Assembly: GCF_014803385.1 (NCBI RefSeq)
Contig: NZ_JACYFC010000002.1
Span: 62,001 to 126,000 of the forward strand
Direction of reading: 5' to 3'
Origin: Marinomonas colpomeniae
Lineage (GTDB): Bacteria; Pseudomonadota; Gammaproteobacteria; Pseudomonadales; Marinomonadaceae
DNA: 64,000 bases
Positions 1 through 64,000 of the stretch are shown one piece after another. The notes under the pieces were generated by a model that saw nothing but the letters and a program-made list of their open reading frames with translations, was not told the origin of the DNA and searched no databases. A program made the translations under genes and the position numbers. Position 1 is the first letter of the stretch; each line of letters begins with the position of its first letter.

Positions 1-2
1 TT

Positions 3-701
3 AACTTGAAGAAAAAAGTAAAAGACGCTGAAGGCAAATCTGTTCGCGTTTTCATTGAAAATGAAATTGCACAAGACCCTGAAATGTTAGCTATGTTAAC
101 GCCTTTCCAAGAAAAAGGTCAGACAGAACTTAATGTTGAAATTGGCTTCTCAAACGCTGATTTCATCGGTGATCGTAGTGTTGTTCGTAAACAAGAAACA
201 AACTTGGGTAACTTAATTGCACGCGCGATGAAAGAAAAAGTAAACGCTGACATTGGTGTAATGAACTCTGGTGGTATCCGTGACGACCTAGCAAAAGGTA
301 TTGTGACTTATAAAAGCGTTTTACAAGTACAACCTTTCGGTAACACAGTTTCTTACGTTGATCTAAACGCAACAGAATTGACAGATTACCTTTCTGTTAT
401 TGCTAGCAAAGAAGCAGGGTCTGGCGCATTCGGCCAATTTGATGGTGTTGCGCTTACTCTTGTAGACGGCAAAGCAACCAATATCGTAGTAAATGGCAGC
501 CCATTAGATGTAAGCAAAACATACCGTGTTGCGATCAATAATTATGTTGCAACAGGTGGTGACGGTTACCCTAAAGTAACAGACCATCCAAACTACGTTA
601 ACTCTGGTTATGTAGATGCTGATGTTATGGTTGAATACATTCAAAACAACTACCCACTTGATGGTGCTAAGTTTACGCCTACAGGTGCTGTTAAGCGTTA
701 A
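3..701 (+). CDS. 5'-nucleotidase / UshA-type phosphoesterase, C-terminal part (5' end outside window)
   Basis: The reading frame is open to the left edge, so this is the 3' end of a longer gene. The visible residues form a 5'-nucleotidase C-terminal domain (UshA/CpdB family). The motif NSGGIRDDL, the stretch VLQVQPFGNTV and a GGDGYP loop near the end are the conserved substrate-binding elements. UshA-type enzymes act in the periplasm on nucleotides or UDP-sugars and salvage nucleoside and phosphate. The N-terminal metallophosphatase domain and the signal peptide would lie upstream and cannot be judged. A strong intrinsic terminator follows, so this is the last gene of its transcript. The family call is firm; substrate specificity is not. 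Confidence 0.85.
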   Translation, partial: NLKKKVKDAEGKSVRVFIENEIAQDPEMLAMLTPFQEKGQTELNVEIGFSNADFIGDRSVVRKQETNLGNLIARAMKEKVNADIGVMNSGGIRDDLAKGIVTYKSVLQVQPFGNTVSYVDLNATELTDYLSVIASKEAGSGAFGQFDGVALTLVDGKATNIVVNGSPLDVSKTYRVAINNYVATGGDGYPKVTDHPNYVNSGYVDADVMVEYIQNNYPLDGAKFTPTGAVKR

Positions 702-768
702 TATCCATTTCCTAGAAGGCGTGATAGCGCCCTATAGTTAGGATTCTCTAATGCTAGGAGAGGCAATA

Positions 769-807
769 AAAAATCCCCATAGACATCGTCTACTGGGGAT
801 TTTTTTG
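769..807 (+). terminator. Rho-independent terminator after the 5'-nucleotidase gene
   Basis: The arms ATCCCCA-TAGAC and GTCTA-TGGGGAT form a hairpin with one bulge, followed by a run of seven T. An A-run on the left side makes it usable from the minus strand too, which fits the convergent GGDEF-EAL gene ending at 859. Confidence 0.85.
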
Positions 808-858
808 CTTCAGATAAAACGGTAATCAATCATAATTTCCCATTAAAGTAGCTATTTC

Positions 859-3273
859 TTATACATGAGAGATCAAAGGAAACCGAACGTTTTCATGTAA
901 ACATTGGCTGGCCATACTTTCTTCAAGAGGTTTAGAAAAATAATAACCTTGATATCGCGAACAGCCGGCCTGATCTAACAATACCTTTTCCTCTAGATTC
1001 TCCACACCTTCCGCTAAGACGGATAACGCCATATGAGACGCCATGGAAACGATCGTATTAATAATCGAGCTATTACTACTATCACCAGAAAGATCTCTAA
1101 CAAATGACTGATCGATTTTTAATTGAGTGAGCGGAAAATGCTGTATATATCGTAATGACGAATAACCTGTACCAAAGTCATCGATAGAAAAACGTATATT
1201 TAGCTCTTTGAGTTGCCACATTTTTTCAGTCACTGAAGATATCTTTTCTACCAACATACCTTCTGTAATTTCTAGATCCAATAAGCTAGGATCAATTTGA
1301 TGCTTTTCTATTACTTTTTTAATGGTATCGACAAAATCGTCTTTGGCAAATTGATAAGGACTAATGTTAATTGCGATGCTTTCAAACAGAGATGGTAAAC
1401 CTTCTTCCTGCCATATTTTTAATTGTCGGCAAGCATTGTCTAGTACCCAATAACCAACCTCGTCAATTAGTCCAGCTTCTTCAGCCACAGGAATAAAGCG
1501 ACTAGGAGGTACTTGTCCAAGTTCATCATTGAACCAGCGTAATAAGGTTTCAAAACCAATCAATTGACCGTGGGTATTCACTTGAGGCTGATAGACTAGG
1601 ATAAATTCATTTTTGTTTATGGCCCCGTGCAATGCTTTTTCCAGTGCCAGTTTCTCTGCCACTTCTTGGTGCATCTCCTGTCGATAGAAGCAGTATTGAT
1701 TACGCCCTTTCATCTTCGCTTCATACATAGCCGTATCGGCTTGGCGAAGTATCTGAGCATCGTCCTCATTTTCAAACGGAAACAAGCTAATACCAATACT
1801 GGCTGAAATAAACACATCCGTTTCATCTAACCGAAACATTTGTGAGAGTTTGAACAACAACGACTCAGCCAATTGAGTCACTTTATATCGCGCTTCTTCA
1901 AAATTTTTACCGAGCTCAGGAAGCAATAAAACAAACTCATCACCACCAATGCGGACGGCGATCTCAGGCTCAGATAAAGCAGAAATAATGCGCTGGGCGA
2001 CCTCCTCTAAAAGCGAATCGCCAACATGATGTCCCATAGAATCATTAATACTCTTGAAACGATCTAAATCGAGAAATATCAAGCCACCAACATAACCGTT
2101 TTCACGAGCCTGAGTGATTACTTTTTCTAGATTCTGATTCAAAAATCGTCGATTAGGTAAATTGGTCAATGAATCGTAATAGGCTAAAAACTTAACCTGT
2201 TCTTCGTCTTTTTTACGTTGAGTAATGTCCCTAAAAGACGCTAAGAAATAATCATCTTGATCCAAGGTGATTATATTTCCGCACACTTCTACAGGAAATC
2301 GATCACCGTTCTTTCTGAAATAATCGGCGTCATAGGTCTTTGCCTTTTGAATAGAAGCGTCAGACCATTGTTTGAGTAAGCTGGGAGTTTGTTCAGGATC
2401 AATTTCTTGGATATTTAAGGTAAGGAGTGCTTCTGTGTCATAGCCTAATAACCGACAAGTTTGATCATTACTGTCTAAAATCTTTCCGTTCAAATCAGTG
2501 AGCAACATAGATTCACTGGACTGATGCAAAACCGCTTTAAAGTAGGCTTCGCTTTTCGCAAGTTTCGTTTCCACTTTTCTTCTTTTGTGCCAAAGAGCGG
2601 TAATGGTTCGTGCTAAAATACCTAATTCATCTTCACGCGCAGTTTGTTTAAACTTCAACTGCACTGGATCATTTTCATCGTTATCTAACAAACTCAAACG
2701 TTCAATTAAACGTGAAAGTGGACGAGAAATTTGAAAATAAAACAACATGAATATGGTGACACCAAGTAGCAGCGCCGACATAAGAGAAGTGAGAATCAAA
2801 CGAACATTCCGTTGAATAAAACTGTTTTTAACAACACCGCTATCAATCTCTACCGTGAGAGTTCCAACAGGTGACAAGCGTTCGTTATGTACAAGCGGTA
2901 AACTAAATTGCAGAGGCAAGCCTCTAAATATTTTTTCAGAGACCCAATGAAACGAGAGAGGTACCAAAGGCCGATAGGTACTGGCAAGTACTTTTCCTAA
3001 ATCATCTCTAAGTTCTGTTTTATGGAAGTCATTGGAACGCATTAATCCAAGAAGTACTTTCTTCGCAAAGTCTTCGTCTAACAGGTATGCCGCTTCCGTG
3101 ACCGAGTTCTCAATAATATAAAGCGTCGACATGACATTACTTTGAATGTTTGCTTTTTCTTCTTCCCAGTCTGTAAAAACCTGAAAGGCACTAATGGTTA
3201 AGCTCAATATAAATAAAAGCAACAAAGCCCATTTAGCTTGCCTATAAGAAAGACGTTTACGCAGAGCTAACAT
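859..3273 (-). CDS. Membrane GGDEF-EAL protein with HAMP and PAS domains (c-di-GMP turnover)
   Basis: 804 residues. Order: TM helix (~14-33), periplasmic region (~34-155), second TM (~157-180), HAMP, PAS (~245-350), GGDEF, EAL. The GGDEF signature is intact (RIGGDEF). The usual inhibitory-site RxxD upstream of it is missing. The EAL motif reads ETL (GFETLLRW), but the other phosphodiesterase elements are present: NISPYQF, LEITEGML, DDFGTGYSS, LKID, AEGVE and QGYYF. I infer an active c-di-GMP phosphodiesterase with a possibly active cyclase domain, controlled by a periplasmic and a PAS input whose signals are unknown. It starts with ATG after AGGAG; the spacer is unusually short, about 2 nt. 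Confidence 0.9.
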   Translation of the reverse strand: MLALRKRLSYRQAKWALLLLFILSLTISAFQVFTDWEEEKANIQSNVMSTLYIIENSVTEAAYLLDEDFAKKVLLGLMRSNDFHKTELRDDLGKVLASTYRPLVPLSFHWVSEKIFRGLPLQFSLPLVHNERLSPVGTLTVEIDSGVVKNSFIQRNVRLILTSLMSALLLGVTIFMLFYFQISRPLSRLIERLSLLDNDENDPVQLKFKQTAREDELGILARTITALWHKRRKVETKLAKSEAYFKAVLHQSSESMLLTDLNGKILDSNDQTCRLLGYDTEALLTLNIQEIDPEQTPSLLKQWSDASIQKAKTYDADYFRKNGDRFPVEVCGNIITLDQDDYFLASFRDITQRKKDEEQVKFLAYYDSLTNLPNRRFLNQNLEKVITQARENGYVGGLIFLDLDRFKSINDSMGHHVGDSLLEEVAQRIISALSEPEIAVRIGGDEFVLLLPELGKNFEEARYKVTQLAESLLFKLSQMFRLDETDVFISASIGISLFPFENEDDAQILRQADTAMYEAKMKGRNQYCFYRQEMHQEVAEKLALEKALHGAINKNEFILVYQPQVNTHGQLIGFETLLRWFNDELGQVPPSRFIPVAEEAGLIDEVGYWVLDNACRQLKIWQEEGLPSLFESIAINISPYQFAKDDFVDTIKKVIEKHQIDPSLLDLEITEGMLVEKISSVTEKMWQLKELNIRFSIDDFGTGYSSLRYIQHFPLTQLKIDQSFVRDLSGDSSNSSIINTIVSMASHMALSVLAEGVENLEEKVLLDQAGCSRYQGYYFSKPLEESMASQCLHENVRFPLISHV

Positions 3274-3431
3274 AACTCCTCACTTTTGTTGGCTAATGAA
3301 GTATCAGGAAAATGTCTTTGTTTCGTAAAAATACCAATTATATCAATATGAAGCAGAACTTCTGAGCACTCAAGCATTATCAGAGTTTATGTAGGAAAAA
3401 TATCAGAATAAACAAATCGAAAAGTTCAAAA

Positions 3432-3464
3432 AAGAGAAAAAAAATCTCGCCGAAGCGAGGTTTT
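3432..3464 (-). terminator. Terminator after rph with UUCG tetraloop
   Basis: On the minus strand a CTCGC-TTCG-GCGAG hairpin is followed by ATTTTTTTT. A C-UUCG-G loop on a GC stem plus a long U-tract is a classic intrinsic terminator. It lies 25 bp past the rph stop. Confidence 0.88.
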
Positions 3465-3488
3465 AGAAGAACTAAAAATAATGGTGAC

Positions 3489-4208
3489 TTATTTCTCAGC
3501 TAAAGCAGCTGTTTGCGCGGCAATGATTTCAGCAATACCTTTACGCGCTACAGCCAGCATTCCCATCATGTGTTCATCACTGAATGCTTCGCCTTCAGCC
3601 GTACCTTGAATCTCAATGAAACCGCCTTTGTCGTTCATGATCACGTTCATATCTGTTTCTGCATTAGAGTCTTCTGGGTAATCTAAGTCTAAAACGGGAA
3701 CTCCTTTGTAAACACCAACAGAGATAGCAGCGATTTGAGAAACAATGGGGTTTGTTTTTACTTTTTTACTTTCCACTAGCTTGTTCATAGCGTCCGCTAA
3801 GGCAACAAAACCACCCGTAATAGACGCAGTACGAGTTCCTCCATCGGCTTGAATAACATCGCAGTCAATCGTGATGGTGTTTTCACCTAGCTTTTTAAGA
3901 TCAACAGCGGCGCGCAAAGAGCGACCAATTAAACGTTGAATCTCAATCGTACGTCCATTTTGTTTACCGCGAGTGGCTTCACGATCCACCCGTTTATCAG
4001 TAGAACGAGGTAACATACCGTATTCAGCCGTGATCCAACCTTGCCCTTTGCCTCTTAAAAAGCGCGGCACACCATGAACCACCGTCGCCGTACAAATTAC
4101 TTTAGTGTCGCCACATTCAATCAATACCGACCCTTCGGCGTATTTTGTAAAATTACGTGTAATCTTAAGGGGACGTAATTGATCTACTGCTCTTCCACTT
4201 GGGCGCAT
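3489..4208 (-). CDS. rph: Ribonuclease PH
   Basis: 239 residues, the normal full length. RNase PH is a phosphorolytic 3'-5' exoribonuclease that trims tRNA 3' ends and forms a hexameric ring. The N-terminus [13 protein letters not shown], the phosphate-binding region with GTRTASITG, and the C-terminal [12 protein letters not shown] are characteristic. It is not a C-terminally truncated form like the well-known E. coli K-12 frameshift allele. It is transcribed divergently from yicC, the same arrangement as in enterobacteria, and ends at its own UUCG terminator. Confidence 0.97.
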
Positions 4209-4396
4209 ACTGGCTCTCTCTGTTGGTTAATATCGTAAAGGGACAATTATAACGAACCCATATAAAATTGCGCGCTCAGCAATCAGAAAGCATCACAATA
4301 AGCGGAAAAACCTACAGCAAGAGAAACTGTCGAACCCCTTATCGTTGCGCTACAATACCGCCTTTGTTTTCTCTATTTATTACCTAGGTACTCAAC

Positions 4397-5263
4397 ATGA
4401 CTGCAAGCATGACAGCATTCTCACGCCAAGAAGCCGTATACGACTGGGGCACAATCAGCTGGGAAGTTCGCTCAGTCAATCAACGTTACTTAGAGCCTAA
4501 CTTTCGTCTACCAGAAAACTTCCGTGAACTTGAGTTTTCTTTTCGAGATGTACTGCGCAAAAAACTGAATCGCGGAAAACTAGAATGCCAACTGCGTTTT
4601 CAAGCAGTCGACAAAGCGTCAACCAGCCTGACAATTAACCCAACTAATGCCCAAGCGCTAGCAACTGCGGTTGAAACGCTTGGCACTTGGTTTAAAGACC
4701 TAGATCCAGCAAACCCACTGGATATACTAAAATGGCCAGGCATCTTAAGCGAAGAAGGCACAGAGGCCGAGATGATGAAGAAAGCCGTTGTGGAACTGTT
4801 TAACAAAAGTGTGGATGAACTCATTCAAGTTCGACTACGCGAAGGTGAGCAGCTAAAAGAAATTATTGAGCAACGCTTAGATGCCATCGACGCCATCGTC
4901 GTCGAAGTACAAGCCAAATTACCTGAAATCATCGCCGCGCAGAAGCAAAACCTTATAGACAAACTCGAAGCTGCAAAAGCCGACCTTGATCCAATGCGCG
5001 TAGAAGCAGAAATCGTTTTGTTGGCACAAAAAGCCGATGTCGCGGAAGAACTGGATCGCCTTGCGACACACACCAAAGAAGTGCGCCGCCAACTGCAACA
5101 AAAAGGCCCAATCGGCCGCCGTTTAGACTTCTTAATGCAAGAACTCAACCGCGAAGCCAACACCCTGTCGTCCAAATCTATCGTCGTTGAAACCACACAA
5201 AGCGCGGTAGAACTGAAAGTATTGATTGAGCAGATGAGAGAACAGATCCAGAATATTGAGTGA
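4397..5263 (+). CDS. yicC: YicC family endoribonuclease
   Basis: 288 residues, full length. The N-terminal YicC-like domain begins MTASMTAFSRQE and contains the conserved SVNQRYLE segment. The C-terminal DUF1732 domain ends in the family signature RRLDFLMQELNREANTLSSK. YicC/YloC proteins are reported to be endoribonucleases that affect small-RNA turnover. Divergence from rph places two RNA-processing genes on a shared intergenic region of 188 bp. Start ATG follows a short AT-rich leader without a strong Shine-Dalgarno sequence. Confidence 0.95.
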   Translation: MTASMTAFSRQEAVYDWGTISWEVRSVNQRYLEPNFRLPENFRELEFSFRDVLRKKLNRGKLECQLRFQAVDKASTSLTINPTNAQALATAVETLGTWFKDLDPANPLDILKWPGILSEEGTEAEMMKKAVVELFNKSVDELIQVRLREGEQLKEIIEQRLDAIDAIVVEVQAKLPEIIAAQKQNLIDKLEAAKADLDPMRVEAEIVLLAQKADVAEELDRLATHTKEVRRQLQQKGPIGRRLDFLMQELNREANTLSSKSIVVETTQSAVELKVLIEQMREQIQNIE

Positions 5264-5320
5264 TGACTTTGTAAAAAAGACGCTTTGTAAGCTTAATGCT
5301 ATTAACTTTTCGTCACTCAT

Positions 5321-5364
5321 CAAGGCAAACCATATAACCCTTTAAGGTTATTGTTTGCTCTTGA
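5321..5364. repeat. Imperfect hairpin between yicC and the polyamine amidohydrolase gene
   Basis: The arms CAAG-GCAAAC-ATAACC and GGTTAT-GTTTGC-CTTG, each broken by single-base bulges, fold over a CTTTAA loop. There is no T-tract. It could be a weak terminator of yicC or part of the 5' UTR of the gene at 5415. Confidence 0.4.
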
Positions 5365-5414
5365 TCTATTTGCTTACTATAAGAGCATCATGGTAACGGG
5401 AAGTAGGAGCTGAA

Positions 5415-6449
5415 ATGAAAATTATATATTCGCCAGAGCACAGCCAGCACAACACCAAAACGGAATTGTCAGGTGGCGAGTTGGTTAGTCCGTTTGAGTG
5501 TGCAGATCGAATGGAATACATCTGTAAAGCATTAAAAGAATATGACTTGGGGCCTCTGATTGAACCACGTCAATATCCTCGATCTCATGTCGAAAAAATT
5601 CATTCTAAGAACTATTTAGAATTTCTGGATAGCTGTTGGGAAGAATGGCAAGCAGCGGGAATGAAGGGTGAGGCAATTCCTACTGCATGGCCGTCAAGAT
5701 CGATGACAAGCCCTCGTATCCCTGAGTTTATAGATGGTAAGTTAGGTTATTACGCATTGGCGGGGGAAACCTCTATTGCAGCGAATACCGCTCGTTCGGC
5801 TTGGCTTTCCTCTAACATTGCACTGACAGCGGCAGACACTATTGTACAGGGTGAAACGTCTTGCTTTGCACTCGCTAGACCACCGGGTCATCACGCATCT
5901 AAAGATCAATATGGCGGTTATTGTTTTATCAATAATGCGGCAGTCGCCACGCAATATTTATTAGACAACGGCTTTGCAAAAGTCGCTTTAATGGATGTCG
6001 ACTTTCATCATGGTAATGGAACTCAAGCGATTTTTTATGACCGAAAAGATGTCTTTTTTAGTTCTATACATGGTGATCCTACTCATGAATTTCCATATTA
6101 TTTAGGCTATGCCGAAGAAAAAGGTGCTGGGGAAGGTCTTGGATATAACTTAAACCATCCATTGCCTGCTGGCACGTCCTACAGTGAGTGGGAAGCCAAA
6201 CTAGAAGAAAGTCTAATTGCTTTTAAAGCGTATGGCGCCGACGTTATGGTTGTCTCTTTAGGGCTAGATACGTTCGAAAACGACCCGATCAGTTCCTTTA
6301 AAATAAAGACGGATGAGTACCTGAAAATGGGGCAGAAGCTAGCAAGCCTGGAGTTACCAACGTTATTCATTATGGAAGGTGGTTATGCTGTGGAAGATAT
6401 TGGCTATAACACGGCTAATGTTTTAAAAGGATTTTTGCAGGCGACTTAG
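5415..6449 (+). CDS. Acetylpolyamine amidohydrolase / histone-deacetylase family
   Basis: 344 residues, the size of bacterial acetylpolyamine amidohydrolases (APAH), which release acetate from acetylated putrescine, cadaverine or spermidine. Zinc hydrolase elements are all visible: the His pair in RPPGHH (H159-H160), zinc ligands D196 and H198 in DVDFHHGNGTQ, D285 in LGLDTFEND, and the transition-state Tyr at 324 in EGGYA. The positions sit one residue after those of the well-studied Mycoplana enzyme. The loop at 85-100 is consistent with the APAH subgroup. A LuxR-type regulator follows convergently. It fits functionally with the polyamine catabolism operon at 59-64 kb, although it is 53 kb away. 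RBS AGTAGGAG precedes the ATG. Confidence 0.9.
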   Translation: MKIIYSPEHSQHNTKTELSGGELVSPFECADRMEYICKALKEYDLGPLIEPRQYPRSHVEKIHSKNYLEFLDSCWEEWQAAGMKGEAIPTAWPSRSMTSPRIPEFIDGKLGYYALAGETSIAANTARSAWLSSNIALTAADTIVQGETSCFALARPPGHHASKDQYGGYCFINNAAVATQYLLDNGFAKVALMDVDFHHGNGTQAIFYDRKDVFFSSIHGDPTHEFPYYLGYAEEKGAGEGLGYNLNHPLPAGTSYSEWEAKLEESLIAFKAYGADVMVVSLGLDTFENDPISSFKIKTDEYLKMGQKLASLELPTLFIMEGGYAVEDIGYNTANVLKGFLQAT

Positions 6450-6488
6450 GTTTTCAGTTGATTGGAAAAGTAGCGTAAAGCAATTCCG

Positions 6489-7280
6489 CTAGAGCAAAGA
6501 CATCATTGGTAGCAGCAGAGCAAACAACTCTGCTTGAGAGCTAATATTGCATTTGCCATAAAGCTGCTTACGAAAGACTTTCACTGTCTCTTTACTGATA
6601 TTCAGATTTAATGAAATCGACAATGACGAGTGGCCTTGTAATATCAACAAGGCGACTTCGGCTTGTCTAGGACTTAGAGCAATACCCGTATTATTGTTCA
6701 ATGAACTTCTTAGTCGACTAACTACCGACCCGAGTATTATACCTTTGCCTTCTGACGGCTGATAATTTTTCCATTGCATTTCACATAAGGTAATTAGTAC
6801 TTTTTCAAATGATTTCAATAAGTTAATTTCATTTTTAGTAAAAGCTTTATTACTGGTGCAGTCACGACCAAAACAGGCTGTTATGGTCGTGTCATGATTA
6901 ACACGTGCAAAAATGGCGACCTCGTCGAGATTAGTTGTTTGTTGATAATATTCTTTGAAGTAGCTGGTTTGTTTGAACTTATCCGGTGCTATGTCAAAAA
7001 GGCGATGCACACCACGTTGTATACCATTGCAAATAGCATGATAAAAAGGATCGAGTAAGTAAGCGGCTTTTATATAGTGGCTATCAATATTCTTGTGGAT
7101 GTCTGGGTTTAGCCTTTCTCGATACAAAATATGCGGGTTATGGTCTTTGTAATAAGCAATTACTAACAGATTATCAAAAGACGCTAGTTTGCTAAAAAAG
7201 TAACTCAGTGTTTCAGGAAAATTCGCCTGTCCAACCACTCTAATAAGTTCGCTCAACGCCCTGTCTTGCATATGATTCAT
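6489..7280 (-). CDS. LuxR-family transcriptional regulator (C-terminal HTH)
   Basis: 263 residues. The C-terminal ~60 residues (from ALSPRQAEVALLILQGHSS through SKETVKVFRKQLYGK) are a typical LuxR/GerE helix-turn-helix. The N-terminal ~190 residues resemble the GAF- or autoinducer-like sensor domain seen in standalone regulators beside amine catabolism genes, but no ligand can be assigned. It is convergent with the acetylpolyamine amidohydrolase gene, with a 39-bp gap. A role in polyamine control is inference from location only. Two start codons, at 7280 and 7271, are in frame. Confidence 0.85.
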   Translation of the reverse strand: MNHMQDRALSELIRVVGQANFPETLSYFFSKLASFDNLLVIAYYKDHNPHILYRERLNPDIHKNIDSHYIKAAYLLDPFYHAICNGIQRGVHRLFDIAPDKFKQTSYFKEYYQQTTNLDEVAIFARVNHDTTITACFGRDCTSNKAFTKNEINLLKSFEKVLITLCEMQWKNYQPSEGKGIILGSVVSRLRSSLNNNTGIALSPRQAEVALLILQGHSSLSISLNLNISKETVKVFRKQLYGKCNISSQAELFALLLPMMSLL

Positions 7281-7687
7281 ACGCTACCTATAAGTGTAGA
7301 AAAATGATCAAATTGACAATCTCTTAAAAAAAGATACCCCCAAAAGTTACCATTTTTTAATAATTCGTTAAAAATAGGGGTATTTATTAAATATTAGAAA
7401 CTCCATTTTTGCAATTGATATCAATCATGTGAACAACCACCCCAACGACATTACCGTCTTGCAGAGTATTTCACTTTCTATTTGAAACTATTACTCAAGC
7501 TCAATAAATTAAGGCCTTATCTATTGGTCATCGAGCTAACCTATAATATTGAGTAATATAAGTTACTTGAAAATTCGACGTTTTTAGGGGAAATTTAAGT
7601 AATTGGGAATAAACCATCCAGATCAATAAGATGATGCTCTGGTCTATACTCATTCATTAAAAACACATCTGAGGAGTGAATCGCTGC
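7281..7687. other. AT-rich divergent intergenic region with an inverted repeat
   Basis: 407 bp between the LuxR-type gene and the unknown membrane protein gene. The one evident structure is an inverted repeat, ATACCCC (7334-7340) and GGGGTAT (7377-7383), enclosing a second imperfect pair, CCATTTTTTAA and TTAAAAATAGG. It lies about 55 bp upstream of the LuxR-type start and could be an operator. No ORF or RNA gene was recognised. Confidence 0.45.
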
Positions 7688-8971
7688 GTGAAGTTAGACG
7701 TTGAAGTATTAGACACTTCTATTGAAGTAAGAACGACTGTTACTAAAAATAAAGAATCATTGCTTGAGATGTTCATATTTTTACCAACAGACATGGCTAT
7801 ACGGGAGCGTGATATCCCTGCCAGCGTGTTATTAGATTCAAAAGCTTCTCGCTACCATTACTCGGTCTCCAAATCTAAATTTCCATTGCTTAAGCTAAAA
7901 GCAGAAAAACCTGGAAGTAAGAGTGACTTTCCCGTTTTTTTGAAAGCATTCAAGCTAAAACTTTCTAAGATGATTCAAGACATTACCGCTAGTAATGCTA
8001 AGACTAAAAATAGAGAGTTTTTAGAAGTCGCCGAGTCACTATTGAGTGACCTTAGAAGCACGCCAACAACAGATTTTAATCTTAAAGATTTTTGCTCTGC
8101 CGATGAGCTTTGCTCTTACTACGCAGAACAAATGACGCTTACCTACTATGATAAATGCCAAAAGAGAAAAGTCAGTGGAGTAAACTTTGATGAGCTTGTC
8201 AGTTTTGTTAGTGAAGAGCGGGAATATCGAAAGCAAAAATACGGGTTAAAGTCTAAAGAAGCTCAGTACATGCGTAAAAAGGAAGATCTCTTCTGTAAAT
8301 CCATCAATATATCTCAACAAAATCGAGCGTTAGGTTTAATGAGAGAGCAAATTGCCTTTAGTATCAGTGCCTTTTTATCGATGTCGTTAACCACATTAAT
8401 CGTGTTCTATTTTCAAAGAGGTTACGGCACAGTGTCATTTGCTGTATTTATGGCACTTTGTGTCAGCTACATTTTTAAGGATCGATTTAAAGAATTGTTT
8501 CGTAATTATGTTGCTAAAAAAATGGGCAAAGGAAAGTTCAGTGTCAAAAGCACCTTGATTGATAGTGAGGAACAAGTTGTTGCCCATTGTTATGACCTTG
8601 CTGAATTTACAACACCCGATGAAGACATACTAGCCATAAGAGGGAAAGGGAAATTTACTAAGAAGGAAGAAGGAGAAGTCGTTCTCTATTACAAGAAAAA
8701 ATACGATGCGAATGACAGTTTCTTAAACGGCTTTTCTCAGCTTCGAGATACTATGAATATAAACCTTAATACACTGCTTGAGCTGCTGCCAGACACTACC
8801 CTAAGGTATTCTAGCTTTGAAAAGGGAGCGCTCGTAAAACGTAAATTCTCAAGATTGCATGATCTTAATATTATTGTTCGTCTAAATAGTAAAAAAATAG
8901 AACGATATCGATTAAAAGTATCTCATTCAAATATAGAGAAACTAGAATTTGTAAAATGGTCTGCTAGTTAA
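7688..8971 (+). CDS. Unrecognised membrane-anchored protein
   Basis: 427 residues from the start chosen here. A GTG at 7676 is the left-most in-frame start, but it overlaps the GAGGAG ribosome-binding site at 7671-7676. The GTG at 7688, 11 nt past that site, is therefore preferred. I do not recognise the family. A soluble, Lys-rich N-terminal region (~1-220) is followed by two adjacent hydrophobic helices (~223-243 and ~246-263) and a basic, beta-rich C-terminal domain of ~160 residues. The two close helices suggest a hairpin anchor with both large domains on the cytoplasmic side. There is no signal peptide and no obvious catalytic motif. It stands alone between two regulatory regions. Confidence 0.7.
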   Translation: MKLDVEVLDTSIEVRTTVTKNKESLLEMFIFLPTDMAIRERDIPASVLLDSKASRYHYSVSKSKFPLLKLKAEKPGSKSDFPVFLKAFKLKLSKMIQDITASNAKTKNREFLEVAESLLSDLRSTPTTDFNLKDFCSADELCSYYAEQMTLTYYDKCQKRKVSGVNFDELVSFVSEEREYRKQKYGLKSKEAQYMRKKEDLFCKSINISQQNRALGLMREQIAFSISAFLSMSLTTLIVFYFQRGYGTVSFAVFMALCVSYIFKDRFKELFRNYVAKKMGKGKFSVKSTLIDSEEQVVAHCYDLAEFTTPDEDILAIRGKGKFTKKEEGEVVLYYKKKYDANDSFLNGFSQLRDTMNINLNTLLELLPDTTLRYSSFEKGALVKRKFSRLHDLNIIVRLNSKKIERYRLKVSHSNIEKLEFVKWSAS

Positions 8972-9299
8972 TTTATCCTAATTTCATGAAATATAGCACT
9001 ATAACAGCCCTTGAATGCTTGTTATTAAAGTAATCCACGACCAACCTTTCATATACTTTTTGACCTCAGTACTTGAGTTCACAATTTTTCGATTTTGGTT
9101 ACAAAAGAACAGTAGTAATTGTTCGTTTAAGTCTATTAAATAAACCCTTTATAATTGTGTATTTAGTATCCATTATGATTATCTGAGGGTGCTAAATCGA
9201 TTTCTTTTCTTGAAAACTGAACGTTAGAATTTTTTCATATCGTACATATTACATTGGCTTATTTTTCATACTTTACACGCAGCAATCCTAAGAGGCGGC
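8972..9299. other. Intergenic region, nothing recognised
   Basis: 328 bp of AT-rich sequence between the unknown membrane protein and the diguanylate cyclase. I see no terminator hairpin, repeat or RNA gene. AGAGG at 9291-9295 serves as ribosome-binding site for the gene at 9300. Confidence 0.5.
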
Positions 9300-10940
9300 A
9301 TGCTTAAAACAATAAGAACTAAAATCATAATCACATACTCTTTGGTTATGGTCGCTTTTATATCGACGCTCTTATTGTCAACTTTTTTCAATGAGCGCAG
9401 CCGTGTACTTGAGCTAGCATTAGAAAAATCGACAGAGATCTCTAAAATGCACGCTGAGCTACTTAACCAAGAATTTAGTCAATACATTGCGATGCTAAAA
9501 GTATTAAGTGATAGCTCAGAAATAAAATCCAATGACTTAGAAAAAATCCAATCACAACTAAAAAGATTAATGACGGTAGGTGATGGTGACTTCATTAATA
9601 CAGTCTATGTCGATATAAATTTGAATTTAATTGATTCACATGGAAACAAAAACAAAGTGACTCATCCCTTTTTTCTTAAGGGAGATCAATGGACAGGAAA
9701 AAAACATAACATCACTACACCTTTGTTTAGTAGATTCGAAAAAAAGCCCGTTATTCTTGTTGCTGTCCCTATTTTAGACTCTAAAAAAGAGTGGGTAGGA
9801 ACCATTGCAGCGGCTGTACCTATTAAGATTATTGATGAAAAACTGTCCGCCATTAAAGTGGCAAAAGGAAGCTATGCGTGGATAGCAGACTCAGAGAATG
9901 TTGTCGTATCCCATCCGAATAAAGATTTCCTTATGACGAAAATCAGCTCGTCATCCGATAACAACTTCATTGGTTTATCGTCCCTTATTAGAAAGGCGGC
10001 GCTGCAGGAAGATGGTTATGGACAGTACCTTGACAAAAATATGAATGAATCGAAAATCGTCACTTTTTCTAAAATACAGAACCTCCCTGGTTGGAATTTG
10101 TTTGTAACGACAGAAGAGACTGAAGTCTTTCATGATATTTATGAGGTTTTATACAATGTACTAATTACCTCTTTCTTCTTAATGATTGTCTTCTTAATTA
10201 TCATTATTAAGCTTTCAGGGAAAATAACAAAGCCTCTTATACAGCTTACTAAAGACGTGAAATTGTCTGCTGATAATAAAAACTCACAATTTACCGTCAT
10301 ACATTCTAATGATGAAATCGGCCAGCTTTATAAAGCCTTTTGTGAAACGACTCAAAAAATCCATCAACATACTCACTACTTAGAAGAAATGGTGAGTAAT
10401 CGAACCAAAGAAATTTCAGCAAAGAATTTAATACTCAAAGAGAAAAATGATCAGCTCGAAAAAATTGCGTCTACAGATTCTCTTACCAAGTTGTACAACC
10501 GCCGTGCATTCAGTGCCTTAATTGACGAAGAGATGCTGCAAGCTGATCATCATGACATTCCTGCAACTCTTATTGTTTTAGATATTGACCATTTCAAGAA
10601 GATAAATGATCAATTCGGACACGATGTTGGTGATGATGTTTTATACCGTTTAGCTCGAGAGCTCGCCAATGATGACAATAAAGATCTTATTTGTCGCTGG
10701 GGTGGCGAGGAGTTTGTTATTTTACTGTCTGATACACAGTCCAATATCGCCTCAACGTATATCGAAGCGCTACGAGAAAAAATATCAAAGGTAAATTTCG
10801 ACCCCGTTGGACGATTAACCTTTAGTGCAGGTATAGCAACAGTAAAACCGAAAGAATCTTTTAGAGAGTGGTTCCAAAGAGCAGACAAAGCACTATATAA
10901 AGCAAAAGAGTCTGGAAGAAATAAAATCGAATGGGGCTGA
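9300..10940 (+). CDS. dCache-HAMP diguanylate cyclase
   Basis: 546 residues. TM helix (~9-30), an extracytoplasmic dCache-type sensor (~31-280) with the typical stretch KGSYAWIADSENVVVSHPNKDFL, a second TM (~282-303), HAMP, a coiled-coil linker, then GGDEF. The active-site loop is GGEEF (residues 468-472), so c-di-GMP synthesis is expected. The feedback RxxD site is absent (DNKD occupies its place), predicting no product inhibition through that site. The sensor fold commonly binds amino acids, polyamines or carboxylates, but the ligand here is unknown. It stands alone and ends at a bidirectional terminator. Confidence 0.92.
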   Translation: MLKTIRTKIIITYSLVMVAFISTLLLSTFFNERSRVLELALEKSTEISKMHAELLNQEFSQYIAMLKVLSDSSEIKSNDLEKIQSQLKRLMTVGDGDFINTVYVDINLNLIDSHGNKNKVTHPFFLKGDQWTGKKHNITTPLFSRFEKKPVILVAVPILDSKKEWVGTIAAAVPIKIIDEKLSAIKVAKGSYAWIADSENVVVSHPNKDFLMTKISSSSDNNFIGLSSLIRKAALQEDGYGQYLDKNMNESKIVTFSKIQNLPGWNLFVTTEETEVFHDIYEVLYNVLITSFFLMIVFLIIIIKLSGKITKPLIQLTKDVKLSADNKNSQFTVIHSNDEIGQLYKAFCETTQKIHQHTHYLEEMVSNRTKEISAKNLILKEKNDQLEKIASTDSLTKLYNRRAFSALIDEEMLQADHHDIPATLIVLDIDHFKKINDQFGHDVGDDVLYRLARELANDDNKDLICRWGGEEFVILLSDTQSNIASTYIEALREKISKVNFDPVGRLTFSAGIATVKPKESFREWFQRADKALYKAKESGRNKIEWG

Positions 10941-10966
10941 ATTTAAGTGTGCGCGTTAGAACAACT

Positions 10967-10998
10967 AAAGCAGATTAGCATAACTACTAATCTGCTTT
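10967..10998. terminator. Bidirectional terminator, 12-bp perfect stem
   Basis: AAAGCAGATTAG and its exact complement CTAATCTGCTTT enclose an 8-nt loop. It lies between the convergent diguanylate cyclase gene and the PEBP-like gene. The T-tracts are short on both sides. Confidence 0.75.
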
Positions 10999-11021
10999 AT
11001 TCATTCTAAACAGGTATAAAT

Positions 11022-11522
11022 CTAGTACTTACCTAACTCAAGTACAGTTGTTGCTAGAACGTTGGCACCCTCTACGGCTTTAATAGTTACGTAATAAGCA
11101 TGATCTTTACCACCAGAACAAGGAGGCATGTATGCGCCTGCTTTATCCCAACCTGGACCGCGATGCGCTGCAATCATAGTAAATGGCGCAGGCAAATCAA
11201 ACGTATGACCTAACATCGCTGGAATCTCAGCAGATGGCTCAGTAGAGGTTAATTTGTAACTAATTTGACCATGTCCGCCATTATTCATGCCTTTTGAATC
11301 ACGATCACTGTATTCCATTACAATAGTGTTGGTACCTTTTGGAAGGCCCATCAACGACAACTCCGGCGTAGCAGGACTAAGGCCACCGAATTTTTGACAT
11401 TGTTCTGCGGCTGGAACTGTTTTGCCATCCCATGCTGAATTAGACAACTTAGCATCGAAAGCCAATGCGCTTGTACTAAGAATAGACAGACCAAGTGCGG
11501 TAACAAGTGATTTAGCTTTCAT
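11022..11522 (-). CDS. Secreted PEBP/YbhB-like protein, putative
   Basis: 166 residues from the ATG at 11522. That start directly precedes a clear Sec signal peptide (MKAKSLVTALGLSILSTSALA) and has GGGG about 8 nt upstream. An in-frame ATG at 11603 would put 27 residues before the signal peptide and is rejected. The mature part has the layout of phosphatidylethanolamine-binding/YbhB-like proteins: a GLSPATPELSL segment followed by GLPKGTNTIVMEYSD, then GAYMPPCSGGKDHAYYVTIKAV, corresponding to their SPPLxW and GPxPPxGxxHxY elements. Several consensus ligand residues differ, so the assignment is distant. Two cysteines in the mature protein could form a periplasmic disulfide. Function unknown. 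Confidence 0.6.
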   Translation of the reverse strand: MKAKSLVTALGLSILSTSALAFDAKLSNSAWDGKTVPAAEQCQKFGGLSPATPELSLMGLPKGTNTIVMEYSDRDSKGMNNGGHGQISYKLTSTEPSAEIPAMLGHTFDLPAPFTMIAAHRGPGWDKAGAYMPPCSGGKDHAYYVTIKAVEGANVLATTVLELGKY

Positions 11523-11751
11523 AACAATAACCCCTTTATTTAGGATGATACGATTAAATTCAGAAACCAGTGTACTTACGTTTAATATTAGAAAACGTAT
11601 CACTTTAATGATGTAAAAACGAAATAAACATTAATATCATTCAAAGTTCAGCTCTATTCCTTCATTACATCGAAGCGGTTAAGGGCTTTTCACTTATAAT
11701 ACCAGACTGATTGTTACATTTTTCTTATTTTTATCGTTTGATGGACCTCAC

Positions 11752-12951
11752 ATGAAACCGCTTCAACGTTTAATGCAACACGATGCCGCTTACTTACTGC
11801 TGTTTATTTTTTTAGTAGCATTAAATTTACGAGGCCCAATCACAGGTTTACCGCCTCTGTTCGAACGTATCAGTATTGATTTGAATTTGAGCAGTTCTCA
11901 ATCTGGTTTACTGACAAGTGTGCCTTTGCTGGCCTTTGCGTTATTTGCACCTGTTGCTTCTTGGCTCTCTCAGCGCTTTCTTATTGAGCGAGTATTAGCG
12001 GTTGGCGTGGGATTAATCGCTATAGGTATGGTTACACGATCTTTTGGTTTTACCAGTACTTTATATTTGGGAGTAACCTTTATTGGAATGGGGATTGCGA
12101 TCGGTAATGTCTTGCTTCCAAGCTTATTAAAGCGCCAATTCCCTAATCACATCGTTCAATTAACCGCTGTTTACGTATTGATGATGAACATAGGTGGTTT
12201 TTTGATGGCAAGCTTTGCGGTTCCTTTAAGCCAATTCGCTGAACGACCAAATTTTCCATTAAATATGAGCGGCTGGTCATTTGCACTGGCTTGCCAAACC
12301 ATAATCATTGTTTTGCCTATTGTTGTTTGGTTTAGCTGTAAAATAACACAGCATCAATTGCCTAAAATGAGCGGAGTAAGTGGAGGAGGGTCTATCTGGG
12401 GCTCTAAAACCGCTTGGCAAGTGTCGGGGTTTCTCGCGTTCAATTCATTAGTTTGTTACATAGTATTGGCTTGGATGCCGTCTATATTAATGAGTAATGG
12501 TTATGCTGATTCAACAGCAGGTCTATATCAAGGCTATTTACAGCTCGCCGGGGTTTTACCTTCATTAATTTTAACGCCCTTTATTCATCGTCTGGGCAGC
12601 CAGAGACGGCTTTGTTTGTTTGCTACAGGGTTAACATGGCTGAGCTTACTTGGCTTCTTATACATACCAAATTGGTCTGGTATTTGGTCTGTTTGTTTTG
12701 GCTTTGGTATCAGTATGGGGTTTATTTTAGGCTTGTCTTTGATTGGTTTAAGAACAAGTAGCCCAAAACAAGCCGCAGCACTATCTGGGATGTCCCAATT
12801 AATTGGTTATACTTTAGCAGCAATAGGCCCGTTTCTAATCGGTATGATTTACGATTGGCAGCAATCTTGGCAAATACCTTTATATATTCTTCTAGTACTT
12901 TGCTTTATTTGGATGGTATTTGGCTGGATCGCCAGCCCAAAGCCAGAATAG
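11752..12951 (+). CDS. MFS transporter, CynX/NimT (cyanate permease-like) family
   Basis: 399 residues with about 12 hydrophobic segments. The N-terminal LNLRGPITGLPPLFERI and the SQSGLLTSVPLLAFALFAP stretch are typical of the CynX/YeaN/YycB branch of the major facilitator superfamily. Members move small anions such as cyanate or nitroimidazole-type compounds, but most are uncharacterised. There is no cyanase or other pathway gene nearby to fix the substrate. It is divergent from the PEBP-like gene, with a ~230-bp shared upstream region. Confidence 0.85.
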   Translation: MKPLQRLMQHDAAYLLLFIFLVALNLRGPITGLPPLFERISIDLNLSSSQSGLLTSVPLLAFALFAPVASWLSQRFLIERVLAVGVGLIAIGMVTRSFGFTSTLYLGVTFIGMGIAIGNVLLPSLLKRQFPNHIVQLTAVYVLMMNIGGFLMASFAVPLSQFAERPNFPLNMSGWSFALACQTIIIVLPIVVWFSCKITQHQLPKMSGVSGGGSIWGSKTAWQVSGFLAFNSLVCYIVLAWMPSILMSNGYADSTAGLYQGYLQLAGVLPSLILTPFIHRLGSQRRLCLFATGLTWLSLLGFLYIPNWSGIWSVCFGFGISMGFILGLSLIGLRTSSPKQAAALSGMSQLIGYTLAAIGPFLIGMIYDWQQSWQIPLYILLVLCFIWMVFGWIASPKPE

Positions 12952-13053
12952 ACGGTACCAGGTGAGAAAATAATCTGAACACTCTGTTTTTATTAGTTTG
13001 TGATATAGTAATAGGTCGTAAAAAGACATCAAATAGTGGATTAAAGAAATCTC

Positions 13054-13677
13054 ATGGACAAAAAAAAAGGCAACTTATTCATTTTATCGGCACCTTCTGG
13101 TGCGGGTAAGTCTACCTTATACAAGGCGTTGTTGAAGCAAGATCAACAAGTACGTATTTCTGTTTCTCATACAACGAGAGCACCACGAGAAGGTGAAGAA
13201 GATGGCCGTGAATATTTCTTTACCGACCCTGAATCTTTCTTAGACATGATTGCCGAAGATGCTTTTTTTGAGCACGCTCAAGTGTTTGATAATTATTATG
13301 GTACTTCAAAAACGTCTATATTTAACATGCTAGAACAAGGCTTAGATGTCATTTTAGAAATCGACTGGCAAGGCGCTCGCCAAGTTCGCCAATTATATTC
13401 TGAAGCCATTGGTATTTTTATCCTTCCACCATCATTAAAAGCATTAGAAGAACGTCTAAAAGGTCGAGCAACGGATACTGATGATGTGATTCAACGACGA
13501 ATGGCAAAAGCAGTTGATGAAATGTCTCATTACAAAGAATACGATTTTGTTATCGTAAATGACGATTTAAAAGACGCGCTTTCTCAAATGGCGTCTATTT
13601 TTATGGCAATGCGCTCAAAAACATCTGTTATAGAGCAAAAACATACAAATCTTATAAATGATCTCTTGTCAATGTAA
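13054..13677 (+). CDS. gmk: Guanylate kinase
   Basis: 207 residues, the standard length. It phosphorylates GMP to GDP with ATP. P-loop SAPSGAGKST (~12-21), GMP-binding segments SHTTRAPREGEEDGREYFF and EIDWQGARQV, and lid region GRATDTDDVIQRRM are all present. It opens the conserved gmk-rpoZ-spoT-ridA block that couples guanine nucleotide supply to ppGpp metabolism. Confidence 0.97.
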   Translation: MDKKKGNLFILSAPSGAGKSTLYKALLKQDQQVRISVSHTTRAPREGEEDGREYFFTDPESFLDMIAEDAFFEHAQVFDNYYGTSKTSIFNMLEQGLDVILEIDWQGARQVRQLYSEAIGIFILPPSLKALEERLKGRATDTDDVIQRRMAKAVDEMSHYKEYDFVIVNDDLKDALSQMASIFMAMRSKTSVIEQKHTNLINDLLSM

Positions 13678-13734
13678 GAGACCGTTAAGTAGAATTACCC
13701 TTGGAAAAATAGATAACAGACTGCAGAGGTCAAA

Positions 13735-13959
13735 ATGGCTCGAGTTACCGTAGAAGATTGTTTAGAAAATGTTGATAACCGCTTTGAGTTGGTTATGGTC
13801 GCATCAAAACGTGCCCGTCAACTTGCCACTGGTGGCGAAGAAGCAAAAGTCCCTTTAGAAGGCGACAAATTGACTGTAGTTGCACTACGTGAAATAGCAG
13901 AAAATGTAATCAACGCAGGTAATGTTGATCTACAAAAACGCCCAATTCACGAGTTTTAA
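13735..13959 (+). CDS. rpoZ: RNA polymerase omega subunit
   Basis: 74 residues, somewhat shorter than the ~90-residue E. coli protein because the C-terminal tail is abbreviated. The N-terminus [24 protein letters not shown] and the following KRARQL helix are diagnostic. Omega aids assembly of the beta' subunit and forms part of one ppGpp site on RNA polymerase, which suits its place directly before spoT. GAGGT ribosome-binding site 6 nt upstream; 57 bp after gmk. Confidence 0.97.
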
Positions 13960-14021
13960 TTTCAATGGTGTCGCTCATTGCACAGCTGTCGCACTTCCTT
14001 TTTGCCTTTGTGAGGTGAGCG

Positions 14022-16139
14022 ATGTATACCATTGAAGATTTAGCACTAACGTTAAGCCAATATTTACCTTACGACCAAGTGGCTAAGGTAAAGCGCGCCT
14101 ATTATTACGCCGAGCAAGCCCATGATGGGCAGCGACGTAAAAGTGGCGAGCCTTATGTCACCCATCCTCTCGCTGTCGCCGAAATTCTTTCTGAACTTCG
14201 AATGGATTGTGATGGATTGACAGCGGCACTTCTGCACGACGTAATTGAAGATACTGGCATTAGCCGCGACGCTCTCACGGAACAATTTGGAGCTGGCGTA
14301 GCGAGTCTTGTTGATGGTGTTAGTAAGCTGACCCACCTTGAATTCAATAGCCAAATCGAAAAACAAGCGCATAACTTCCAGAAAATGGCCATGGCCATGG
14401 CAGACGACATTCGTGTCATCTTAGTTAAGTTAGCCGATCGCCTACACAATATGCGTACATTGGACGCTATGCCCGCTCATAAAAAGCGCCGCATTGCCCG
14501 TGAAACCTTAGATATTTACGCACCAATTGCAAATCGTCTAGGCATGTACAATGTACGAGTCGATTTGGAATCTCTGGCCTTTCAAGCTTATTACCCAATG
14601 CGCGCACGCATGTTGCAAAAAGCCATTCATAAAAAGTATGGCCAACAGCGCATTAAAGACACACAAAAGATTGAAGATACAATTCGATCAGAGCTGGCGG
14701 CTGACTATATTGAAGCCAGCATTAGTGTTCGAGAAAAGCATATCTTCAGTATTTATCAAAAGATGGACAAGAAGCGCCGTTCTTTAGATGAAATAATGGA
14801 TGTTACTGGTGTGCGAATCGTGACAGACCGTCATGACAGTTGTTATCGAATACTGGGTGTTATCCATTCACTCTTCAAACCTATTGAAGGGCGTTTTAAA
14901 GATTACATTGCCGTTCCTAAGTCCAATGGATATCAATCTCTTCATACTACAGTATTGGGTACCAACGGTATTCCAATGGAAGTTCAAATCCGTACCGAAG
15001 AAATGGAATTGGTTGCCAACAACGGTATTGCTGCACATTGGGCTTACAAAGCCAACGGCACATCAAACACACCAAGTAACCATGACCGTGCGACAAAATG
15101 GGTAAAAAGCCTGTTGGAAATACAACAGAAAGCCCATAGCCCTATCGAATTTGTTGATAGCGTAAAAAGCGATCTATTCCCTGATGAGGTGTATGTTTTC
15201 ACCCCTAATGGACAAATTATTGAGTTGCCTTCTGGCGCAACGCCAGTCGATTTTGCATATGGCGTTCACACGGAAATTGGTAATACCTGCATTTCTTGTC
15301 GAATTAACCGTCGTCTAGCACCATTAAGCACTCAGCTTGAAAGCGGTCAAACCGTTGAAGTCATTACGGCTAAAAATGCGCAACCTAATGTTGCTTGGCT
15401 CAGTTTTGCCATTACAGGTAAAGCACGCGCTAACATTCGTCATTACTTAAAAGATAAACAACGCGAAAATGCCATATCTATCGGGCAACGTCTGTTAACG
15501 CGTTCTTTAAATTCGTTTAAAACGAACATTGATGAATTAACAACAGAACAAATAGCGCAAGTATTAGAAACCCACCAACTACCTTCTATGGACGATTTAT
15601 TAGAATCCATTGGTAAAGGTCGTCATGTAGGTTATTTAGTGGCTCGCGAGCTCTTCCCGAATTACGATGAGAACACCTTAATTACGCCTAAGTCCTTTAA
15701 AGTAAATGGTTCTGAAGGCATGCTTATTTCTTATGCAAAATGTTGCTCCCCTATTCCCGGCGACCCTATTGTCGGTTATGTACAGGTTGATAAAGGCATT
15801 TTAATACATCACCTTAATTGCCCAAATGTTCAAGATCATTTATCCAGCCCCGAACGTTTTATCCATATGGCATGGGGCAAAGACATTGAAGAAGAGCTAA
15901 ACATTAGCCTAATCGTTACTTACATTAACGAACGTGGCGCGGTAGCTAATATCGCTAGCTCAATAAGTGATACTGATTTCCAAGTATCGAACCTTGATAT
16001 TATTGAACGCGGACGAGTCAGTCGTTTACGGCTTAACATTACTATTTCTAGCCGTGTTGGTTTAGCGGATGTAATGCGTAGAATCAAAGCAGTTCGTTGT
16101 GTTGAAAAAGTATCACGCGAAACCATTGTTGGTCGCTAA
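14022..16139 (+). CDS. spoT: Bifunctional (p)ppGpp synthetase/hydrolase SpoT
   Basis: 705 residues, full length. Order: HD hydrolase domain with THPLAVAEIL and the HD motif in LLHDVIEDT, synthetase domain with the RFKDYIAVPKSNGYQSLHT element, TGS domain (~390-450), helical region with CCSPIPGDPIVGY, and a C-terminal ACT domain. The RFKD sequence at the catalytic charged motif is the RXKD version of bifunctional SpoT/Rel enzymes rather than the EXDD of RelA. An intact HD site supports hydrolase activity. Strong RBS GAGGTGAG. It follows rpoZ by 62 bp. Confidence 0.97.
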   Translation: MYTIEDLALTLSQYLPYDQVAKVKRAYYYAEQAHDGQRRKSGEPYVTHPLAVAEILSELRMDCDGLTAALLHDVIEDTGISRDALTEQFGAGVASLVDGVSKLTHLEFNSQIEKQAHNFQKMAMAMADDIRVILVKLADRLHNMRTLDAMPAHKKRRIARETLDIYAPIANRLGMYNVRVDLESLAFQAYYPMRARMLQKAIHKKYGQQRIKDTQKIEDTIRSELAADYIEASISVREKHIFSIYQKMDKKRRSLDEIMDVTGVRIVTDRHDSCYRILGVIHSLFKPIEGRFKDYIAVPKSNGYQSLHTTVLGTNGIPMEVQIRTEEMELVANNGIAAHWAYKANGTSNTPSNHDRATKWVKSLLEIQQKAHSPIEFVDSVKSDLFPDEVYVFTPNGQIIELPSGATPVDFAYGVHTEIGNTCISCRINRRLAPLSTQLESGQTVEVITAKNAQPNVAWLSFAITGKARANIRHYLKDKQRENAISIGQRLLTRSLNSFKTNIDELTTEQIAQVLETHQLPSMDDLLESIGKGRHVGYLVARELFPNYDENTLITPKSFKVNGSEGMLISYAKCCSPIPGDPIVGYVQVDKGILIHHLNCPNVQDHLSSPERFIHMAWGKDIEEELNISLIVTYINERGAVANIASSISDTDFQVSNLDIIERGRVSRLRLNITISSRVGLADVMRRIKAVRCVEKVSRETIVGR

Positions 16140-16216
16140 CCTATTAATAAATAAAATATTTTATGCGTTACGGTGTCTACCGTAGCAATGTTTGATGTCT
16201 ATTAGGATTACTCACC

Positions 16217-16603
16217 ATGTCAAAGCAAGTTATTCATACTGAAAACGCGCCAGCGGCTATCGGCCCTTACTCTCAAGCTGTTCGTGCAGGCAACACTGTT
16301 TACCTTTCGGGTCAGATTCCTTTGGTTCCTGAGACCATGGAAATTATCAGCGAAGACATCGTAGAACAAACGACACAAGTCTTTAAAAACCTGCAAGCAG
16401 TATGTGAAGCGGCAGGAGGCTCTTTAGAGAACGTAGTGAAGTTCAACATTTTCATGACTGATCTAGGCAACTTCGCCACAGTAAACGAAGTAATGACTCA
16501 ATTCGTTAAACAGCCTTACCCAGCTCGTGCTGCTATGGGTGTTCGTGCATTACCAAAAGGCGTACAAATTGAGATCGAAGGCATCATGGTATTAGAGGAT
16601 TAA
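16217..16603 (+). CDS. ridA: Reactive intermediate/imine deaminase RidA
   Basis: 128 residues. RidA hydrolyses reactive enamine/imine intermediates, such as 2-aminoacrylate, made by PLP enzymes. The conserved Arg in [15 protein letters not shown] and Glu in EIEGIMVLE, plus the IGPYSQAV N-terminal loop, mark the true RidA subfamily rather than a paralogue. It closes the gmk-rpoZ-spoT-ridA block and is followed by a strong terminator. Confidence 0.95.
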
Positions 16604-16632
16604 TCTCCTCCAACACCAGAACAAAGAAATGC

Positions 16633-16660
16633 AAAAAAAGAGGCCGAGGCCTCTTTTTTT
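16633..16660. terminator. Bidirectional terminator between ridA and the SDR gene
   Basis: AAAAAAAGAGGCC and GGCCTCTTTTTTT form a perfect palindromic stem with A- and T-tracts on opposite sides. It can stop transcription from both convergent genes. Confidence 0.92.
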
Positions 16661-16666
16661 ATACTT

Positions 16667-17509
16667 TTAATTTTCGTTTCTGTATTCACGTAATAGGGGC
16701 TTATAACCAGACACATAGCTTGGGTAACGAGGCGTCCAGCCTTGGGATAAAAGATACTGGCCTTGTATACGTTTGCCCGCAGAGGGGTTGAAGTCATTAA
16801 TGTTACTAACCGCGACCTTTGCGTCTAAATGAGTCGCTAACCAAAGCTTTACTTCCCACATAGAAACGGGCGTTTGATCTGTCACTATAATATGCTCAGG
16901 TAAGCTGCTGTCAGTTAGTGCTAACCTAGCCAATCCAACTAAAGCAGATACAACATCATCCCGATGGATGCGATTTGTCCAACTGTTCGGCCCCCAATCA
17001 TCTTCGCGCTCTACTTTTTCTAATAGTCGAAATCGCCCAGCGCCATAAATACCAGAACAACGTACTGCCACACTTTGAAACACCGACGCCAATGCCTGCT
17101 CCGCCTCAATTAACACTTTGGCCGTAGCAGATTTCGGCTCTGCTGTTGTTGTATCATCTATCCATTCACCTTGGCTTTGCCCGTACACACTGGTACTTGA
17201 GACAAAAAATACTTTAGGCGATTTTTCCACTGTTTGATACCGTCGTATCAAGGCTTGTGCCGTATCAAAATAGGCAGCACGGTACGCAGCTTCATTTCGA
17301 CCATTTGGCGTCACAATCAAAAACACAACATCAGCGTCAGGAAGGTCATCGCCTTTCATATCAACAAGGTTGCCTGTGATACCTTTAACACCAACTGGAA
17401 ACTCTTTTCCTGTCCGACGAATGCCTGTGACATGATGACCCTGTGCGACCAAATCTATTGCTAAACCCGCACCTAGGTCTCCACAACCTGCGATCAATAT
17501 GTTTGCCAT
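16667..17509 (-). CDS. YeeZ-like NAD(P)-dependent epimerase/dehydratase family protein
   Basis: 280 residues. An N-terminal Rossmann nucleotide-binding motif, ILIAGCGDLGAGLA, fits the YeeZ-type atypical extended SDR group. SSTSVYGQSQGEWIDD corresponds to the active-site strand, where YGxxxGxWxxE/D replaces the common YxxxK. The middle RIHRDDVVSAL is also typical. The substrate is unknown. It is convergent with ridA and divergent from oxyR. Confidence 0.85.
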   Translation of the reverse strand: MANILIAGCGDLGAGLAIDLVAQGHHVTGIRRTGKEFPVGVKGITGNLVDMKGDDLPDADVVFLIVTPNGRNEAAYRAAYFDTAQALIRRYQTVEKSPKVFFVSSTSVYGQSQGEWIDDTTTAEPKSATAKVLIEAEQALASVFQSVAVRCSGIYGAGRFRLLEKVEREDDWGPNSWTNRIHRDDVVSALVGLARLALTDSSLPEHIIVTDQTPVSMWEVKLWLATHLDAKVAVSNINDFNPSAGKRIQGQYLLSQGWTPRYPSYVSGYKPLLREYRNEN

Positions 17510-17674
17510 GTCATGCCTCCAGAATAACTATTTTTCATTATTTAACGGTATAAAACGGACAATAAGCTTGAAATGAAGAAATAATCAGCAATTCAAAAAT
17601 GAACGAGTATACTTTATTGAATGGTGTATTATCATAGCTATTAACAATGAATCAGCCTATCAAAAAGGTGAGTT

Positions 17675-18580
17675 ATGACATTAACGGAATTGAAATATAT
17701 TGTAATGCTAGCCGAAGAAAAACACTTCGGCCGTGCCGCTGAACGATGCTATGTATCACAACCTACATTAAGTGTTGCCGTCAAAAAGCTCGAAGAAGAG
17801 TTAGGTGTGGCTATTTTTGAGCGTAGTAAAAGCTCCGTTTATATCACACCACTGGGCGAACAAATCATTGCCCAAGGCAAGCGGGTCTTAGATCAAGCAA
17901 ATATGATCAAAGAGTTAGCGGCATCGGGTAAAAACCAACTAAAAGGCCCTCTTAAAATTGGTGCTATTTTTACTATTGCCCCTTATTTATTTCCTTTTAT
18001 GATCCCTTCTTTACATAAAATAGTCTCTGGCATGCCACTGGTTATTGAAGAAGATCTTACTGAAAACTTGCGTCCAAAGTTACGCAATGGCGAAGTAGAT
18101 GCGATCATTGTAGCCCTACCTTTTCATGAACCAGATGTAGTTACTCAGCCGATTTATGAAGAAGAGTTCGTCGTGCTTATGCCTAAAGACCATGCTTGGA
18201 CTAAATTAGAGAGTATAGAAACAGACCAACTTTCTACGGATAACCTGTTGCTTCTTGGTAAGGGCCATTGCTTCAGTGAGCAGGTATTAGAAGCTTGTCC
18301 TTTAGTAACAGCCAGCTCCCTTGATGATGGACGTACGGTCGTGAATGGCAGTTCACTAGAAACTATTCGCTACATGGTTGCATCTGGTTTAGGAGTGACT
18401 GTATTACCTAAATCGGCCGTCACTAATATCAACCATGACATGCTAGAAGTGCGCCCTTTCTCTGCACCTGCACCAAAGCGAACCGTTGCATTAGCTTGGC
18501 GAGCAAGCTTTCCTCGCCCTAAAGCCATCGAAGCGGTTAGCCAATCCATCCGTGACGCTTGTAAACATCTAAATTTGTAG
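17675..18580 (+). CDS. oxyR: Hydrogen peroxide-inducible regulator OxyR
   Basis: 301 residues, LysR family. An N-terminal winged HTH (~1-60, with YVSQPTLSVAVKKLEEELG) is followed by a regulatory domain. The redox pair is at C199 (GKGHCF) and C208 (LEACP), the same numbers and 9-residue spacing as in E. coli OxyR. Oxidation by peroxide would form the activating disulfide. It lies 8 bp upstream of recG, an oxyR-recG linkage also common in pseudomonads. RBS AAAGGTGAG. Confidence 0.96.
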   Translation: MTLTELKYIVMLAEEKHFGRAAERCYVSQPTLSVAVKKLEEELGVAIFERSKSSVYITPLGEQIIAQGKRVLDQANMIKELAASGKNQLKGPLKIGAIFTIAPYLFPFMIPSLHKIVSGMPLVIEEDLTENLRPKLRNGEVDAIIVALPFHEPDVVTQPIYEEEFVVLMPKDHAWTKLESIETDQLSTDNLLLLGKGHCFSEQVLEACPLVTASSLDDGRTVVNGSSLETIRYMVASGLGVTVLPKSAVTNINHDMLEVRPFSAPAPKRTVALAWRASFPRPKAIEAVSQSIRDACKHLNL

Positions 18581-18588
18581 AGACAAGC

Positions 18589-20670
18589 ATGATTGATGGA
18601 TTAGACACTCAGGATGTTCGCGAACTAAAAGGGGTAGGTGATGCGATGGCTGAGAAATTGGCCAAGCTTCACTTGAACACGGTTCAAGACTTGCTGTTTC
18701 ATTTGCCGATTCGCTACCAAGATAGAACTCGAGTGGTTCCTATTGGTCACCTGCGTTTCGGTGATGAGGCCGTCATTGAAGGCCAAATTACTGGCTGCGA
18801 AATCAAAATGGGCAAACGTCGCAGTTTGTTATGTCGTATAAAAGATACTACGGGCACTTTATGTTTACGATTCTTCCACTTCTCTGCCGCCCAAAAGAAA
18901 CAGCTAGAGTCAGGTAAGCATGTTCGCTGTTTCGGAGAGATTCGTCGAGGTAGCTCAGGCTTCGAAATTTATCACCCTGAGTACAAAGTCATTGGCGAAG
19001 ACGAAACACAAGAAGAGTCCTCTCAGCTCACACCCATTTACCCACTTACCGAAGGCTTGACTCAAAACAAGATACGCCAGCTGTGCGAGCAAGCTCTAGA
19101 ACGCTTAACACCTTACAACTTACAAGAGTGGCTGCCGGAAGATATTCGCTTACAATTCAGCTTGCCACAACTTAGCGACGCCATTCAGTTTTTACATCAC
19201 CCATCACGAGAAGCAGACTTAGACTTACTAAGATCTGGCAAGCATCCAGCACAATATCGTTTATCATTTGAAGAACTCATGGCGCATCAACTGTCTTTGA
19301 TCGGAAAACGTATTGAAGCCAAAAAGGATTTAGCGATTCAGGTATCAACCGCTGGCGCACTCAGTGAAGGATTATTAAGTAACCTGCCCTTCTCACCCAC
19401 CAATGCCCAACAACGTGTTTTTCAGGAAATACTCACAGACCTAAATACAGGTCATCCAATGCTTCGCTTAGTACAAGGTGATGTTGGATCAGGAAAAACA
19501 TTGGTCGCAGCGTTGGCAGCGGCCTCGGTTGTTCAGGCTGGCTATCAAGTGGCTATAATGGCTCCAACGGAAATTCTTGCCGAACAGCACTACATCAACT
19601 TCACCCAGTGGTTCAAGCCATTAGGTCTGCAGGTTGCTTGGATGACAGGTAAGTTAAAAGGGAAAACGCGGGAGAAAGAGCTTGCTGATATTGCTTCTGG
19701 TACAGCTCAAATCGTTGTTGGAACCCACGCCCTCTTTCAAGATACCGTTGAATTCGATCGCCTAGCACTCGCTATTATTGATGAGCAACATCGCTTTGGT
19801 GTACATCAACGCATGGCGTTACGTGAAAAAGGTATGAAGCACGGTTTTCAGCCACATCAATTAATAATGACAGCGACGCCGATACCCAGAACCTTAGCTA
19901 TGTCAGCCTACGCAGATCTAGATTGTTCCATAATTGATGAACTCCCACCAGGACGAACGCCTGTTAATACCATTGTGGTATCAGACCAACGCCGTCAAGA
20001 AGTCATTGATAGGGTCAAAAGTGGTTGCGAAGAGGGAAAACAAGCGTATTGGGTTTGTACACTAATTGAAGAGTCTGAGGCATTGCAGTGCCAAGCAGCA
20101 GAAGACACAGCATTATTACTTCAAGAGCAACTTAGCGATTTGTCTATTGGCCTGGTTCATGGGCGGCTTAAAGCTCAAGAAAAAGCCGATATTATGGCAA
20201 AATTCAAAGCGGGTGATATTCAATTATTAGTCGCGACTACGGTGATTGAAGTGGGCGTCGATGTACCGAATTCCAGTTTAATGGTCATTGAGAACCCCGA
20301 ACGACTTGGACTTGCTCAACTGCATCAATTACGCGGTCGCGTTGGACGAGGTAAGGCAGCCAGCCACTGTGTATTGCTTTATAAATCGCCTTTGGGTCAG
20401 AACAGTAAAGAACGCCTCTCAACTATGCGCGAGACCAGTGATGGTTTTAAAATCGCAGAAAAAGATCTTGAGCTACGAGGCCCTGGGGAGTTACTCGGAA
20501 CCAGACAAACGGGTCTCTGGGAGTTTAAAGTTGCAGATTTACAAAGAGATAAAGAGTTACTAGATAACGTTCAAATAGCTGCCACGTTATTACATACGCA
20601 TCACCCAGAGTGTGTGTCTCCACTTCTATCGAGATGGTTGCCAAATCATGACCAATACCTCAACGTCTAA
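18589..20670 (+). CDS. recG: ATP-dependent DNA helicase RecG
   Basis: 693 residues, full length. It remodels stalled replication forks and branch-migrates Holliday junctions. N-terminal wedge/OB domain (~60-155), then SF2 helicase motifs: Walker A GDVGSGKT, DEQH box in IIDEQHRFGVHQR, TATPIPRT, and the C-terminal QLRGRVGRG motif VI with the TRG region following. It probably shares a transcript with oxyR. Confidence 0.97.
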   Translation: MIDGLDTQDVRELKGVGDAMAEKLAKLHLNTVQDLLFHLPIRYQDRTRVVPIGHLRFGDEAVIEGQITGCEIKMGKRRSLLCRIKDTTGTLCLRFFHFSAAQKKQLESGKHVRCFGEIRRGSSGFEIYHPEYKVIGEDETQEESSQLTPIYPLTEGLTQNKIRQLCEQALERLTPYNLQEWLPEDIRLQFSLPQLSDAIQFLHHPSREADLDLLRSGKHPAQYRLSFEELMAHQLSLIGKRIEAKKDLAIQVSTAGALSEGLLSNLPFSPTNAQQRVFQEILTDLNTGHPMLRLVQGDVGSGKTLVAALAAASVVQAGYQVAIMAPTEILAEQHYINFTQWFKPLGLQVAWMTGKLKGKTREKELADIASGTAQIVVGTHALFQDTVEFDRLALAIIDEQHRFGVHQRMALREKGMKHGFQPHQLIMTATPIPRTLAMSAYADLDCSIIDELPPGRTPVNTIVVSDQRRQEVIDRVKSGCEEGKQAYWVCTLIEESEALQCQAAEDTALLLQEQLSDLSIGLVHGRLKAQEKADIMAKFKAGDIQLLVATTVIEVGVDVPNSSLMVIENPERLGLAQLHQLRGRVGRGKAASHCVLLYKSPLGQNSKERLSTMRETSDGFKIAEKDLELRGPGELLGTRQTGLWEFKVADLQRDKELLDNVQIAATLLHTHHPECVSPLLSRWLPNHDQYLNV

Positions 20671-20832
20671 TTTTTGAGCTAGACACCTGTCAACTAGTGC
20701 ATTTCGCTCTTTGCCTTTTCTATCTATATCAGTTTTGGCTTTATATTTGCTTGCACATGAACAAAATATAATCAAAGATTGCTCAAGCTAATAAAGTTCT
20801 GTGTATTCTCTTATTCATCGAAAGGAACAGAC

Positions 20833-21612
20833 ATGACTTCACTTAATCAAATATATCAAGATACAGCACTAAGCATCCAAGGTTGTGGCTATAGAATCGA
20901 AAATGATCGCGTCATTATTTCTATTGAGCATATTGGGAACCATAGAAGCGAAGACAGTATCAGTGGAACATTACGCCTTCAATTATGCGCTTTCCCACAA
21001 AATATGAATGCTTTAGAAAATGAAGTCTTGGCTTCGACAACCATTGGTGAAATCAAAGGCCAACACTTTATTCCCGATGGTCACTACGATTTAATTTTCC
21101 AACAACCATCCACCGGCATTTGGCAATTAGCATTACAGCTGAGCGAGTGGAATGGTATAGATTACGCATTATACGATACTGTTTATTTCGATATTCCTTA
21201 TCAAACACCAATAAGTAGCACTACTATAAGTAACGTCTCTCTTGAAAATACAGCGATTGAACAAGCCACACCTAATCCACAAAACCTAAATATTGACTCT
21301 ATGAATCCAGTCACGAAATCAAGTTTAGTTCCAGATACTCAAACATTAACACCTTCAATTGTGCCTCCTCAGAAGTCACAAAAACGAAGACGTAAAAAAG
21401 TCGATAAAGTGGAGGATAGTGGCTTAGTTGAAGGTTATCTGGCGATTAACAAATCAAAGGCACAAAGAATTTTGAATGTGAAAGGCGTACCGAAAGCCTC
21501 ACTAGAAAAATTAATTTTAGAGCGCCCTTTTCAATCAGAAAGAGCCATTCTTAATATAAAAGGAATAGGTCCAGCCATGCTGAAGAAAATACTTGCTGAA
21601 TTAGCAGGCTAA
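20833..21612 (+). CDS. Uncharacterised protein with C-terminal helix-hairpin-helix repeats
   Basis: 259 residues from the ATG at 20833, which has AAAGGA 7 nt upstream. The ATG at 20779 in the same frame would add 18 residues without a ribosome-binding site. Residues ~1-125 form a beta-rich domain of unknown family with no signal peptide. A low-complexity linker (~126-200) ends in a basic cluster, KSQKRRRKK. The last ~55 residues carry two helix-hairpin-helix units, LNVKGVPKASLEKLI and LNIKGIGPAMLKKIL, resembling ComEA-type non-specific DNA-binding motifs. I infer a cytoplasmic, DNA-associated role; nothing more can be said from sequence. Confidence 0.75.
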   Translation: MTSLNQIYQDTALSIQGCGYRIENDRVIISIEHIGNHRSEDSISGTLRLQLCAFPQNMNALENEVLASTTIGEIKGQHFIPDGHYDLIFQQPSTGIWQLALQLSEWNGIDYALYDTVYFDIPYQTPISSTTISNVSLENTAIEQATPNPQNLNIDSMNPVTKSSLVPDTQTLTPSIVPPQKSQKRRRKKVDKVEDSGLVEGYLAINKSKAQRILNVKGVPKASLEKLILERPFQSERAILNIKGIGPAMLKKILAELAG

Positions 21613-21620
21613 ATAGGACT

Positions 21621-21667
21621 TTGAATGAAGATACGAACAACTACTCTTTACTCGTATCTTCATTCAA
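21621..21667. terminator. 16-bp perfect inverted repeat between convergent genes
   Basis: TTGAATGAAGATACGA (21621-21636) is matched exactly by its complement at 21652-21667 across a 15-nt loop. It sits 8 bp after the HhH gene stop and 5 bp from the end of lrp. It lacks a T-tract on either strand, so it may act as an RNA-stabilising 3' structure as well as a terminator. Confidence 0.65.
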
Positions 21668-21672
21668 TAGAA

Positions 21673-22149
21673 TTAAGGGATATTGACAACCGTGGTGCTT
21701 TTAACTTCTTCCATAGCAACGTAAGTGCGAGATTCTCGAACATGTGGCAGCGTCAATAACGTCTCACCTAACAATATTCGATAAGAATCCATATTGGATA
21801 CTCGCGCCTTCAAAAGGTACTCAAAATCCCCAGCAATCAAATGACACTCTAAGATCTCTGGAATTTCAGCAACGGCCGTTTTAAATTCATTGAAGCCTTC
21901 AGGCGATGTAGTCTTAAGACGAATTTCGACAAAAACCAGTAAACCAGCATCCACTTTCTTAGGATTTACTAACGCACAATAGCCTGTAATATAGCCATTT
22001 CGCTCCAAACGACGTACACGCTCTAAACAAGGAGTGGCACTTAGCCCGACACGGCTCGCCAATTCTACGTTAGATAAACGACCGTTTATTTGTAGCTCCC
22101 GCAGAATTTTTTTATCTAAGCGATCAAGTGGTTTTGCTGAGTTATCCAT
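21673..22149 (-). CDS. lrp: Leucine-responsive regulatory protein
   Basis: 158 residues. The N-terminal AsnC-type HTH has RLSNVELASRVGLSATPCLERVRRLERNGYI. The C-terminal RAM effector domain has ECHLIAGDFEYLLKARV and ends in RTYVAMEEVK. Similarity runs along the whole length of E. coli Lrp, so this is Lrp proper and not one of the many AsnC paralogues. It is divergent from aapJQMP; control of this amino-acid transporter by Lrp is a natural inference. Confidence 0.92.
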   Translation of the reverse strand: MDNSAKPLDRLDKKILRELQINGRLSNVELASRVGLSATPCLERVRRLERNGYITGYCALVNPKKVDAGLLVFVEIRLKTTSPEGFNEFKTAVAEIPEILECHLIAGDFEYLLKARVSNMDSYRILLGETLLTLPHVRESRTYVAMEEVKSTTVVNIP

Positions 22150-22695
22150 CTGATGTGGATCTCCTTACATGGCTTCAATTGATTCTTAAGTCTACCATGC
22201 AGATAACAAATTATGGAAAATGCTTTATTCAATATATTATGTCTATAGCCTACTTCGCACGTCGAAAGCACCATATCGATGCGAAAACTGTTTTTAGTAC
22301 AAAACAGAACATTCTTTCTGAAAACTCGCTCCATTTTTGTGCAACATTCATAAAAAAAACCTCAAAGCCTTATATTTACTGCTTTTAGCTAACAAAATAC
22401 CGGTTTCCAGATTTGAAAAAAACGCTATAGAGCAGACAAAAGGTGTAAGAAATACGCAAAATTGACTATCGTTATAATATTTTATTCTTGACTACACTCT
22501 AAAAGAGTACTTCTATAGGGGTATGTGATGGTCTTTATAGAGGAATCATCTACATATATCTAACAACAAGAATAATTACATGTTGGCACTAACTTTGCTT
22601 TATTTTATCTACACAGATTTTAGATCTGCCGTTTAGTTAAGCAAGATAACAACATATATATAAAATATATAAAAACGCCTGGGAGGCTTAATATA
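22150..22695. other. Long lrp-aapJ regulatory region
   Basis: 546 bp, AT-rich, with no credible ORF. A possible aapJ promoter has TTGACT at 22488-22493 and a weak -10 near 22511-22517. A small palindrome, ACTCT-AAA-AGAGT (22496-22508), lies between the two and could be an operator. A GGGAGG ribosome-binding site precedes aapJ. The length is ample for cooperative Lrp binding at several sites, but I cannot point to individual Lrp boxes. Confidence 0.4.
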
Positions 22696-23718
22696 ATGAA
22701 ATCAAATGTTGGTAAATTACTCTCTACCGCCGCTATTGCAGCGACTATTAGTACTGCAGCAACGGCATCTACACTAGATGACGTTAAATCAAAAGGTTTT
22801 ATCCAATGTGGTGTAAGCCAAGGCGTTCCTGGTTTCTCTAATGCTGATTCTGAAGGTAACTGGACAGGTATTGATGTAGACGCTTGTCGTGCAACTGCCG
22901 CTGCAATCTTCGGTGATGCTCAAAAAGTAAAATTCACACCTCTTTCTGCTAAAGAACGTTTCACTGCTCTTCAATCTGGTGAAATCGATGTTTTATCTCG
23001 TAACACAACTTGGACTTATACTCGTGATACGTCTCTAGGTTTAGACTTCACAGCGGTTAACTTCTATGACGGTCAAGGCTTCATGGCTCGTAAAGACCTA
23101 GGCGTAGAATCTGCAATGGATCTTGACGGTGCGACTGTTTGTACGGAGCAAGGTACAACAACAGAATTGAACATGGCCGATTTCTTCCGTAAGCACAAAC
23201 TATCTTACGTTCCAGTTGTTGTTCAGAAAGCAGACGAAGCTCTAGCTGCTTATGCTTCTGGTCGTTGTGATGTATTCACAACAGATAAATCTGGTCTTGC
23301 TGCTCACCGTTCTAAGTTAGCAGAGCCAAATGCTCACATGATTCTTCCTGAAACTATTTCTAAAGAGCCTTTAGGCCCTGTAGTTCGCCATGGCGATAAC
23401 CAGTGGAAAGATATCGTAACTTGGGCTATGTTCGTTCAAGTTAACGCTGAGGAAATGGGTATTACGTCTAAAAACGTTGCTAAAATCAAAGGCGAAACAA
23501 TTGATCCAGGTATTAAACGTCTTCTAGGTGCTGAAGGTGATATGGGCGCTCAGCTAGGTCTTCCAGCTGATTGGGCTTACAACATCATCGCTCAAGTAGG
23601 TAACTACGGTGAAGTGTTTGAACGTAACGTTGGACCATCTACTCCAGTAGGTCTTCCACGTGGTATTAACAATTTATGGACTGAAGGTGGTGTTATGTAC
23701 GCGCCACCAGTACGTTAA
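22696..23718 (+). CDS. aapJ: General L-amino acid ABC transporter, periplasmic binding protein
   Basis: 340 residues with a Sec signal peptide (cleavage near ATAS, ~25). The binding domain starts TLDDVKSKGFIQCGVSQGVPGFSN and includes the NTTWTYTRDTSLGLDF and GTTTELN segments typical of AapJ/BztA. The family delivers a broad range of L-amino acids, glutamate, glutamine and aspartate especially, to the AapQM permease. It is first in the operon and is followed by an intercistronic hairpin, as expected for a binding protein made in excess. Confidence 0.93.
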   Translation: MKSNVGKLLSTAAIAATISTAATASTLDDVKSKGFIQCGVSQGVPGFSNADSEGNWTGIDVDACRATAAAIFGDAQKVKFTPLSAKERFTALQSGEIDVLSRNTTWTYTRDTSLGLDFTAVNFYDGQGFMARKDLGVESAMDLDGATVCTEQGTTTELNMADFFRKHKLSYVPVVVQKADEALAAYASGRCDVFTTDKSGLAAHRSKLAEPNAHMILPETISKEPLGPVVRHGDNQWKDIVTWAMFVQVNAEEMGITSKNVAKIKGETIDPGIKRLLGAEGDMGAQLGLPADWAYNIIAQVGNYGEVFERNVGPSTPVGLPRGINNLWTEGGVMYAPPVR

Positions 23719-23754
23719 TATTTAATACCTAAAAGCACCTGCTTAGGGTATTCA

Positions 23755-23778
23755 CTCAGCGGCGTCTTCGTCGCTGAG
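23755..23778 (+). terminator. Intercistronic hairpin between aapJ and aapQ
   Basis: CTCAGCGGCG and CGTCGCTGAG form a 10-bp stem (one G-U pair) with a TCTT loop, followed by only TTTCT. A second, weaker pair, ATACCTAA and TTAGGGTAT, lies just upstream. It probably protects the aapJ 3' end and lets only part of the transcripts continue into the permease genes. Confidence 0.7.
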
Positions 23779-23831
23779 TTTCTCCCCCTTTCCTACCACA
23801 TCTGACGAGCATTTCATTTGCCTGAACCAAG

Positions 23832-25007
23832 ATGACCGATAAAACTACTTCAAGTAACAAAAGCTTTTTGAATGACGCTGGCAATCGCGCCCTAATCTTT
23901 CAAGTTGTGCTTCTCGCTCTGGTAGTCTTCGTAGGTTATTACTTATTTAGTAACTTACAAGCTAACCTAGCTGATCAAGGTATTTCCACTGGTTTTGGAT
24001 TTTTAAACCAACCAGCCGGATTTCCCGTTCTTATTCACCTAATTGAATACACCGAGGCTGACACTTACGGACGAGCGTTTATTGTCGCCCTCATTAATAC
24101 TGTTGTTATCTCTTTAATGGGTATTGTTTTAGCCACTGTTATTGGTGTTGTCATGGGTTTAGCCCGACTCTCTAATAATTGGTTAGTAGCACGCCTAGCA
24201 ACGGTATATGTTGAAACTTTGCGTAACATACCTCTCTTGTTACAAATGTTTTTCTGGTATTTCGCTGTTCTAGCAACGCTACCTCACCCTAAAAACAGTA
24301 TTATATTTGCAGATTTCTTCTTAAATAAACGTGGTATTTACTCTCCAAACCCTATTTTTCAAGACGGTTTTGGTATTGTAATAGCTGGCTTTATCCTATC
24401 AATTATTGCCTCTATTGCTTTAATTGTTTGGGCGAAGAAACGCCAAACTCGAACTGGGCTTTGGTTTCCTGCTTATTGGTCTTCCCTTGGTGTGATCGTC
24501 GTTATTACTTTTCTAGCCTTGGTTGTATCTGGATTCCCTATTGAATTTGATCTTCCACAAAAGAGTCGTTTTAACGTCACTGGCGGGATGGTTCTTCCTC
24601 CTGAATTTGTTGCAGTACTTGTCGCACTTTCTACTTATACAGGAGCCTTCATTGCCGAAATCGTCCGTGCTGGCATATTGTCTGTAAATTGGGGACAAAC
24701 GGAAGCTGCTCGTTCTTTAGGTTTAAAAGACAGTTTGACTCAGCGTTTAATTGTTTTACCTCAAGCACTACGAGTCATTATTCCACCGCTTACTAGCCAA
24801 TTCCTAAACTTAGCGAAAAACTCATCACTGGGTGCCGCTATTGCGTACCCTGAGTTAGTTGCTGTCGTTATGGGGACGACGCTGAACCAAACAGGTCAAG
24901 CGATAGAAAACATAGGTCTTTGTATGTTGGTTTACGGAACATTAAGTCTTACTATTTCAATGTTCATGAACTGGTATAACAAAAAAATGTCATTAATGGA
25001 ACGCTAG
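23832..25007 (+). CDS. aapQ: General L-amino acid ABC transporter permease AapQ/BztB
   Basis: 391 residues. Large His/Glu/Gln/Arg-type permease with about eight hydrophobic segments. Two features mark the AapQ/BztB type: a long N-terminal loop containing GISTGFGFLNQPAGF, and the C-terminal EAA loop, GQTEAARSLGLKDSLTQRLIVLPQALRVIIPPL, which docks on the ATPase. It forms a heterodimer with AapM. 113 bp separate it from aapJ and hold the hairpin; aapM follows after 10 bp. Confidence 0.93.
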   Translation: MTDKTTSSNKSFLNDAGNRALIFQVVLLALVVFVGYYLFSNLQANLADQGISTGFGFLNQPAGFPVLIHLIEYTEADTYGRAFIVALINTVVISLMGIVLATVIGVVMGLARLSNNWLVARLATVYVETLRNIPLLLQMFFWYFAVLATLPHPKNSIIFADFFLNKRGIYSPNPIFQDGFGIVIAGFILSIIASIALIVWAKKRQTRTGLWFPAYWSSLGVIVVITFLALVVSGFPIEFDLPQKSRFNVTGGMVLPPEFVAVLVALSTYTGAFIAEIVRAGILSVNWGQTEAARSLGLKDSLTQRLIVLPQALRVIIPPLTSQFLNLAKNSSLGAAIAYPELVAVVMGTTLNQTGQAIENIGLCMLVYGTLSLTISMFMNWYNKKMSLMER

Positions 25008-25017
25008 GAGGAAGATC

Positions 25018-26118
25018 ATGGCTATTGAATTTAAACCATTACCAAGCCTTCCACCACCAGTGAATTCTGTTGGTGCTGTGGCCTGGATTCGTCAAAACTT
25101 ATTGTCGTCTCCGCTTAACATTTTCTTAACGTTATTCAGTTTTTATGTCTTATATTTACTGATTCCACCTGTTGTCGAGTGGGGTATTCTCACTGCAACT
25201 TTTGATGGTGCATCTAAAGCAGCATGTACTGGCGGCGGCGCATGCTGGGCTTTCATTGGAGTTTACTTTGATCAGTTCATGTATGGCTTATATCCATCAG
25301 AAGAAACTTGGCGTATCAACTTAGCCTTGATTTTGTTGGTGATTTTAATAGGTACTTTTGCTGTTAAAACAGTTAATAAGTTGTATTTATCCATTGGGAT
25401 TATCGTTGTTTACCCTGTTATCGCTTACTTCTTGTTTGCCGGTGGTGTATTCGGACTGGAAGTCGTTGAAACCTCGTTATGGGGAGGCTTGTTCTTAACA
25501 ACTCTTTTAGGTGTTGTTGGGATTGTAGCTTCATTTCCTTTAGGTGTTTTATTGGCGCTGGGTCGCCGATCTAATATGCCTATAGCGAAATCTGTTTGTA
25601 TCGTTTTCATTGAGACGATTCGTGCTGTTCCCTTAATCACTATCTTGTTTATGGCGTCAGTAATGATTCCATTGTTTTTGCCTGAAGGCATGAACTTTAA
25701 CAAGCTATTACGAGTGTTGATCGGTATTACCCTATTCTCTGCGGCATACATGGCTGAGGTTATTCGTGGTGGTTTACAAGCTATCCCGAAAGGTCAATAT
25801 GAAGCAGCTGATGCAATGGGACTAACCTACTGGCAGTCAATGGTTTTAGTCATTTTGCCACAAGCATTGAAATTGGTTATTCCTGGTATCGTAAACACCT
25901 TCATTGGTTTGTTTAAAGACACTACCCTAGTTTACATTGTGGGTATGTTTGATTTACTTGGCAGGATTCAAGCGGCGACTCATGATGCAAGCTGGTTAGG
26001 TACAACAATCGAAGGCTATGCATTCGCAGGATTTATTTATTGGGCGGCTTGTTTTGGCATGTCTCGCTACAGTATGAGAATCGAGCGTAAGTTAGAAACT
26101 GGGCACAAGCGAAATTAG
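25018..26118 (+). CDS. aapM: General L-amino acid ABC transporter permease AapM/BztC
   Basis: 366 residues, hydrophobic throughout. The EAA loop reads GQYEAADAMGLTYWQSMVLVILPQALKLVIPG. The N-terminal region with a small cysteine-containing periplasmic loop (CTGGGACWAF) and the later FKDTTLVYIVGMFDLL are as in AapM/BztC. It pairs with AapQ. AGGAGGAAG ribosome-binding site overlaps the aapQ stop. Confidence 0.93.
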   Translation: MAIEFKPLPSLPPPVNSVGAVAWIRQNLLSSPLNIFLTLFSFYVLYLLIPPVVEWGILTATFDGASKAACTGGGACWAFIGVYFDQFMYGLYPSEETWRINLALILLVILIGTFAVKTVNKLYLSIGIIVVYPVIAYFLFAGGVFGLEVVETSLWGGLFLTTLLGVVGIVASFPLGVLLALGRRSNMPIAKSVCIVFIETIRAVPLITILFMASVMIPLFLPEGMNFNKLLRVLIGITLFSAAYMAEVIRGGLQAIPKGQYEAADAMGLTYWQSMVLVILPQALKLVIPGIVNTFIGLFKDTTLVYIVGMFDLLGRIQAATHDASWLGTTIEGYAFAGFIYWAACFGMSRYSMRIERKLETGHKRN

Positions 26119-26140
26119 TTAAGAATTTGAGGTCAATACA

Positions 26141-26920
26141 ATGACAGACATGAATATGGCTCGTGCCCAACTTGCGCCGGGCGAGAAATCAATCATCGAA
26201 TTTAACGATGTTAATAAATGGTACGGTGACTTCCACGTACTGAAGAACATTAACTTCAGTATCAAGAAAGGTGAACGTATTGTTGTTTGTGGACCTTCTG
26301 GTTCAGGCAAGTCTACAATGACACGATGCATTAACCGCCTTGAAGAGCACCAGAAAGGCGAAATCATCGTTGACGGTATAGAAATGAACAATAACTTGAA
26401 GAACATCGAAGCTATCCGTAAGGATGTGGGCATGGTTTTCCAGCATTTTAATTTGTTTCCTCACCTAACGATTCTAGAAAATCTGACGTTGGCACCAATC
26501 TGGGTTCGTAAGATGCCTAAGAAGCAAGCGGAAGAAATGGCTATGCATTATTTGGAGCGTGTAAAAATCGCTAACCAAGCATTGAAATATCCAGGTCAGC
26601 TTTCTGGTGGTCAACAGCAACGTGTAGCGATTGCACGAGGCTTGTGTATGCAGCCTCGCATCATGCTTTTTGATGAGCCAACCTCTGCACTTGATCCAGA
26701 AATGATCAAAGAAGTATTGGATGTTATGGTTCAGTTAGCTGAAGAAGGCATGACCATGGTGTGTGTAACGCACGAAATGGGTTTTGCTAAAACCGTTGCT
26801 GACCGTGTTGTATTTATGGATGCAGGTGAAATTGTTGAAGCAAATGAGCCTCACGAATTCTTCGATAATCCTCAACACGACCGTACTCAAATGTTTTTAA
26901 GCCAAATTCTAAATCACTAA
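26141..26920 (+). CDS. aapP: General L-amino acid ABC transporter ATP-binding protein AapP/BztD
   Basis: 259 residues. Walker [11 protein letters not shown]-loop in [12 protein letters not shown], signature [13 protein letters not shown], Walker [14 protein letters not shown] and the switch His in VTHEMGFA are all intact. It energises AapQM and completes the aapJQMP operon before a strong terminator. Confidence 0.95.
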
Positions 26921-26952
26921 TTGATAACTTGGTTTTAAAATCTGGTATATTG

Positions 26953-26976
26953 AAAAGCCCCGAGAGGGGCTTTTTT
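26953..26976 (+). terminator. Terminator of the aapJQMP operon
   Basis: AAAAGCCCC-GAGA-GGGGCTTTTTT: a 9-bp perfect stem with a GNRA-like tetraloop and a T-tract, 33 bp after the aapP stop. Confidence 0.95.
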
Positions 26977-27014
26977 ACATCTGTCACTTAATGCATGTTT
27001 TAGCAGAGATTTTT

Positions 27015-28283
27015 ATGGAACAACCTTCAGATCTTCAGCCCAGTCAAAAAATACGTGTTGTGCATTTAGCTGATCACACAGGTCGCCTACAGGTTCTTTT
27101 TCCAGAAAGTAGCATGCTCGATATTGCGGCTGTTTCTCGTATTACTAAACGTCGCTTTGAGCCTATTGCACATTCCCATAGTAATGGTGATGCTCTTATC
27201 AAGCCAAACAGCGTGATGACAATATTAGAAGCAGATATGCTTGCTGGTAGCTCTTTTTCAATTCGCACCAAAAGTAATGGTCAGCGTAGAGATATCTCTA
27301 GTAGTGAATTGAAAAAGCTATTTTCTGGACCATTAAACAGCTTCAACAATATATCTATTGACGCACCCTTGATAAAAAAGCCCGTCGATAATCATGAAGA
27401 TGATGAGGAACAAATTCTACAAGCACTGGGACGGTTTCAGTCTATTCGTCTTAAACAACGACTTGAAGAGACATTGGAAATTCCACCATTACCTGCATCT
27501 TCAAATAAGATTATTCGCCTTTCATCTGATAACAGTTCTGGTACAGATGAGTTGTGCGACGTTATCGCGTTAGACCCTAGCTTGGCGGCACAAGTTGTCA
27601 GCTGGGCATCGTCTCCTTATTACGGAGCCCCAGGGTCAATAGAATCTGTTGAAGACGCTATTATTCGTGTATTAGGCTTTGAAATGGTGATGAATTTAGC
27701 CCTGGGGCTTTCTATGAAAAATGCCTTCAAAACACCAGAAGAAGGACCACGACATTACCAAGATTTTTGGTTAGACTCTGTAACCAACGCTGTTTTAGTG
27801 GAATCCTTAGTAAAAGCAATGCCCGCAGAAAAACGTCCTAAAATTGGTCACGCGTACCTTGCTGGCTTGTTGCATAATTTTGGCTTCTTAGCCATCAGCA
27901 CTATTTTACCACCTCATTTTTCTATTCTGTCTCGATATCAAGAAGCGAATTCACATCTACCGGCTGAGCTGATTGAGATGCAAATATTGCACTTCACAAA
28001 AGAGCAGCTAGGGTCTTGGTTATTACGCTATTGGAGCCTACCAGATAATATTTGGACAGCCATTCGATACAGTAAAAAGCCCCACTATTATGGGGAACAC
28101 GCTATTTTGGCAAAGCTACTTTATGTATCACACCAACTTCGTAATGATGTAGAGATTGAACCTGAAGTACTAAGCCAGATAGGCCTGTCTCTTGAAGAAG
28201 CAGAAGCATGTCAGCAAGAAGTCTATCAATCGTCCGCTGAGCTACATAAAATGGCTGATTTAATTAATAACATAAGCGCTTAA
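27015..28283 (+). CDS. HDOD-domain protein with an N-terminal YbaK-like region
   Basis: 422 residues from ATG 27015; the in-frame ATG at 26991 sits right behind the terminator without a ribosome-binding site. Residues ~1-120 distantly resemble the YbaK/aminoacyl-tRNA deacylase fold (LADHTGRLQVLFPESSMLDIAAVSRI), but appear shortened and may have lost activity. Residues ~150-350 are an HDOD domain, with IPPLPASSNKIIRL, ALDPSLAAQVVSWASSPYYG and a later HAYLAGLLHNFG stretch. HDOD proteins are non-enzymatic signalling relatives of HD phosphohydrolases. The architecture is known from gammaproteobacteria; its role is unclear. It lies just before ubiC (7-bp gap). Confidence 0.8.
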   Translation: MEQPSDLQPSQKIRVVHLADHTGRLQVLFPESSMLDIAAVSRITKRRFEPIAHSHSNGDALIKPNSVMTILEADMLAGSSFSIRTKSNGQRRDISSSELKKLFSGPLNSFNNISIDAPLIKKPVDNHEDDEEQILQALGRFQSIRLKQRLEETLEIPPLPASSNKIIRLSSDNSSGTDELCDVIALDPSLAAQVVSWASSPYYGAPGSIESVEDAIIRVLGFEMVMNLALGLSMKNAFKTPEEGPRHYQDFWLDSVTNAVLVESLVKAMPAEKRPKIGHAYLAGLLHNFGFLAISTILPPHFSILSRYQEANSHLPAELIEMQILHFTKEQLGSWLLRYWSLPDNIWTAIRYSKKPHYYGEHAILAKLLYVSHQLRNDVEIEPEVLSQIGLSLEEAEACQQEVYQSSAELHKMADLINNISA

Positions 28284-28290
28284 TTTTATT

Positions 28291-28851
28291 ATGACTTTGA
28301 TGAATCAATCGGCCGCGCTACAGTTTGACTACCGCTGGGCGCCTATACATCGAATTAATAAGATAAAAGTATCCCAAGCATTGTGGCCTTGGTTGATCAC
28401 TCAGACCTCTCTCACTGCAAAGTTACAAAGCCTTGGCACATTGGCGGTTGAAGTCATTGATGACGCATGGGGAACACCTACAACCCGCGAGCGGAGACGT
28501 CTTAACCTGCGCCCTCGTGAAGCCGCTAGAATTCGTACCGTATTATTAAAAGTAGATGGAATTGCAGTGATTTATGCGCGCTCTATTATTCCAGCAAGAT
28601 CTCTACGAGGACATTGGCGACAGGTAAAACATTTAAAAGATAAACCATTGGGTGGCTATTTATTTCAACATAGAGCGCTTACTAGAAGCGGTATAGAGGT
28701 CACTCAATTACCTAAAAGCATGTTCCCAAACCAGCCTGAGCCTTTATGGGCAAGACGCTCAGTATTTCAGCAGTTCGGTCCGGGAATATTAGTCAATGAA
28801 GCCTTCTTTGATGAAATTAATCACCTAACAGCGCCGCTTGGATTTTTATGA
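28291..28851 (+). CDS. ubiC: Chorismate pyruvate-lyase
   Basis: 186 residues. It converts chorismate to 4-hydroxybenzoate and pyruvate, the first committed step of ubiquinone synthesis. Family elements include WLITQTSLTAKLQ, REVxL-like RTVLLKVDGIAVIYARSIIP, and the C-terminal WARRSVFQQFGPGILVNEAFF. Its stop overlaps the ubiA start (ATGA), so the two are probably translationally coupled. Confidence 0.93.
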   Translation: MTLMNQSAALQFDYRWAPIHRINKIKVSQALWPWLITQTSLTAKLQSLGTLAVEVIDDAWGTPTTRERRRLNLRPREAARIRTVLLKVDGIAVIYARSIIPARSLRGHWRQVKHLKDKPLGGYLFQHRALTRSGIEVTQLPKSMFPNQPEPLWARRSVFQQFGPGILVNEAFFDEINHLTAPLGFL

Positions 28852-29702
28852 GTAAGCTAAAAGATTATACAGAGCTCACGCGTTTTAACCGCCCTATTGG
28901 GTCATTTTTACTGATGTGGCCAACATTGTGGGCATTATGGTTAGCATCTGATGGCATACCTGATTTGCACTTAATAATTATCTTCGTTTTAGGGGTATTT
29001 AGTATGCGGTCGGCTGGCTGTGTCATTAATGATTACGCAGATAGAAAAGTCGACGGCAGTGTAGAGCGAACAAAAAATAGACCTTTGCCATCGGGTCGTG
29101 TGTCAGAAAAAGAAGCTTTAGGTCTTTTCGCAGCACTCTGTATATTAAGCTTTGTTTTAGTACTCTTCACTGATGTAAGAACGATCTTATTGTCTGTTGT
29201 CGGACTAGGGCTTGCTGCTCTTTATCCATTTATGAAGCGATATACGCACCTACCTCAATTGTTCCTTGGCTTGGCCTTTTCTTGGGCGATCCCAATGGCA
29301 TACAGTGCTCAAGGTGGTGATTTAAGTGACCCGATATTGTGGATGCTATTTGTTGCCAACTGTTTTTGGACGATTGCTTACGACACATATTATGCGATGA
29401 CAGACCGTAAAGATGACCTAAAAATTGGCGTAAAGTCGACGGCGATCTTATTTGGAGAATATGATTTATTTGTCATCCTTTGCTTGCAAGCTTTAACCCT
29501 GTCTCTTTTGACGTGTATTGGCTTACTAGCAGGACTTCATTGGTTATACTTTATTTCACTATTGGTTTGTGTTGGACTCTTTTATCAGCAATTCCAACAA
29601 GCCAAAGATCGCGAAGAACAGGCTTGTTTTCGGTCTTTTTTAGACAATAACCGTGTTGGTTATTGTGTATTCATTGGTTTAGCCGCGAACTTTTTTATGT
29701 AA
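28848..29702 (+). CDS. ubiA: 4-hydroxybenzoate polyprenyltransferase
   Basis: 284 residues, integral membrane protein with ~8 helices. The two Asp-rich prenyl-diphosphate motifs are NDYADRKVDGSVERTKNRPL and DTYYAMTDRKDDLKIGVKST. It attaches the polyprenyl tail to the 4-hydroxybenzoate made by UbiC. The start codon overlaps the ubiC stop. Confidence 0.96.
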   Translation: MSKLKDYTELTRFNRPIGSFLLMWPTLWALWLASDGIPDLHLIIIFVLGVFSMRSAGCVINDYADRKVDGSVERTKNRPLPSGRVSEKEALGLFAALCILSFVLVLFTDVRTILLSVVGLGLAALYPFMKRYTHLPQLFLGLAFSWAIPMAYSAQGGDLSDPILWMLFVANCFWTIAYDTYYAMTDRKDDLKIGVKSTAILFGEYDLFVILCLQALTLSLLTCIGLLAGLHWLYFISLLVCVGLFYQQFQQAKDREEQACFRSFLDNNRVGYCVFIGLAANFFM

Positions 29703-29722
29703 TATATGGCAAAGTTGTGACA

Positions 29723-29756
29723 ATGTAATCTAATTGTCACATAAGGTCGATTTAAT
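29723..29756 (+). promoter_or_regulatory. Candidate Pho-box promoter of phoBR
   Basis: ATGTAAT-CTAA-TTGTCAC (29723-29740) gives two 7-mers 4 nt apart, close to the CTGTCAT-N4-CTGTCAT consensus. Exactly 10 nt later comes TTTAAT (29751-29756) as a -10. The pstS promoter has the same spacing. The same DNA also contains a perfect inverted repeat, TGTGACAAT/ATTGTCACA (29716-29741). It predicts PhoB autoregulation. Confidence 0.7.
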
Positions 29757-29786
29757 GAAACCGTTCCTGAGATGAGGGTATATCCT

Positions 29787-30482
29787 GTGACCGGTAAAAA
29801 AGTATTAATAATTGACGACGAATCTTCCATACGCGAAATGATTGCCATTGCACTTGAAATGGCAGGTTACGAGTATTTGGAAGCAGAAAATATCCAGCAA
29901 GCTCATGAAATCATTGTCGACCATCGACCTGATCTTATTCTTGTGGATTGGATGATGCCTGGCGGCAGTGGCATTGAGCTCACGCGCCGTCTGAAAAAAG
30001 ACACCACCACGGCTGAAATCCCTGTGATTATGCTGACGGCAAAAAGTGAAGAAGACAACAAAATACAAGGTCTAGAAGTCGGTGCGGATGACTACATCAC
30101 CAAACCTTTTTCACCTCGTGAATTGGTTGCAAGGTTGAAAGCAGTATTACGTCGCGCAACACCTCAAGGTATTGACGAGCCAATTGAAATTGAGGGCCTT
30201 ACTCTTGATCCAATTAGTCAGCGAGTAACCATCGGAAACCGCCCATTAGACATGGGACCAACGGAATATCGATTACTAAAATTTTTAATGACTCACCAAG
30301 AACGAGCCTACTCCAGAGCACAGCTTTTGGATCAAGTTTGGGGTGGTAATGTCTATGTGGAAGAACGTACCGTTGATGTTCATATTCGTCGATTACGTAA
30401 AGCCATTGGCAGCTCCCATGACTCCTTGATACAAACAGTGCGAGGGACAGGTTACCGATTTTCAGCAAAAAGGTCCGCATGA
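29787..30482 (+). CDS. phoB: Phosphate regulon response regulator PhoB
   Basis: 231 residues from a GTG start at 29787. That codon has TGAGGG 7 nt upstream and gives the family N-terminus MTGKKVLIIDDE. The ATG at 29772 lies upstream of this ribosome-binding site and is rejected. Receiver: acidic pair D10-D11, phosphoacceptor D54 (LILVDWMMPG), Lys in TKPFSPREL. The C-terminal winged helix includes RAQLLDQVWGGNVYVEERTVDVHIRRLRK. It activates pst and other genes under phosphate limitation. Overlaps phoR by 4 nt. Confidence 0.96.
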   Translation: MTGKKVLIIDDESSIREMIAIALEMAGYEYLEAENIQQAHEIIVDHRPDLILVDWMMPGGSGIELTRRLKKDTTTAEIPVIMLTAKSEEDNKIQGLEVGADDYITKPFSPRELVARLKAVLRRATPQGIDEPIEIEGLTLDPISQRVTIGNRPLDMGPTEYRLLKFLMTHQERAYSRAQLLDQVWGGNVYVEERTVDVHIRRLRKAIGSSHDSLIQTVRGTGYRFSAKRSA

Positions 30483-31816
30483 AAAACGTTTGGCGAAACA
30501 CCATTATTAGTTGGCTCATCGGATTAGCAGCCTGTGTTGTCATCGGCCTTATTCTTGGACAGTTACTCGGTGTTTTGCTGCTGTATGTTCTAGGCTCTCT
30601 GTATTGGCAACTTTACCAGCTCTACCAGTTCCATAATTGGTTGCGCTACTCTGGAAAAGCGGCACCTCCTGAAGCCAGTGGTATTTGGGGGCAAGTATTT
30701 GATGCTGTTTATCGTTTACAGAAAAAACAACGTAAATCTAAGCGTCGCATGCGCCAAGCCCTAACTCGAATTGAAAGCTCGACCACCGCCTTAAAAGAAG
30801 GTGTCATCATGGCGGATAATCAGGGTAATTTGGAATGGTGGAACAACTCCGCTGCGCATTTTCTCGGTCTTATGCGTCCTGTAGATCGAGGTCAAATAAT
30901 TACCAACATTGTCCGCAGTCCTGAGTTTTTCCGCTACTTTTCTCAAAAGCGTTTTGGTGAACCTTTGGTTATTCAGTCTCCAGCCAAAGAAGGCGTTTAT
31001 TTAGAAATTCAAACCACACTGTACGATAAAAACGATCATTTAATATTTGTTCGTGACGTAACCCGTCTGCACCTATTAGAAAAAATGCGTAAAGACTTTG
31101 TTGCCAATGCATCTCACGAGCTCAAAACCCCTCTAACCGTTATCAAAGGCTATTTAGAAACGCTTAGTATGTTTGCAGACAGTTTGCCAAAAAGCATGCA
31201 GAAAGGCATCGTCAACATGTCTGAGCAATCTGAACGTATGGAACAGCTAATTGAAGATCTTCTGCTGCTTTCTCGCTTAGAAAGCGATGACAAACGAGAA
31301 GAAAATCAATGGCATAAAATATCAGATTTAACTCAGTCTATTCAGAAAGCAATAGAACCGATTCTGACTGGTGAGCATACGCTGATTATCGATATTCCCG
31401 ATGACGCACGTTTATACGGCTCTTATAAAGAGTTATACAGCGCATTCTCTAACCTCATCGTCAATGCAGTGAAATACTCACCTGATGGTGGCAACATAGA
31501 GATAAAATGGGAATCGAGTGATTTAAATGGTGTTTTTTCTATTAAGGACTCTGGATTAGGCATTGATCCTAGATACATTCCTCGATTAACAGAACGTTTT
31601 TTCCGAGTAGATAAAGGTCGGGGCTCTAAAACAGGAGGAACAGGTCTTGGTCTAGCTATCGTCAAGCATGTATTACTACACCATGACGCGAAGCTACAGA
31701 TACGGAGTCAACCTAATTACGGAAGTACTTTTTCATGTCACTTCCCAGTAAGCAGGACCAGAACGGACAGTATTCAGACGATATCACCCACTCATAATGA
31801 TGAGCCAACCATGTAA
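30479..31816 (+). CDS. phoR: Phosphate regulon sensor kinase PhoR
   Basis: 445 residues. Two closely spaced N-terminal TM helices (~8-45) with almost no periplasmic domain, a charged region, a PAS domain (~95-195), then HisKA with H213 (ASHELKTPLT) and HATPase_c (NAVKYSPDGG, DSGLGIDPRYIPRLTERFFRVDKG). PhoR senses phosphate indirectly through PstSCAB and PhoU, consistent with the lack of a sensor loop. ATGA overlap with phoB. Confidence 0.95.
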   Translation: MKNVWRNTIISWLIGLAACVVIGLILGQLLGVLLLYVLGSLYWQLYQLYQFHNWLRYSGKAAPPEASGIWGQVFDAVYRLQKKQRKSKRRMRQALTRIESSTTALKEGVIMADNQGNLEWWNNSAAHFLGLMRPVDRGQIITNIVRSPEFFRYFSQKRFGEPLVIQSPAKEGVYLEIQTTLYDKNDHLIFVRDVTRLHLLEKMRKDFVANASHELKTPLTVIKGYLETLSMFADSLPKSMQKGIVNMSEQSERMEQLIEDLLLLSRLESDDKREENQWHKISDLTQSIQKAIEPILTGEHTLIIDIPDDARLYGSYKELYSAFSNLIVNAVKYSPDGGNIEIKWESSDLNGVFSIKDSGLGIDPRYIPRLTERFFRVDKGRGSKTGGTGLGLAIVKHVLLHHDAKLQIRSQPNYGSTFSCHFPVSRTRTDSIQTISPTHNDEPTM

Positions 31817-31822
31817 AAAATG

Positions 31823-31860
31823 AAAAAGGGAAGCTAGCAATATACCAACTCCCCTTTTTT
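31823..31860. terminator. Probable terminator between phoR and the response regulator gene
   Basis: AAAAAGGG (31823-31830) pairs with CCCTTTTT at 31852-31859 over a loop of about 21 nt. The long loop makes it weaker than the other terminators here, but it lies between convergent genes. Confidence 0.6.
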
Positions 31861-31877
31861 AATTACTCTAAATTGAA

Positions 31878-32747
31878 TTATAAACTATCAAACAACTGAC
31901 CAATAAAGTCTTCTTTTTCCTTATCTTGATCTATCAAACCTAGTGTTACCGTCAAAAACGTTGAGTCATGCTTCTTCTCAGTGGTCGCTACAGCTTGAAT
32001 ATAATAGTTCAAACGATTCACAGTACCTTTATGTTCTAAATCCAATACAGCCTGCCCTAACACTTGAGGAACAACGTCATCACTTTTGATCAACATAGTC
32101 GCTACTTGCTTACTAAACTGAATGACCATGCAACGAAATTGCTTACCTTCAAAACGAACAATTGTTGGAACCTTGACGTCTTTTATAGAGGGATCTTTCA
32201 GGAGTTTTTCGGCTTTTACTGGTGCCTCTGGTGTAGTGAATTTTGTCGCTTCCACCGGCTTCGATGACTTATTAGCGCCCATTAACACATCAATAGAAGC
32301 TGCTTGCACACCACCAGCCCCGCCAGAGCTTCGAGGGTCTTTTGCCGTCAAACGCTTTTCTAAACCATGTTTTTTAGCGGCTGAAAGTACTTTACTGCCC
32401 AGCTGATCACCTGAAAATGGCTTGCCGAGATAATCTGTCACACCTGCCTGTACCGCTTCCACCACATGACTTTTATCACCACGACTAGTAATCATGACGA
32501 AGGGGACATCTTCTTTTTTATATTCGGGCTGTTCTCGGCACCATTTAAGTAACTCAACACCTGTCATTTCAGGCATCTCCCAGTCACATAAAATCATATC
32601 AAACTTCGTTTTTAAAAGAAGTTGCTGTGCTTTACGGCCATTTATCGCGTCTTCAACCTCAACTGCAGGAAATTGCTTTCGTAAAGCTCGACGGATTAAA
32701 TCACGAGTAAATGAAGCATCATCTACAACCAATATTTTTAGCGACAT
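31878..32747 (-). CDS. Response regulator with receiver domain and a PilZ-like C-terminal region
   Basis: 289 residues from the ATG at 32747, which overlaps the stop of the upstream cysZ gene (TGATG); a GTG one codon earlier is possible. The receiver (~1-125) has acidic residues in VVDDAS, phosphoacceptor Asp in FDMILCDWEMPEMTG, and Lys in LGKPFSGDQ. A Gly/Ala/Ser-rich linker leads to a ~95-residue beta-rich domain (from VPTIVRFEGKQF) that faintly resembles PilZ, without the RxxxR motif. No DNA-binding domain, so it probably works by protein contact. The partner kinase is unknown. Confidence 0.8.
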   Translation of the reverse strand: MSLKILVVDDASFTRDLIRRALRKQFPAVEVEDAINGRKAQQLLLKTKFDMILCDWEMPEMTGVELLKWCREQPEYKKEDVPFVMITSRGDKSHVVEAVQAGVTDYLGKPFSGDQLGSKVLSAAKKHGLEKRLTAKDPRSSGGAGGVQAASIDVLMGANKSSKPVEATKFTTPEAPVKAEKLLKDPSIKDVKVPTIVRFEGKQFRCMVIQFSKQVATMLIKSDDVVPQVLGQAVLDLEHKGTVNRLNYYIQAVATTEKKHDSTFLTVTLGLIDQDKEKEDFIGQLFDSL

Positions 32748-33526
32748 CACAATGTTCCATTAGAGCGATCTAGCAAGGCTGAAAAATCGCCATGTTCTGA
32801 TCTAAAAACCGAAATCCACAAAAGTGTTGCTGCCACAACAGCAATCGGCATTACAAATAAGTTAAAGAAAGGAATGGTTAAGCCCACCATCACAATCCCT
32901 CCAAAAGTCCAACACAACAAAGGCTTAGTACGTAATGCCATTCTCATGTCATGAAATTTCACTTTATTATTATCAAATGCATAGTCCATATACTGAATCG
33001 ATAACATCCAGCATGAAAACAATAATAGCAAAACAGGCGCAATAACATTCACTATTGGTATAAAAGACAACAAAAGTAACAAAATAAAACGAGGTAAGAA
33101 ATACAGTATCTTTTGAAGCTCTCTTTGCAAGGATCGCCCAATGATTAATAAAACCACCGTTGCCGTTAATTCTTCATCAAATATTTTTCCTGTTTGTTTT
33201 TCTTCTACCTTTTCAGCCAAAAATGCCATAAACGGTGCCGCTAAAATATTGATACCGACTGAAAAACTGTAAAATAAAAGGACACTAATAATCGCGCCAA
33301 AAATCAAATAAAACAGCCAATTCAAAAAAGAGACCCACTCAGGCACGTACCCCATAGCGGAATCTAATAAGCTCTGAAAATAGCTGAATGCCACCATATA
33401 GATTAAGCCCATCAGAAAAAAATTCGCCAATAGCGGTACTAATATAAACAATCGTAATTCTTTTGATAGGACTAAGGGTAAAGCTCTTAAAAAAGCACTC
33501 GCGGCTTTAAAGGGGTGTGTAATCAC
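32747..33526 (-). CDS. cysZ: Sulfate transporter CysZ
   Basis: 259 residues with several hydrophobic segments, EI24/CysZ family. The N-terminus (FKAASAFLRALPLVLSKELRLFILVPLLANF), the central LAAPFMAFLAEKVEE and MDYAFDNNKVKFHDMRMALR match CysZ. CysZ moves sulfate into the cytoplasm for assimilation. It is translationally coupled (TGATG) to the downstream response regulator, an odd pairing. Confidence 0.9.
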   Translation of the reverse strand: MITHPFKAASAFLRALPLVLSKELRLFILVPLLANFFLMGLIYMVAFSYFQSLLDSAMGYVPEWVSFLNWLFYLIFGAIISVLLFYSFSVGINILAAPFMAFLAEKVEEKQTGKIFDEELTATVVLLIIGRSLQRELQKILYFLPRFILLLLLSFIPIVNVIAPVLLLLFSCWMLSIQYMDYAFDNNKVKFHDMRMALRTKPLLCWTFGGIVMVGLTIPFFNLFVMPIAVVAATLLWISVFRSEHGDFSALLDRSNGTL

Positions 33527-33713
33527 AGAATCTCTTGCCTTTTGTTTTCATTAATATAATTAGGTGCAGAATATCACGACCGCTTTCATGGCTCCACACA
33601 GTACAGTGAATAATGTAATACCACTTTATTCACTGTGTATTAATCACACAAATATGTTTTTTTTGTTTATGATAGAGAAATAATCTATGAAGTGGAATTT
33701 AAGGTTTTTTATT

Positions 33714-34223
33714 ATGCGTTTTTTATGTTCTTCAACATTACTGTTTCTCTCTCTTCTATCTGCATCGTCTTATGCGTTAGACAAGCCAAAAGATAGAGTG
33801 ATATTGACCATATCAGGAGCAATAAGTACAACGAATGTAGGACAAGAGGCTCAATTTGATTTGGAGATGCTACAAGCACTGCCACAACATACTATTACAA
33901 CGCACAATCCATGGACTGAAGGTGAACATACCTATCAAGGCTTTTCTCTTAAAGATTTACTAGACAGTTTGGGTAACCAAGGTACTCTATTGCAAATTTC
34001 TGCCCTCAATCAATACATGACGGAGGCACCTTTGAAGGACTACACAGTTGAAGGTGCTATTCTTGCGACCCATCAAGACGGTAAACCAATGAGCGTCAGA
34101 AAGCTCGGTCCTATTATGGTCATCTATCCATTTGATACCAACAACGACCTTAAAACTGAAGTGTATTATGGTCGTTCCGTTTGGCAGGTTAGCCAGATAA
34201 ATACACTTATCATAACGGAGTAA
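33714..34223 (+). CDS. Periplasmic SUOX-fold (molybdopterin-binding-like) protein without cofactor cysteine
   Basis: 169 residues from ATG 33714 (AAGG 8 nt upstream); an ATG at 33687 would add nine residues. Signal peptide to about SSYA. The mature part resembles the oxidoreductase molybdopterin-binding domain: a strand ILTISGAIS, DLEMLQALPQHTITTHNPWTEGEHTYQGFSLKDLL, and the end WQVSQI. It has no cysteine after the signal peptide, so it cannot coordinate molybdenum as YedY/sulfite oxidases do. I infer a ligand-binding or sensory role for the kinase gene 6 bp downstream. Confidence 0.7.
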   Translation: MRFLCSSTLLFLSLLSASSYALDKPKDRVILTISGAISTTNVGQEAQFDLEMLQALPQHTITTHNPWTEGEHTYQGFSLKDLLDSLGNQGTLLQISALNQYMTEAPLKDYTVEGAILATHQDGKPMSVRKLGPIMVIYPFDTNNDLKTEVYYGRSVWQVSQINTLIITE

Positions 34224-34229
34224 TGAACA

Positions 34230-36050
34230 GTGCCTTTATTCGGGAAGAATGCGTGGCGATCAAAATTAAAAAAATGGATTTTATATGGCTTTATTACACT
34301 TATTATAGCAATAGCGGTGGCGGTATCCGGCATCATCACCTACACCAATGACAGTGCTAAAGATAATAATCGTAGAGTGCTCGAAAACTCGCTATGGAAC
34401 GCTCTTCAGCTACAAATACAGTCATACCGCTTTCTCAACTACCTAATTGAACTTGAGGACAGCGACTACCCTCTGAATGGCAATGCACTTTTTGAATATG
34501 ATTTATTAATGAGTCGGGTCGATTTACTTACAGAAAGTAGAGTCGGTTCCCTCATTCGTAGCTTCGAAGAAGGACGTATTGTTAAATTGATGAACATTGC
34601 TAATGGTGAGTTGGAACTCCTTAGTTTTAATGTCTCTCAGCTAGAAAATGGAGACACCTCCTACCTTCCAAACTTAATTAGTCGAATTCAGCGTATTGAA
34701 AAACAAATCAACGAATTAATGACATTGATTAACAAAGGCAATATTGAGTACAAAAACAATCAAAATCAGAAGCTAAAAAATAACTTAAACGCGATTGAAC
34801 TCCTTTCTATTACCTTGCTTACTTGTTTATTATTACTCTGTTTTTTCACCGTGAAAATATTGTCTGAGCTAAAAGTAGCAATCAATGACAACGAGAAAAT
34901 CAAAGGCATAATACAAACAAACAATGAGGATAAAGCAAACATATTATCTTTTATTCACCAGGAAGTCCGCTATCCAATAAACGCTATTTTGAGCATCGCT
35001 AAATCGCTAAAAAACAGCAAAGCTATACACTCTCCTATGATGCTGTCTAAAAACATCGAAGAGTCTGGACTCCAGTTACTTCAAACCATAGAAATGTTTT
35101 CTGACTTGGCTCTTATTGAAGCAAACAAGCTGACGTTATCGTCCACTACTGAGCACTTACAAAACAATATTGAAGCCTGTATTTCTATTCTGGAGCCTCA
35201 GATGTCTCGTAAAGGACTACAGAGTATTGTTTACATTGATCCTACGTTATCAACCTATGTGAGTTTTGACTTTATTCGAGTCAAAGAGATTATTACAGCC
35301 TTACTTCAAAACGCCATTATCCATTCCCCTACTGGCAGTATCAGTGTGCAAATCAGGTCCTCATTATTAAGCGCACCGCTTGTGCCCCCACCAATAAATA
35401 CACAAGAAGTAAAAATGCTGCAGATCGCAATCAAGGACACAGGGCTGGGCATGTCTAACCAGTCTCAACAAAAGTTAAGAATTAACCCTTCTTTATTGAT
35501 AAAGCCTGAAGAGCCTATACTAAGTAAGGTCGACTTAAATTTGGCCTTGTGCCATAAGTTAATTCATCTAATGAAAGGAGAAATGCACTTTTCCTGCATT
35601 CCTCAAAAAGGTTGTGAATTTTGGCTCGACATTCCCTTTCATGTCACCAGTAATAATAACGAAGCCAAATTGAATACGAGCATTGTTGTAGAAAACAAAA
35701 GAAAAGCATTATTAATAGAAACAGATAAACATTTAGCGCAAGTAATAGAACTACAGCTAGCTGCTTTAAATATTGAGGCTTTATGTTTAGAAGAAGTTAA
35801 CATTTATGAAAACAAGCATTATGACCTTATCATTCTAGGCAATATGACTTGGTTTGAACACTATGGTCATGAAGCAATTCAGCAATGGAGTGACAGGGGT
35901 TTTCCAATACTCAGCTACTACCCTCAAGTTATTAAAGAAGCTCAACGACCTATCACGCCTCTTTACTTTCCATTAATACAAAGTCAGCTAGAGAAGATTA
36001 TTTGTGATCTATTTAGCACTCAAGAGAGTACACAGGACAAAGAAACATGA
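34230..36050 (+). CDS. Membrane sensor histidine kinase with degenerate C-terminal receiver
   Basis: 606 residues from a GTG start with GGAG 9 nt upstream. TM1 (~16-38), a helical periplasmic domain (~40-188), TM2 (~190-211), HisKA with H243 (FIHQEVRYPINAI), HATPase_c with N361 and D403 (IKDTGLGMS), then a receiver-like domain (~490-600). The H-box reads HQEVRYP instead of HELRTP. In the receiver, the expected phospho-Asp is lost: YDLIILGN stands where YDLIILD would be. Phosphotransfer within the protein therefore looks impossible, although an HPt gene follows with ATGA overlap. Confidence 0.85.
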   Translation: MPLFGKNAWRSKLKKWILYGFITLIIAIAVAVSGIITYTNDSAKDNNRRVLENSLWNALQLQIQSYRFLNYLIELEDSDYPLNGNALFEYDLLMSRVDLLTESRVGSLIRSFEEGRIVKLMNIANGELELLSFNVSQLENGDTSYLPNLISRIQRIEKQINELMTLINKGNIEYKNNQNQKLKNNLNAIELLSITLLTCLLLLCFFTVKILSELKVAINDNEKIKGIIQTNNEDKANILSFIHQEVRYPINAILSIAKSLKNSKAIHSPMMLSKNIEESGLQLLQTIEMFSDLALIEANKLTLSSTTEHLQNNIEACISILEPQMSRKGLQSIVYIDPTLSTYVSFDFIRVKEIITALLQNAIIHSPTGSISVQIRSSLLSAPLVPPPINTQEVKMLQIAIKDTGLGMSNQSQQKLRINPSLLIKPEEPILSKVDLNLALCHKLIHLMKGEMHFSCIPQKGCEFWLDIPFHVTSNNNEAKLNTSIVVENKRKALLIETDKHLAQVIELQLAALNIEALCLEEVNIYENKHYDLIILGNMTWFEHYGHEAIQQWSDRGFPILSYYPQVIKEAQRPITPLYFPLIQSQLEKIICDLFSTQESTQDKET

Positions 36051-36382
36051 TTAATTTTTCTCACTTAGACTCTCTCACTGATTTATTAGGAAAAAGTGTT
36101 ATAAACCAAATTCGATTAGATTATGAGGAAGACAGTACACAAAAAATGATAGGGTTAGAGGAGGCTTGGAATACAAAAGATTATGAACAACTTCAACACA
36201 TAAGCCACTCACTCAAATCTTCCAGCTTGAACATGGGAATGCAATTTTTTGCAGCAAAGTGTCAATGTATTGAAAATGCTGCAGGACAAAAAAATGAACT
36301 GGATATAGCCAACGTGATGGATGGCTTATCCGAAATACATCAGCAATCGTTAAAAGAGCTTCAAGCCTACTTTATCGATTGA
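36047..36382 (+). CDS. Stand-alone HPt phosphotransfer protein
   Basis: 111 residues, all-helical, with the HPt motif HSLKSSSLNMG; H54 is the expected phosphohistidine. It overlaps the kinase gene by 4 nt (ATGA), so production is probably coupled. A separate HPt usually shuttles phosphate between a hybrid kinase receiver and a final response regulator. Here the linked kinase has no working receiver Asp, so the donor is uncertain. Confidence 0.88.
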   Translation: MINFSHLDSLTDLLGKSVINQIRLDYEEDSTQKMIGLEEAWNTKDYEQLQHISHSLKSSSLNMGMQFFAAKCQCIENAAGQKNELDIANVMDGLSEIHQQSLKELQAYFID

Positions 36383-36395
36383 GTCATTCGATTAC

Positions 36396-36938
36396 CTAGG
36401 CTTTAAGTGGAAAGCTCCATGTAAAATCAGTCGCTTCAATAAAGGTAACAACAAACTTTTCCAACCCAAGCTGATCAATCTCTGAAAAGCGTCCCACACT
36501 TGGACTGTCCATATCAAATACGGCAACAAGATTCCCTTCAACCACAACAGGTATTACTACTTCAGATGCGGATGCAGCATCGCATGCGATATGCCCTTCA
36601 AACGCATGCACATCATGAATACGCTGTGTTTCAAGTGTTTTAGCAGCATTACCGCAAACACCTCGGCCAAAAGGAATACGAGTGCAAGCAACATTGCCAA
36701 CATAAGGCCCAAGCACAAGCTCACTTTCACCAAGGGATTTACCGTCTACTAACTTTTCACGAGAAAAATAGAAGCCAGACCAATTAAGATCTGGAATAGT
36801 TTGCATGACAAAAGCAGCAAACTGAGCGGCGTTACAAATTAAATCACGCTCTCCACTTAACAAAGCGGCTAGTTGAACATTGAGTTCGTTGTAGTTATCT
36901 TGAGGAGAAACAGTAGAATCAACTTTTATGGTAAACAT
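36396..36938 (-). CDS. msrC: Free methionine-(R)-sulfoxide reductase (GAF type)
   Basis: 180 residues. Single GAF domain with the three redox cysteines of the fRMsr family: C85 (VACTRIPFG), C95 (RGVCGNA) and C119 (HIACDAASASE). The enzyme reduces free Met-R-sulfoxide in the cytoplasm using thioredoxin. It stands alone, convergent with the HPt gene (13-bp gap, no terminator visible). Confidence 0.94.
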   Translation of the reverse strand: MFTIKVDSTVSPQDNYNELNVQLAALLSGERDLICNAAQFAAFVMQTIPDLNWSGFYFSREKLVDGKSLGESELVLGPYVGNVACTRIPFGRGVCGNAAKTLETQRIHDVHAFEGHIACDAASASEVVIPVVVEGNLVAVFDMDSPSVGRFSEIDQLGLEKFVVTFIEATDFTWSFPLKA

Positions 36939-37079
36939 CGAACTTTACACCAGATCAAATAAAAAATTGATGATAGCAAAGTATGTAAAAGAGAAAAATA
37001 AAACGCCTAAGAAAGAATCGACCCCTTGTGATTACAATACAAGACAACACTAGTATCAATAACAAGAGGTCGGCATCTC

Positions 37080-37793
37080 CTAAACGTCTTTTACTTCACT
37101 AGCCAGATCGTTTACATGGACATGACGCACATCTATACCTTTCACCATGAATATCAAATGTTGGCAAGTATGACGAGCGTGATCGCCAATACGCTCAAGA
37201 GAACGGAGCACCCAAATCACATTGATTACACTGGAAATGCTACGTGGGTCTTCCATCATATAAGTCACTAATGAGCGAAGTGCCGCTTCGTATTCTCTAT
37301 CTACGTCACGGTCTTGTTTTACGACTTTAATCGCCGCGTCAATATCCAATCGAGCATATGCATCAAGTGCATCATGGATCATGCGAGACACTTTTTGTCC
37401 AATTCGATTAATCTCCACATAACCTCGTGGGGACTCACCTTCATGAATTAGGTTCAGGGTTAAGCTGGCAATTTTTTTCGCCTCATCACCAATACGCTCC
37501 AATTCGCTAACCGCTTTATTGATCGATAAGACCATGCGTAAATCAGATGCAGCAGGCTGACGCTTTGCTAAAATACGTCGACACTCTTCGTCAATCAAAC
37601 CATCTAACTGATTAACCGTTGCGTCTTTTCCCTTCACGACTTCCGCTAACTCGCCATTGCTGTCTAGCAAAGCTTGAACAGCATCTTGTACTTGTGTTTC
37701 GACCACACCACCCATGGTTAAAAAGTGTTGGCGTAGCATTTCCAGCTCATTGTTAAACTGCTGAGAAATATGATCCGTTGTTAGTTCTTTCAT
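37080..37793 (-). CDS. phoU: Phosphate transport regulator PhoU
   Basis: 237 residues with two PhoU helical repeats. Metal-binding motifs ERIGDEAKKIA and ERIGDHARHTCQH are conserved (E/DxxxD type). PhoU links PstB occupancy to inhibition of PhoR kinase activity when phosphate is plentiful. Last gene of pstSCAB-phoU, 14 bp after pstB. A weak inverted repeat, ACCTCTTGT/ACAAGGGGT, downstream (37021-37057) may end the operon. Confidence 0.97.
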   Translation of the reverse strand: MKELTTDHISQQFNNELEMLRQHFLTMGGVVETQVQDAVQALLDSNGELAEVVKGKDATVNQLDGLIDEECRRILAKRQPAASDLRMVLSINKAVSELERIGDEAKKIASLTLNLIHEGESPRGYVEINRIGQKVSRMIHDALDAYARLDIDAAIKVVKQDRDVDREYEAALRSLVTYMMEDPRSISSVINVIWVLRSLERIGDHARHTCQHLIFMVKGIDVRHVHVNDLASEVKDV

Positions 37794-37807
37794 AGTTCGT
37801 CCTCCGC

Positions 37808-38638
37808 CTAGCCGTAGCGACCTGTGATGTAGTCTTCTGTTTGTTGCTTACTTGGATTTGTGAACAAGGTATTTGTGTCTCCAAATTCAACCAAATCCCC
37901 TATGTACATGAATGCAGTATAATCCGATACACGAGCCGCTTGTTGCATATTGTGCGTCACAATCGCAATAGTGAAGTCCTTTTTCAACTCATGAATAAGC
38001 TCTTCAATTTTAAGCGTAGAAATTGGATCCAACGCAGAAGCAGGCTCATCTAGCAACAGAACTTCAGGTTTCACAGCAACCGTACGCGCAATAACTAAAC
38101 GCTGTTGCTGACCACCAGACATACCAAGTGCACTTTCGTGTAAACGGTCTTTTACTTCGTCCCACAATGCCGCAGAGCGCAATGCCCACTCAACCGTCTC
38201 ATCCAGAATACGTTTCTTATTAATACCCTGAATACGCAAACCGTAGGCAACATTCTCGTAAATGCTTTTTGGGAATGGGTTTGGCTTTTGGAACACCATA
38301 CCAACACGACGACGCAATTCAGCCACATCTGTGCCTTTCGCATAAATGTTACTGTCATGCAGGTTAATTTCGCCCGTAATACGACAGCTATCCACCAAAT
38401 CATTCATACGGTTAAAACAGCGTAGCAAGGTTGATTTACCACAACCAGACGGTCCGATAAACGCGGTAACCTTTTTTTCAGGAATAATCATATCTATTCC
38501 CTTTAACGCTTCTTTTTCACCGTAATACAGGTGCAAATCGTTTACAGAAAGACAAACTTTTTCATCTTCAATGCGCAAAGCCTGTTGGCTGCGTTGCATT
38601 GCTGAAATATCAATTGAGTGTGTTTTTACTTCGCTCAT
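37808..38638 (-). CDS. pstB: Phosphate ABC transporter ATPase PstB
   Basis: 276 residues. Walker [11 protein letters not shown]-loop [11 protein letters not shown], signature MSGGQQQRL, Walker [13 protein letters not shown] and switch His VTHNMQQA. An N-terminal extension of ~25 residues precedes the core. It lies 20 bp after pstA. Confidence 0.97.
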
Positions 38639-38658
38639 AATAATCTCTTCTCCACCGC

Positions 38659-40374
38659 TTACATTTCTAGCGATTTGTATTTTTCACGTAGATGATTTCG
38701 GATCGTTACTGCTGATAAATTCAACAAAGCAATAACCATTACAAGTAAGAACGCTGTTGCATAAACTAGCGGTCGTGCCGCTTCCACGTTCGGGCTTTGG
38801 AAACCAACATCATAGATATGGAAGCCTAAGTGCATGAACTTCTGATCTAAGTGAATGAATGGGTAGTTTCCATCCAATGGCAAGGTTGGAGCAAGTTTTA
38901 CCACACCCACCAGCATCAGTGGCGCCACTTCACCGGCGGCACGAGCCACAGCTAAGATAACACCCGTCATGATCGCAGGACTCGCCATTGGCAAGACAAC
39001 ACGCCATAGGGTTTCTGCTTTTGTCGCACCCAATGCCAAGCTGCCTTCACGAACATTACGAGGAATACGTGATAAACCTTCTTCTGTCGCTACAATAACC
39101 ACAGGCACAGTTAATAGCGCCAAGGTAATCGATGCCCACATCAAGCCACCCGTACCAAACGTTGGAGAAGGAAGTGCTTCTGGGAAGAAAGCTTCATCAA
39201 TACCAGAGCCGAGGAAGTAGATAAAAAAGCCCAGACCAAATACACCATAAACAATCGATGGCACACCTGCTAAGTTATTTACAGCAATACGAATAATGCG
39301 AGTCACAATACCTTGTGTAGCGTATTCACGAAGATAAACCGCAGCGACAACACCAAAAGGCGTAACCAAAACGGTCATCAACAATACCATCATCACCGTA
39401 CCGAAGATCGCAGGAAAAACGCCACCTTCTGTATTTGCCTCACGAGGATCGTCCGTTAGGAATTCCCATACTTTATTGAAATAGAATCCCAGTTTCGCCG
39501 TAACACCCATCGCATTAGGACGGAAAGCATGAACGATTTTAGAAACTTGCACCTCATGAAGCGTTCCATCCATCACTTGAACCGTGAAAGAATCACGATT
39601 AATAGCTTGATAAAGAACGGCTAATTTTTCTTGCAATACAGCGTATTCAGCATCGTGAACACTGCGTTCAACCGCTAAATCGGCTTCTACTGCTGGCGTC
39701 AAGTCACCGCTCAATTCAAGGCGACGCTGCTTAAGTCTAATTCGCTCAAGTGCATAGTTGATTGTGCCGATTTCTGACTTTTCGATTTCTTTGATGTCTT
39801 CATGGATAGTTGACGCGCGTTCAATGCTTTTCTCAAACGCAGCCCATGTCGCCAATGAAGAATCAGTTTCCGTTAAATCATTTGTTTGAGAAATAATTTG
39901 TCCGTCATTTTTAACCGACTTAAGGTAACCGTAAAGGTTGCCCCATTCATGACGCTCTGCCGCAAACAACATGCTTGGTGTTTTGATATCGCTTAAATAC
40001 TTATCAAGTACCCAACCAAAATCCGCACCGTATACATCACGGTTACCCATTTTCAATAATGTACGCTGCAAAATCGCATCTTCATTTTCTGGAAGATTGA
40101 CACCCGCCTCACGCAATTGAGCAGAGGTTACATCAACGCTTTCAACGCGTTCAGCTGCTACCGTGTAAGCTTTCTCACCTGGTAAAGAATACGTTGCTTG
40201 CATTACGTCAGCTGGCCAAAAATGCCCTAAGCCACGAACAGCAATCAACAATAATAAACCCACAACCATGATGACAGAAATCGCCACAGCACCTGCATTC
40301 AACCACACCCATGGATCACCAGATTTCACCCATTCGGATACGGTTTTCTTTTCCATCTTAATTTCGCTACTCAT
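38659..40374 (-). CDS. pstA: Phosphate ABC transporter permease PstA, long form
   Basis: 571 residues against ~300 for E. coli PstA. After TM1 (~30-50) comes a ~250-residue periplasmic insert rich in charged helices ([13 protein letters not shown] region). The standard permease domain follows, with the EAA loop [28 protein letters not shown]. Long PstA is known in marine gammaproteobacteria. TAATG overlap with pstC (1 nt) indicates coupling. Confidence 0.94.
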
Positions 40375-42632
40375 TACAATGATCCGTATTTTTTGCGTAG
40401 GTGCTGACGCACGGTTTCAGCGATCGTATTCACTACAAAGGTAAATATAAACAGAACAAACGCTGCCAAGAACAAGATACGATAATGTGAACTTCCTACT
40501 TCGGACTCAGGTACTTCTACGGCAAGATTCGCCGCCAAGGTACGCATTCCTTCGAAGATATTGAAGTCCATAATCGGAGTGTTACCTGTCGCCATAAGAA
40601 CGATCATGGTTTCACCTACCGCACGACCCATACCGATCATCACTGCAGAGAAAATACCTGGACTCGCCGTTGGTAATACCACGCGAGTCATTGTCTGCCA
40701 GTACGTTGCACCCAAGGCTAATGAACCTTGCGTTAACGCTTTTGGCACACTGAAAATCGCATCTTCGGTAATAGAGAAAATCGTCGGAATAACCGCAAAG
40801 CCCATCGCAAAACCAACCACCAACGCATTACGCTGGTCGAAAGTCACACCAAGATCGTGTGTGATCCAGCCGCGTACGTTTCCACCAAAAAAGTTCAATT
40901 CAATAATTGGACTCAAGGCCAAACAAAACCACGCAAGGAACACGATCACAGGGATCAATAACAATGGCTGCCAACCGTCTGGCACTAACCAACGAATGTT
41001 TGTCGGTAAACGCGACCAAAGGTAAGCGAATAAAAGAATACCCACCGGCAAAACAACCAAAATACTAAAGGTCGCTGCCAAGTTCTCTTCCAAGAAAGGA
41101 GCGAAGAATAAACCCGCTAAGAAACCCAAGATAACGGTTGGTAAGGCTTCCATTAACTCGATCACAGGTTTGATCTTACGGCGCAACGCTGGCGCCATGA
41201 AGTAAGCCGTGTAAATCGCGCCACAAATCGCCAATGGCACAGCCATTAACATCGCATAAAGCGCGGCTTTTAACGTACCAAATGCCAAAGGCATCAAGCT
41301 GTATTTAGGCTCGAAGTCATTATTGGCCGCGGAAGACTGCCAAGTGTAAGTCGGTTCTGGGTAGCTTTCGTACCAAACCTGTGACCACAAGGAAGACCAA
41401 GATACTTCAGGATGCTCGTTATCAACATGATAAAAATGCAAACCTTTACCGTCTTCTAACAACAATCCATTTGCGCGTGGTGCAAAACTAATGAGTCGCG
41501 CAGTGTCATCGCTCAACCGTTCATCAATCACTTTACGAGTAGAGGTTGCATTGTAAATCGCGACTAAACCACGATCATCCACTGTCGCAAATCCTTTACG
41601 ACGCTGCTCCATTGCGATATTCACCAAGGGTTTTGGCTGCTGAACATCACGGATAAAATGCAATTTTTCTTCATTGGTTGCATCATCACGAACATTAAAC
41701 CATTGACTCACACGACCAGAAGAATCTGCCACCATAACCGATGTCTGACCCAACAAGTACGTCATAGAAACCAGCTTGGCGTCGCCTTCTAATAAAGAGA
41801 TACTGTCTTTCAGACTGATGTCATCAAAGTCACGAAGATCAAACTCACTCAACTCACCCGTACTTGTCGCCACGTACAAAGAGCGTTGATTACCACTGAT
41901 CAATACGCTTTTAACGTCTGTAATAAAGGGTAGAGACTCACGCTGTTCAGTCAGCTCAACTTCTTCCGTGATGAAATTAACGTCTTTCGTCACTTTTAAA
42001 ATAGCGCTTTGAGAAGCACCCAATGCCGCGATAGTTAAACCGTCTTCACTGTCACGAATCGCAAGACTATTGATCGCGAAGTCCGCTACATCAATGGCCT
42101 CTTCACCATAAGGATACTCAAGGAAAGGCGTAATTAAGCGAGCACTATCAGGATAAGTAATCCGGTAATTATGTTTTACGATCAAAACCTTACCGTCTTC
42201 ATAACCAAAAGCTAGTAAATGGTTTGTATCAGACTCTACCGTGAAACCTGTTACTTTCTCATCACGAGGGCTTTCAATCGTATTAAGAACAGAACCGTCA
42301 GCAATCGTAAAGAAGACAATGCTGCCATTACTTGCAACACGCATCCCTATTTCAGACTGTTCTTCCGTTGTTAAATAAAGGCTTTCACCTTGATCTTCTG
42401 CAGGTAAAGAATAGCTTGCCTTAGCTTCGATAGAAGCACCTGAAAACAAAGGAGCCACTTCATAAAGAAGGTAGAAAAAAATCAGCAATACAGCAAGAAT
42501 TACGCTGCTACCGCCAATGGCAATACCCATTCCAGCCGCTTTGTCTTTTAAGGCTCGAAGTTTGCGATGGCGCTTTAGAGCAGGTGTATTGAAATCCAGC
42601 TCAGGCACTTGATGGTCAGTTGGTTTAGTCAT
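40374..42632 (-). CDS. pstC: Phosphate ABC transporter permease PstC, long form
   Basis: 752 residues, more than twice E. coli PstC. After TM1 (~37-60) there is a ~370-residue periplasmic domain with beta-propeller-like repeats (for example SLYVATSTGELSEFDLRDFD and MVADSSGRVSQWFNV). The permease core follows with the EAA loop [26 protein letters not shown]. The large insert may modulate the PstS interaction; this is inference. A near-perfect Pho box lies 20-37 bp upstream of the start codon. The Shine-Dalgarno sequence is weak. Confidence 0.93.
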   Translation of the reverse strand: MTKPTDHQVPELDFNTPALKRHRKLRALKDKAAGMGIAIGGSSVILAVLLIFFYLLYEVAPLFSGASIEAKASYSLPAEDQGESLYLTTEEQSEIGMRVASNGSIVFFTIADGSVLNTIESPRDEKVTGFTVESDTNHLLAFGYEDGKVLIVKHNYRITYPDSARLITPFLEYPYGEEAIDVADFAINSLAIRDSEDGLTIAALGASQSAILKVTKDVNFITEEVELTEQRESLPFITDVKSVLISGNQRSLYVATSTGELSEFDLRDFDDISLKDSISLLEGDAKLVSMTYLLGQTSVMVADSSGRVSQWFNVRDDATNEEKLHFIRDVQQPKPLVNIAMEQRRKGFATVDDRGLVAIYNATSTRKVIDERLSDDTARLISFAPRANGLLLEDGKGLHFYHVDNEHPEVSWSSLWSQVWYESYPEPTYTWQSSAANNDFEPKYSLMPLAFGTLKAALYAMLMAVPLAICGAIYTAYFMAPALRRKIKPVIELMEALPTVILGFLAGLFFAPFLEENLAATFSILVVLPVGILLFAYLWSRLPTNIRWLVPDGWQPLLLIPVIVFLAWFCLALSPIIELNFFGGNVRGWITHDLGVTFDQRNALVVGFAMGFAVIPTIFSITEDAIFSVPKALTQGSLALGATYWQTMTRVVLPTASPGIFSAVMIGMGRAVGETMIVLMATGNTPIMDFNIFEGMRTLAANLAVEVPESEVGSSHYRILFLAAFVLFIFTFVVNTIAETVRQHLRKKYGSL

Positions 42633-42651
42633 CCGAATTCATCTTTTTAGT

Positions 42652-42669
42652 GTGACAATTTTATGACAA
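42652..42669 (-). promoter_or_regulatory. Internal Pho box in front of pstC
   Basis: On the minus strand TTGTCAT-AAAA-TTGTCAC is the closest match in the window to the CTGTCAT-N4-CTGTCAT consensus. It lies 19 bp upstream of the pstC ATG, after the pstS-pstC hairpin. A -10 placed 10 nt downstream would be TGAATT (42636-42641), leaving almost no leader. Confidence 0.6.
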
Positions 42670-42682
42670 GGAAGGATCAGCA

Positions 42683-42715
42683 AAAAGCAGGATAGCGTTA
42701 CGCCACCCTGCTTTT
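42683..42715 (-). terminator. Attenuator hairpin between pstS and pstC
   Basis: AAAAGCAGG and CCTGCTTTT enclose an inner GCG-TTA-CGC stem. On the minus strand the 3' arm continues into a short T-run. It lies 27 bp after the pstS stop, and probably gives pstS-rich transcripts with partial read-through. Confidence 0.75.
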
Positions 42716-42742
42716 GCATTTCATCCGAATCGCTAAGCTTAC

Positions 42743-43711
42743 TTATTTAATACCTAGAGTTTTAAGGTATTTGTCAGCAACTTTAGCTGGTAGAGGGACA
42801 TAACCGTCTTTTACAACAACCTCTTGACCCATTTTCGAAAGAACCATTTTAACGAACTCACGTTGTAGAGGCGCTAATGGCTTGTTCGGTGCTTTGTTTA
42901 CGTAAACGTAAAGGAAGCGAGACAGTGGGTATTTACCTGTTGCTGCATTCTCTGGTGTTGCTTCAACGAAAGCGTCACCTTCTTTCTTAGACAATGCTAA
43001 CGCACGTACAGAAGATGTTTTGTAACCGATACCAGAATAACCAATACCGTTAAGTGATGTAGAAACAGATTGAACAACAGAAGCAGAACCAGGCTGTTCG
43101 TTTACACTGTTTTTATAATCACCTTTGAAAAGGGCGTTTGATTTGAAGTAACCGTAAGTACCAGATACTGAGTTACGACCAAACAATTGCACGTCGCGGT
43201 TAGCCCAAGCACCAGTCAAACCAGCTTTGCCCCAAGTTGTAATATCTTCGCTGTGTCCACCTTTACGAGTAGAAGAGAAAATTGCATCTACTTCAGGAAG
43301 AGACAAACCTTTTACTGGGTTATCTTTATGAACAAAAACCGCTAATGCATCGATCGCTACAGGGATTGCAGTAGGCTTGTAACCGAATTTTTTCTCAAAC
43401 GCTGCGATCTCTTTGTCTTTCATAGTACGAGACATAGGGCCGAAGTTAGAAGTACCTTCAGTCAATGCTGGTGGCGCAGTTGAAGAACCTGCTGCCTGAA
43501 TTTGAATGTTTACATTTGGGTATAGACGTTTAAAGTCTTCAGCCCACAATGTCATAAGGTTGGCCAACGTATCAGAACCAACACTTGAAATATTTCCTGA
43601 AACGCCGCTTGCCTTGTTGTAAGACATAAGACCTGAATCAACATCTGCAATAGCGTTAACAGAAACGCCCATTGCCGCAGTTACTGCTAAACTTGCAACT
43701 AGTTTTTTCAT
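42743..43711 (-). CDS. pstS: Phosphate ABC transporter substrate-binding protein PstS
   Basis: 322 residues from ATG 43711 (GGGG 8 nt upstream), which starts directly at the signal peptide [20 protein letters not shown]. An in-frame ATG at 43738 is upstream of that ribosome-binding site and rejected. Phosphate-binding elements [34 protein letters not shown] and [12 protein letters not shown] are clear; the type is the long-distance marine PstS rather than the E. coli one. It heads the pst operon under a strong Pho-box promoter. Confidence 0.95.
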
Positions 43712-43778
43712 CACATAAACCCCAATGGTTATAGTCAAAAATTAATGAGCGGCTGCTCATATCTCGTTCGATGGGGTT

Positions 43779-43812
43779 ACTATAAAAAAGGGATGTGACA
43801 ATAATGTTACAT
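43779..43812 (-). promoter_or_regulatory. Pho-box promoter of pstS
   Basis: Reading the minus strand: ATGTAAC-ATTA-TTGTCAC (43812 down to 43795), then exactly 10 nt, then TATAGT (43784-43779) as -10. This is the standard PhoB class architecture, in which the Pho box replaces the -35. The leader to the start codon is about 60 nt. Confidence 0.85.
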
Positions 43813-43970
43813 AGTGAAATATTTCAAAAAAAATTTGAAGAGAGGATCAAATTAAGCCGAAAGACATAATTGTTTTGAAAGGGCCTGCCCCTTTAGGACG
43901 AATAATAGTGATGAGATAACAGACGAACGATTCAATCAGACTCGTTTATCGTACAAACTCGAAGCAATAA

Positions 43971-43996
43971 AAAAAGAACATGGAAATGTTCTTTTT
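43971..43996. terminator. Terminator, 11-bp perfect stem, downstream of the integron cassette
   Basis: AAAAAGAACAT-GGAA-ATGTTCTTTTT with A- and T-tracts on both sides. On the minus strand it lies 15 nt past the cassette's attC boundary and would end cassette transcription before pstS. Confidence 0.88.
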
Positions 43997-44011
43997 GGAG
44001 AAATTCTACAG

Positions 44012-44116
44012 CCTCAACGCCGTTGTATGGGGCTGGAGTGCAGTTGCTGATTTTTGTGGTTTCCACCACAAAAAGCGGCAACGAAACGGAAGTCCCGCAT
44101 GACAACCTTGTTAGGT
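44012..44116 (-). other. attC: Integron attC recombination site
   Basis: Minus strand, 105 bp, starting 2 nt after the stop of the ORF at 44119. Outer inverse core ACCTAAC (44116-44110) fits RYYYAAC and is the exact complement of GTTAGGT at the cassette's other end. Inner arms: GTTGTcATGcGGGaCT (44106-44091) pairs with AGCCCCATACAAC (44034-44022), every base paired except three extrahelical bases (lower case), a hallmark of attC. The centre folds as GTTGC/GCAAC and a perfect 10-bp TTTTTGTGGT-GGAA-ACCACAAAAA hairpin. The 3' boundary is G/TTGAGGC at 44018/44017. Confidence 0.88.
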
Positions 44117-44652
44117 GATTACCCACGAGACACCCATTCAGAGACGATAGACCTTGCAAGCGTGAATTCAGGTAACTTCGTATTAGAGGCGATAATTCTC
44201 TCTGCCTCAGATAATTCAGTATTTTTCAGTTTGCACCTATTAAAATAGCTTTTAAGCTTTTGTTGGTGTCGTTTGATAGGCCTATCAGCCCCAGCTAAAA
44301 TCCAATACACGATACTAACAAATGCATCTTCATGCTTGTCCTCCAGCCTTAAAATATTGGCCATATCTTCATGGACGCTGGCGTCAAGCGCTAGAGCTTG
44401 ATTAGCAGTAAACCCTGATCGGTTAGCGTGCTGCATATAGAATGATTTTTGCTCTTGATAATGACCCCAGGCCTTATCATATTCCTTATTTTTAACCGCC
44501 GCCTTAGCCTTGTGGCCAGCCTCAGCAGCCTTGCCAAGAAAATCATTTCTTTGGAAATCGTCCATTACCTCCTTAGCGCAATTTTCAAACTCTAAGTCAG
44601 GTTTTTGCTTTTTCCTTTTGAATATACTGAACAATCCCATTCGATCACCTAA
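44018..44652 (-). mobile_element. Single integron gene cassette
   Basis: 635 bp between G/TTAGGT (cut between 44653 and 44652) and G/TTGAGGC (between 44018 and 44017). It holds one ORF that fills the cassette, with 12 nt before its ATG and 2 nt between its stop and attC, as is normal for cassettes. No second attC follows; the chromosome resumes with a terminator. Confidence 0.82.
44119..44640 (-). CDS. Integron cassette protein of unknown function
   Basis: 173 residues from ATG 44640, which has AGGTGA 5 nt upstream; the AGGT is part of the integron core site. An ATG at 44727 in the same frame would cross the attI junction and is rejected. The protein is soluble and mostly helical. It opens with a short hydrophobic-basic stretch, MGLFSIFKRKK, then helical-repeat-like segments (NKEYDKAWGHYQEQKSFYMQ, LALDASVHEDMANILRLEDK). 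I do not recognise a functional family. TPR-like helices suggest protein binding, as inference only. Confidence 0.75.
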   Translation of the reverse strand: MGLFSIFKRKKQKPDLEFENCAKEVMDDFQRNDFLGKAAEAGHKAKAAVKNKEYDKAWGHYQEQKSFYMQHANRSGFTANQALALDASVHEDMANILRLEDKHEDAFVSIVYWILAGADRPIKRHQQKLKSYFNRCKLKNTELSEAERIIASNTKLPEFTLARSIVSEWVSRG

Positions 44653-44720
44653 CAGCTTAATAGTGCGCATGCGCGTTATCATTTTTATCCCCAGCGCGTT
44701 ATCTCTGCGCTGAAAACCCT
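44644..44720 (-). other. attI: Candidate attI site
   Basis: Core site GTTAGGT (minus strand, 44653-44647) is preceded by two direct repeats of GATAACGCGC (44680-44671 and 44703-44694), spaced 23 bp. Known attI sites carry accessory direct repeats bound by IntI beside the core site, so the layout fits. The region shows no attC-like fold, which argues against a preceding cassette. Confidence 0.6.
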
Positions 44721-44749
44721 TATCCATTGATATTAAAAGACTTTTTATT

Positions 44750-44777
44750 TATCTACCAGTACAAACGCGCAAATCAA
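44750..44777 (-). promoter_or_regulatory. Candidate cassette promoter Pc
   Basis: On the minus strand TTGATT, a 16-nt spacer and TAGATA preceded by TGG (extended -10) point toward the cassette, starting transcription about 100 nt before its ORF. This is the usual place for Pc, between intI and attI. Prediction by eye only. Confidence 0.4.
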
Positions 44778-44827
44778 TGATTATTTTTTAGACAAAACGA
44801 GCAAGGAACTGGCTATCGAAAAATAGA

Positions 44828-44843
44828 CTGTGCATTAATACCG
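44828..44843 (+). promoter_or_regulatory. Degenerate LexA-like box before the intI remnant
   Basis: CTGT-GCATTAAT-ACCG matches CTGT-N8-ACAG at seven of eight fixed positions. intI promoters in other integrons are LexA-controlled. It lies 32 nt upstream of the intI start codon. A match this short could be chance. Confidence 0.35.
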
Positions 44844-44874
44844 TTTTTTTAATTTTATCCACAAGGAGTGTGTG

Positions 44875-45033
44875 ATGCCATTGACCCCTTCTCTTAACTT
44901 AATTAGAACCGAACTTCACTTACGCAGTTATTGCTTAAAAACTGAAAAGCCTTATCTGTATTGGATTAAGTACTTTATTCATTATTAACCGCTCAAACAT
45001 CCAGCGGAAATTATTCGATTCAATCCCGATTGA
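44875..45033 (+). pseudogene. intI: Integron integrase remnant (N-terminal fragment)
   Basis: A good ribosome-binding site (AAGGAG, 44863-44868) precedes ATG 44875. The 37 codons to the stop at 44986 encode an IntI-like N-terminal SAM domain: ELHLRSYCLKTEKPYLYWIKYFIHY. After the in-frame TAA the same frame continues PLKHPAEI, which matches the family's next segment (xxxKHPxEM), so the stop is a mutation inside a former gene. Similarity ends near 45030 and the catalytic domain (R, HxxR, Y) is absent. Direction is opposite to the cassette, as in a real integron. Without an integrase the cassette is immobile unless one acts in trans. Confidence 0.78.
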
Positions 45034-45445
45034 ACGACTACACGGAATTTATTAGTCATTGAATGGCGCTCTCTCTTCAATCCAATAGTGCTAATCCATA
45101 CCTTACGTAAAATATCGACTAGGAAGTGTTCGTCGTATCTATAAGCAATGAGACGTTAAAGATCTAAAAGAGACCTTTTGGTTACTTTTGCGGCTCTGGG
45201 GAAAAGTTACCCGCCCAGCAGGGCGGAAAGAGGCGAGTTGATACAAAGCGCTTGAACGAAGCATAAAGCCCTAAATACTATAAAAAACCTCTTTTAGAGC
45301 ACTTTTATACAAAAAAACCACCTAACGCCCTCTTGTAGCCCACTGAAACATTCACATGCGTGGCGATATCCCATAAACTAGCGATCCGGTTTTTTACTCT
45401 TTATTTCATTATTTAGATGGCATCTTAAAAAAGACTGGGAAAACA
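45034..45445. other. Gene-free region after the intI remnant
   Basis: About 410 bp with no credible gene. It holds the hairpin-rich repeat unit described separately (45164-45297). Sequence before it (45034-45160) has stops in all frames that I followed and resembles nothing I know; it may be eroded integron or transposon DNA. Confidence 0.5.
45164..45297. repeat. Hairpin-rich element with terminal inverted repeats
   Basis: CTAAAAGAG (45164-45172) and CTCTTTTAG (45289-45297) bound a 134-bp unit. Inside are two adjacent hairpins: GGTTACTTTT/AAAAGTTACC (45180-45211, one mismatch) and CCGCCC-AGCA-GGGCGG (45211-45226). The motif looks like a dispersed extragenic repeat of the kind common in marine gammaproteobacteria, but other copies were not seen in this window. 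Confidence 0.5.
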
Positions 45446-45481
45446 ATGATGAAAAAAACACTGTGGGTATTTCAATGTTAA
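45446..45481 (+). pseudogene. Eleven-codon ORF resembling the start of a TRAP binding-protein signal peptide
   Basis: MMKKTLWVFQC then stop. The stop overlaps the ATG of the DctQ gene (45475). It may be a leader that couples translation, or the residue of a deleted dctP. The Lys-rich, hydrophobic start is like a signal peptide n-region. Too short to be sure. Confidence 0.3.
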
Positions 45482-45993
45482 ACAAACTGGTCTGTTTGGC
45501 CGACACCGTTTCCCAATACACAGGGAGATGTGTTGCTTGGCTTACTCTAATGATGATGCTGCTGACTTGCCTCATCGTACTGCTACGCTATGGTTTTGAT
45601 ATAGGCTCTATTGCAATACAAGAATCTGTCCTTTACCTGCACGCTTTAGTTTTTATGTTAGGTGCGGCTTATACCTTTAAAGACGACGAGCATGTTCGTG
45701 TGGATGTGTTTTATCGTGAGTTTTCTACTTCTAAAAAAGCATGGGTAAATATTATTGGCGGAGTTTTCTTGTTACTGCCATTTACACTTTATACCGCTTA
45801 CCTAAGCATTGATTACGTAAGCGCATCTTGGCGAGTACTAGAAACCTCCGCAGAACCGGGTGGTTTACCTTTTGTATATCTACTAAAAACACTGATTCCT
45901 ATGATGATGGTGAGTCTTATTATTCAAGGTGTAGCGGATATTGTGAAAAATATTGGCATTATTAACGCCGTTAAATCCGCTAAGAGGACTTAA
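45475..45993 (+). CDS. TRAP transporter small membrane subunit (DctQ type), system 1
   Basis: 172 residues from ATG 45475; an upstream GTG at 45463 is in frame but lacks a ribosome-binding site. Four hydrophobic helices and the DctQ motif AIQESVLYLHALVFMLGAAYTFKDDEHVRVDVFYR. It belongs to the mannitol/chloroaromatic-type TRAP subgroup. It precedes its large subunit by 3 bp. No binding-protein gene is adjacent, which is unusual for a TRAP operon. Confidence 0.92.
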   Translation: MLNKLVCLADTVSQYTGRCVAWLTLMMMLLTCLIVLLRYGFDIGSIAIQESVLYLHALVFMLGAAYTFKDDEHVRVDVFYREFSTSKKAWVNIIGGVFLLLPFTLYTAYLSIDYVSASWRVLETSAEPGGLPFVYLLKTLIPMMMVSLIIQGVADIVKNIGIINAVKSAKRT

Positions 45994-45996
45994 GTC

Positions 45997-47385
45997 ATGG
46001 CCGAATTTCTCCCTTTATGGCTCTTTGCTGGCGTTTGTGCCTGCTTATTGTTTGGTTACCCTGTGGCGTTTTCATTGGGCGGAACCGCGCTAATCTTTGC
46101 CGCAGTAGGATCACTTTTTGGCACCTTTGATGGTGTTTTCCTTGAAGCGTTACCAAACCGTTTATTCGGCATTATTGGTAATGAAACACTGATTGCCGTT
46201 CCCTTATTTGTTTTGATGGGGGTGCTCTTAGAGAAATCCAAACTAGCTGAAAAGCTACTTGAGTCTATGGCAATGCTGTTTGGCACCATGCGTGGTGGTC
46301 TGGGTATTTCTGTCATTCTAGTAGGCATGTTGCTAGCCGCAAGCACAGGTATTGTTGGTGCAACGGTTGTAACTATGGGCATGATTTCATTACCAACCAT
46401 GTTACGTCGTGGCTACGACCCTTCTTTAGCGGCTGGTACTATTTGTGCAACAGGTACATTAGGCCAAATTATTCCACCTTCTATTGCGTTGATTTTATTG
46501 GGCGATGTTATGTCCAATGCCTTCCAAAAAGCACAATTAGAAATGGGGATCTTTTCTCCTAAAACCGTTTCTGTGGGTGATTTATTTGTTGGTGCTTTGA
46601 TTCCTGGTTTGATCTTGGTAGCTCTGTATATCGCTTATGTTCTTGTTGTCGCTTGGCTACAACCTCATAAAGCTCCTGCCGTTTCTCGTGAAGAATTGCG
46701 TAATGGATCAACGGAATCTTTGGCCGTTCAGTTAATCAAAGGTTTAGTGCCTCCGCTAGCTTTGATTTTCGCGGTTTTAGGATCAATTCTTAGTGGTGTT
46801 GCAACACCAACGGAAGCATCTGGTGTTGGTGCACTAGGCGCGGCCTTATTAGCGTGGGCAAGTGGCAAGCTTAGCTTCCCAACACTAAAAGACGCAGTCT
46901 ATTCGACAACTAAAGTCACTTGCATGGTGTTCATGATTCTTATCGGTGCATCACTTTTCTCTTTAGTCTTCCGTGGGTTTGGTGGTGAAGAATTAATTCA
47001 AGACTTTTTTTCACAGCTCCCAGGTGGTGTAGTTGGCGCTATGATTGTCGTTATGTTGCTAATGTTCTTCCTTGGCTTCATTTTAGACTTTATTGAAATA
47101 ACTTTCGTTGTGGTGCCTATTGTTGCTCCTGTATTACTTGCTATGGGGTTAGATCCTGTTTGGTTGGGCATTATGATGGCAATTAACTTACAGACATCTT
47201 TCTTGACGCCGCCATTTGGTTTCGCTTTGTTCTATCTACGTGGTGTTGCGCCACCAGAGCTCAAGACACAATCTATTTATAAAGGCGTGTTGCCTTTTAT
47301 CGTTATCCAGCTTTTTGTTTTATTGATGTTATCTCTCTGGCCAGAGCTAGCAACGTGGTTACCAGAACAAGTTTATGCAGATTAA
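45997..47385 (+). CDS. TRAP transporter large membrane subunit (DctM type), system 1
   Basis: 462 residues, about 12 TM helices. DctM signatures include PLFVLMGVLLEKSKLAEKLLESM, ASTGIVGATVVTMG, GTICATGTLGQIIPPSIALILLGD and the C-terminal NLQTSFLTPPFGFALFYLRG. It imports an unknown organic acid with Na+ in complex with the DctQ subunit. It parallels system 2 at 51483 but carries an extra ~15-residue loop after LLGD. A quinone oxidoreductase gene follows. Confidence 0.93.
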   Translation: MAEFLPLWLFAGVCACLLFGYPVAFSLGGTALIFAAVGSLFGTFDGVFLEALPNRLFGIIGNETLIAVPLFVLMGVLLEKSKLAEKLLESMAMLFGTMRGGLGISVILVGMLLAASTGIVGATVVTMGMISLPTMLRRGYDPSLAAGTICATGTLGQIIPPSIALILLGDVMSNAFQKAQLEMGIFSPKTVSVGDLFVGALIPGLILVALYIAYVLVVAWLQPHKAPAVSREELRNGSTESLAVQLIKGLVPPLALIFAVLGSILSGVATPTEASGVGALGAALLAWASGKLSFPTLKDAVYSTTKVTCMVFMILIGASLFSLVFRGFGGEELIQDFFSQLPGGVVGAMIVVMLLMFFLGFILDFIEITFVVVPIVAPVLLAMGLDPVWLGIMMAINLQTSFLTPPFGFALFYLRGVAPPELKTQSIYKGVLPFIVIQLFVLLMLSLWPELATWLPEQVYAD

Positions 47386-47443
47386 TAAGTAAAACGACTG
47401 ACGATTTAAAAAAATAAATTCATTACCGTTAGGGGCACACAAT

Positions 47444-48409
47444 ATGAAAGCAATGCAAATAAAAGCTTACGGCCCAGCCAGTGATCTTTCGCTGGTAGAA
47501 GCCAATACACCAAGTATTAATTCAGATCAAATTTTAGTGAAAGTAGGCGCCGCTGGCGTTAATCCAGTAGATACCTACATCCGTTCCGGCGCGAATAATT
47601 ATAAAGCGACGTTTCCTCACACACCGGGTTCTGATGGTGCCGGTACCATTGTTGAACTAGGCGAGAATGTGACGGGATTTGACGTTGGCCAACGTGTGTA
47701 TTTTAGCCGTAACCTAACGGGTTCTTCTGCTGAATTTGCGACTTGTGCGACCACTCATACCTACCCTTTAGCAGATGCTTTATCTTTTGAAGAAGGTGCC
47801 TGTGTTGGTGTTCCTTATACGACAGCGCATCGTGCCTTGTTTGGCCGAGCTCACGCGAAAACAGGTGACAAAGTATTGGTTCACGGTGCAACAGGTGCTG
47901 TGGGTATCGCAACAATTCAGTTAGCCTTGGCGGCTGGTATGGATGTGGTTGCCAGTGCAGGTACACCTGAAGGCGCAGAATTATTGCGTAACCAAGGTGT
48001 CGATACGGTTATCATGCACAACGAAACCGATCACCTTGCGCCTTATCAAACATTAGGCAATGCCGATGGTTTTGATATCATTATCGAAATGCTGGCTAAC
48101 CATAACCTAGACCAAGACCTAAAAGCCTTAGCCTTTGGTGGCTGTGTTGCTGTAATTGGTAACCGTGGAACTGTGGAGATTAATCCAAGAGACTTAATGT
48201 CTCGCGATGCGTCTATTGTCGGTGTGGCCTTAGCGAATGTTAAACCAAGTGAATTAGCCTTGATTGCTAAAGCGTTGCGTCCTTTGTTTGAAAAAGGGGT
48301 GTTGAAGCCTGTCGTTCGTCATGCTTATGCGCTCACAGAATTGCCACAAGCCCATGAAGACGTTATGAAATCGGGTGCTTTAGGTAATTTGGTTATTCGT
48401 ATTGCGTAG
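47444..48409 (+). CDS. Zinc-independent NADPH:quinone oxidoreductase (zeta-crystallin-like MDR)
   Basis: 321 residues, medium-chain dehydrogenase/reductase. N-terminal GroES-like domain with GVNPVDTYIRSG and GSDGAGTIVELGENV; Rossmann fold with GATGAVGIATIQLA. The catalytic-zinc Cys/His and structural-zinc cysteines of alcohol dehydrogenases are absent, as in quinone oxidoreductases. Typical reaction: NADPH-dependent one-electron reduction of quinones or enone reduction. It lies 58 bp after the TRAP large subunit and may share its transcript, but the shared substrate is unknown. Confidence 0.87.
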   Translation: MKAMQIKAYGPASDLSLVEANTPSINSDQILVKVGAAGVNPVDTYIRSGANNYKATFPHTPGSDGAGTIVELGENVTGFDVGQRVYFSRNLTGSSAEFATCATTHTYPLADALSFEEGACVGVPYTTAHRALFGRAHAKTGDKVLVHGATGAVGIATIQLALAAGMDVVASAGTPEGAELLRNQGVDTVIMHNETDHLAPYQTLGNADGFDIIIEMLANHNLDQDLKALAFGGCVAVIGNRGTVEINPRDLMSRDASIVGVALANVKPSELALIAKALRPLFEKGVLKPVVRHAYALTELPQAHEDVMKSGALGNLVIRIA

Positions 48410-48438
48410 AAAAACTCAGTAATTCCAACTATAAAGGT

Positions 48439-49341
48439 CTAATCAAGAGTATTTTCCTGTGAAAATGCTTTTGATATAGACTTTGCCACTTCAACTATAT
48501 TTGTGTTCATTGCCCCATCAGATAAGTTTTGCCAGCTGATTATTAACCGCAAAGGAGCAGGAGGTTTTACTCCTTTAAGCAGAACCAATTTGCCTTGCTC
48601 TAGGTCTTTAATAATCGCAGCAGCAGGAAGCGTTGCAACACCAAACCCTTGTTGAACAAGTTGACTTATAATAGCGATTGACGAAATACAATGCACTTTT
48701 AATGGCTTTAACCTTGCTTCTTGAAACATAGAAACAACGTTCAAATGAGGAAGAGAGCCTCGAGTAAATGTCATAATTTCTGCATTAGCAATATCGGTTA
48801 ATTGCACTTCTTTATGTACAAAAGCGCTTCCTTCACAACAAACCCACCTGAAATCTAAAGGCTCTACTTCTGTGTTAATTACGGAACTGTCTAAAATGGG
48901 ATCCGTTTGAATAATAATATCAAGCGCGCCTTTATTAAAAAGTGACTTTAAATGCACAGTGGTTTCTGTCGTTAGTTCAAATTCGATATTAGGATAAGTC
49001 AATTTCAACTGGCTTATAAACGCACCAAACCATGTATGCACGACAGACTCTATTACTCCTATCCTCACATTTCTGACGATGTCTGTATGATTTTTCAAGC
49101 AATCTATCAATGAACTCTCTGCCATCAATAGTCTTTCTGCTTTATCCAGTAGTAAACTGCCTTGATTTGTTAACGTTATTTCCCTTTTATCTCGATCAAA
49201 TAATCGACACTCAAATTCAGTTTCTACCGAAGAAATCCGACTTGAAATAGTAGCCTGAGATACATTAAGTTTCTCTGCTGCGGCACGGAAACTTTGTAGT
49301 TTAGCAACCCAAAGAAAAGCTTCAATAAACCTAATATTCAT
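48439..49341 (-). CDS. LysR-type transcriptional regulator
   Basis: 300 residues from ATG 49341; an in-frame ATG at 49419 would add a hydrophobic stretch in front of the HTH and is unlikely. HTH at ~1-60 (FRAAAEKLNVSQATISSRISSVE), substrate-binding-like domain beyond. It is divergent from the complete TRAP operon at 49670, so it probably controls that operon in response to the imported compound, a typical LysR arrangement. Confidence 0.9.
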   Translation of the reverse strand: MNIRFIEAFLWVAKLQSFRAAAEKLNVSQATISSRISSVETEFECRLFDRDKREITLTNQGSLLLDKAERLLMAESSLIDCLKNHTDIVRNVRIGVIESVVHTWFGAFISQLKLTYPNIEFELTTETTVHLKSLFNKGALDIIIQTDPILDSSVINTEVEPLDFRWVCCEGSAFVHKEVQLTDIANAEIMTFTRGSLPHLNVVSMFQEARLKPLKVHCISSIAIISQLVQQGFGVATLPAAAIIKDLEQGKLVLLKGVKPPAPLRLIISWQNLSDGAMNTNIVEVAKSISKAFSQENTLD

Positions 49342-49669
49342 AAAAAACCAGTATCTATACGCAATAAAAAATATACATTCTAAAAATGCAATAAGCCTCC
49401 CTTTATTGTGAACTATCACTCAAGATTATCAATCTATCAATTCATATTTATCGAGCTAAATGAGCAAAGTTTAAACCTATAATCACGAGGAAAAATCATT
49501 AAAAATGTAATCACTAATGATCAATATATATTGTTTGTTAATCCAATAAATAATCATTAATGTATTTTCAGCGCTAAAAAATATTTTTTGATTCATTTTT
49601 TTTTCATTATTCATGAAAAATTCTCCCTCTGACAAACGTGGAACTCATTTCCTCAAGGTAGGTATAACT
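49342..49669. other. Divergent LysR-TRAP regulatory region
   Basis: 328 bp, very AT-rich. The element AATCATTAA occurs near 49495 and again near 49552. No confident T-N11-A operator could be singled out. AAGGTAGG at 49655-49662 is the ribosome-binding site for dctP. Confidence 0.45.
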
Positions 49670-50728
49670 GTGAAGAAAGCAATAATATCTTTATGTGTAG
49701 TATTTTTTACTGCAACCACTTCAATAGCAGCAGTAGCCGAAGATAAGGTTATTAAATGGCGATTAGCTGAAACATGGCCCGCAGGCTTACCTATATACAG
49801 CGAAGGAAGTCATGAATTTGCAGAAAAAGTAAAAGAAATGTCCAACGGTAGATTGATTATTTCTATTGATTCTGCAAATAAACACAAAGCACCGTTAGGT
49901 ATTTTTGATTTAGTAAGATCAGGACAGTATGAAATGGGCCACTCTGCGTCCTATTACTGGAAAGGAAAGGACATCAATACCTTGTTCTTTACAACCATGC
50001 CATTTGGAATGATCACAGCAGAACGTTTTGCATGGTATTACTATGGTGGTGGTGCTGAACTCGCGAAAAAAGTATATGGAAAATATGGTATCACTCAATA
50101 TCCAGGTGGTAATGGTGGCAACCAAATGGGTGGTTGGTTCAAAAAAGAAATAAATAGTATTGATGACATTAAAGGTCTAAAAATGCGAATCCCAGGTTTT
50201 GCGGGTGAAGTAATGGCTAAAGTTGGAGCCGCGGTTGTTAATATTCCACCAGGAGAGCTTTATACAGCGCTAGAACGCAATACAATCGATGCTCTTGAAT
50301 GGGTTGGTCCAGCAATGGATTTACGCATGGGATTCCATAAGATAGCGCCTTATTACTACACAAGCTGGCATGAGCCAGGTTCTGGTTTACAGTATATGGT
50401 TAATGATAAAGCCTTTGCTAAACTACCAGATGACTTAAAAGGCATAGTAAAATCAGCCATGATGAGCTCTGCTTTCAGTATTTCTAATCGTATGACACAC
50501 GAACATTCCGAGAATTGGGATAAGATTCAAAAAGAATATCCTAATATTGAAGTAAAGACATTTCCACCAGAAGTTATGTCAGCACTTAGAGCTGCAAATA
50601 GCGAGCTTATTGGAGAACTTGAGGACCAAGGTGGCTTAACGGCTGAAATCATTCAATCGCAAAGAGAGTATTTAAGAAAAGTGCGTACTTGGACAAATAT
50701 TTCAGATAAAGCATACCTTAATAATTAA
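49670..50728 (+). CDS. TRAP transporter substrate-binding protein (DctP type), system 2
   Basis: 352 residues from GTG 49670, which has AAGGTAGG 7 nt upstream and starts directly at a signal peptide (KKAIISLCVVFFTATTSIAAVA). The ATG at 49613 would put 19 polar residues before it and is rejected. The DctP-family body includes WRLAETWPAG, YWKGKDINTLFFTTMPFGM, the anion-binding Arg in GLKMRIPGFAGEV, and LERNTIDALEWVGP. The last two features place it with the TRAP proteins for 2-oxoacid or mannitol/chloroaromatic-type ligands. Confidence 0.92.
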   Translation: MKKAIISLCVVFFTATTSIAAVAEDKVIKWRLAETWPAGLPIYSEGSHEFAEKVKEMSNGRLIISIDSANKHKAPLGIFDLVRSGQYEMGHSASYYWKGKDINTLFFTTMPFGMITAERFAWYYYGGGAELAKKVYGKYGITQYPGGNGGNQMGGWFKKEINSIDDIKGLKMRIPGFAGEVMAKVGAAVVNIPPGELYTALERNTIDALEWVGPAMDLRMGFHKIAPYYYTSWHEPGSGLQYMVNDKAFAKLPDDLKGIVKSAMMSSAFSISNRMTHEHSENWDKIQKEYPNIEVKTFPPEVMSALRAANSELIGELEDQGGLTAEIIQSQREYLRKVRTWTNISDKAYLNN

Positions 50729-50734
50729 TATCCA

Positions 50735-50773
50735 AAAAAAAGCACTCTTTATTAAAAATTCAGAGTGCTTTTT
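50735..50773 (+). terminator. Hairpin between dctP and dctQ, system 2
   Basis: AAAAAGCACTCT and AGAGTGCTTTTT form a perfect stem with a T-tail, 6 bp after the dctP stop. As with aapJ and pstS, it separates the binding protein from the permease genes and probably causes partial termination. Confidence 0.8.
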
Positions 50774-50838
50774 CTAATATAGAAATTAAATATATTTAAT
50801 AACAACTAAAAAACTATGTTAATTATCAGGTATTTTCC

Positions 50839-51423
50839 ATGCTATTAAAAATTGAAAATTCTATTAATAAATTAATAGACGCTGTTGGAGTAATTGCCGG
50901 CATGTTATTAATTATTTTAGTTTTAGTTATTTCATATAATGTAGTTGGCCGTTATGCATTCGGCATATCTTCAGTAGCCCTAGAAGAGTTTTCTTGGCAC
51001 CTATATTCATCCCTATTTTTATTGGGAATTTCCTATGCATTAAGAACGGAATCCCATGTTCGTGTTGATATTATTTTCGAAAACCTGTCCATCAAAACGC
51101 AGTCAATCATCAATGTAGTAGGTTCATTGGTTGCTTTGTTTCCTTTGTGTTTGATTGTTATCTATTACGGATGGGGCTTCATGATGGATTCCTATCAATT
51201 AGGTTCGCATCCTGACACTATTTCTGGGTGGTTACAGCAGTTTTTCACAACAGGAATTGGCGAGAAAAGCTCAGATCCTGGAGGACTATTAAACCGCTTT
51301 ATTATTAGAGGTATGATTCCTTTATCCTTTTTATTACTGGCACTCAGTACTGTGTCTTTTTTCCTTAAAAACTTAAATATTCTAATGGGTCAGAGCAAAG
51401 AAGAATCAGGCGTGACCCCTTAA
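50839..51423 (+). CDS. TRAP transporter small membrane subunit (DctQ type), system 2
   Basis: 194 residues, four TM helices. DctQ features: YNVVGRYAFGISSVALEEFSWHLYSSLFLLGISYALRTESHVRVDIIFE. Lies 110 bp after dctP across the hairpin and 59 bp before dctM. The ribosome-binding site AGGT is modest. Confidence 0.92.
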   Translation: MLLKIENSINKLIDAVGVIAGMLLIILVLVISYNVVGRYAFGISSVALEEFSWHLYSSLFLLGISYALRTESHVRVDIIFENLSIKTQSIINVVGSLVALFPLCLIVIYYGWGFMMDSYQLGSHPDTISGWLQQFFTTGIGEKSSDPGGLLNRFIIRGMIPLSFLLLALSTVSFFLKNLNILMGQSKEESGVTP

Positions 51424-51482
51424 GAAATTTTATTTATTTTCATTAAAAAACATCTATAAAAAATTACATTTAAGGTTTAAAA

Positions 51483-52805
51483 ATGATTGGGATTTCTATT
51501 TTTGTATTAGCGCTGGTTATGCTGTTATTCGGCTTTCCTGTAGCATTTACCTTCTCCAGTGTTGGCATCATATTTATTGTTTTCTTCTCGGAACCGGATC
51601 AGTTAGCTCAGATACCTTATCGAATTTTCTCAAACATGGGTGAAAGCGGTGGTGGCACAGTATTAATGGCCATACCTCTCTTCATTTTTATGGGGTTAAT
51701 TCTGCAGCGCACGAAACTAGCAGAGCAACTATTGGAATCGATGGGACGCTTATTTGGTTCGGTTCGTGGTGGTTTGGCTATTTCGACTGTTTTAGTCGGC
51801 TCACTACTTGCGGCTTCTACGGGAGTTGTTGGTGCCAGTGTTGTTGCTATGGGCCTAATTTCTATGCCAATAATGCTACGCTATGGCTACAGTAAATCTC
51901 TATCAGCTGGCACTATCTGTGCTTCTGGTACGCTTGGACAATTAATCCCCCCATCCATTGTACTGATTGTATTGGGTGACGTATTAAATATACCCGTAGG
52001 AGATTTATTTCAAGCAGCAATTAAACCAGGTCTAGTATTAATCGGTTGTTATATTGCTTACATTGTAATTTATTGCCTTATTAATCCTGAATCAGCGCCA
52101 CCCATTCCACTGGAAAATGAAAATACATCTCGCTCAAAAGTCATTATTGATGCCGCAACAGCAGTCATTCCTCCATTAATGTTAATTTTGATTGTACTAG
52201 GATCAATATTTTTTGGTATCGCGACACCAACAGAGTCTTCTGCTATTGGTTGTTTAGGCGCAACTATTTTGGCTGTTGCCTATCAGAAATTTTCTTTTAA
52301 TATGATATGGGAAAGTTCTAAAGAAACATTAAAAATTACAGCGATGGTATTTGCAGTCATTATAGGCGCATCTATCTTTTCTATGGGCTTTTCTTACACT
52401 GGTGGAGAAGAAGAAGTCGCAGATTTATTATTAAGTATTCCTGGAGAAAAATGGGGATTTTTAATATTCACAATGGCACTAATAATGCTTTTAGGATTTT
52501 TCTTAGACTACATCGAAATTTCTTATATCGTTTTACCTTTAGTATACGTTGCTGTTGAAGCGCTACAGATTAATCCAGTTTGGTTTGCTATCTTAATCGC
52601 AATGAACTTACAGACTTCTTTTTTAACACCACCTTTTGGGTTTGCTTTATTTTATTTGAAAGGAATAGCTCCCAAAGGAGTGACAACTTTAGACATATAT
52701 AAAGGTGTTATACCTTTTATTTTCATTCAAATAGCCGTACTAGCATCCATGTTATTTTTCCCAGAAATATATGGCCTAAGCTCTGAAGCACCTAAATTAT
52801 GGTGA
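51483..52805 (+). CDS. TRAP transporter large membrane subunit (DctM type), system 2
   Basis: 440 residues, about 12 TM helices. Motifs include PLFIFMGLILQRTKLAEQLLESM, ASTGVVGASVVAMG, GTICASGTLGQLIPPSIVLIVLGD and NLQTSFLTPPFGFALFYLKG. It is clearly related along its length to the system 1 subunit at 45997, so the two systems belong to one subgroup. An amidase gene follows 48 bp later. Confidence 0.94.
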   Translation: MIGISIFVLALVMLLFGFPVAFTFSSVGIIFIVFFSEPDQLAQIPYRIFSNMGESGGGTVLMAIPLFIFMGLILQRTKLAEQLLESMGRLFGSVRGGLAISTVLVGSLLAASTGVVGASVVAMGLISMPIMLRYGYSKSLSAGTICASGTLGQLIPPSIVLIVLGDVLNIPVGDLFQAAIKPGLVLIGCYIAYIVIYCLINPESAPPIPLENENTSRSKVIIDAATAVIPPLMLILIVLGSIFFGIATPTESSAIGCLGATILAVAYQKFSFNMIWESSKETLKITAMVFAVIIGASIFSMGFSYTGGEEEVADLLLSIPGEKWGFLIFTMALIMLLGFFLDYIEISYIVLPLVYVAVEALQINPVWFAILIAMNLQTSFLTPPFGFALFYLKGIAPKGVTTLDIYKGVIPFIFIQIAVLASMLFFPEIYGLSSEAPKLW

Positions 52806-52853
52806 TTTTTCATTTTCAAATTAATTATTAACCTAATGCTTGGGGATTTTATA

Positions 52854-54119
52854 ATGAATAATAAAAAAACTTCCTTTCCTTGGGAGAACCGCAATATAAC
52901 AGAGCAATTGGCTAAGTCATATGCCTTAATTAAGGCTAAAGGTCATTTTGTTTTTACTCAAATTTTTGATGTGAAAACAGAGCAGGCTGATAAGAATAGG
53001 CCATTAGACAATGCATTGGTTAGTATTAAAGATTTAATTAATGTCGCTGGCTATAAAACGAAAGCAGGATCGAAATTTTTAGAGGCTACAGATATAGCGA
53101 CACAAGATGCCGTTGCTGTACAAAAGTTACGTGCGGCAGGTGCGACATTGTTAGGTCATACTAATATGACGGAATTGGCCTTCTCAGGGCTAGGGATTAA
53201 CCCTCATTACGGAACGCCAGAAACGCCCTTGTATAAAGGCTGTATTGCTGGCGGATCAAGCAGTGGCGGAGCAGTATCTGTTGCGTTAGGTATTGTAGAC
53301 ATTGCTTTAGGTACAGATACAGGTGGATCATTACGTATTCCAGCGGCTTTTTGTGGTGTCACTGGGTTTAAACCCTCTCAAAATAGTGTCTCACGAGAAG
53401 GCTGCTTACCTTTATCATTTAGCCTAGATAGCATTGGCCCGATTGCTCATAACGTTTCTGAGTGTGAGTATGTTTGGCAAATTTTATCGGATGTTAAAAC
53501 ATCTAGTTCGGTGGCAAAACAAGCTAAATTGGTTGTCCCAACCAACTTTGGCTTTGACGACTTAGATATAGAAGTCAAAAATGCTTTTCAAGCAATGAAG
53601 CTTCAATTAATGCAAACTGAAGGCATCACAATAGAAGAAAAGCACCTTTCATTTTTAGACGATTATAAAACGTTACCGATTTGGCATTTTGCAGCATTCG
53701 AGGCAAAACATTATTATGAAGAAAGGTTCCATTTCCAATGGGAGCAGCTTGACCCTAGAGTCGCCTCCCGATTAAAAAGAGCAGATCACTTACAGGATAG
53801 TGATTTTAAAGCGACAAAGGTTAAGCAAGAGGCATTAATTCATCGCTATGCGGAAGAAGAAAATAACGATATTTTGTTATTACCCACTGTCGCTATCTTA
53901 CCTCCAAGGTTAAGTACAATAGAATCAAATGATGATTACGATCGCATCAATAACTTGTGTTTACGTAACACCAGCCTAGCGAATGTTTTAGATGGTTGCA
54001 GTATCTCTATACCTTATCAGCATCAAGGAAATCATATTGGTGTCATGCTGATCGCTGCAAACGGAGATGATACAAAGCTCCTTAGCATTGCAAAAAAACT
54101 GGAACTCAGTTTTAAGTAA
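52854..54119 (+). CDS. Amidase-signature hydrolase
   Basis: 421 residues from ATG 52854, with GGGGA 7 nt upstream; an ATG at 52836 precedes that ribosome-binding site. The Ser-cisSer-Lys triad is present: K59 (VSIKDLINVAG), Ser in GGSSSGGAVSVA and nucleophile S159 (GTDTGGSLRIPAAFCGVTGFKP). Enzymes of this family hydrolyse amides to acids and ammonia. Linkage to a TRAP importer suggests the imported compound is an amide or is made from one; inference only. Confidence 0.9.
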   Translation: MNNKKTSFPWENRNITEQLAKSYALIKAKGHFVFTQIFDVKTEQADKNRPLDNALVSIKDLINVAGYKTKAGSKFLEATDIATQDAVAVQKLRAAGATLLGHTNMTELAFSGLGINPHYGTPETPLYKGCIAGGSSSGGAVSVALGIVDIALGTDTGGSLRIPAAFCGVTGFKPSQNSVSREGCLPLSFSLDSIGPIAHNVSECEYVWQILSDVKTSSSVAKQAKLVVPTNFGFDDLDIEVKNAFQAMKLQLMQTEGITIEEKHLSFLDDYKTLPIWHFAAFEAKHYYEERFHFQWEQLDPRVASRLKRADHLQDSDFKATKVKQEALIHRYAEEENNDILLLPTVAILPPRLSTIESNDDYDRINNLCLRNTSLANVLDGCSISIPYQHQGNHIGVMLIAANGDDTKLLSIAKKLELSFK

Positions 54120-54246
54120 CCCTATTAATATTAACGATTCCAAACAGATTAAAACGTAATATTATTTGGAATTATCGCCCCCTCTCTACTCAATTACACA
54201 TAAGGTGATTATACTAATAACAACCATTTACACTTAAAGGCGCATT

Positions 54247-55020
54247 TTGACTCACCTTGACTCTGATGTTTTCAGCTTGCCAAGCGAAGCCGATACCCAT
54301 GATCACGATTACCATCAATTGGTTGTTGTGCTTGATGGTAATACCGATTTCGATATACAAGGCAAAGGCAAACAGCTGCATTCTGGCGAAGGCTGTATTC
54401 TTCCTTCGGAGAACAGTCATGCGTTTGCAGGTCTGGGGGAAAATCAAATCATGGTGGTGAATCTTCCTATTCCACCACAAAAAGCGATCACCGATGAAGA
54501 ATACGAAATAGTCTCTCGCTTATTCGATCAAGCCGCTTACTTTCAGTTAACGCCACGGTTACAAGTATTGGCGTCGGCGTTGTCTGGTGAATTACAACAA
54601 TATCCAGATGACACGACGCTCGCTCGCGCCTGTGGCAACACATTGCTTAGCGCCATTCGCCATCAGATCAATAACAAAGACGTCCGCACCCGTGGTAATC
54701 AGCTTGATATAGACAAGTTAGATCAATTTATTGAGCTCAACTTATCACGTCGTGTGCACATCGATCAGCTCGCTAATTTTTGTTTTTTGAGTGTCAGTCA
54801 ATTTCATGAGCGATTTAAAGATAAAACAGGCATCACTCCTCACCAGTATTTGATGCGTAAACGCTTAGAGCGCGCACAAAATTTACTGCAAGAAGGCTTC
54901 CCACCTATTCAAGTGGCAGAGATGTGCGGTTTTTCAAGTCAAAGCGCTATGACGACACTTTTCTCACAAGCTCTTGGGATCACGCCACTCAAATATCAGA
55001 AACAATTTGGTACCCGTTAA
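54247..55020 (+). CDS. AraC-family transcriptional regulator, likely controlling putA
   Basis: 257 residues with a TTG start 6 nt after AAAGG; no ATG or GTG fits better. N-terminal cupin-like sensor (HDHDYHQLVVVLDG, a His-rich metal-type motif). C-terminal AraC domain with two HTHs: LANFCFLSVSQFHERFKDKTGITPHQYLMRKRLERAQ and VAEMCGFSSQSAMTTLFSQALGITPLKYQ. It lies 246 bp upstream of putA in the same direction, so a role in proline response is likely but unproven. Confidence 0.88.
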   Translation: MTHLDSDVFSLPSEADTHDHDYHQLVVVLDGNTDFDIQGKGKQLHSGEGCILPSENSHAFAGLGENQIMVVNLPIPPQKAITDEEYEIVSRLFDQAAYFQLTPRLQVLASALSGELQQYPDDTTLARACGNTLLSAIRHQINNKDVRTRGNQLDIDKLDQFIELNLSRRVHIDQLANFCFLSVSQFHERFKDKTGITPHQYLMRKRLERAQNLLQEGFPPIQVAEMCGFSSQSAMTTLFSQALGITPLKYQKQFGTR

Positions 55021-55266
55021 GCCTATATCACTAATCTACTGAAGCGCCCTATTGATGGGCATTACCAAGGTTTTTCGCACGACAATTAAACACTCATAAA
55101 TTTATTGTTAAATTCGTACATTAAGCCAGACTTTCTTATAAAAAAAACCGACGTTTCCGAAAGACACTTTATCCCCTCTGTCACTAAAGTGGCTGCATTA
55201 TTTACAACCATATACAGCCTTAATAAAAAGCCATGCTGCTTTTTATATTACGCGGGAGAGTCAACC

Positions 55267-58200
55267 ATGTTTAAAGCGATTGAGGTGTTACAGCCTAACT
55301 TTATTGAGCGTCCATTGAATGAGTTATGGCAACTTATTTCTCCCCTTTATAAGGCAGATGAAGAAAGCTGGTTGAAAGAGCTTTTGCCTTTAGCAAAGCC
55401 AACAGACCAAGAGTTAAAAGAGCAAACTGATTCAGCCATTCAACTAATTACCCAAGTGCGCAAAGACGACGACAGCATGTCGATGATTGACGCTCTCTTA
55501 TTAGAATACAGTTTGGATACTAAAGAAGGCATTTTGCTAATGTGCCTTGCCGAAGCGTTAATGCGTGTTCCAGACAAAGAAACTGCCGATGCTTTTATCA
55601 AAGACCGTTTAAGTGTTGCAGATTGGGCTTCTCACGCAAAAAATTCAGATTCATTCTTCGTTAATGCTTCTACTTGGGGATTATTGCTAACAGGCAAAAT
55701 CGTCACTATGGATGAAAACAAAGATGGCACGCCAGCCAATCTTGTCAATCGCATGGTCAATCGTGTATCGGAGCCAGTAATTCGCAAAGCGATGAATCAA
55801 GCAATGAAGATCATGGGACACCAGTTTGTACTGGGTCGTGATATCAAAGAGGCTTTATCTCGAGGCAAAGGTTATCGTGACAAAGGTTACACCTACTCTT
55901 TCGACATGTTAGGTGAAGCAGCATTAACGTCTGACGACGCGGTAAAATATCTACTGTCTTATGAAAAAGCCATCGAATCTGTAGGTAAAGATACTTACAG
56001 CCAAAAGCATCGCCCGACCATTTCCATTAAGCTTTCCGCTTTACATCCTCGCTATGAAGTAGGTTGTGAAGAGCGTGTCATGACAGAGCTTTTCACCAGC
56101 GTAAAAGGCTTAATCACTAAAGCGCGTGCGCTTAACGTTGGTATTACCATAGATGCCGAAGAAGCAGACCGTCTGGAACTCTCTCTAAACCTCTTTGAGA
56201 AGCTTTTCCGTGATGAATCCACTTCCGGTTGGGGTTTATTTGGTTTGGTTGTACAAGCTTACTCAAAACGTGCCCTACCTGTTTTGGCGTGGCTTGCCGC
56301 ATTGGCAAAAGAACACGGTGACCGCATTCCTGTTCGTCTTGTTAAAGGCGCTTACTGGGATTCAGAAATTAAACTATGCCAGCAACGTGGCATTAATGGT
56401 TACCCAGTTTACACACGCAAAGAATCGACTGATGTATCTTACCTTGCCTGTGCAAATTTCCTATTAAGCGAGCACACTCGCGCTAATATATTCCCTCAAT
56501 TTGCCAGCCATAACGCTCATACTATTGCGACGATTAGCTGCTTAGCTAAGCAGCTAGGTGCGACGTCAGAAGAGTTTGAGTTCCAACGTTTGCATGGAAT
56601 GGGTGACGCACTTTATAACCACTTAATAAAAGAAAATGATATCTGTGTCCGTATCTACGCACCTGTTGGTAGCCATAAGGACTTACTACCTTACTTGGTT
56701 CGTCGCCTTCTAGAAAATGGCGCAAACAGCTCTTTCGTACATCGTTTGATTGATGCGAGCTACCCAATTACAGACTTGGTTGATCATCCTGTTACTACGT
56801 TAGAAAGCCGTAAATCATTAGCAAATCCACACATTAATTTACCGGGTAATCTGTTCGACGATCGCAAAAATTCTTTTGGCCCTAATATCGAAATTGAATC
56901 TGAATGGACTCCATTCAAAGCTAAAATCGATAGTTTCATGGGACAAGACAAGCAATGGCGTGCTTATCCAATTGTTGGTGGGGAAAAAGTCGAAACAGGT
57001 AACACCCATTTAGTACAAAGCCCTTACGATCACAGTCAAACAGCAGGTCAACTTGATTGGGCGGATGCTAATACTGTCAGTAAAGCCATTGATCTTGCAC
57101 AGGCCGCATTTCCAGCTTGGTCTGCACATTCAGCATCAGAGCGTGCTGATTGCTTAGACCGTACTGCAGATTTGATGGAAGATAACTACGCTGAACTGAT
57201 TGCACTCTGCCATCGCGAAGCCGGTAAAACCATTCAAGACAGCATAGATGAAGTTCGTGAAGCGGTGGATTTTTGTCGTTACTATGCACAACAAGCTCGC
57301 AGTCATTTTGCGGCACCAACGACCTACATCGATTTCTTAGGTCAGGACAAACAAGCACAACTTAAAGGCCGTGGTGTTTTTACTTGTATCAGCCCTTGGA
57401 ACTTTCCATTGGCTATTTTTGCAGGTCAAATCGTTGCAGCACTGGTTGTTGGTAATACGGTTATTGCTAAACCAGCCGAACAGACTAGCTTAATCGCCAT
57501 GCGTGCCATTGAATTGATGCATCAAGCAGGCATACCAACGGATGCACTTCACCTTCTTCCTGGTGACGGCGCGACTGTCGGCGCACCGTTAACCAGCGAT
57601 AAACGTATCGCAGGTTTGGCGTTTACAGGTTCTACTGGTACCGCACAATTAATCAACCGAACGTTGGCTGCTCGTGGTGTTGCACCGGTTCCTGTGATTG
57701 CAGAAACGGGTGGTCAAAATGCCATGTTGGTAGATTCCACATCATTACCAGAACAAGTAGTTCGTGATGCTGTTCATTCGGCTTTCGCATCAGCAGGTCA
57801 GCGTTGCTCGGCATTACGTGTTTTGTTTGTTCAAGCAGACATTGCGGATCGTGTTATTCCTATGATCAGAGGTGCGATGCAAGAACAAAGTGTTGGTTTG
57901 CCTTACTTACACAGCACTGACGTAGGTCCTGTGATCGATAAAAAAGCACAAACTATACTGTTAGAACACATTGAACACATGAAATCAGTTGGCACATTAA
58001 TCGCTCAATCTGCATTACCTGATTTTGCAGATAAGGGCACCTTCGTTGCACCAACCGCGTTTGAAATAAGCAGTATTGACCAATTAACCGACGAGAAATT
58101 CGGCCCTATTTTGCATGTAATTCGCTATAAAGCACGTGATCTGGACAAAATAATCGACACAATTAATTGCTCAGGCTTTGGTTTGACTATGGGTGTTCAT

Positions 58201-58389
58201 AGCCGTAACGAAACTACCTGCGCGCGCATTGCAAACAGAGCTCGCGTCGGTAACTTGTACATTAACCGAGACCAAGTTGGTGCCGTCGTCGGCGTTCAGC
58301 CTTTTGGTGGACAAGGTTTGTCTGGCACAGGTCCTAAAGCTGGCGGCCCACACTACCTACAACGCTTTGCCATTGAGCAAGACCTTTAA
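55267..58389 (+). CDS. putA: Bifunctional proline dehydrogenase / P5C dehydrogenase, short form
   Basis: 1040 residues from ATG 55267, with GGGAGAG 6 nt upstream; the in-frame 55105 start is rejected. PRODH barrel (~140-440: RLVKGAYWDSEIK, RLHGMGD, RIYAPVGSHKDLLPYLVRR) and ALDH domain (~530-1000: SPWNFPLAIFAGQ, catalytic Glu in AETGGQNAM, Cys in SAGQRCSALR). It oxidises proline to glutamate. It lacks the N-terminal ribbon-helix-helix DNA-binding domain of E. coli PutA and the C-terminal ALDH-like domain, which is encoded by the next gene. Confidence 0.95.
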   Translation: MFKAIEVLQPNFIERPLNELWQLISPLYKADEESWLKELLPLAKPTDQELKEQTDSAIQLITQVRKDDDSMSMIDALLLEYSLDTKEGILLMCLAEALMRVPDKETADAFIKDRLSVADWASHAKNSDSFFVNASTWGLLLTGKIVTMDENKDGTPANLVNRMVNRVSEPVIRKAMNQAMKIMGHQFVLGRDIKEALSRGKGYRDKGYTYSFDMLGEAALTSDDAVKYLLSYEKAIESVGKDTYSQKHRPTISIKLSALHPRYEVGCEERVMTELFTSVKGLITKARALNVGITIDAEEADRLELSLNLFEKLFRDESTSGWGLFGLVVQAYSKRALPVLAWLAALAKEHGDRIPVRLVKGAYWDSEIKLCQQRGINGYPVYTRKESTDVSYLACANFLLSEHTRANIFPQFASHNAHTIATISCLAKQLGATSEEFEFQRLHGMGDALYNHLIKENDICVRIYAPVGSHKDLLPYLVRRLLENGANSSFVHRLIDASYPITDLVDHPVTTLESRKSLANPHINLPGNLFDDRKNSFGPNIEIESEWTPFKAKIDSFMGQDKQWRAYPIVGGEKVETGNTHLVQSPYDHSQTAGQLDWADANTVSKAIDLAQAAFPAWSAHSASERADCLDRTADLMEDNYAELIALCHREAGKTIQDSIDEVREAVDFCRYYAQQARSHFAAPTTYIDFLGQDKQAQLKGRGVFTCISPWNFPLAIFAGQIVAALVVGNTVIAKPAEQTSLIAMRAIELMHQAGIPTDALHLLPGDGATVGAPLTSDKRIAGLAFTGSTGTAQLINRTLAARGVAPVPVIAETGGQNAMLVDSTSLPEQVVRDAVHSAFASAGQRCSALRVLFVQADIADRVIPMIRGAMQEQSVGLPYLHSTDVGPVIDKKAQTILLEHIEHMKSVGTLIAQSALPDFADKGTFVAPTAFEISSIDQLTDEKFGPILHVIRYKARDLDKIIDTINCSGFGLTMGVHSRNETTCARIANRARVGNLYINRDQVGAVVGVQPFGGQGLSGTGPKAGGPHYLQRFAIEQDL

Positions 58390-58401
58390 GGAGATAAGAT
58401 A

Positions 58402-59085
58402 ATGACAATCGTACAACCTATCCAAGTTAAGGTCGCTCAAGCTACTTTTGAAGAATGGGATACACTCGGTGTAAACGGCCGCGCAGAAAAACTGCAGAAA
58501 AGCCTTTCATCGTTTACGGATGAACAGCAAAAAATGGCCTCTTGGCAAATAGAAAATGCCAAAAAATCCATTGCAGAAACACGAGTAATGCCAGGGCCAA
58601 CAGGCGAACGAAATGAGCTTTCTAGCCAAGGCCGCGGCCCATTTCTTTGCACTTCATTCTTTGAGAATGACAAAGTAACAACAGGGTTAGTTGGACAAGT
58701 TTTTACCGCTTTAATAGCTGGAAACCCAGTGATTACTGTCGGCCAAGCAGGCCAAGACATCATGGATAAAATCACTCCATATGTTGCAGAAGGTGTGATC
58801 CAGAACATCGCTGATTCAGCACTGGATTCTTTGATTGAAGCAGATCACCTTGCTGGTGTGGCTACATTGTGTGATGACACACAAGCACAACAGTTAAGCC
58901 AACGACTTGCGGCTAAACAAGGGCTTATCTGCCAATTGATAGAAGAAACAGATATAGAGCAGCTAAGCACCATTGCTAAGCCACATTACATACTACGTTT
59001 TGTGACGGAACGTACAGTGTCGAATAACACGACGGCGATTGGCGGTAATGCGACCTTGCTTGAATTGGGTAGCATGGACGATTAG
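58402..59085 (+). CDS. Separately encoded PutA C-terminal (ALDH-superfamily) domain
   Basis: 227 residues. The GPTGERNELSSQGRGPFLC segment and the overall length match the extra domain found at the C-terminus of long PutA proteins (the ALDH-superfamily domain that covers the substrate tunnel). It has its own AAGGAG and ATG, 12 bp after the putA stop, so this is a real split and not a frameshift. It has no catalytic Cys. I infer that it docks on PutA as a lid subunit. Confidence 0.75.
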   Translation: MTIVQPIQVKVAQATFEEWDTLGVNGRAEKLQKSLSSFTDEQQKMASWQIENAKKSIAETRVMPGPTGERNELSSQGRGPFLCTSFFENDKVTTGLVGQVFTALIAGNPVITVGQAGQDIMDKITPYVAEGVIQNIADSALDSLIEADHLAGVATLCDDTQAQQLSQRLAAKQGLICQLIEETDIEQLSTIAKPHYILRFVTERTVSNNTTAIGGNATLLELGSMDD

Positions 59086-59089
59086 ACAT

Positions 59090-59137
59090 AAAAAAAAGAG
59101 CCAAATACAGATCAGAAATGCACCTGTATTTGGCTCT
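59090..59137. terminator. Terminator between the putA-side genes and the polyamine operon
   Basis: AGAGCCAAATACAG and CTGTATTTGGCTCT form a 14-bp perfect stem with a 13-nt loop. The T-tract is on the minus strand, directly after the polyamine operon's last gene; on the plus strand it has no T-run. Confidence 0.85.
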
Positions 59138-59148
59138 ATTAGATAGCG

Positions 59149-60582
59149 TTATTTAGGGTAAGATACTGCTTTTACTTCGCAAAAATCTTCTAGCCCTAAT
59201 AGACCACCTTCACGACCATTTCCTGATAGTTTATAACCACCAAATGGGGAAGCATAGCCAATATCGGTACCATTAATTCGAACCATTCCCGCACGTAAAG
59301 AACGCATAACAGACTTCGCTTTTTCAACATCACCTGCTTGAATAAAAGCGGCTAAGCCATAAGGCGTGTCATTAGCGATAGCAATGGCTTCTTCCTCATT
59401 TTTATAAGGAATCATTACCAAGACAGGACCAAATACTTCCTCTCGAGCAATCTCCATATCATTATTTACATTAATAAAGATTGTTGGCTTCACAAAGTAG
59501 CCCGTCTCAAAACCTTCTGGCTTACCAAGGCCACCAACAAGAACATCAGCACCTTCTTTTATACCGATTTCAATTAATGCTTGAACCTTATTGAACTGCA
59601 TTTCTGAAGCAAGTGGGCCAATATGGCCACCTTTTTGGCTAGGTGATCCGACTTTAGTTTCAAGCGCGATGGTGGCTGCGATGGCAATCGCTTCTTCATA
59701 TTGGCTTTCATGAATCAACATACGAGTCGGTGCGTTACAGCTCTGACCAGTATTCTGGAAACAGTGTTTGATGCCTCGCGAAATAGCCGCAGTAAGATCC
59801 GCATCAGGAAGAATAATATTCGGTGATTTTCCACCTAATTCTAATGTCACTTTCTTAACAGTATCAGCAGCATCTTTGGTAATTAATGTTCCTGCACGAG
59901 TCGAGCCAGTAAACGACATCATTTGAACATCTTCATGATTTGAAAGCGTAGAACCAACAATCGCACCTTCACCATTCACTAGATTAAAAACACCAGCTGG
60001 AACACCTGCTTCATCTAAAATTTCTGCAAATAATAGTGCATTAAGTGGTGTTACTTCCGATGGTTTTAAAACCATGGTGCAACCAACAGCAAGCGCTGGA
60101 AATACTTTCAATGCAATCTGGTTCATAGGCCAGTTCCAAGGTGTAATCAGTCCACACACACCTATTGCATCACGAATAATTAAATCACCTTCACTGTTCG
60201 TTTCTTCAAAATCAAAGGCTTTTAATGTCTTTATAGTTGCCTTTAAATGCCCTGAGCCCACTACCGTTTGTGCATTTATACTAAGAGAAATAGGAGAACC
60301 TAATTCCGCTGTAATAATCTGCGACATTTCATCAGAGCGACGCTCATAAACTTCCAGTATTTTTTCTAAAAGTGCTAAACGTTCTTCTTTAGTCGTTTTT
60401 GAGAAATGCTTAAAGGCTTCTTTTGCAGCCGCAACGGCGTTATCCACATCTTTAGCAGAGCCCATCGCAATAGAAGCAATACTCTTCTCTGTTTCTGGGT
60501 TAATAACATCTAATGTGTCTGTCCCATCAGGTTGTACCCAAGAGCCATTAATATAAAATTTGTTAGTGTGTAAATGATTCAT
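59149..60582 (-). CDS. NAD(P)-dependent aldehyde dehydrogenase
   Basis: 477 residues, ALDH superfamily. Oxyanion Asn N150 (PWNWPMNQ), general base E248 (LELGGKSPN) and nucleophile C282 (GQSCNAPTR) are present. Last gene of the polyamine operon; it probably oxidises 4-aminobutanal, 3-aminopropanal or their gamma-glutamyl forms, as PuuC does. The exact substrate cannot be read from sequence. Confidence 0.88.
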   Translation of the reverse strand: MNHLHTNKFYINGSWVQPDGTDTLDVINPETEKSIASIAMGSAKDVDNAVAAAKEAFKHFSKTTKEERLALLEKILEVYERRSDEMSQIITAELGSPISLSINAQTVVGSGHLKATIKTLKAFDFEETNSEGDLIIRDAIGVCGLITPWNWPMNQIALKVFPALAVGCTMVLKPSEVTPLNALLFAEILDEAGVPAGVFNLVNGEGAIVGSTLSNHEDVQMMSFTGSTRAGTLITKDAADTVKKVTLELGGKSPNIILPDADLTAAISRGIKHCFQNTGQSCNAPTRMLIHESQYEEAIAIAATIALETKVGSPSQKGGHIGPLASEMQFNKVQALIEIGIKEGADVLVGGLGKPEGFETGYFVKPTIFINVNNDMEIAREEVFGPVLVMIPYKNEEEAIAIANDTPYGLAAFIQAGDVEKAKSVMRSLRAGMVRINGTDIGYASPFGGYKLSGNGREGGLLGLEDFCEVKAVSYPK

Positions 60583-60628
60583 TACTTACTCTTATTTTTC
60601 AGTGTTTAGATTCAGAAATTGAAATGAA

Positions 60629-61930
60629 TTACAGTTTATCAAGCATGCTATACCAGAGCATAGCCGACACCAATAAAGGTTGTCTCAGTAACACACCGCC
60701 AGGAAAAGTAGCAGAAGGCAGCTGCGCCATGAAGTCGAATGTTGTCGCTTGGATCGAAATGGTTTCCGCTGCCATTTTTCCAGCTAATGTCGCCATTGCA
60801 ATACCATGTCCAGAAAAGCCAGCAACTGACAATATATTATTATCCACACGCTCAAAATGAGGTAGACGAGACATAGTAATACCTAATGTTCCACCCCATG
60901 CATAATCAATGCGAGTGTCTTTAAGATTTGGGAAAATTTCCAACATAGGTTTACGAGTCTTCGCCTTTATATCCGCTGGGAATTTATAACCATAGGACTC
61001 ACCACCCCCAAACAATAATCTATTATCTTCTGACAAACGGAAGTAATTAATAACAAATCGACTGTCAGCTACACCATAGTTATTGCGAATAAGTGATTGC
61101 GCCAAATCGTCACTTAAGGGCTCTGTCGCACAAATAAAGTTATTAATTGGCATCACATTAGAAACCAAAGAAGGGTCAATATTATTATGATAACCATTAA
61201 GGCCAAATACAGCGTATTTTGCTTTAACAACGGCTTTGTCTGTCTGGATTTTAACCTCATCGCCCTTGGTATATTGGGTCATACGAGATTGTTCGTATAT
61301 TGTCACGCCAGAGTTCTCTACTAGTTTCACAAGTGCAAAGACATACAGTAATGGGTTTATATGACCACTGCCTAAATCTAAGCACCCTGAATGGTAATCA
61401 GGAGAACCTATTTCTTCTTTAATGGCTGTTTCGTCTAAAAATCGAAATTGGTCATAGCCATACACTCTGCTCATGTGCTCAACAAAATGCTCAGTTTCTT
61501 TTGTATAACGCTGCCTGTGATTAGCATGAATAATGCCATTAACAAATTTGCAGTCGGCTTCAGATTCACTGATTAAATCTTTTACCAATTGAACCGATTC
61601 AAGACTCATATCCCATAAGGTTTGAGCTTGCTCCATACCGACTTTTTTTTCTAGTTCGATCTGCTCTACTCGTTGGCCTGTACCGACTTGGCCTCCGTTA
61701 CGACCTGATGCACCAGAACCAAGTCTGTTTGCTTCCAACAAGACAACATTCATCCCTTGACGAGCTAAATGCAATGCCGCAGATAAACCTGAAAAACCAC
61801 CACCAACAACACAAACATCCGCGCTGATTTCACCCTCAGCTTGAGGGTATGAATCAGGTAATTTTGCGGTTCCAGCATAATAAGAGTTTGGGTATTTACC
61901 AATCTCGTCATTGATTGTCAAAATATCCAT
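60629..61930 (-). CDS. Gamma-glutamylputrescine oxidase-like FAD enzyme
   Basis: 433 residues, DAO family. FAD-binding motif DVCVVGGGFSGLSAALHLA (~38-56) and GSGASGRNGGQVGTGQRV are the PuuB signature; the start PNSYYAGTAKLPD is also typical. PuuB oxidises gamma-glutamylputrescine to the aldehyde, H2O2 and ammonia. 46 bp upstream of the ALDH gene and 27 bp downstream of the aminotransferase gene. Confidence 0.87.
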   Translation of the reverse strand: MDILTINDEIGKYPNSYYAGTAKLPDSYPQAEGEISADVCVVGGGFSGLSAALHLARQGMNVVLLEANRLGSGASGRNGGQVGTGQRVEQIELEKKVGMEQAQTLWDMSLESVQLVKDLISESEADCKFVNGIIHANHRQRYTKETEHFVEHMSRVYGYDQFRFLDETAIKEEIGSPDYHSGCLDLGSGHINPLLYVFALVKLVENSGVTIYEQSRMTQYTKGDEVKIQTDKAVVKAKYAVFGLNGYHNNIDPSLVSNVMPINNFICATEPLSDDLAQSLIRNNYGVADSRFVINYFRLSEDNRLLFGGGESYGYKFPADIKAKTRKPMLEIFPNLKDTRIDYAWGGTLGITMSRLPHFERVDNNILSVAGFSGHGIAMATLAGKMAAETISIQATTFDFMAQLPSATFPGGVLLRQPLLVSAMLWYSMLDKL

Positions 61931-61957
61931 TAATATGCTGTCTCGTTAATAGGTGAA

Positions 61958-63346
61958 TTAAGCCTCATTCCATAACCCTTGGCTCTTAACTTGTTCGTAG
62001 GCTTCATCAATAGACTTCCAGGCACGCTCAATCAGTAAATCGATTTCACTTTCGGTAATAATAAGCGGTGGAGAAACAATCATTCTATCGCCCACATGTC
62101 GCATCACTAAGTTATTGGAGAAGCAACGCTCACGACAAATAAGTCCTACGGTTCCAGCTTCTGAAGCAAATTTAGCCCGGCTTTCTTTATTTGGCGTTAA
62201 TACCAAGGAAGCAACCAAACCTTTGCTATTGGCAGAACCAACCATTGGATGTTCACTTAAACTGGCCCACTTTTTAGCGAAGTATGAACTTAAGGTGTCA
62301 CTGACACGATCGACAATCCCTTCTTCATCTAAAATGCGTAGATTCTCTAACGCTACTGCAGCAGATACAGGATGTGCAGAATAAGTGTAGCCATGATTAA
62401 AATCACCAGCATTCTTAATAACTTCGGCAACTTCATCACTAATCAAGGAACCACCGATAGGTGCGTAACCTGAAGATAATCCTTTTGCTATCGTCATTAC
62501 ATCAGGTTTAAGGTTATAAACCTGTGTAGCAAACCACTCACCAGTACGCCCAAAGCCACAAATCACTTCATCTGCAATGAACAATATTTCGTATTTATTT
62601 AAAATCCGCTGTACTTCTGGCCAATAGCTATCTGGAGGGATAATAACGCCTCCAGCACCTTGAATAGGCTCAGCAATAAACGCAGCAACATTTTCTTCAC
62701 CGACTTCCAGAATTTTTGCTTCTAGCTCGCGAGCTCGCGCAAGGCCAAACTCTTCAGGCGTCATATCTCCGCCTTCGCTCCACCAGTCAGGCTGATTGAT
62801 ATGCTCAATACCGAAAATAGGTAAAGCACCTTGCTTATGCATGCTTTTCATACCGCCAAGCGAAGCGGCTGCGACAGTTGAGCCGTGATAAGCATTCCAT
62901 CGAGAGATAATAATTTGTTTATTAGGCTTACCTTTAGCAGCCCAATAGTGTCGCACTAATCGTAAGTTAGTATCATTGGCTTCAGAGCCTGAACCACTAA
63001 AAAAGACATGATTCAAATCACCTGGTGCCAGTTCAGCCAATCGTTTTGATAGTTGAATCGCAGGAACATGAGATGTTTGAAAGAAGGTATTATAGTAAGG
63101 AAGCTCTAACATCTGTTGAGCAGCAACGTCGGCTAATTCTTTACGTCCATAACCAATAGCAACACACCACAAGCCTGCCATGCCGTCTAATAACGTATTA
63201 CCTTCACTGTCTTTAAGAAAAACACCATCGGCACTGGTAATAATTCGAGTGCCTATTTCGGCAAGCTGCTTCCCATCTGTAAATGGGTGAATATGGTGAG
63301 CAGCATCAATACGTTGTAAATTTTCAGTAGAATCAATTGATTTCAT
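61958..63346 (-). CDS. Class III aminotransferase, SpuC-like (putrescine-pyruvate type)
   Basis: 462 residues. PLP-binding elements [47 protein letters not shown] and the catalytic Lys in [11 protein letters not shown]. The pattern [17 protein letters not shown] at the N-terminus matches polyamine:pyruvate transaminases such as SpuC. It converts putrescine or cadaverine to the aminoaldehyde. The presence of both an aminotransferase and a PuuA/PuuB pair suggests two routes into 4-aminobutyrate. Confidence 0.87.
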
Positions 63347-63366
63347 ATCAAAAACCTTAAGTTAAA

Positions 63367-64000
63367 CTAGACATTAAGCATTAAATGCTCACGTTCCCAA
63401 GTAGAGATTTCACGACGGAATTCATCTAACTCAGCATTTTTAATGGCCGCGAAAAGGCTACAAAAAGATTCACCTAAAACCTCTCTCATCTCTTTTGCAT
63501 CATTGAACTTTGCCAATGCTTCTGCTGCGCCTTCAGGTAAAACAGCCTCTACGGCTAGATCTTCACCTTCGCCCTCTGCACTCCAAATTTCACCGTCGGC
63601 TTCTGGTCTAGGTTCAATCTTATTTACTAGTCCTAAATAACCTGCCGCAAGACTGGCAGCAATGGCCAAATAAGGATTCGCATCTATCCCAGTGACTCTG
63701 TTTTCAACTCGTCGATCTTCTGGCCCAGAAATAGGAATACGTAACCCTGTAGTTCGGTTATCCCATGACCATTCCAAATTATCTGGAGCGGCTTCACCAC
63801 CAATTAAACGACGATAACTATTAACATAAGGAGCTAATAGCGGAACAATTTCTAAAAGGTGAGTTTGTGAGCCACCAATAAAATGAAAAAACTCTGGCGT
63901 AACGTTTCCTTCAGCATCAGAGAAAATATTCTTGCCTGTTTTAATATCGATAATGCTTTGGTGAATATGCATCGCTGAGCCAGGCTCATCACGCATAGGC
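63367..64000 (-). CDS. Glutamine synthetase-like gamma-glutamylpolyamine synthetase, C-terminal part (5' end outside window)
   Basis: The reading frame is open to the right edge of the window; 211 residues of the C-terminal part are visible. PGSAMHIHQS is the GS-family ATP/metal motif in its PuuA/SpuI form. IGGSQTHLLEIVPLLAPYVNSYRRLIGG and NRTTGLRIPISGPEDRRVENRVTGIDANPYLAIAASLA follow. PuuA-like enzymes ligate glutamate to putrescine. First visible gene of the minus-strand operon. Confidence 0.88.
   Translation of the reverse strand, partial: PMRDEPGSAMHIHQSIIDIKTGKNIFSDAEGNVTPEFFHFIGGSQTHLLEIVPLLAPYVNSYRRLIGGEAAPDNLEWSWDNRTTGLRIPISGPEDRRVENRVTGIDANPYLAIAASLAAGYLGLVNKIEPRPEADGEIWSAEGEGEDLAVEAVLPEGAAEALAKFNDAKEMREVLGESFCSLFAAIKNAELDEFRREISTWEREHLMLNV

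Follow-up and report, generated by a model that had tools for sequence, protein, structure and literature searches.

A decayed one-cassette integron in Marinomonas colpomeniae and the dispersed attI copies of its genus

The integron locus between pstS and dctQ

The window, by which we mean the whole stretch of 64,000 nucleotides analysed here, carries a compact set of integron parts between pstS and dctQ. On the minus strand they read in the order attI, core site GTTAGGT (44653-44647), gene (44640-44119) and attC (44116-44012). The attI occupies 44646-44848 (minus strand), and beyond it lies the 5' remnant of an integrase gene, intI, on the plus strand (44875-45008), abutted by a dispersed repeat of about 250 bp (45009-45262, plus strand). 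An earlier note on this DNA had proposed an attC, a core site and an intI fragment at this place. All three parts are real, as judged by a covariance model, by the complementarity of the core and by an alignment of IntI. A hairpin with a T-rich tail (AAAGAACATGGAAATGTTCTTTTT) is located at 43967-43999, between pstS and the attC end, and at another locus (L134) an attC is followed by a hairpin resembling this one. An Rfam search gave two weak matches, neither of which reached the gathering cut-off.

The attC was identified with R1, a covariance model of 31 attCs of the genus from which the window site was excluded. With E values up to 10, R1 found a single and clear match in the 64-kb window, at 44012-44116 on the minus strand (34.4 bits, E = 7.2e-6). 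Its R'' box is ACCTAAC (44110-44116, minus strand) and its R' box is GTTGAGG (44012-44018), which differs at the final base from the attC R' consensus, GTTRRRY. As had been claimed, the R'' box is the exact complement of the core GTTAGGT at the junction of cassette and attI (44647-44653, minus strand), which is the core of its own cassette. The window therefore has at least one attC-bounded cassette in register. The R1 model has three helices with 89% of cells paired and strong covariation, which is partly built in because candidates were selected by the pairing of their ends. The attC folded alone as DNA gave z values of -2.3 and -5.1, which are only suggestive.

The cassette gene (44119-44640, minus strand) encodes a protein of 173 amino acids, which is predicted to be all-helical. 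Its AlphaFold model is helical with a mean pLDDT of 76. No credible family was found for it in Pfam, NCBIfam, PADLOC or the PDB sequences, and a structure search gave nothing at E ≤ 0.001, several of the weak top matches being TPR proteins. A scan for homologues, which covered one genome per species and detects close relatives only, found three, in a Porticoccus MAG (73% identity over the whole protein), in Pseudomonas toyotomiensis (72%) and in an alphaproteobacterial MAG (48%). In the Porticoccus MAG, R1 places an attC upstream of the homologue (E = 3.9e-7), the cassette start GTTAGGTGATCGAATGGG is identical to the corresponding 18 bases in the window, and the attC behind the homologue is weak (E = 0.19). 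Judged from these flanks, the same gene occurs as a cassette elsewhere. The Pseudomonas copy, read by eye, starts with GTTAGGT and ends with TCACCTAACA, and had no R1 match; the R1 search found no attC at the alphaproteobacterial copy. It means that this cassette gene travels across orders, with a distant relative in another class.

The window attI is homologous to the attIs beside intI genes, and is 84% identical over 183 bases to the one beside intI in genome G022. Its homology stops about 25 bp short of the start of the intI remnant, so that attI and intI are neighbours here as well. The "attI-like repeats" described earlier are an attI without about 95 bp that are found in the copy at C9:538k of the same genome; the gap falls between two GCGCATGC-like repeats.

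Positions 44880-45008 (plus strand) align with residues 3-45 of a full-length IntI of the genus at 67% identity (E = 1e-13), with one in-frame TAA at 44986-44988. The integron-integrase family TIGR02249 matched the open 37 amino acids only at E = 9e-4, and at 4.8e-4 in the whole-genome search. The intI fragment of the earlier note is thus an integron-integrase N-terminus as far as 45008, and from about 45009 onward it is the dispersed repeat. At E = 1e-8 the window genome holds just two N-terminal pieces of intI, and no functional gene. The attC and IntI searches together bear out the view of a decayed one-cassette integron that has lost its working integrase.

A degenerate LexA-type box, CTGTGCATTAATACCG (44828-44843, assigned to neither strand), probably marks the lost integrase promoter, as it stands at the same place as the box in intI-bearing units. 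There, a box of the form CTGTATATTT(A/G)TACAG, which we take to be bound by LexA, lies between attI and intI in five of the five full-length-intI units read (including that of G006, whose intI has a stop). Five of the six units that retain an intI remnant also have the box, and its loose form occurs in 7 of 60 intI-less units.

Copies of attI in the window genome and across the genus

When the window stretch 44640-45240 was searched against its own genome, 25 matches were obtained, with attI, intI and repeat pieces counted apart. After sorting there were 15 attI positions at 14 loci, the window included. They are located on contig C8 at 107k (the window) and 601k, on C9 at 538k, 410k, 46k, 147k, 315k and 207k, on C10 at 82k and 26k, on C11 at 13k, and on C1 at 798k and 799k (one locus), 837k and 1010k. 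The copies at C9:207k and C10:26k are without the core end, and the former is a weak match of about 95 bp. Direct R1 searches (E up to 0.5, in part up to 0.1) found at least one attC at 12 of the 14 loci, and none at C9:410k and C9:207k. In a genome-wide attC search, resting on 150 of 987 first-look candidates, 17 of the 18 matches listed were at attI loci and the other was a partial match at C10:163k; the window attC was not among the matches listed. The locus had been taken for a sedentary relic with one stranded cassette, and this description does not hold for a genome with so many attI positions.

Several of these loci have recognizable genes. At C9:538k (L005:5908-8088), an Eco29kI-like restriction enzyme, a C5 methyltransferase and an ORF of 86 amino acids lie beside the attI and two attCs. 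At C9:410k (L060:4421-8283), a Gabija GajA/GajB pair starts about 30 bp past the degenerate end of the attI, with no attC found. At C1:1010k (L274:5897-10557) a DUF2326 protein and an Abi_alpha protein are encoded and a neighbouring product matches an ABC-3C domain weakly, and at C1:799k (L275:5700-5999) a ParE-type toxin gene lies a few bases from the attI stretch.

The attI of G022, which lies beside a full-length intI, was used as query against 48 genomes of the genus. It matched 47 of them at E = 1e-3 and 35 at E = 1e-30 or better. At least five matches were found in 27 of the 48 genomes, the most being 18 among the matches listed; these matches are pieces, of which one attI can yield several, and the number of candidates scored was at most 15 in most genomes. 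In 12 genomes a match lay 40-50 bp from a full-length intI, and the sequence is therefore an attI. Among 115 sampled genomes of the order (with up to six candidates scored in each), four genomes of the genus and four others matched, the latter with one or two stretches each of 27-33 bp. As a control, the stretch before the intI of G043, from another family, was single in its own genome. A plasmid search gave no attI match.

The integrase gene itself is rarer. Full-length intI was present as 19 genes in 17 of the 48 genomes, with two genes apiece in G008 and G064 and one gene, that of G006, with a stop. In 14 of the 48, G009 among them, no intI match was obtained at E = 1e-8. It means that attI platforms occur where the enzyme does not.

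The extent of the scattered unit was determined with a similarity profile of 65 units not beside a full-length intI, taking a full-length unit of G007 as reference. Similarity is 0.6-0.9 per 20 bp up to about 300 bp and then falls to background ahead of the intI start. In the intI stretch, 62 of the 65 units score 0.41-0.66 (background about 0.55), and the other three, the window, C9:538k and C10:82k, score 0.76-0.93. By this profile, the scattered unit is an attI of about 300 bp which stops before intI, and not a whole integron. One search suggested query position 241 as the right end of the module, and this was rejected, as other alignments disagree.

Cassettes are held in register by these copies, including those without intI. 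We read 60 further stretches from 17 relatives, picked among the G022-attI matches listed. Most attI copies are alike as far as GCGCATGCGCACTATTAA..GTTA, with 0 to 5 mismatches in those whose end was located, and diverge beyond it. In 51 of 63 units, the 3.5 kb downstream contain the reverse complement of the unit's own 7-base core; a swapped-core control gave a mean of 12.3 and a maximum of 22 of 63 in 500 draws. This count excludes one unit with too little downstream sequence and 20 of 84 pattern hits without BLAST support in that orientation, some of which seem to be genuine units, an inverted repeat in attI having obscured their orientation. A same-strand attC (E up to 0.1) lay within 7 kb in 66 of 71 attI units, with 0 to 8 attCs found per unit; this count took 71 of 80 pattern hits (at most three mismatches), and 31 of those attCs are in R1. 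A start codon borne by attI (GCGC-ATG-CGC) was considered and rejected: 14 of 62 frames run for at least 60 codons, and a fairer control gave 16 against 10 and 13 of 62. The spacers of tandem units showed no clear boundary that would place attI inside cassettes.

The repeat of about 250 bp is associated with attI. Of its 55 copies in the loci read, 34 are found no more than 1.3 kb from an attI, on its integrase side, where all of them share one orientation and are about 11 times as dense as elsewhere in the loci. The repeat also occurs in intergenic DNA without attI. Positions 45077-45262 were considered as a part of the integron and rejected; a related stretch is present at L104, a pstS-dctQ site without attI, and the segment was therefore taken as a separate repeat.

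Cassette turnover and sharing between platforms

The stretch from pstS to dctQ is interrupted, not conserved, in relatives. Among 30 dctQ loci (the best 30 from 48 genomes), an attI stands beside dctQ in three, those of the window genome, G031 and G063; in 19 pstS is in reach with no attI, and eight have neither. The three platforms at this site have no common cassette stretch longer than 70 bp. At lpxH-dnaQ, 2 of the best 30 loci have an attI and one has a 72-bp piece, and at ilvH 1 of the best 30 has an attI and another a 29-bp piece. The intergenic DNA of pstS-dctQ and lpxH-dnaQ aligned too poorly to reveal target-site duplications.

Over five shared platform sites and 18 pairs, the cassette side had nothing common in 10 pairs and something in 8, of which two shared over 700 bp and the others 49-237 bp. 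This count omits L240 (the fourth member of one site) and the pairs L061/L213, L230/L243, L237/L241 and L233/L242. The clearest case is L227/L244, from G018 and G006: the flanks have 95% identity across 3.1 kb and 91% across 2.2 kb, the attIs are 78.9% alike, and the cassettes have nothing in common.

Cassettes bounded by attCs are shared between platforms in one clear pair within a genome and in one between genomes. The first is L214/L215 of G009, with a common cassette of 523 bp (99.8% identity), each copy of which has both of its ends no more than 8 bp from attC ends. The attI pairs of the G009 platforms are 83.4, 84.2 and 98.0% identical over 300 bp, the first value being that of L214/L215, and only this pair combines an old split of the attIs with a fresh cassette. 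L215 and L217 share stretches of 350 bp (99.1%) and 543 bp (99.6%), and here the platform itself may have been duplicated, because the attIs are 98.0% identical; L215 has an extra cassette between two that are common to L217, and the two platforms differ in their first two cassettes. The second pair is L236/L247, from G067 and G006, with a common cassette of 546 bp (91.6%) at different sites, the attIs being 81.8% alike. Within G006, G007, G013, G018 and G031, which have a full-length intI and several platforms read, no attC-bounded cassette was shared (at least 88% identity and 180 bp). G007 has one internal match of 340 bp, which is not bounded by known attCs.

Interpretation and comparison with known systems

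We consider it probable, from sequence comparison, that these loci are scattered attI platforms which an integrase has loaded in trans. The window locus would then be a dead platform, made up of attI, one cassette and the first 45 or so codons of a divergent integrase. The attI module of about 300 bp, usually without intI, would have been copied to many intergenic places in the genus, and each copy would serve as a landing site for cassettes, loaded in trans from a surviving intI. This suggests that integrons in these relatives may function as a network of scattered sites instead of a single array. The platforms of the window genome and their genes (restriction-modification, Gabija, ABC-3C/Abi-type, toxin and unassigned genes) are probably frozen, because intI is gone from that genome. 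A wider model is a distributed integron, in which one integrase works in trans on a network of attIs (about fifteen in the window genome) and attI itself, some 300 bp long, amplifies as a non-autonomous element and seeds new landing sites, often along with the orientation-locked repeat on its integrase side; we are evenly divided on whether it holds. Counting against loading in trans, no enzyme that could have moved the cassettes is seen in G009, the genome with the clearest sharing, and no internal sharing of cassettes was found where full-length intI is present and several platforms were read.

Under another explanation, every dispersed site derives from its own complete integron, duplicated or acquired, which subsequently lost its intI, the cassettes having entered earlier and nothing acting in trans. 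The 5' ends of intI kept at the window, C9:538k and C10:82k would fit it, as would the two full-length genes each in G008 and G064 and the absence of intI matches from G009. L214, L215 and L217 of G009 also keep the intI start, followed by other sequence that is largely common to them, and some dispersed attIs are thus descended from intI-bearing ones. However, 62 of 65 units are near background in the intI stretch. In the attI tree, attIs of the same genome cluster (36 changes against 49.5 when shuffled; 0 of 200 shuffles as low), and five intI-less attIs of G007 group apart from its intI-linked attI (ultrafast bootstrap 97; SH-aLRT 71, under the 80 mark). It seems that copies which had lost intI then multiplied inside individual lineages, and we regard separate integrons as a rather unlikely source of the platforms.

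A single isolated decayed integron would fit the locus itself, where all parts are present and in order, but the 15 attI positions in the same genome refute the isolation, and this possibility has almost nothing left to it. Least credible of all is a promoter-bearing repeat upstream of intI, unrelated to integrons and adjacent to cassettes by chance: these genomes have many intergenic repeats, of which the 250-bp one is tied to attI, but the cassettes begin at the core and have complementary R'' boxes, the attCs covary (partly from the selection of candidates by end pairing), and the window attC fits a model built without it.

The usual picture, to our knowledge, is of a single attI per integron, with poor expression of the cassettes distant from it; clusters lacking an integrase are interpreted as debris. 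Were many attIs spread over a genome and loaded in trans, numerous first positions would be open to incoming cassettes simultaneously, and some of the clusters now catalogued as integrase-less debris may be functional platforms. The origin and spread of attI would also become testable. The attI loci of the window genome hold a restriction-modification pair and Gabija, ABC-3C/Abi-type and ParE toxin genes.

The sedentary chromosomal integron of the Vibrio type has a divergent intI, an attI, attC cassettes and a LexA-type box, with one long array at one attI. The genus has the same parts, including the box in all five full-length units read; unlike the Vibrio type, its attIs are many and separate, with 0 to 8 attCs each, and most units read are without intI. 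Clusters of attCs or single attCs without an integrase are named CALIN and SALIN in the terms of IntegronFinder. The platforms resemble them in having attC-bounded cassettes remote from an integrase, and differ in that most clusters start at a recognizable attI, as 17 of the 18 attC matches listed in the window genome do. Cassettes can also insert at secondary chromosomal sites (attG), which would likewise scatter them in the chromosome; here, in contrast, the landing site is a conserved attI of about 300 bp and not a short genomic site. Integron mobilisation units flanked by MITEs are known as well, and share with our loci a short repeat tied to integron parts, but the repeat of this genus is mostly one-sided, being present on the integrase side in 32 of 71 cases against 4 of 65 in the first 950 bp beyond the last attC.
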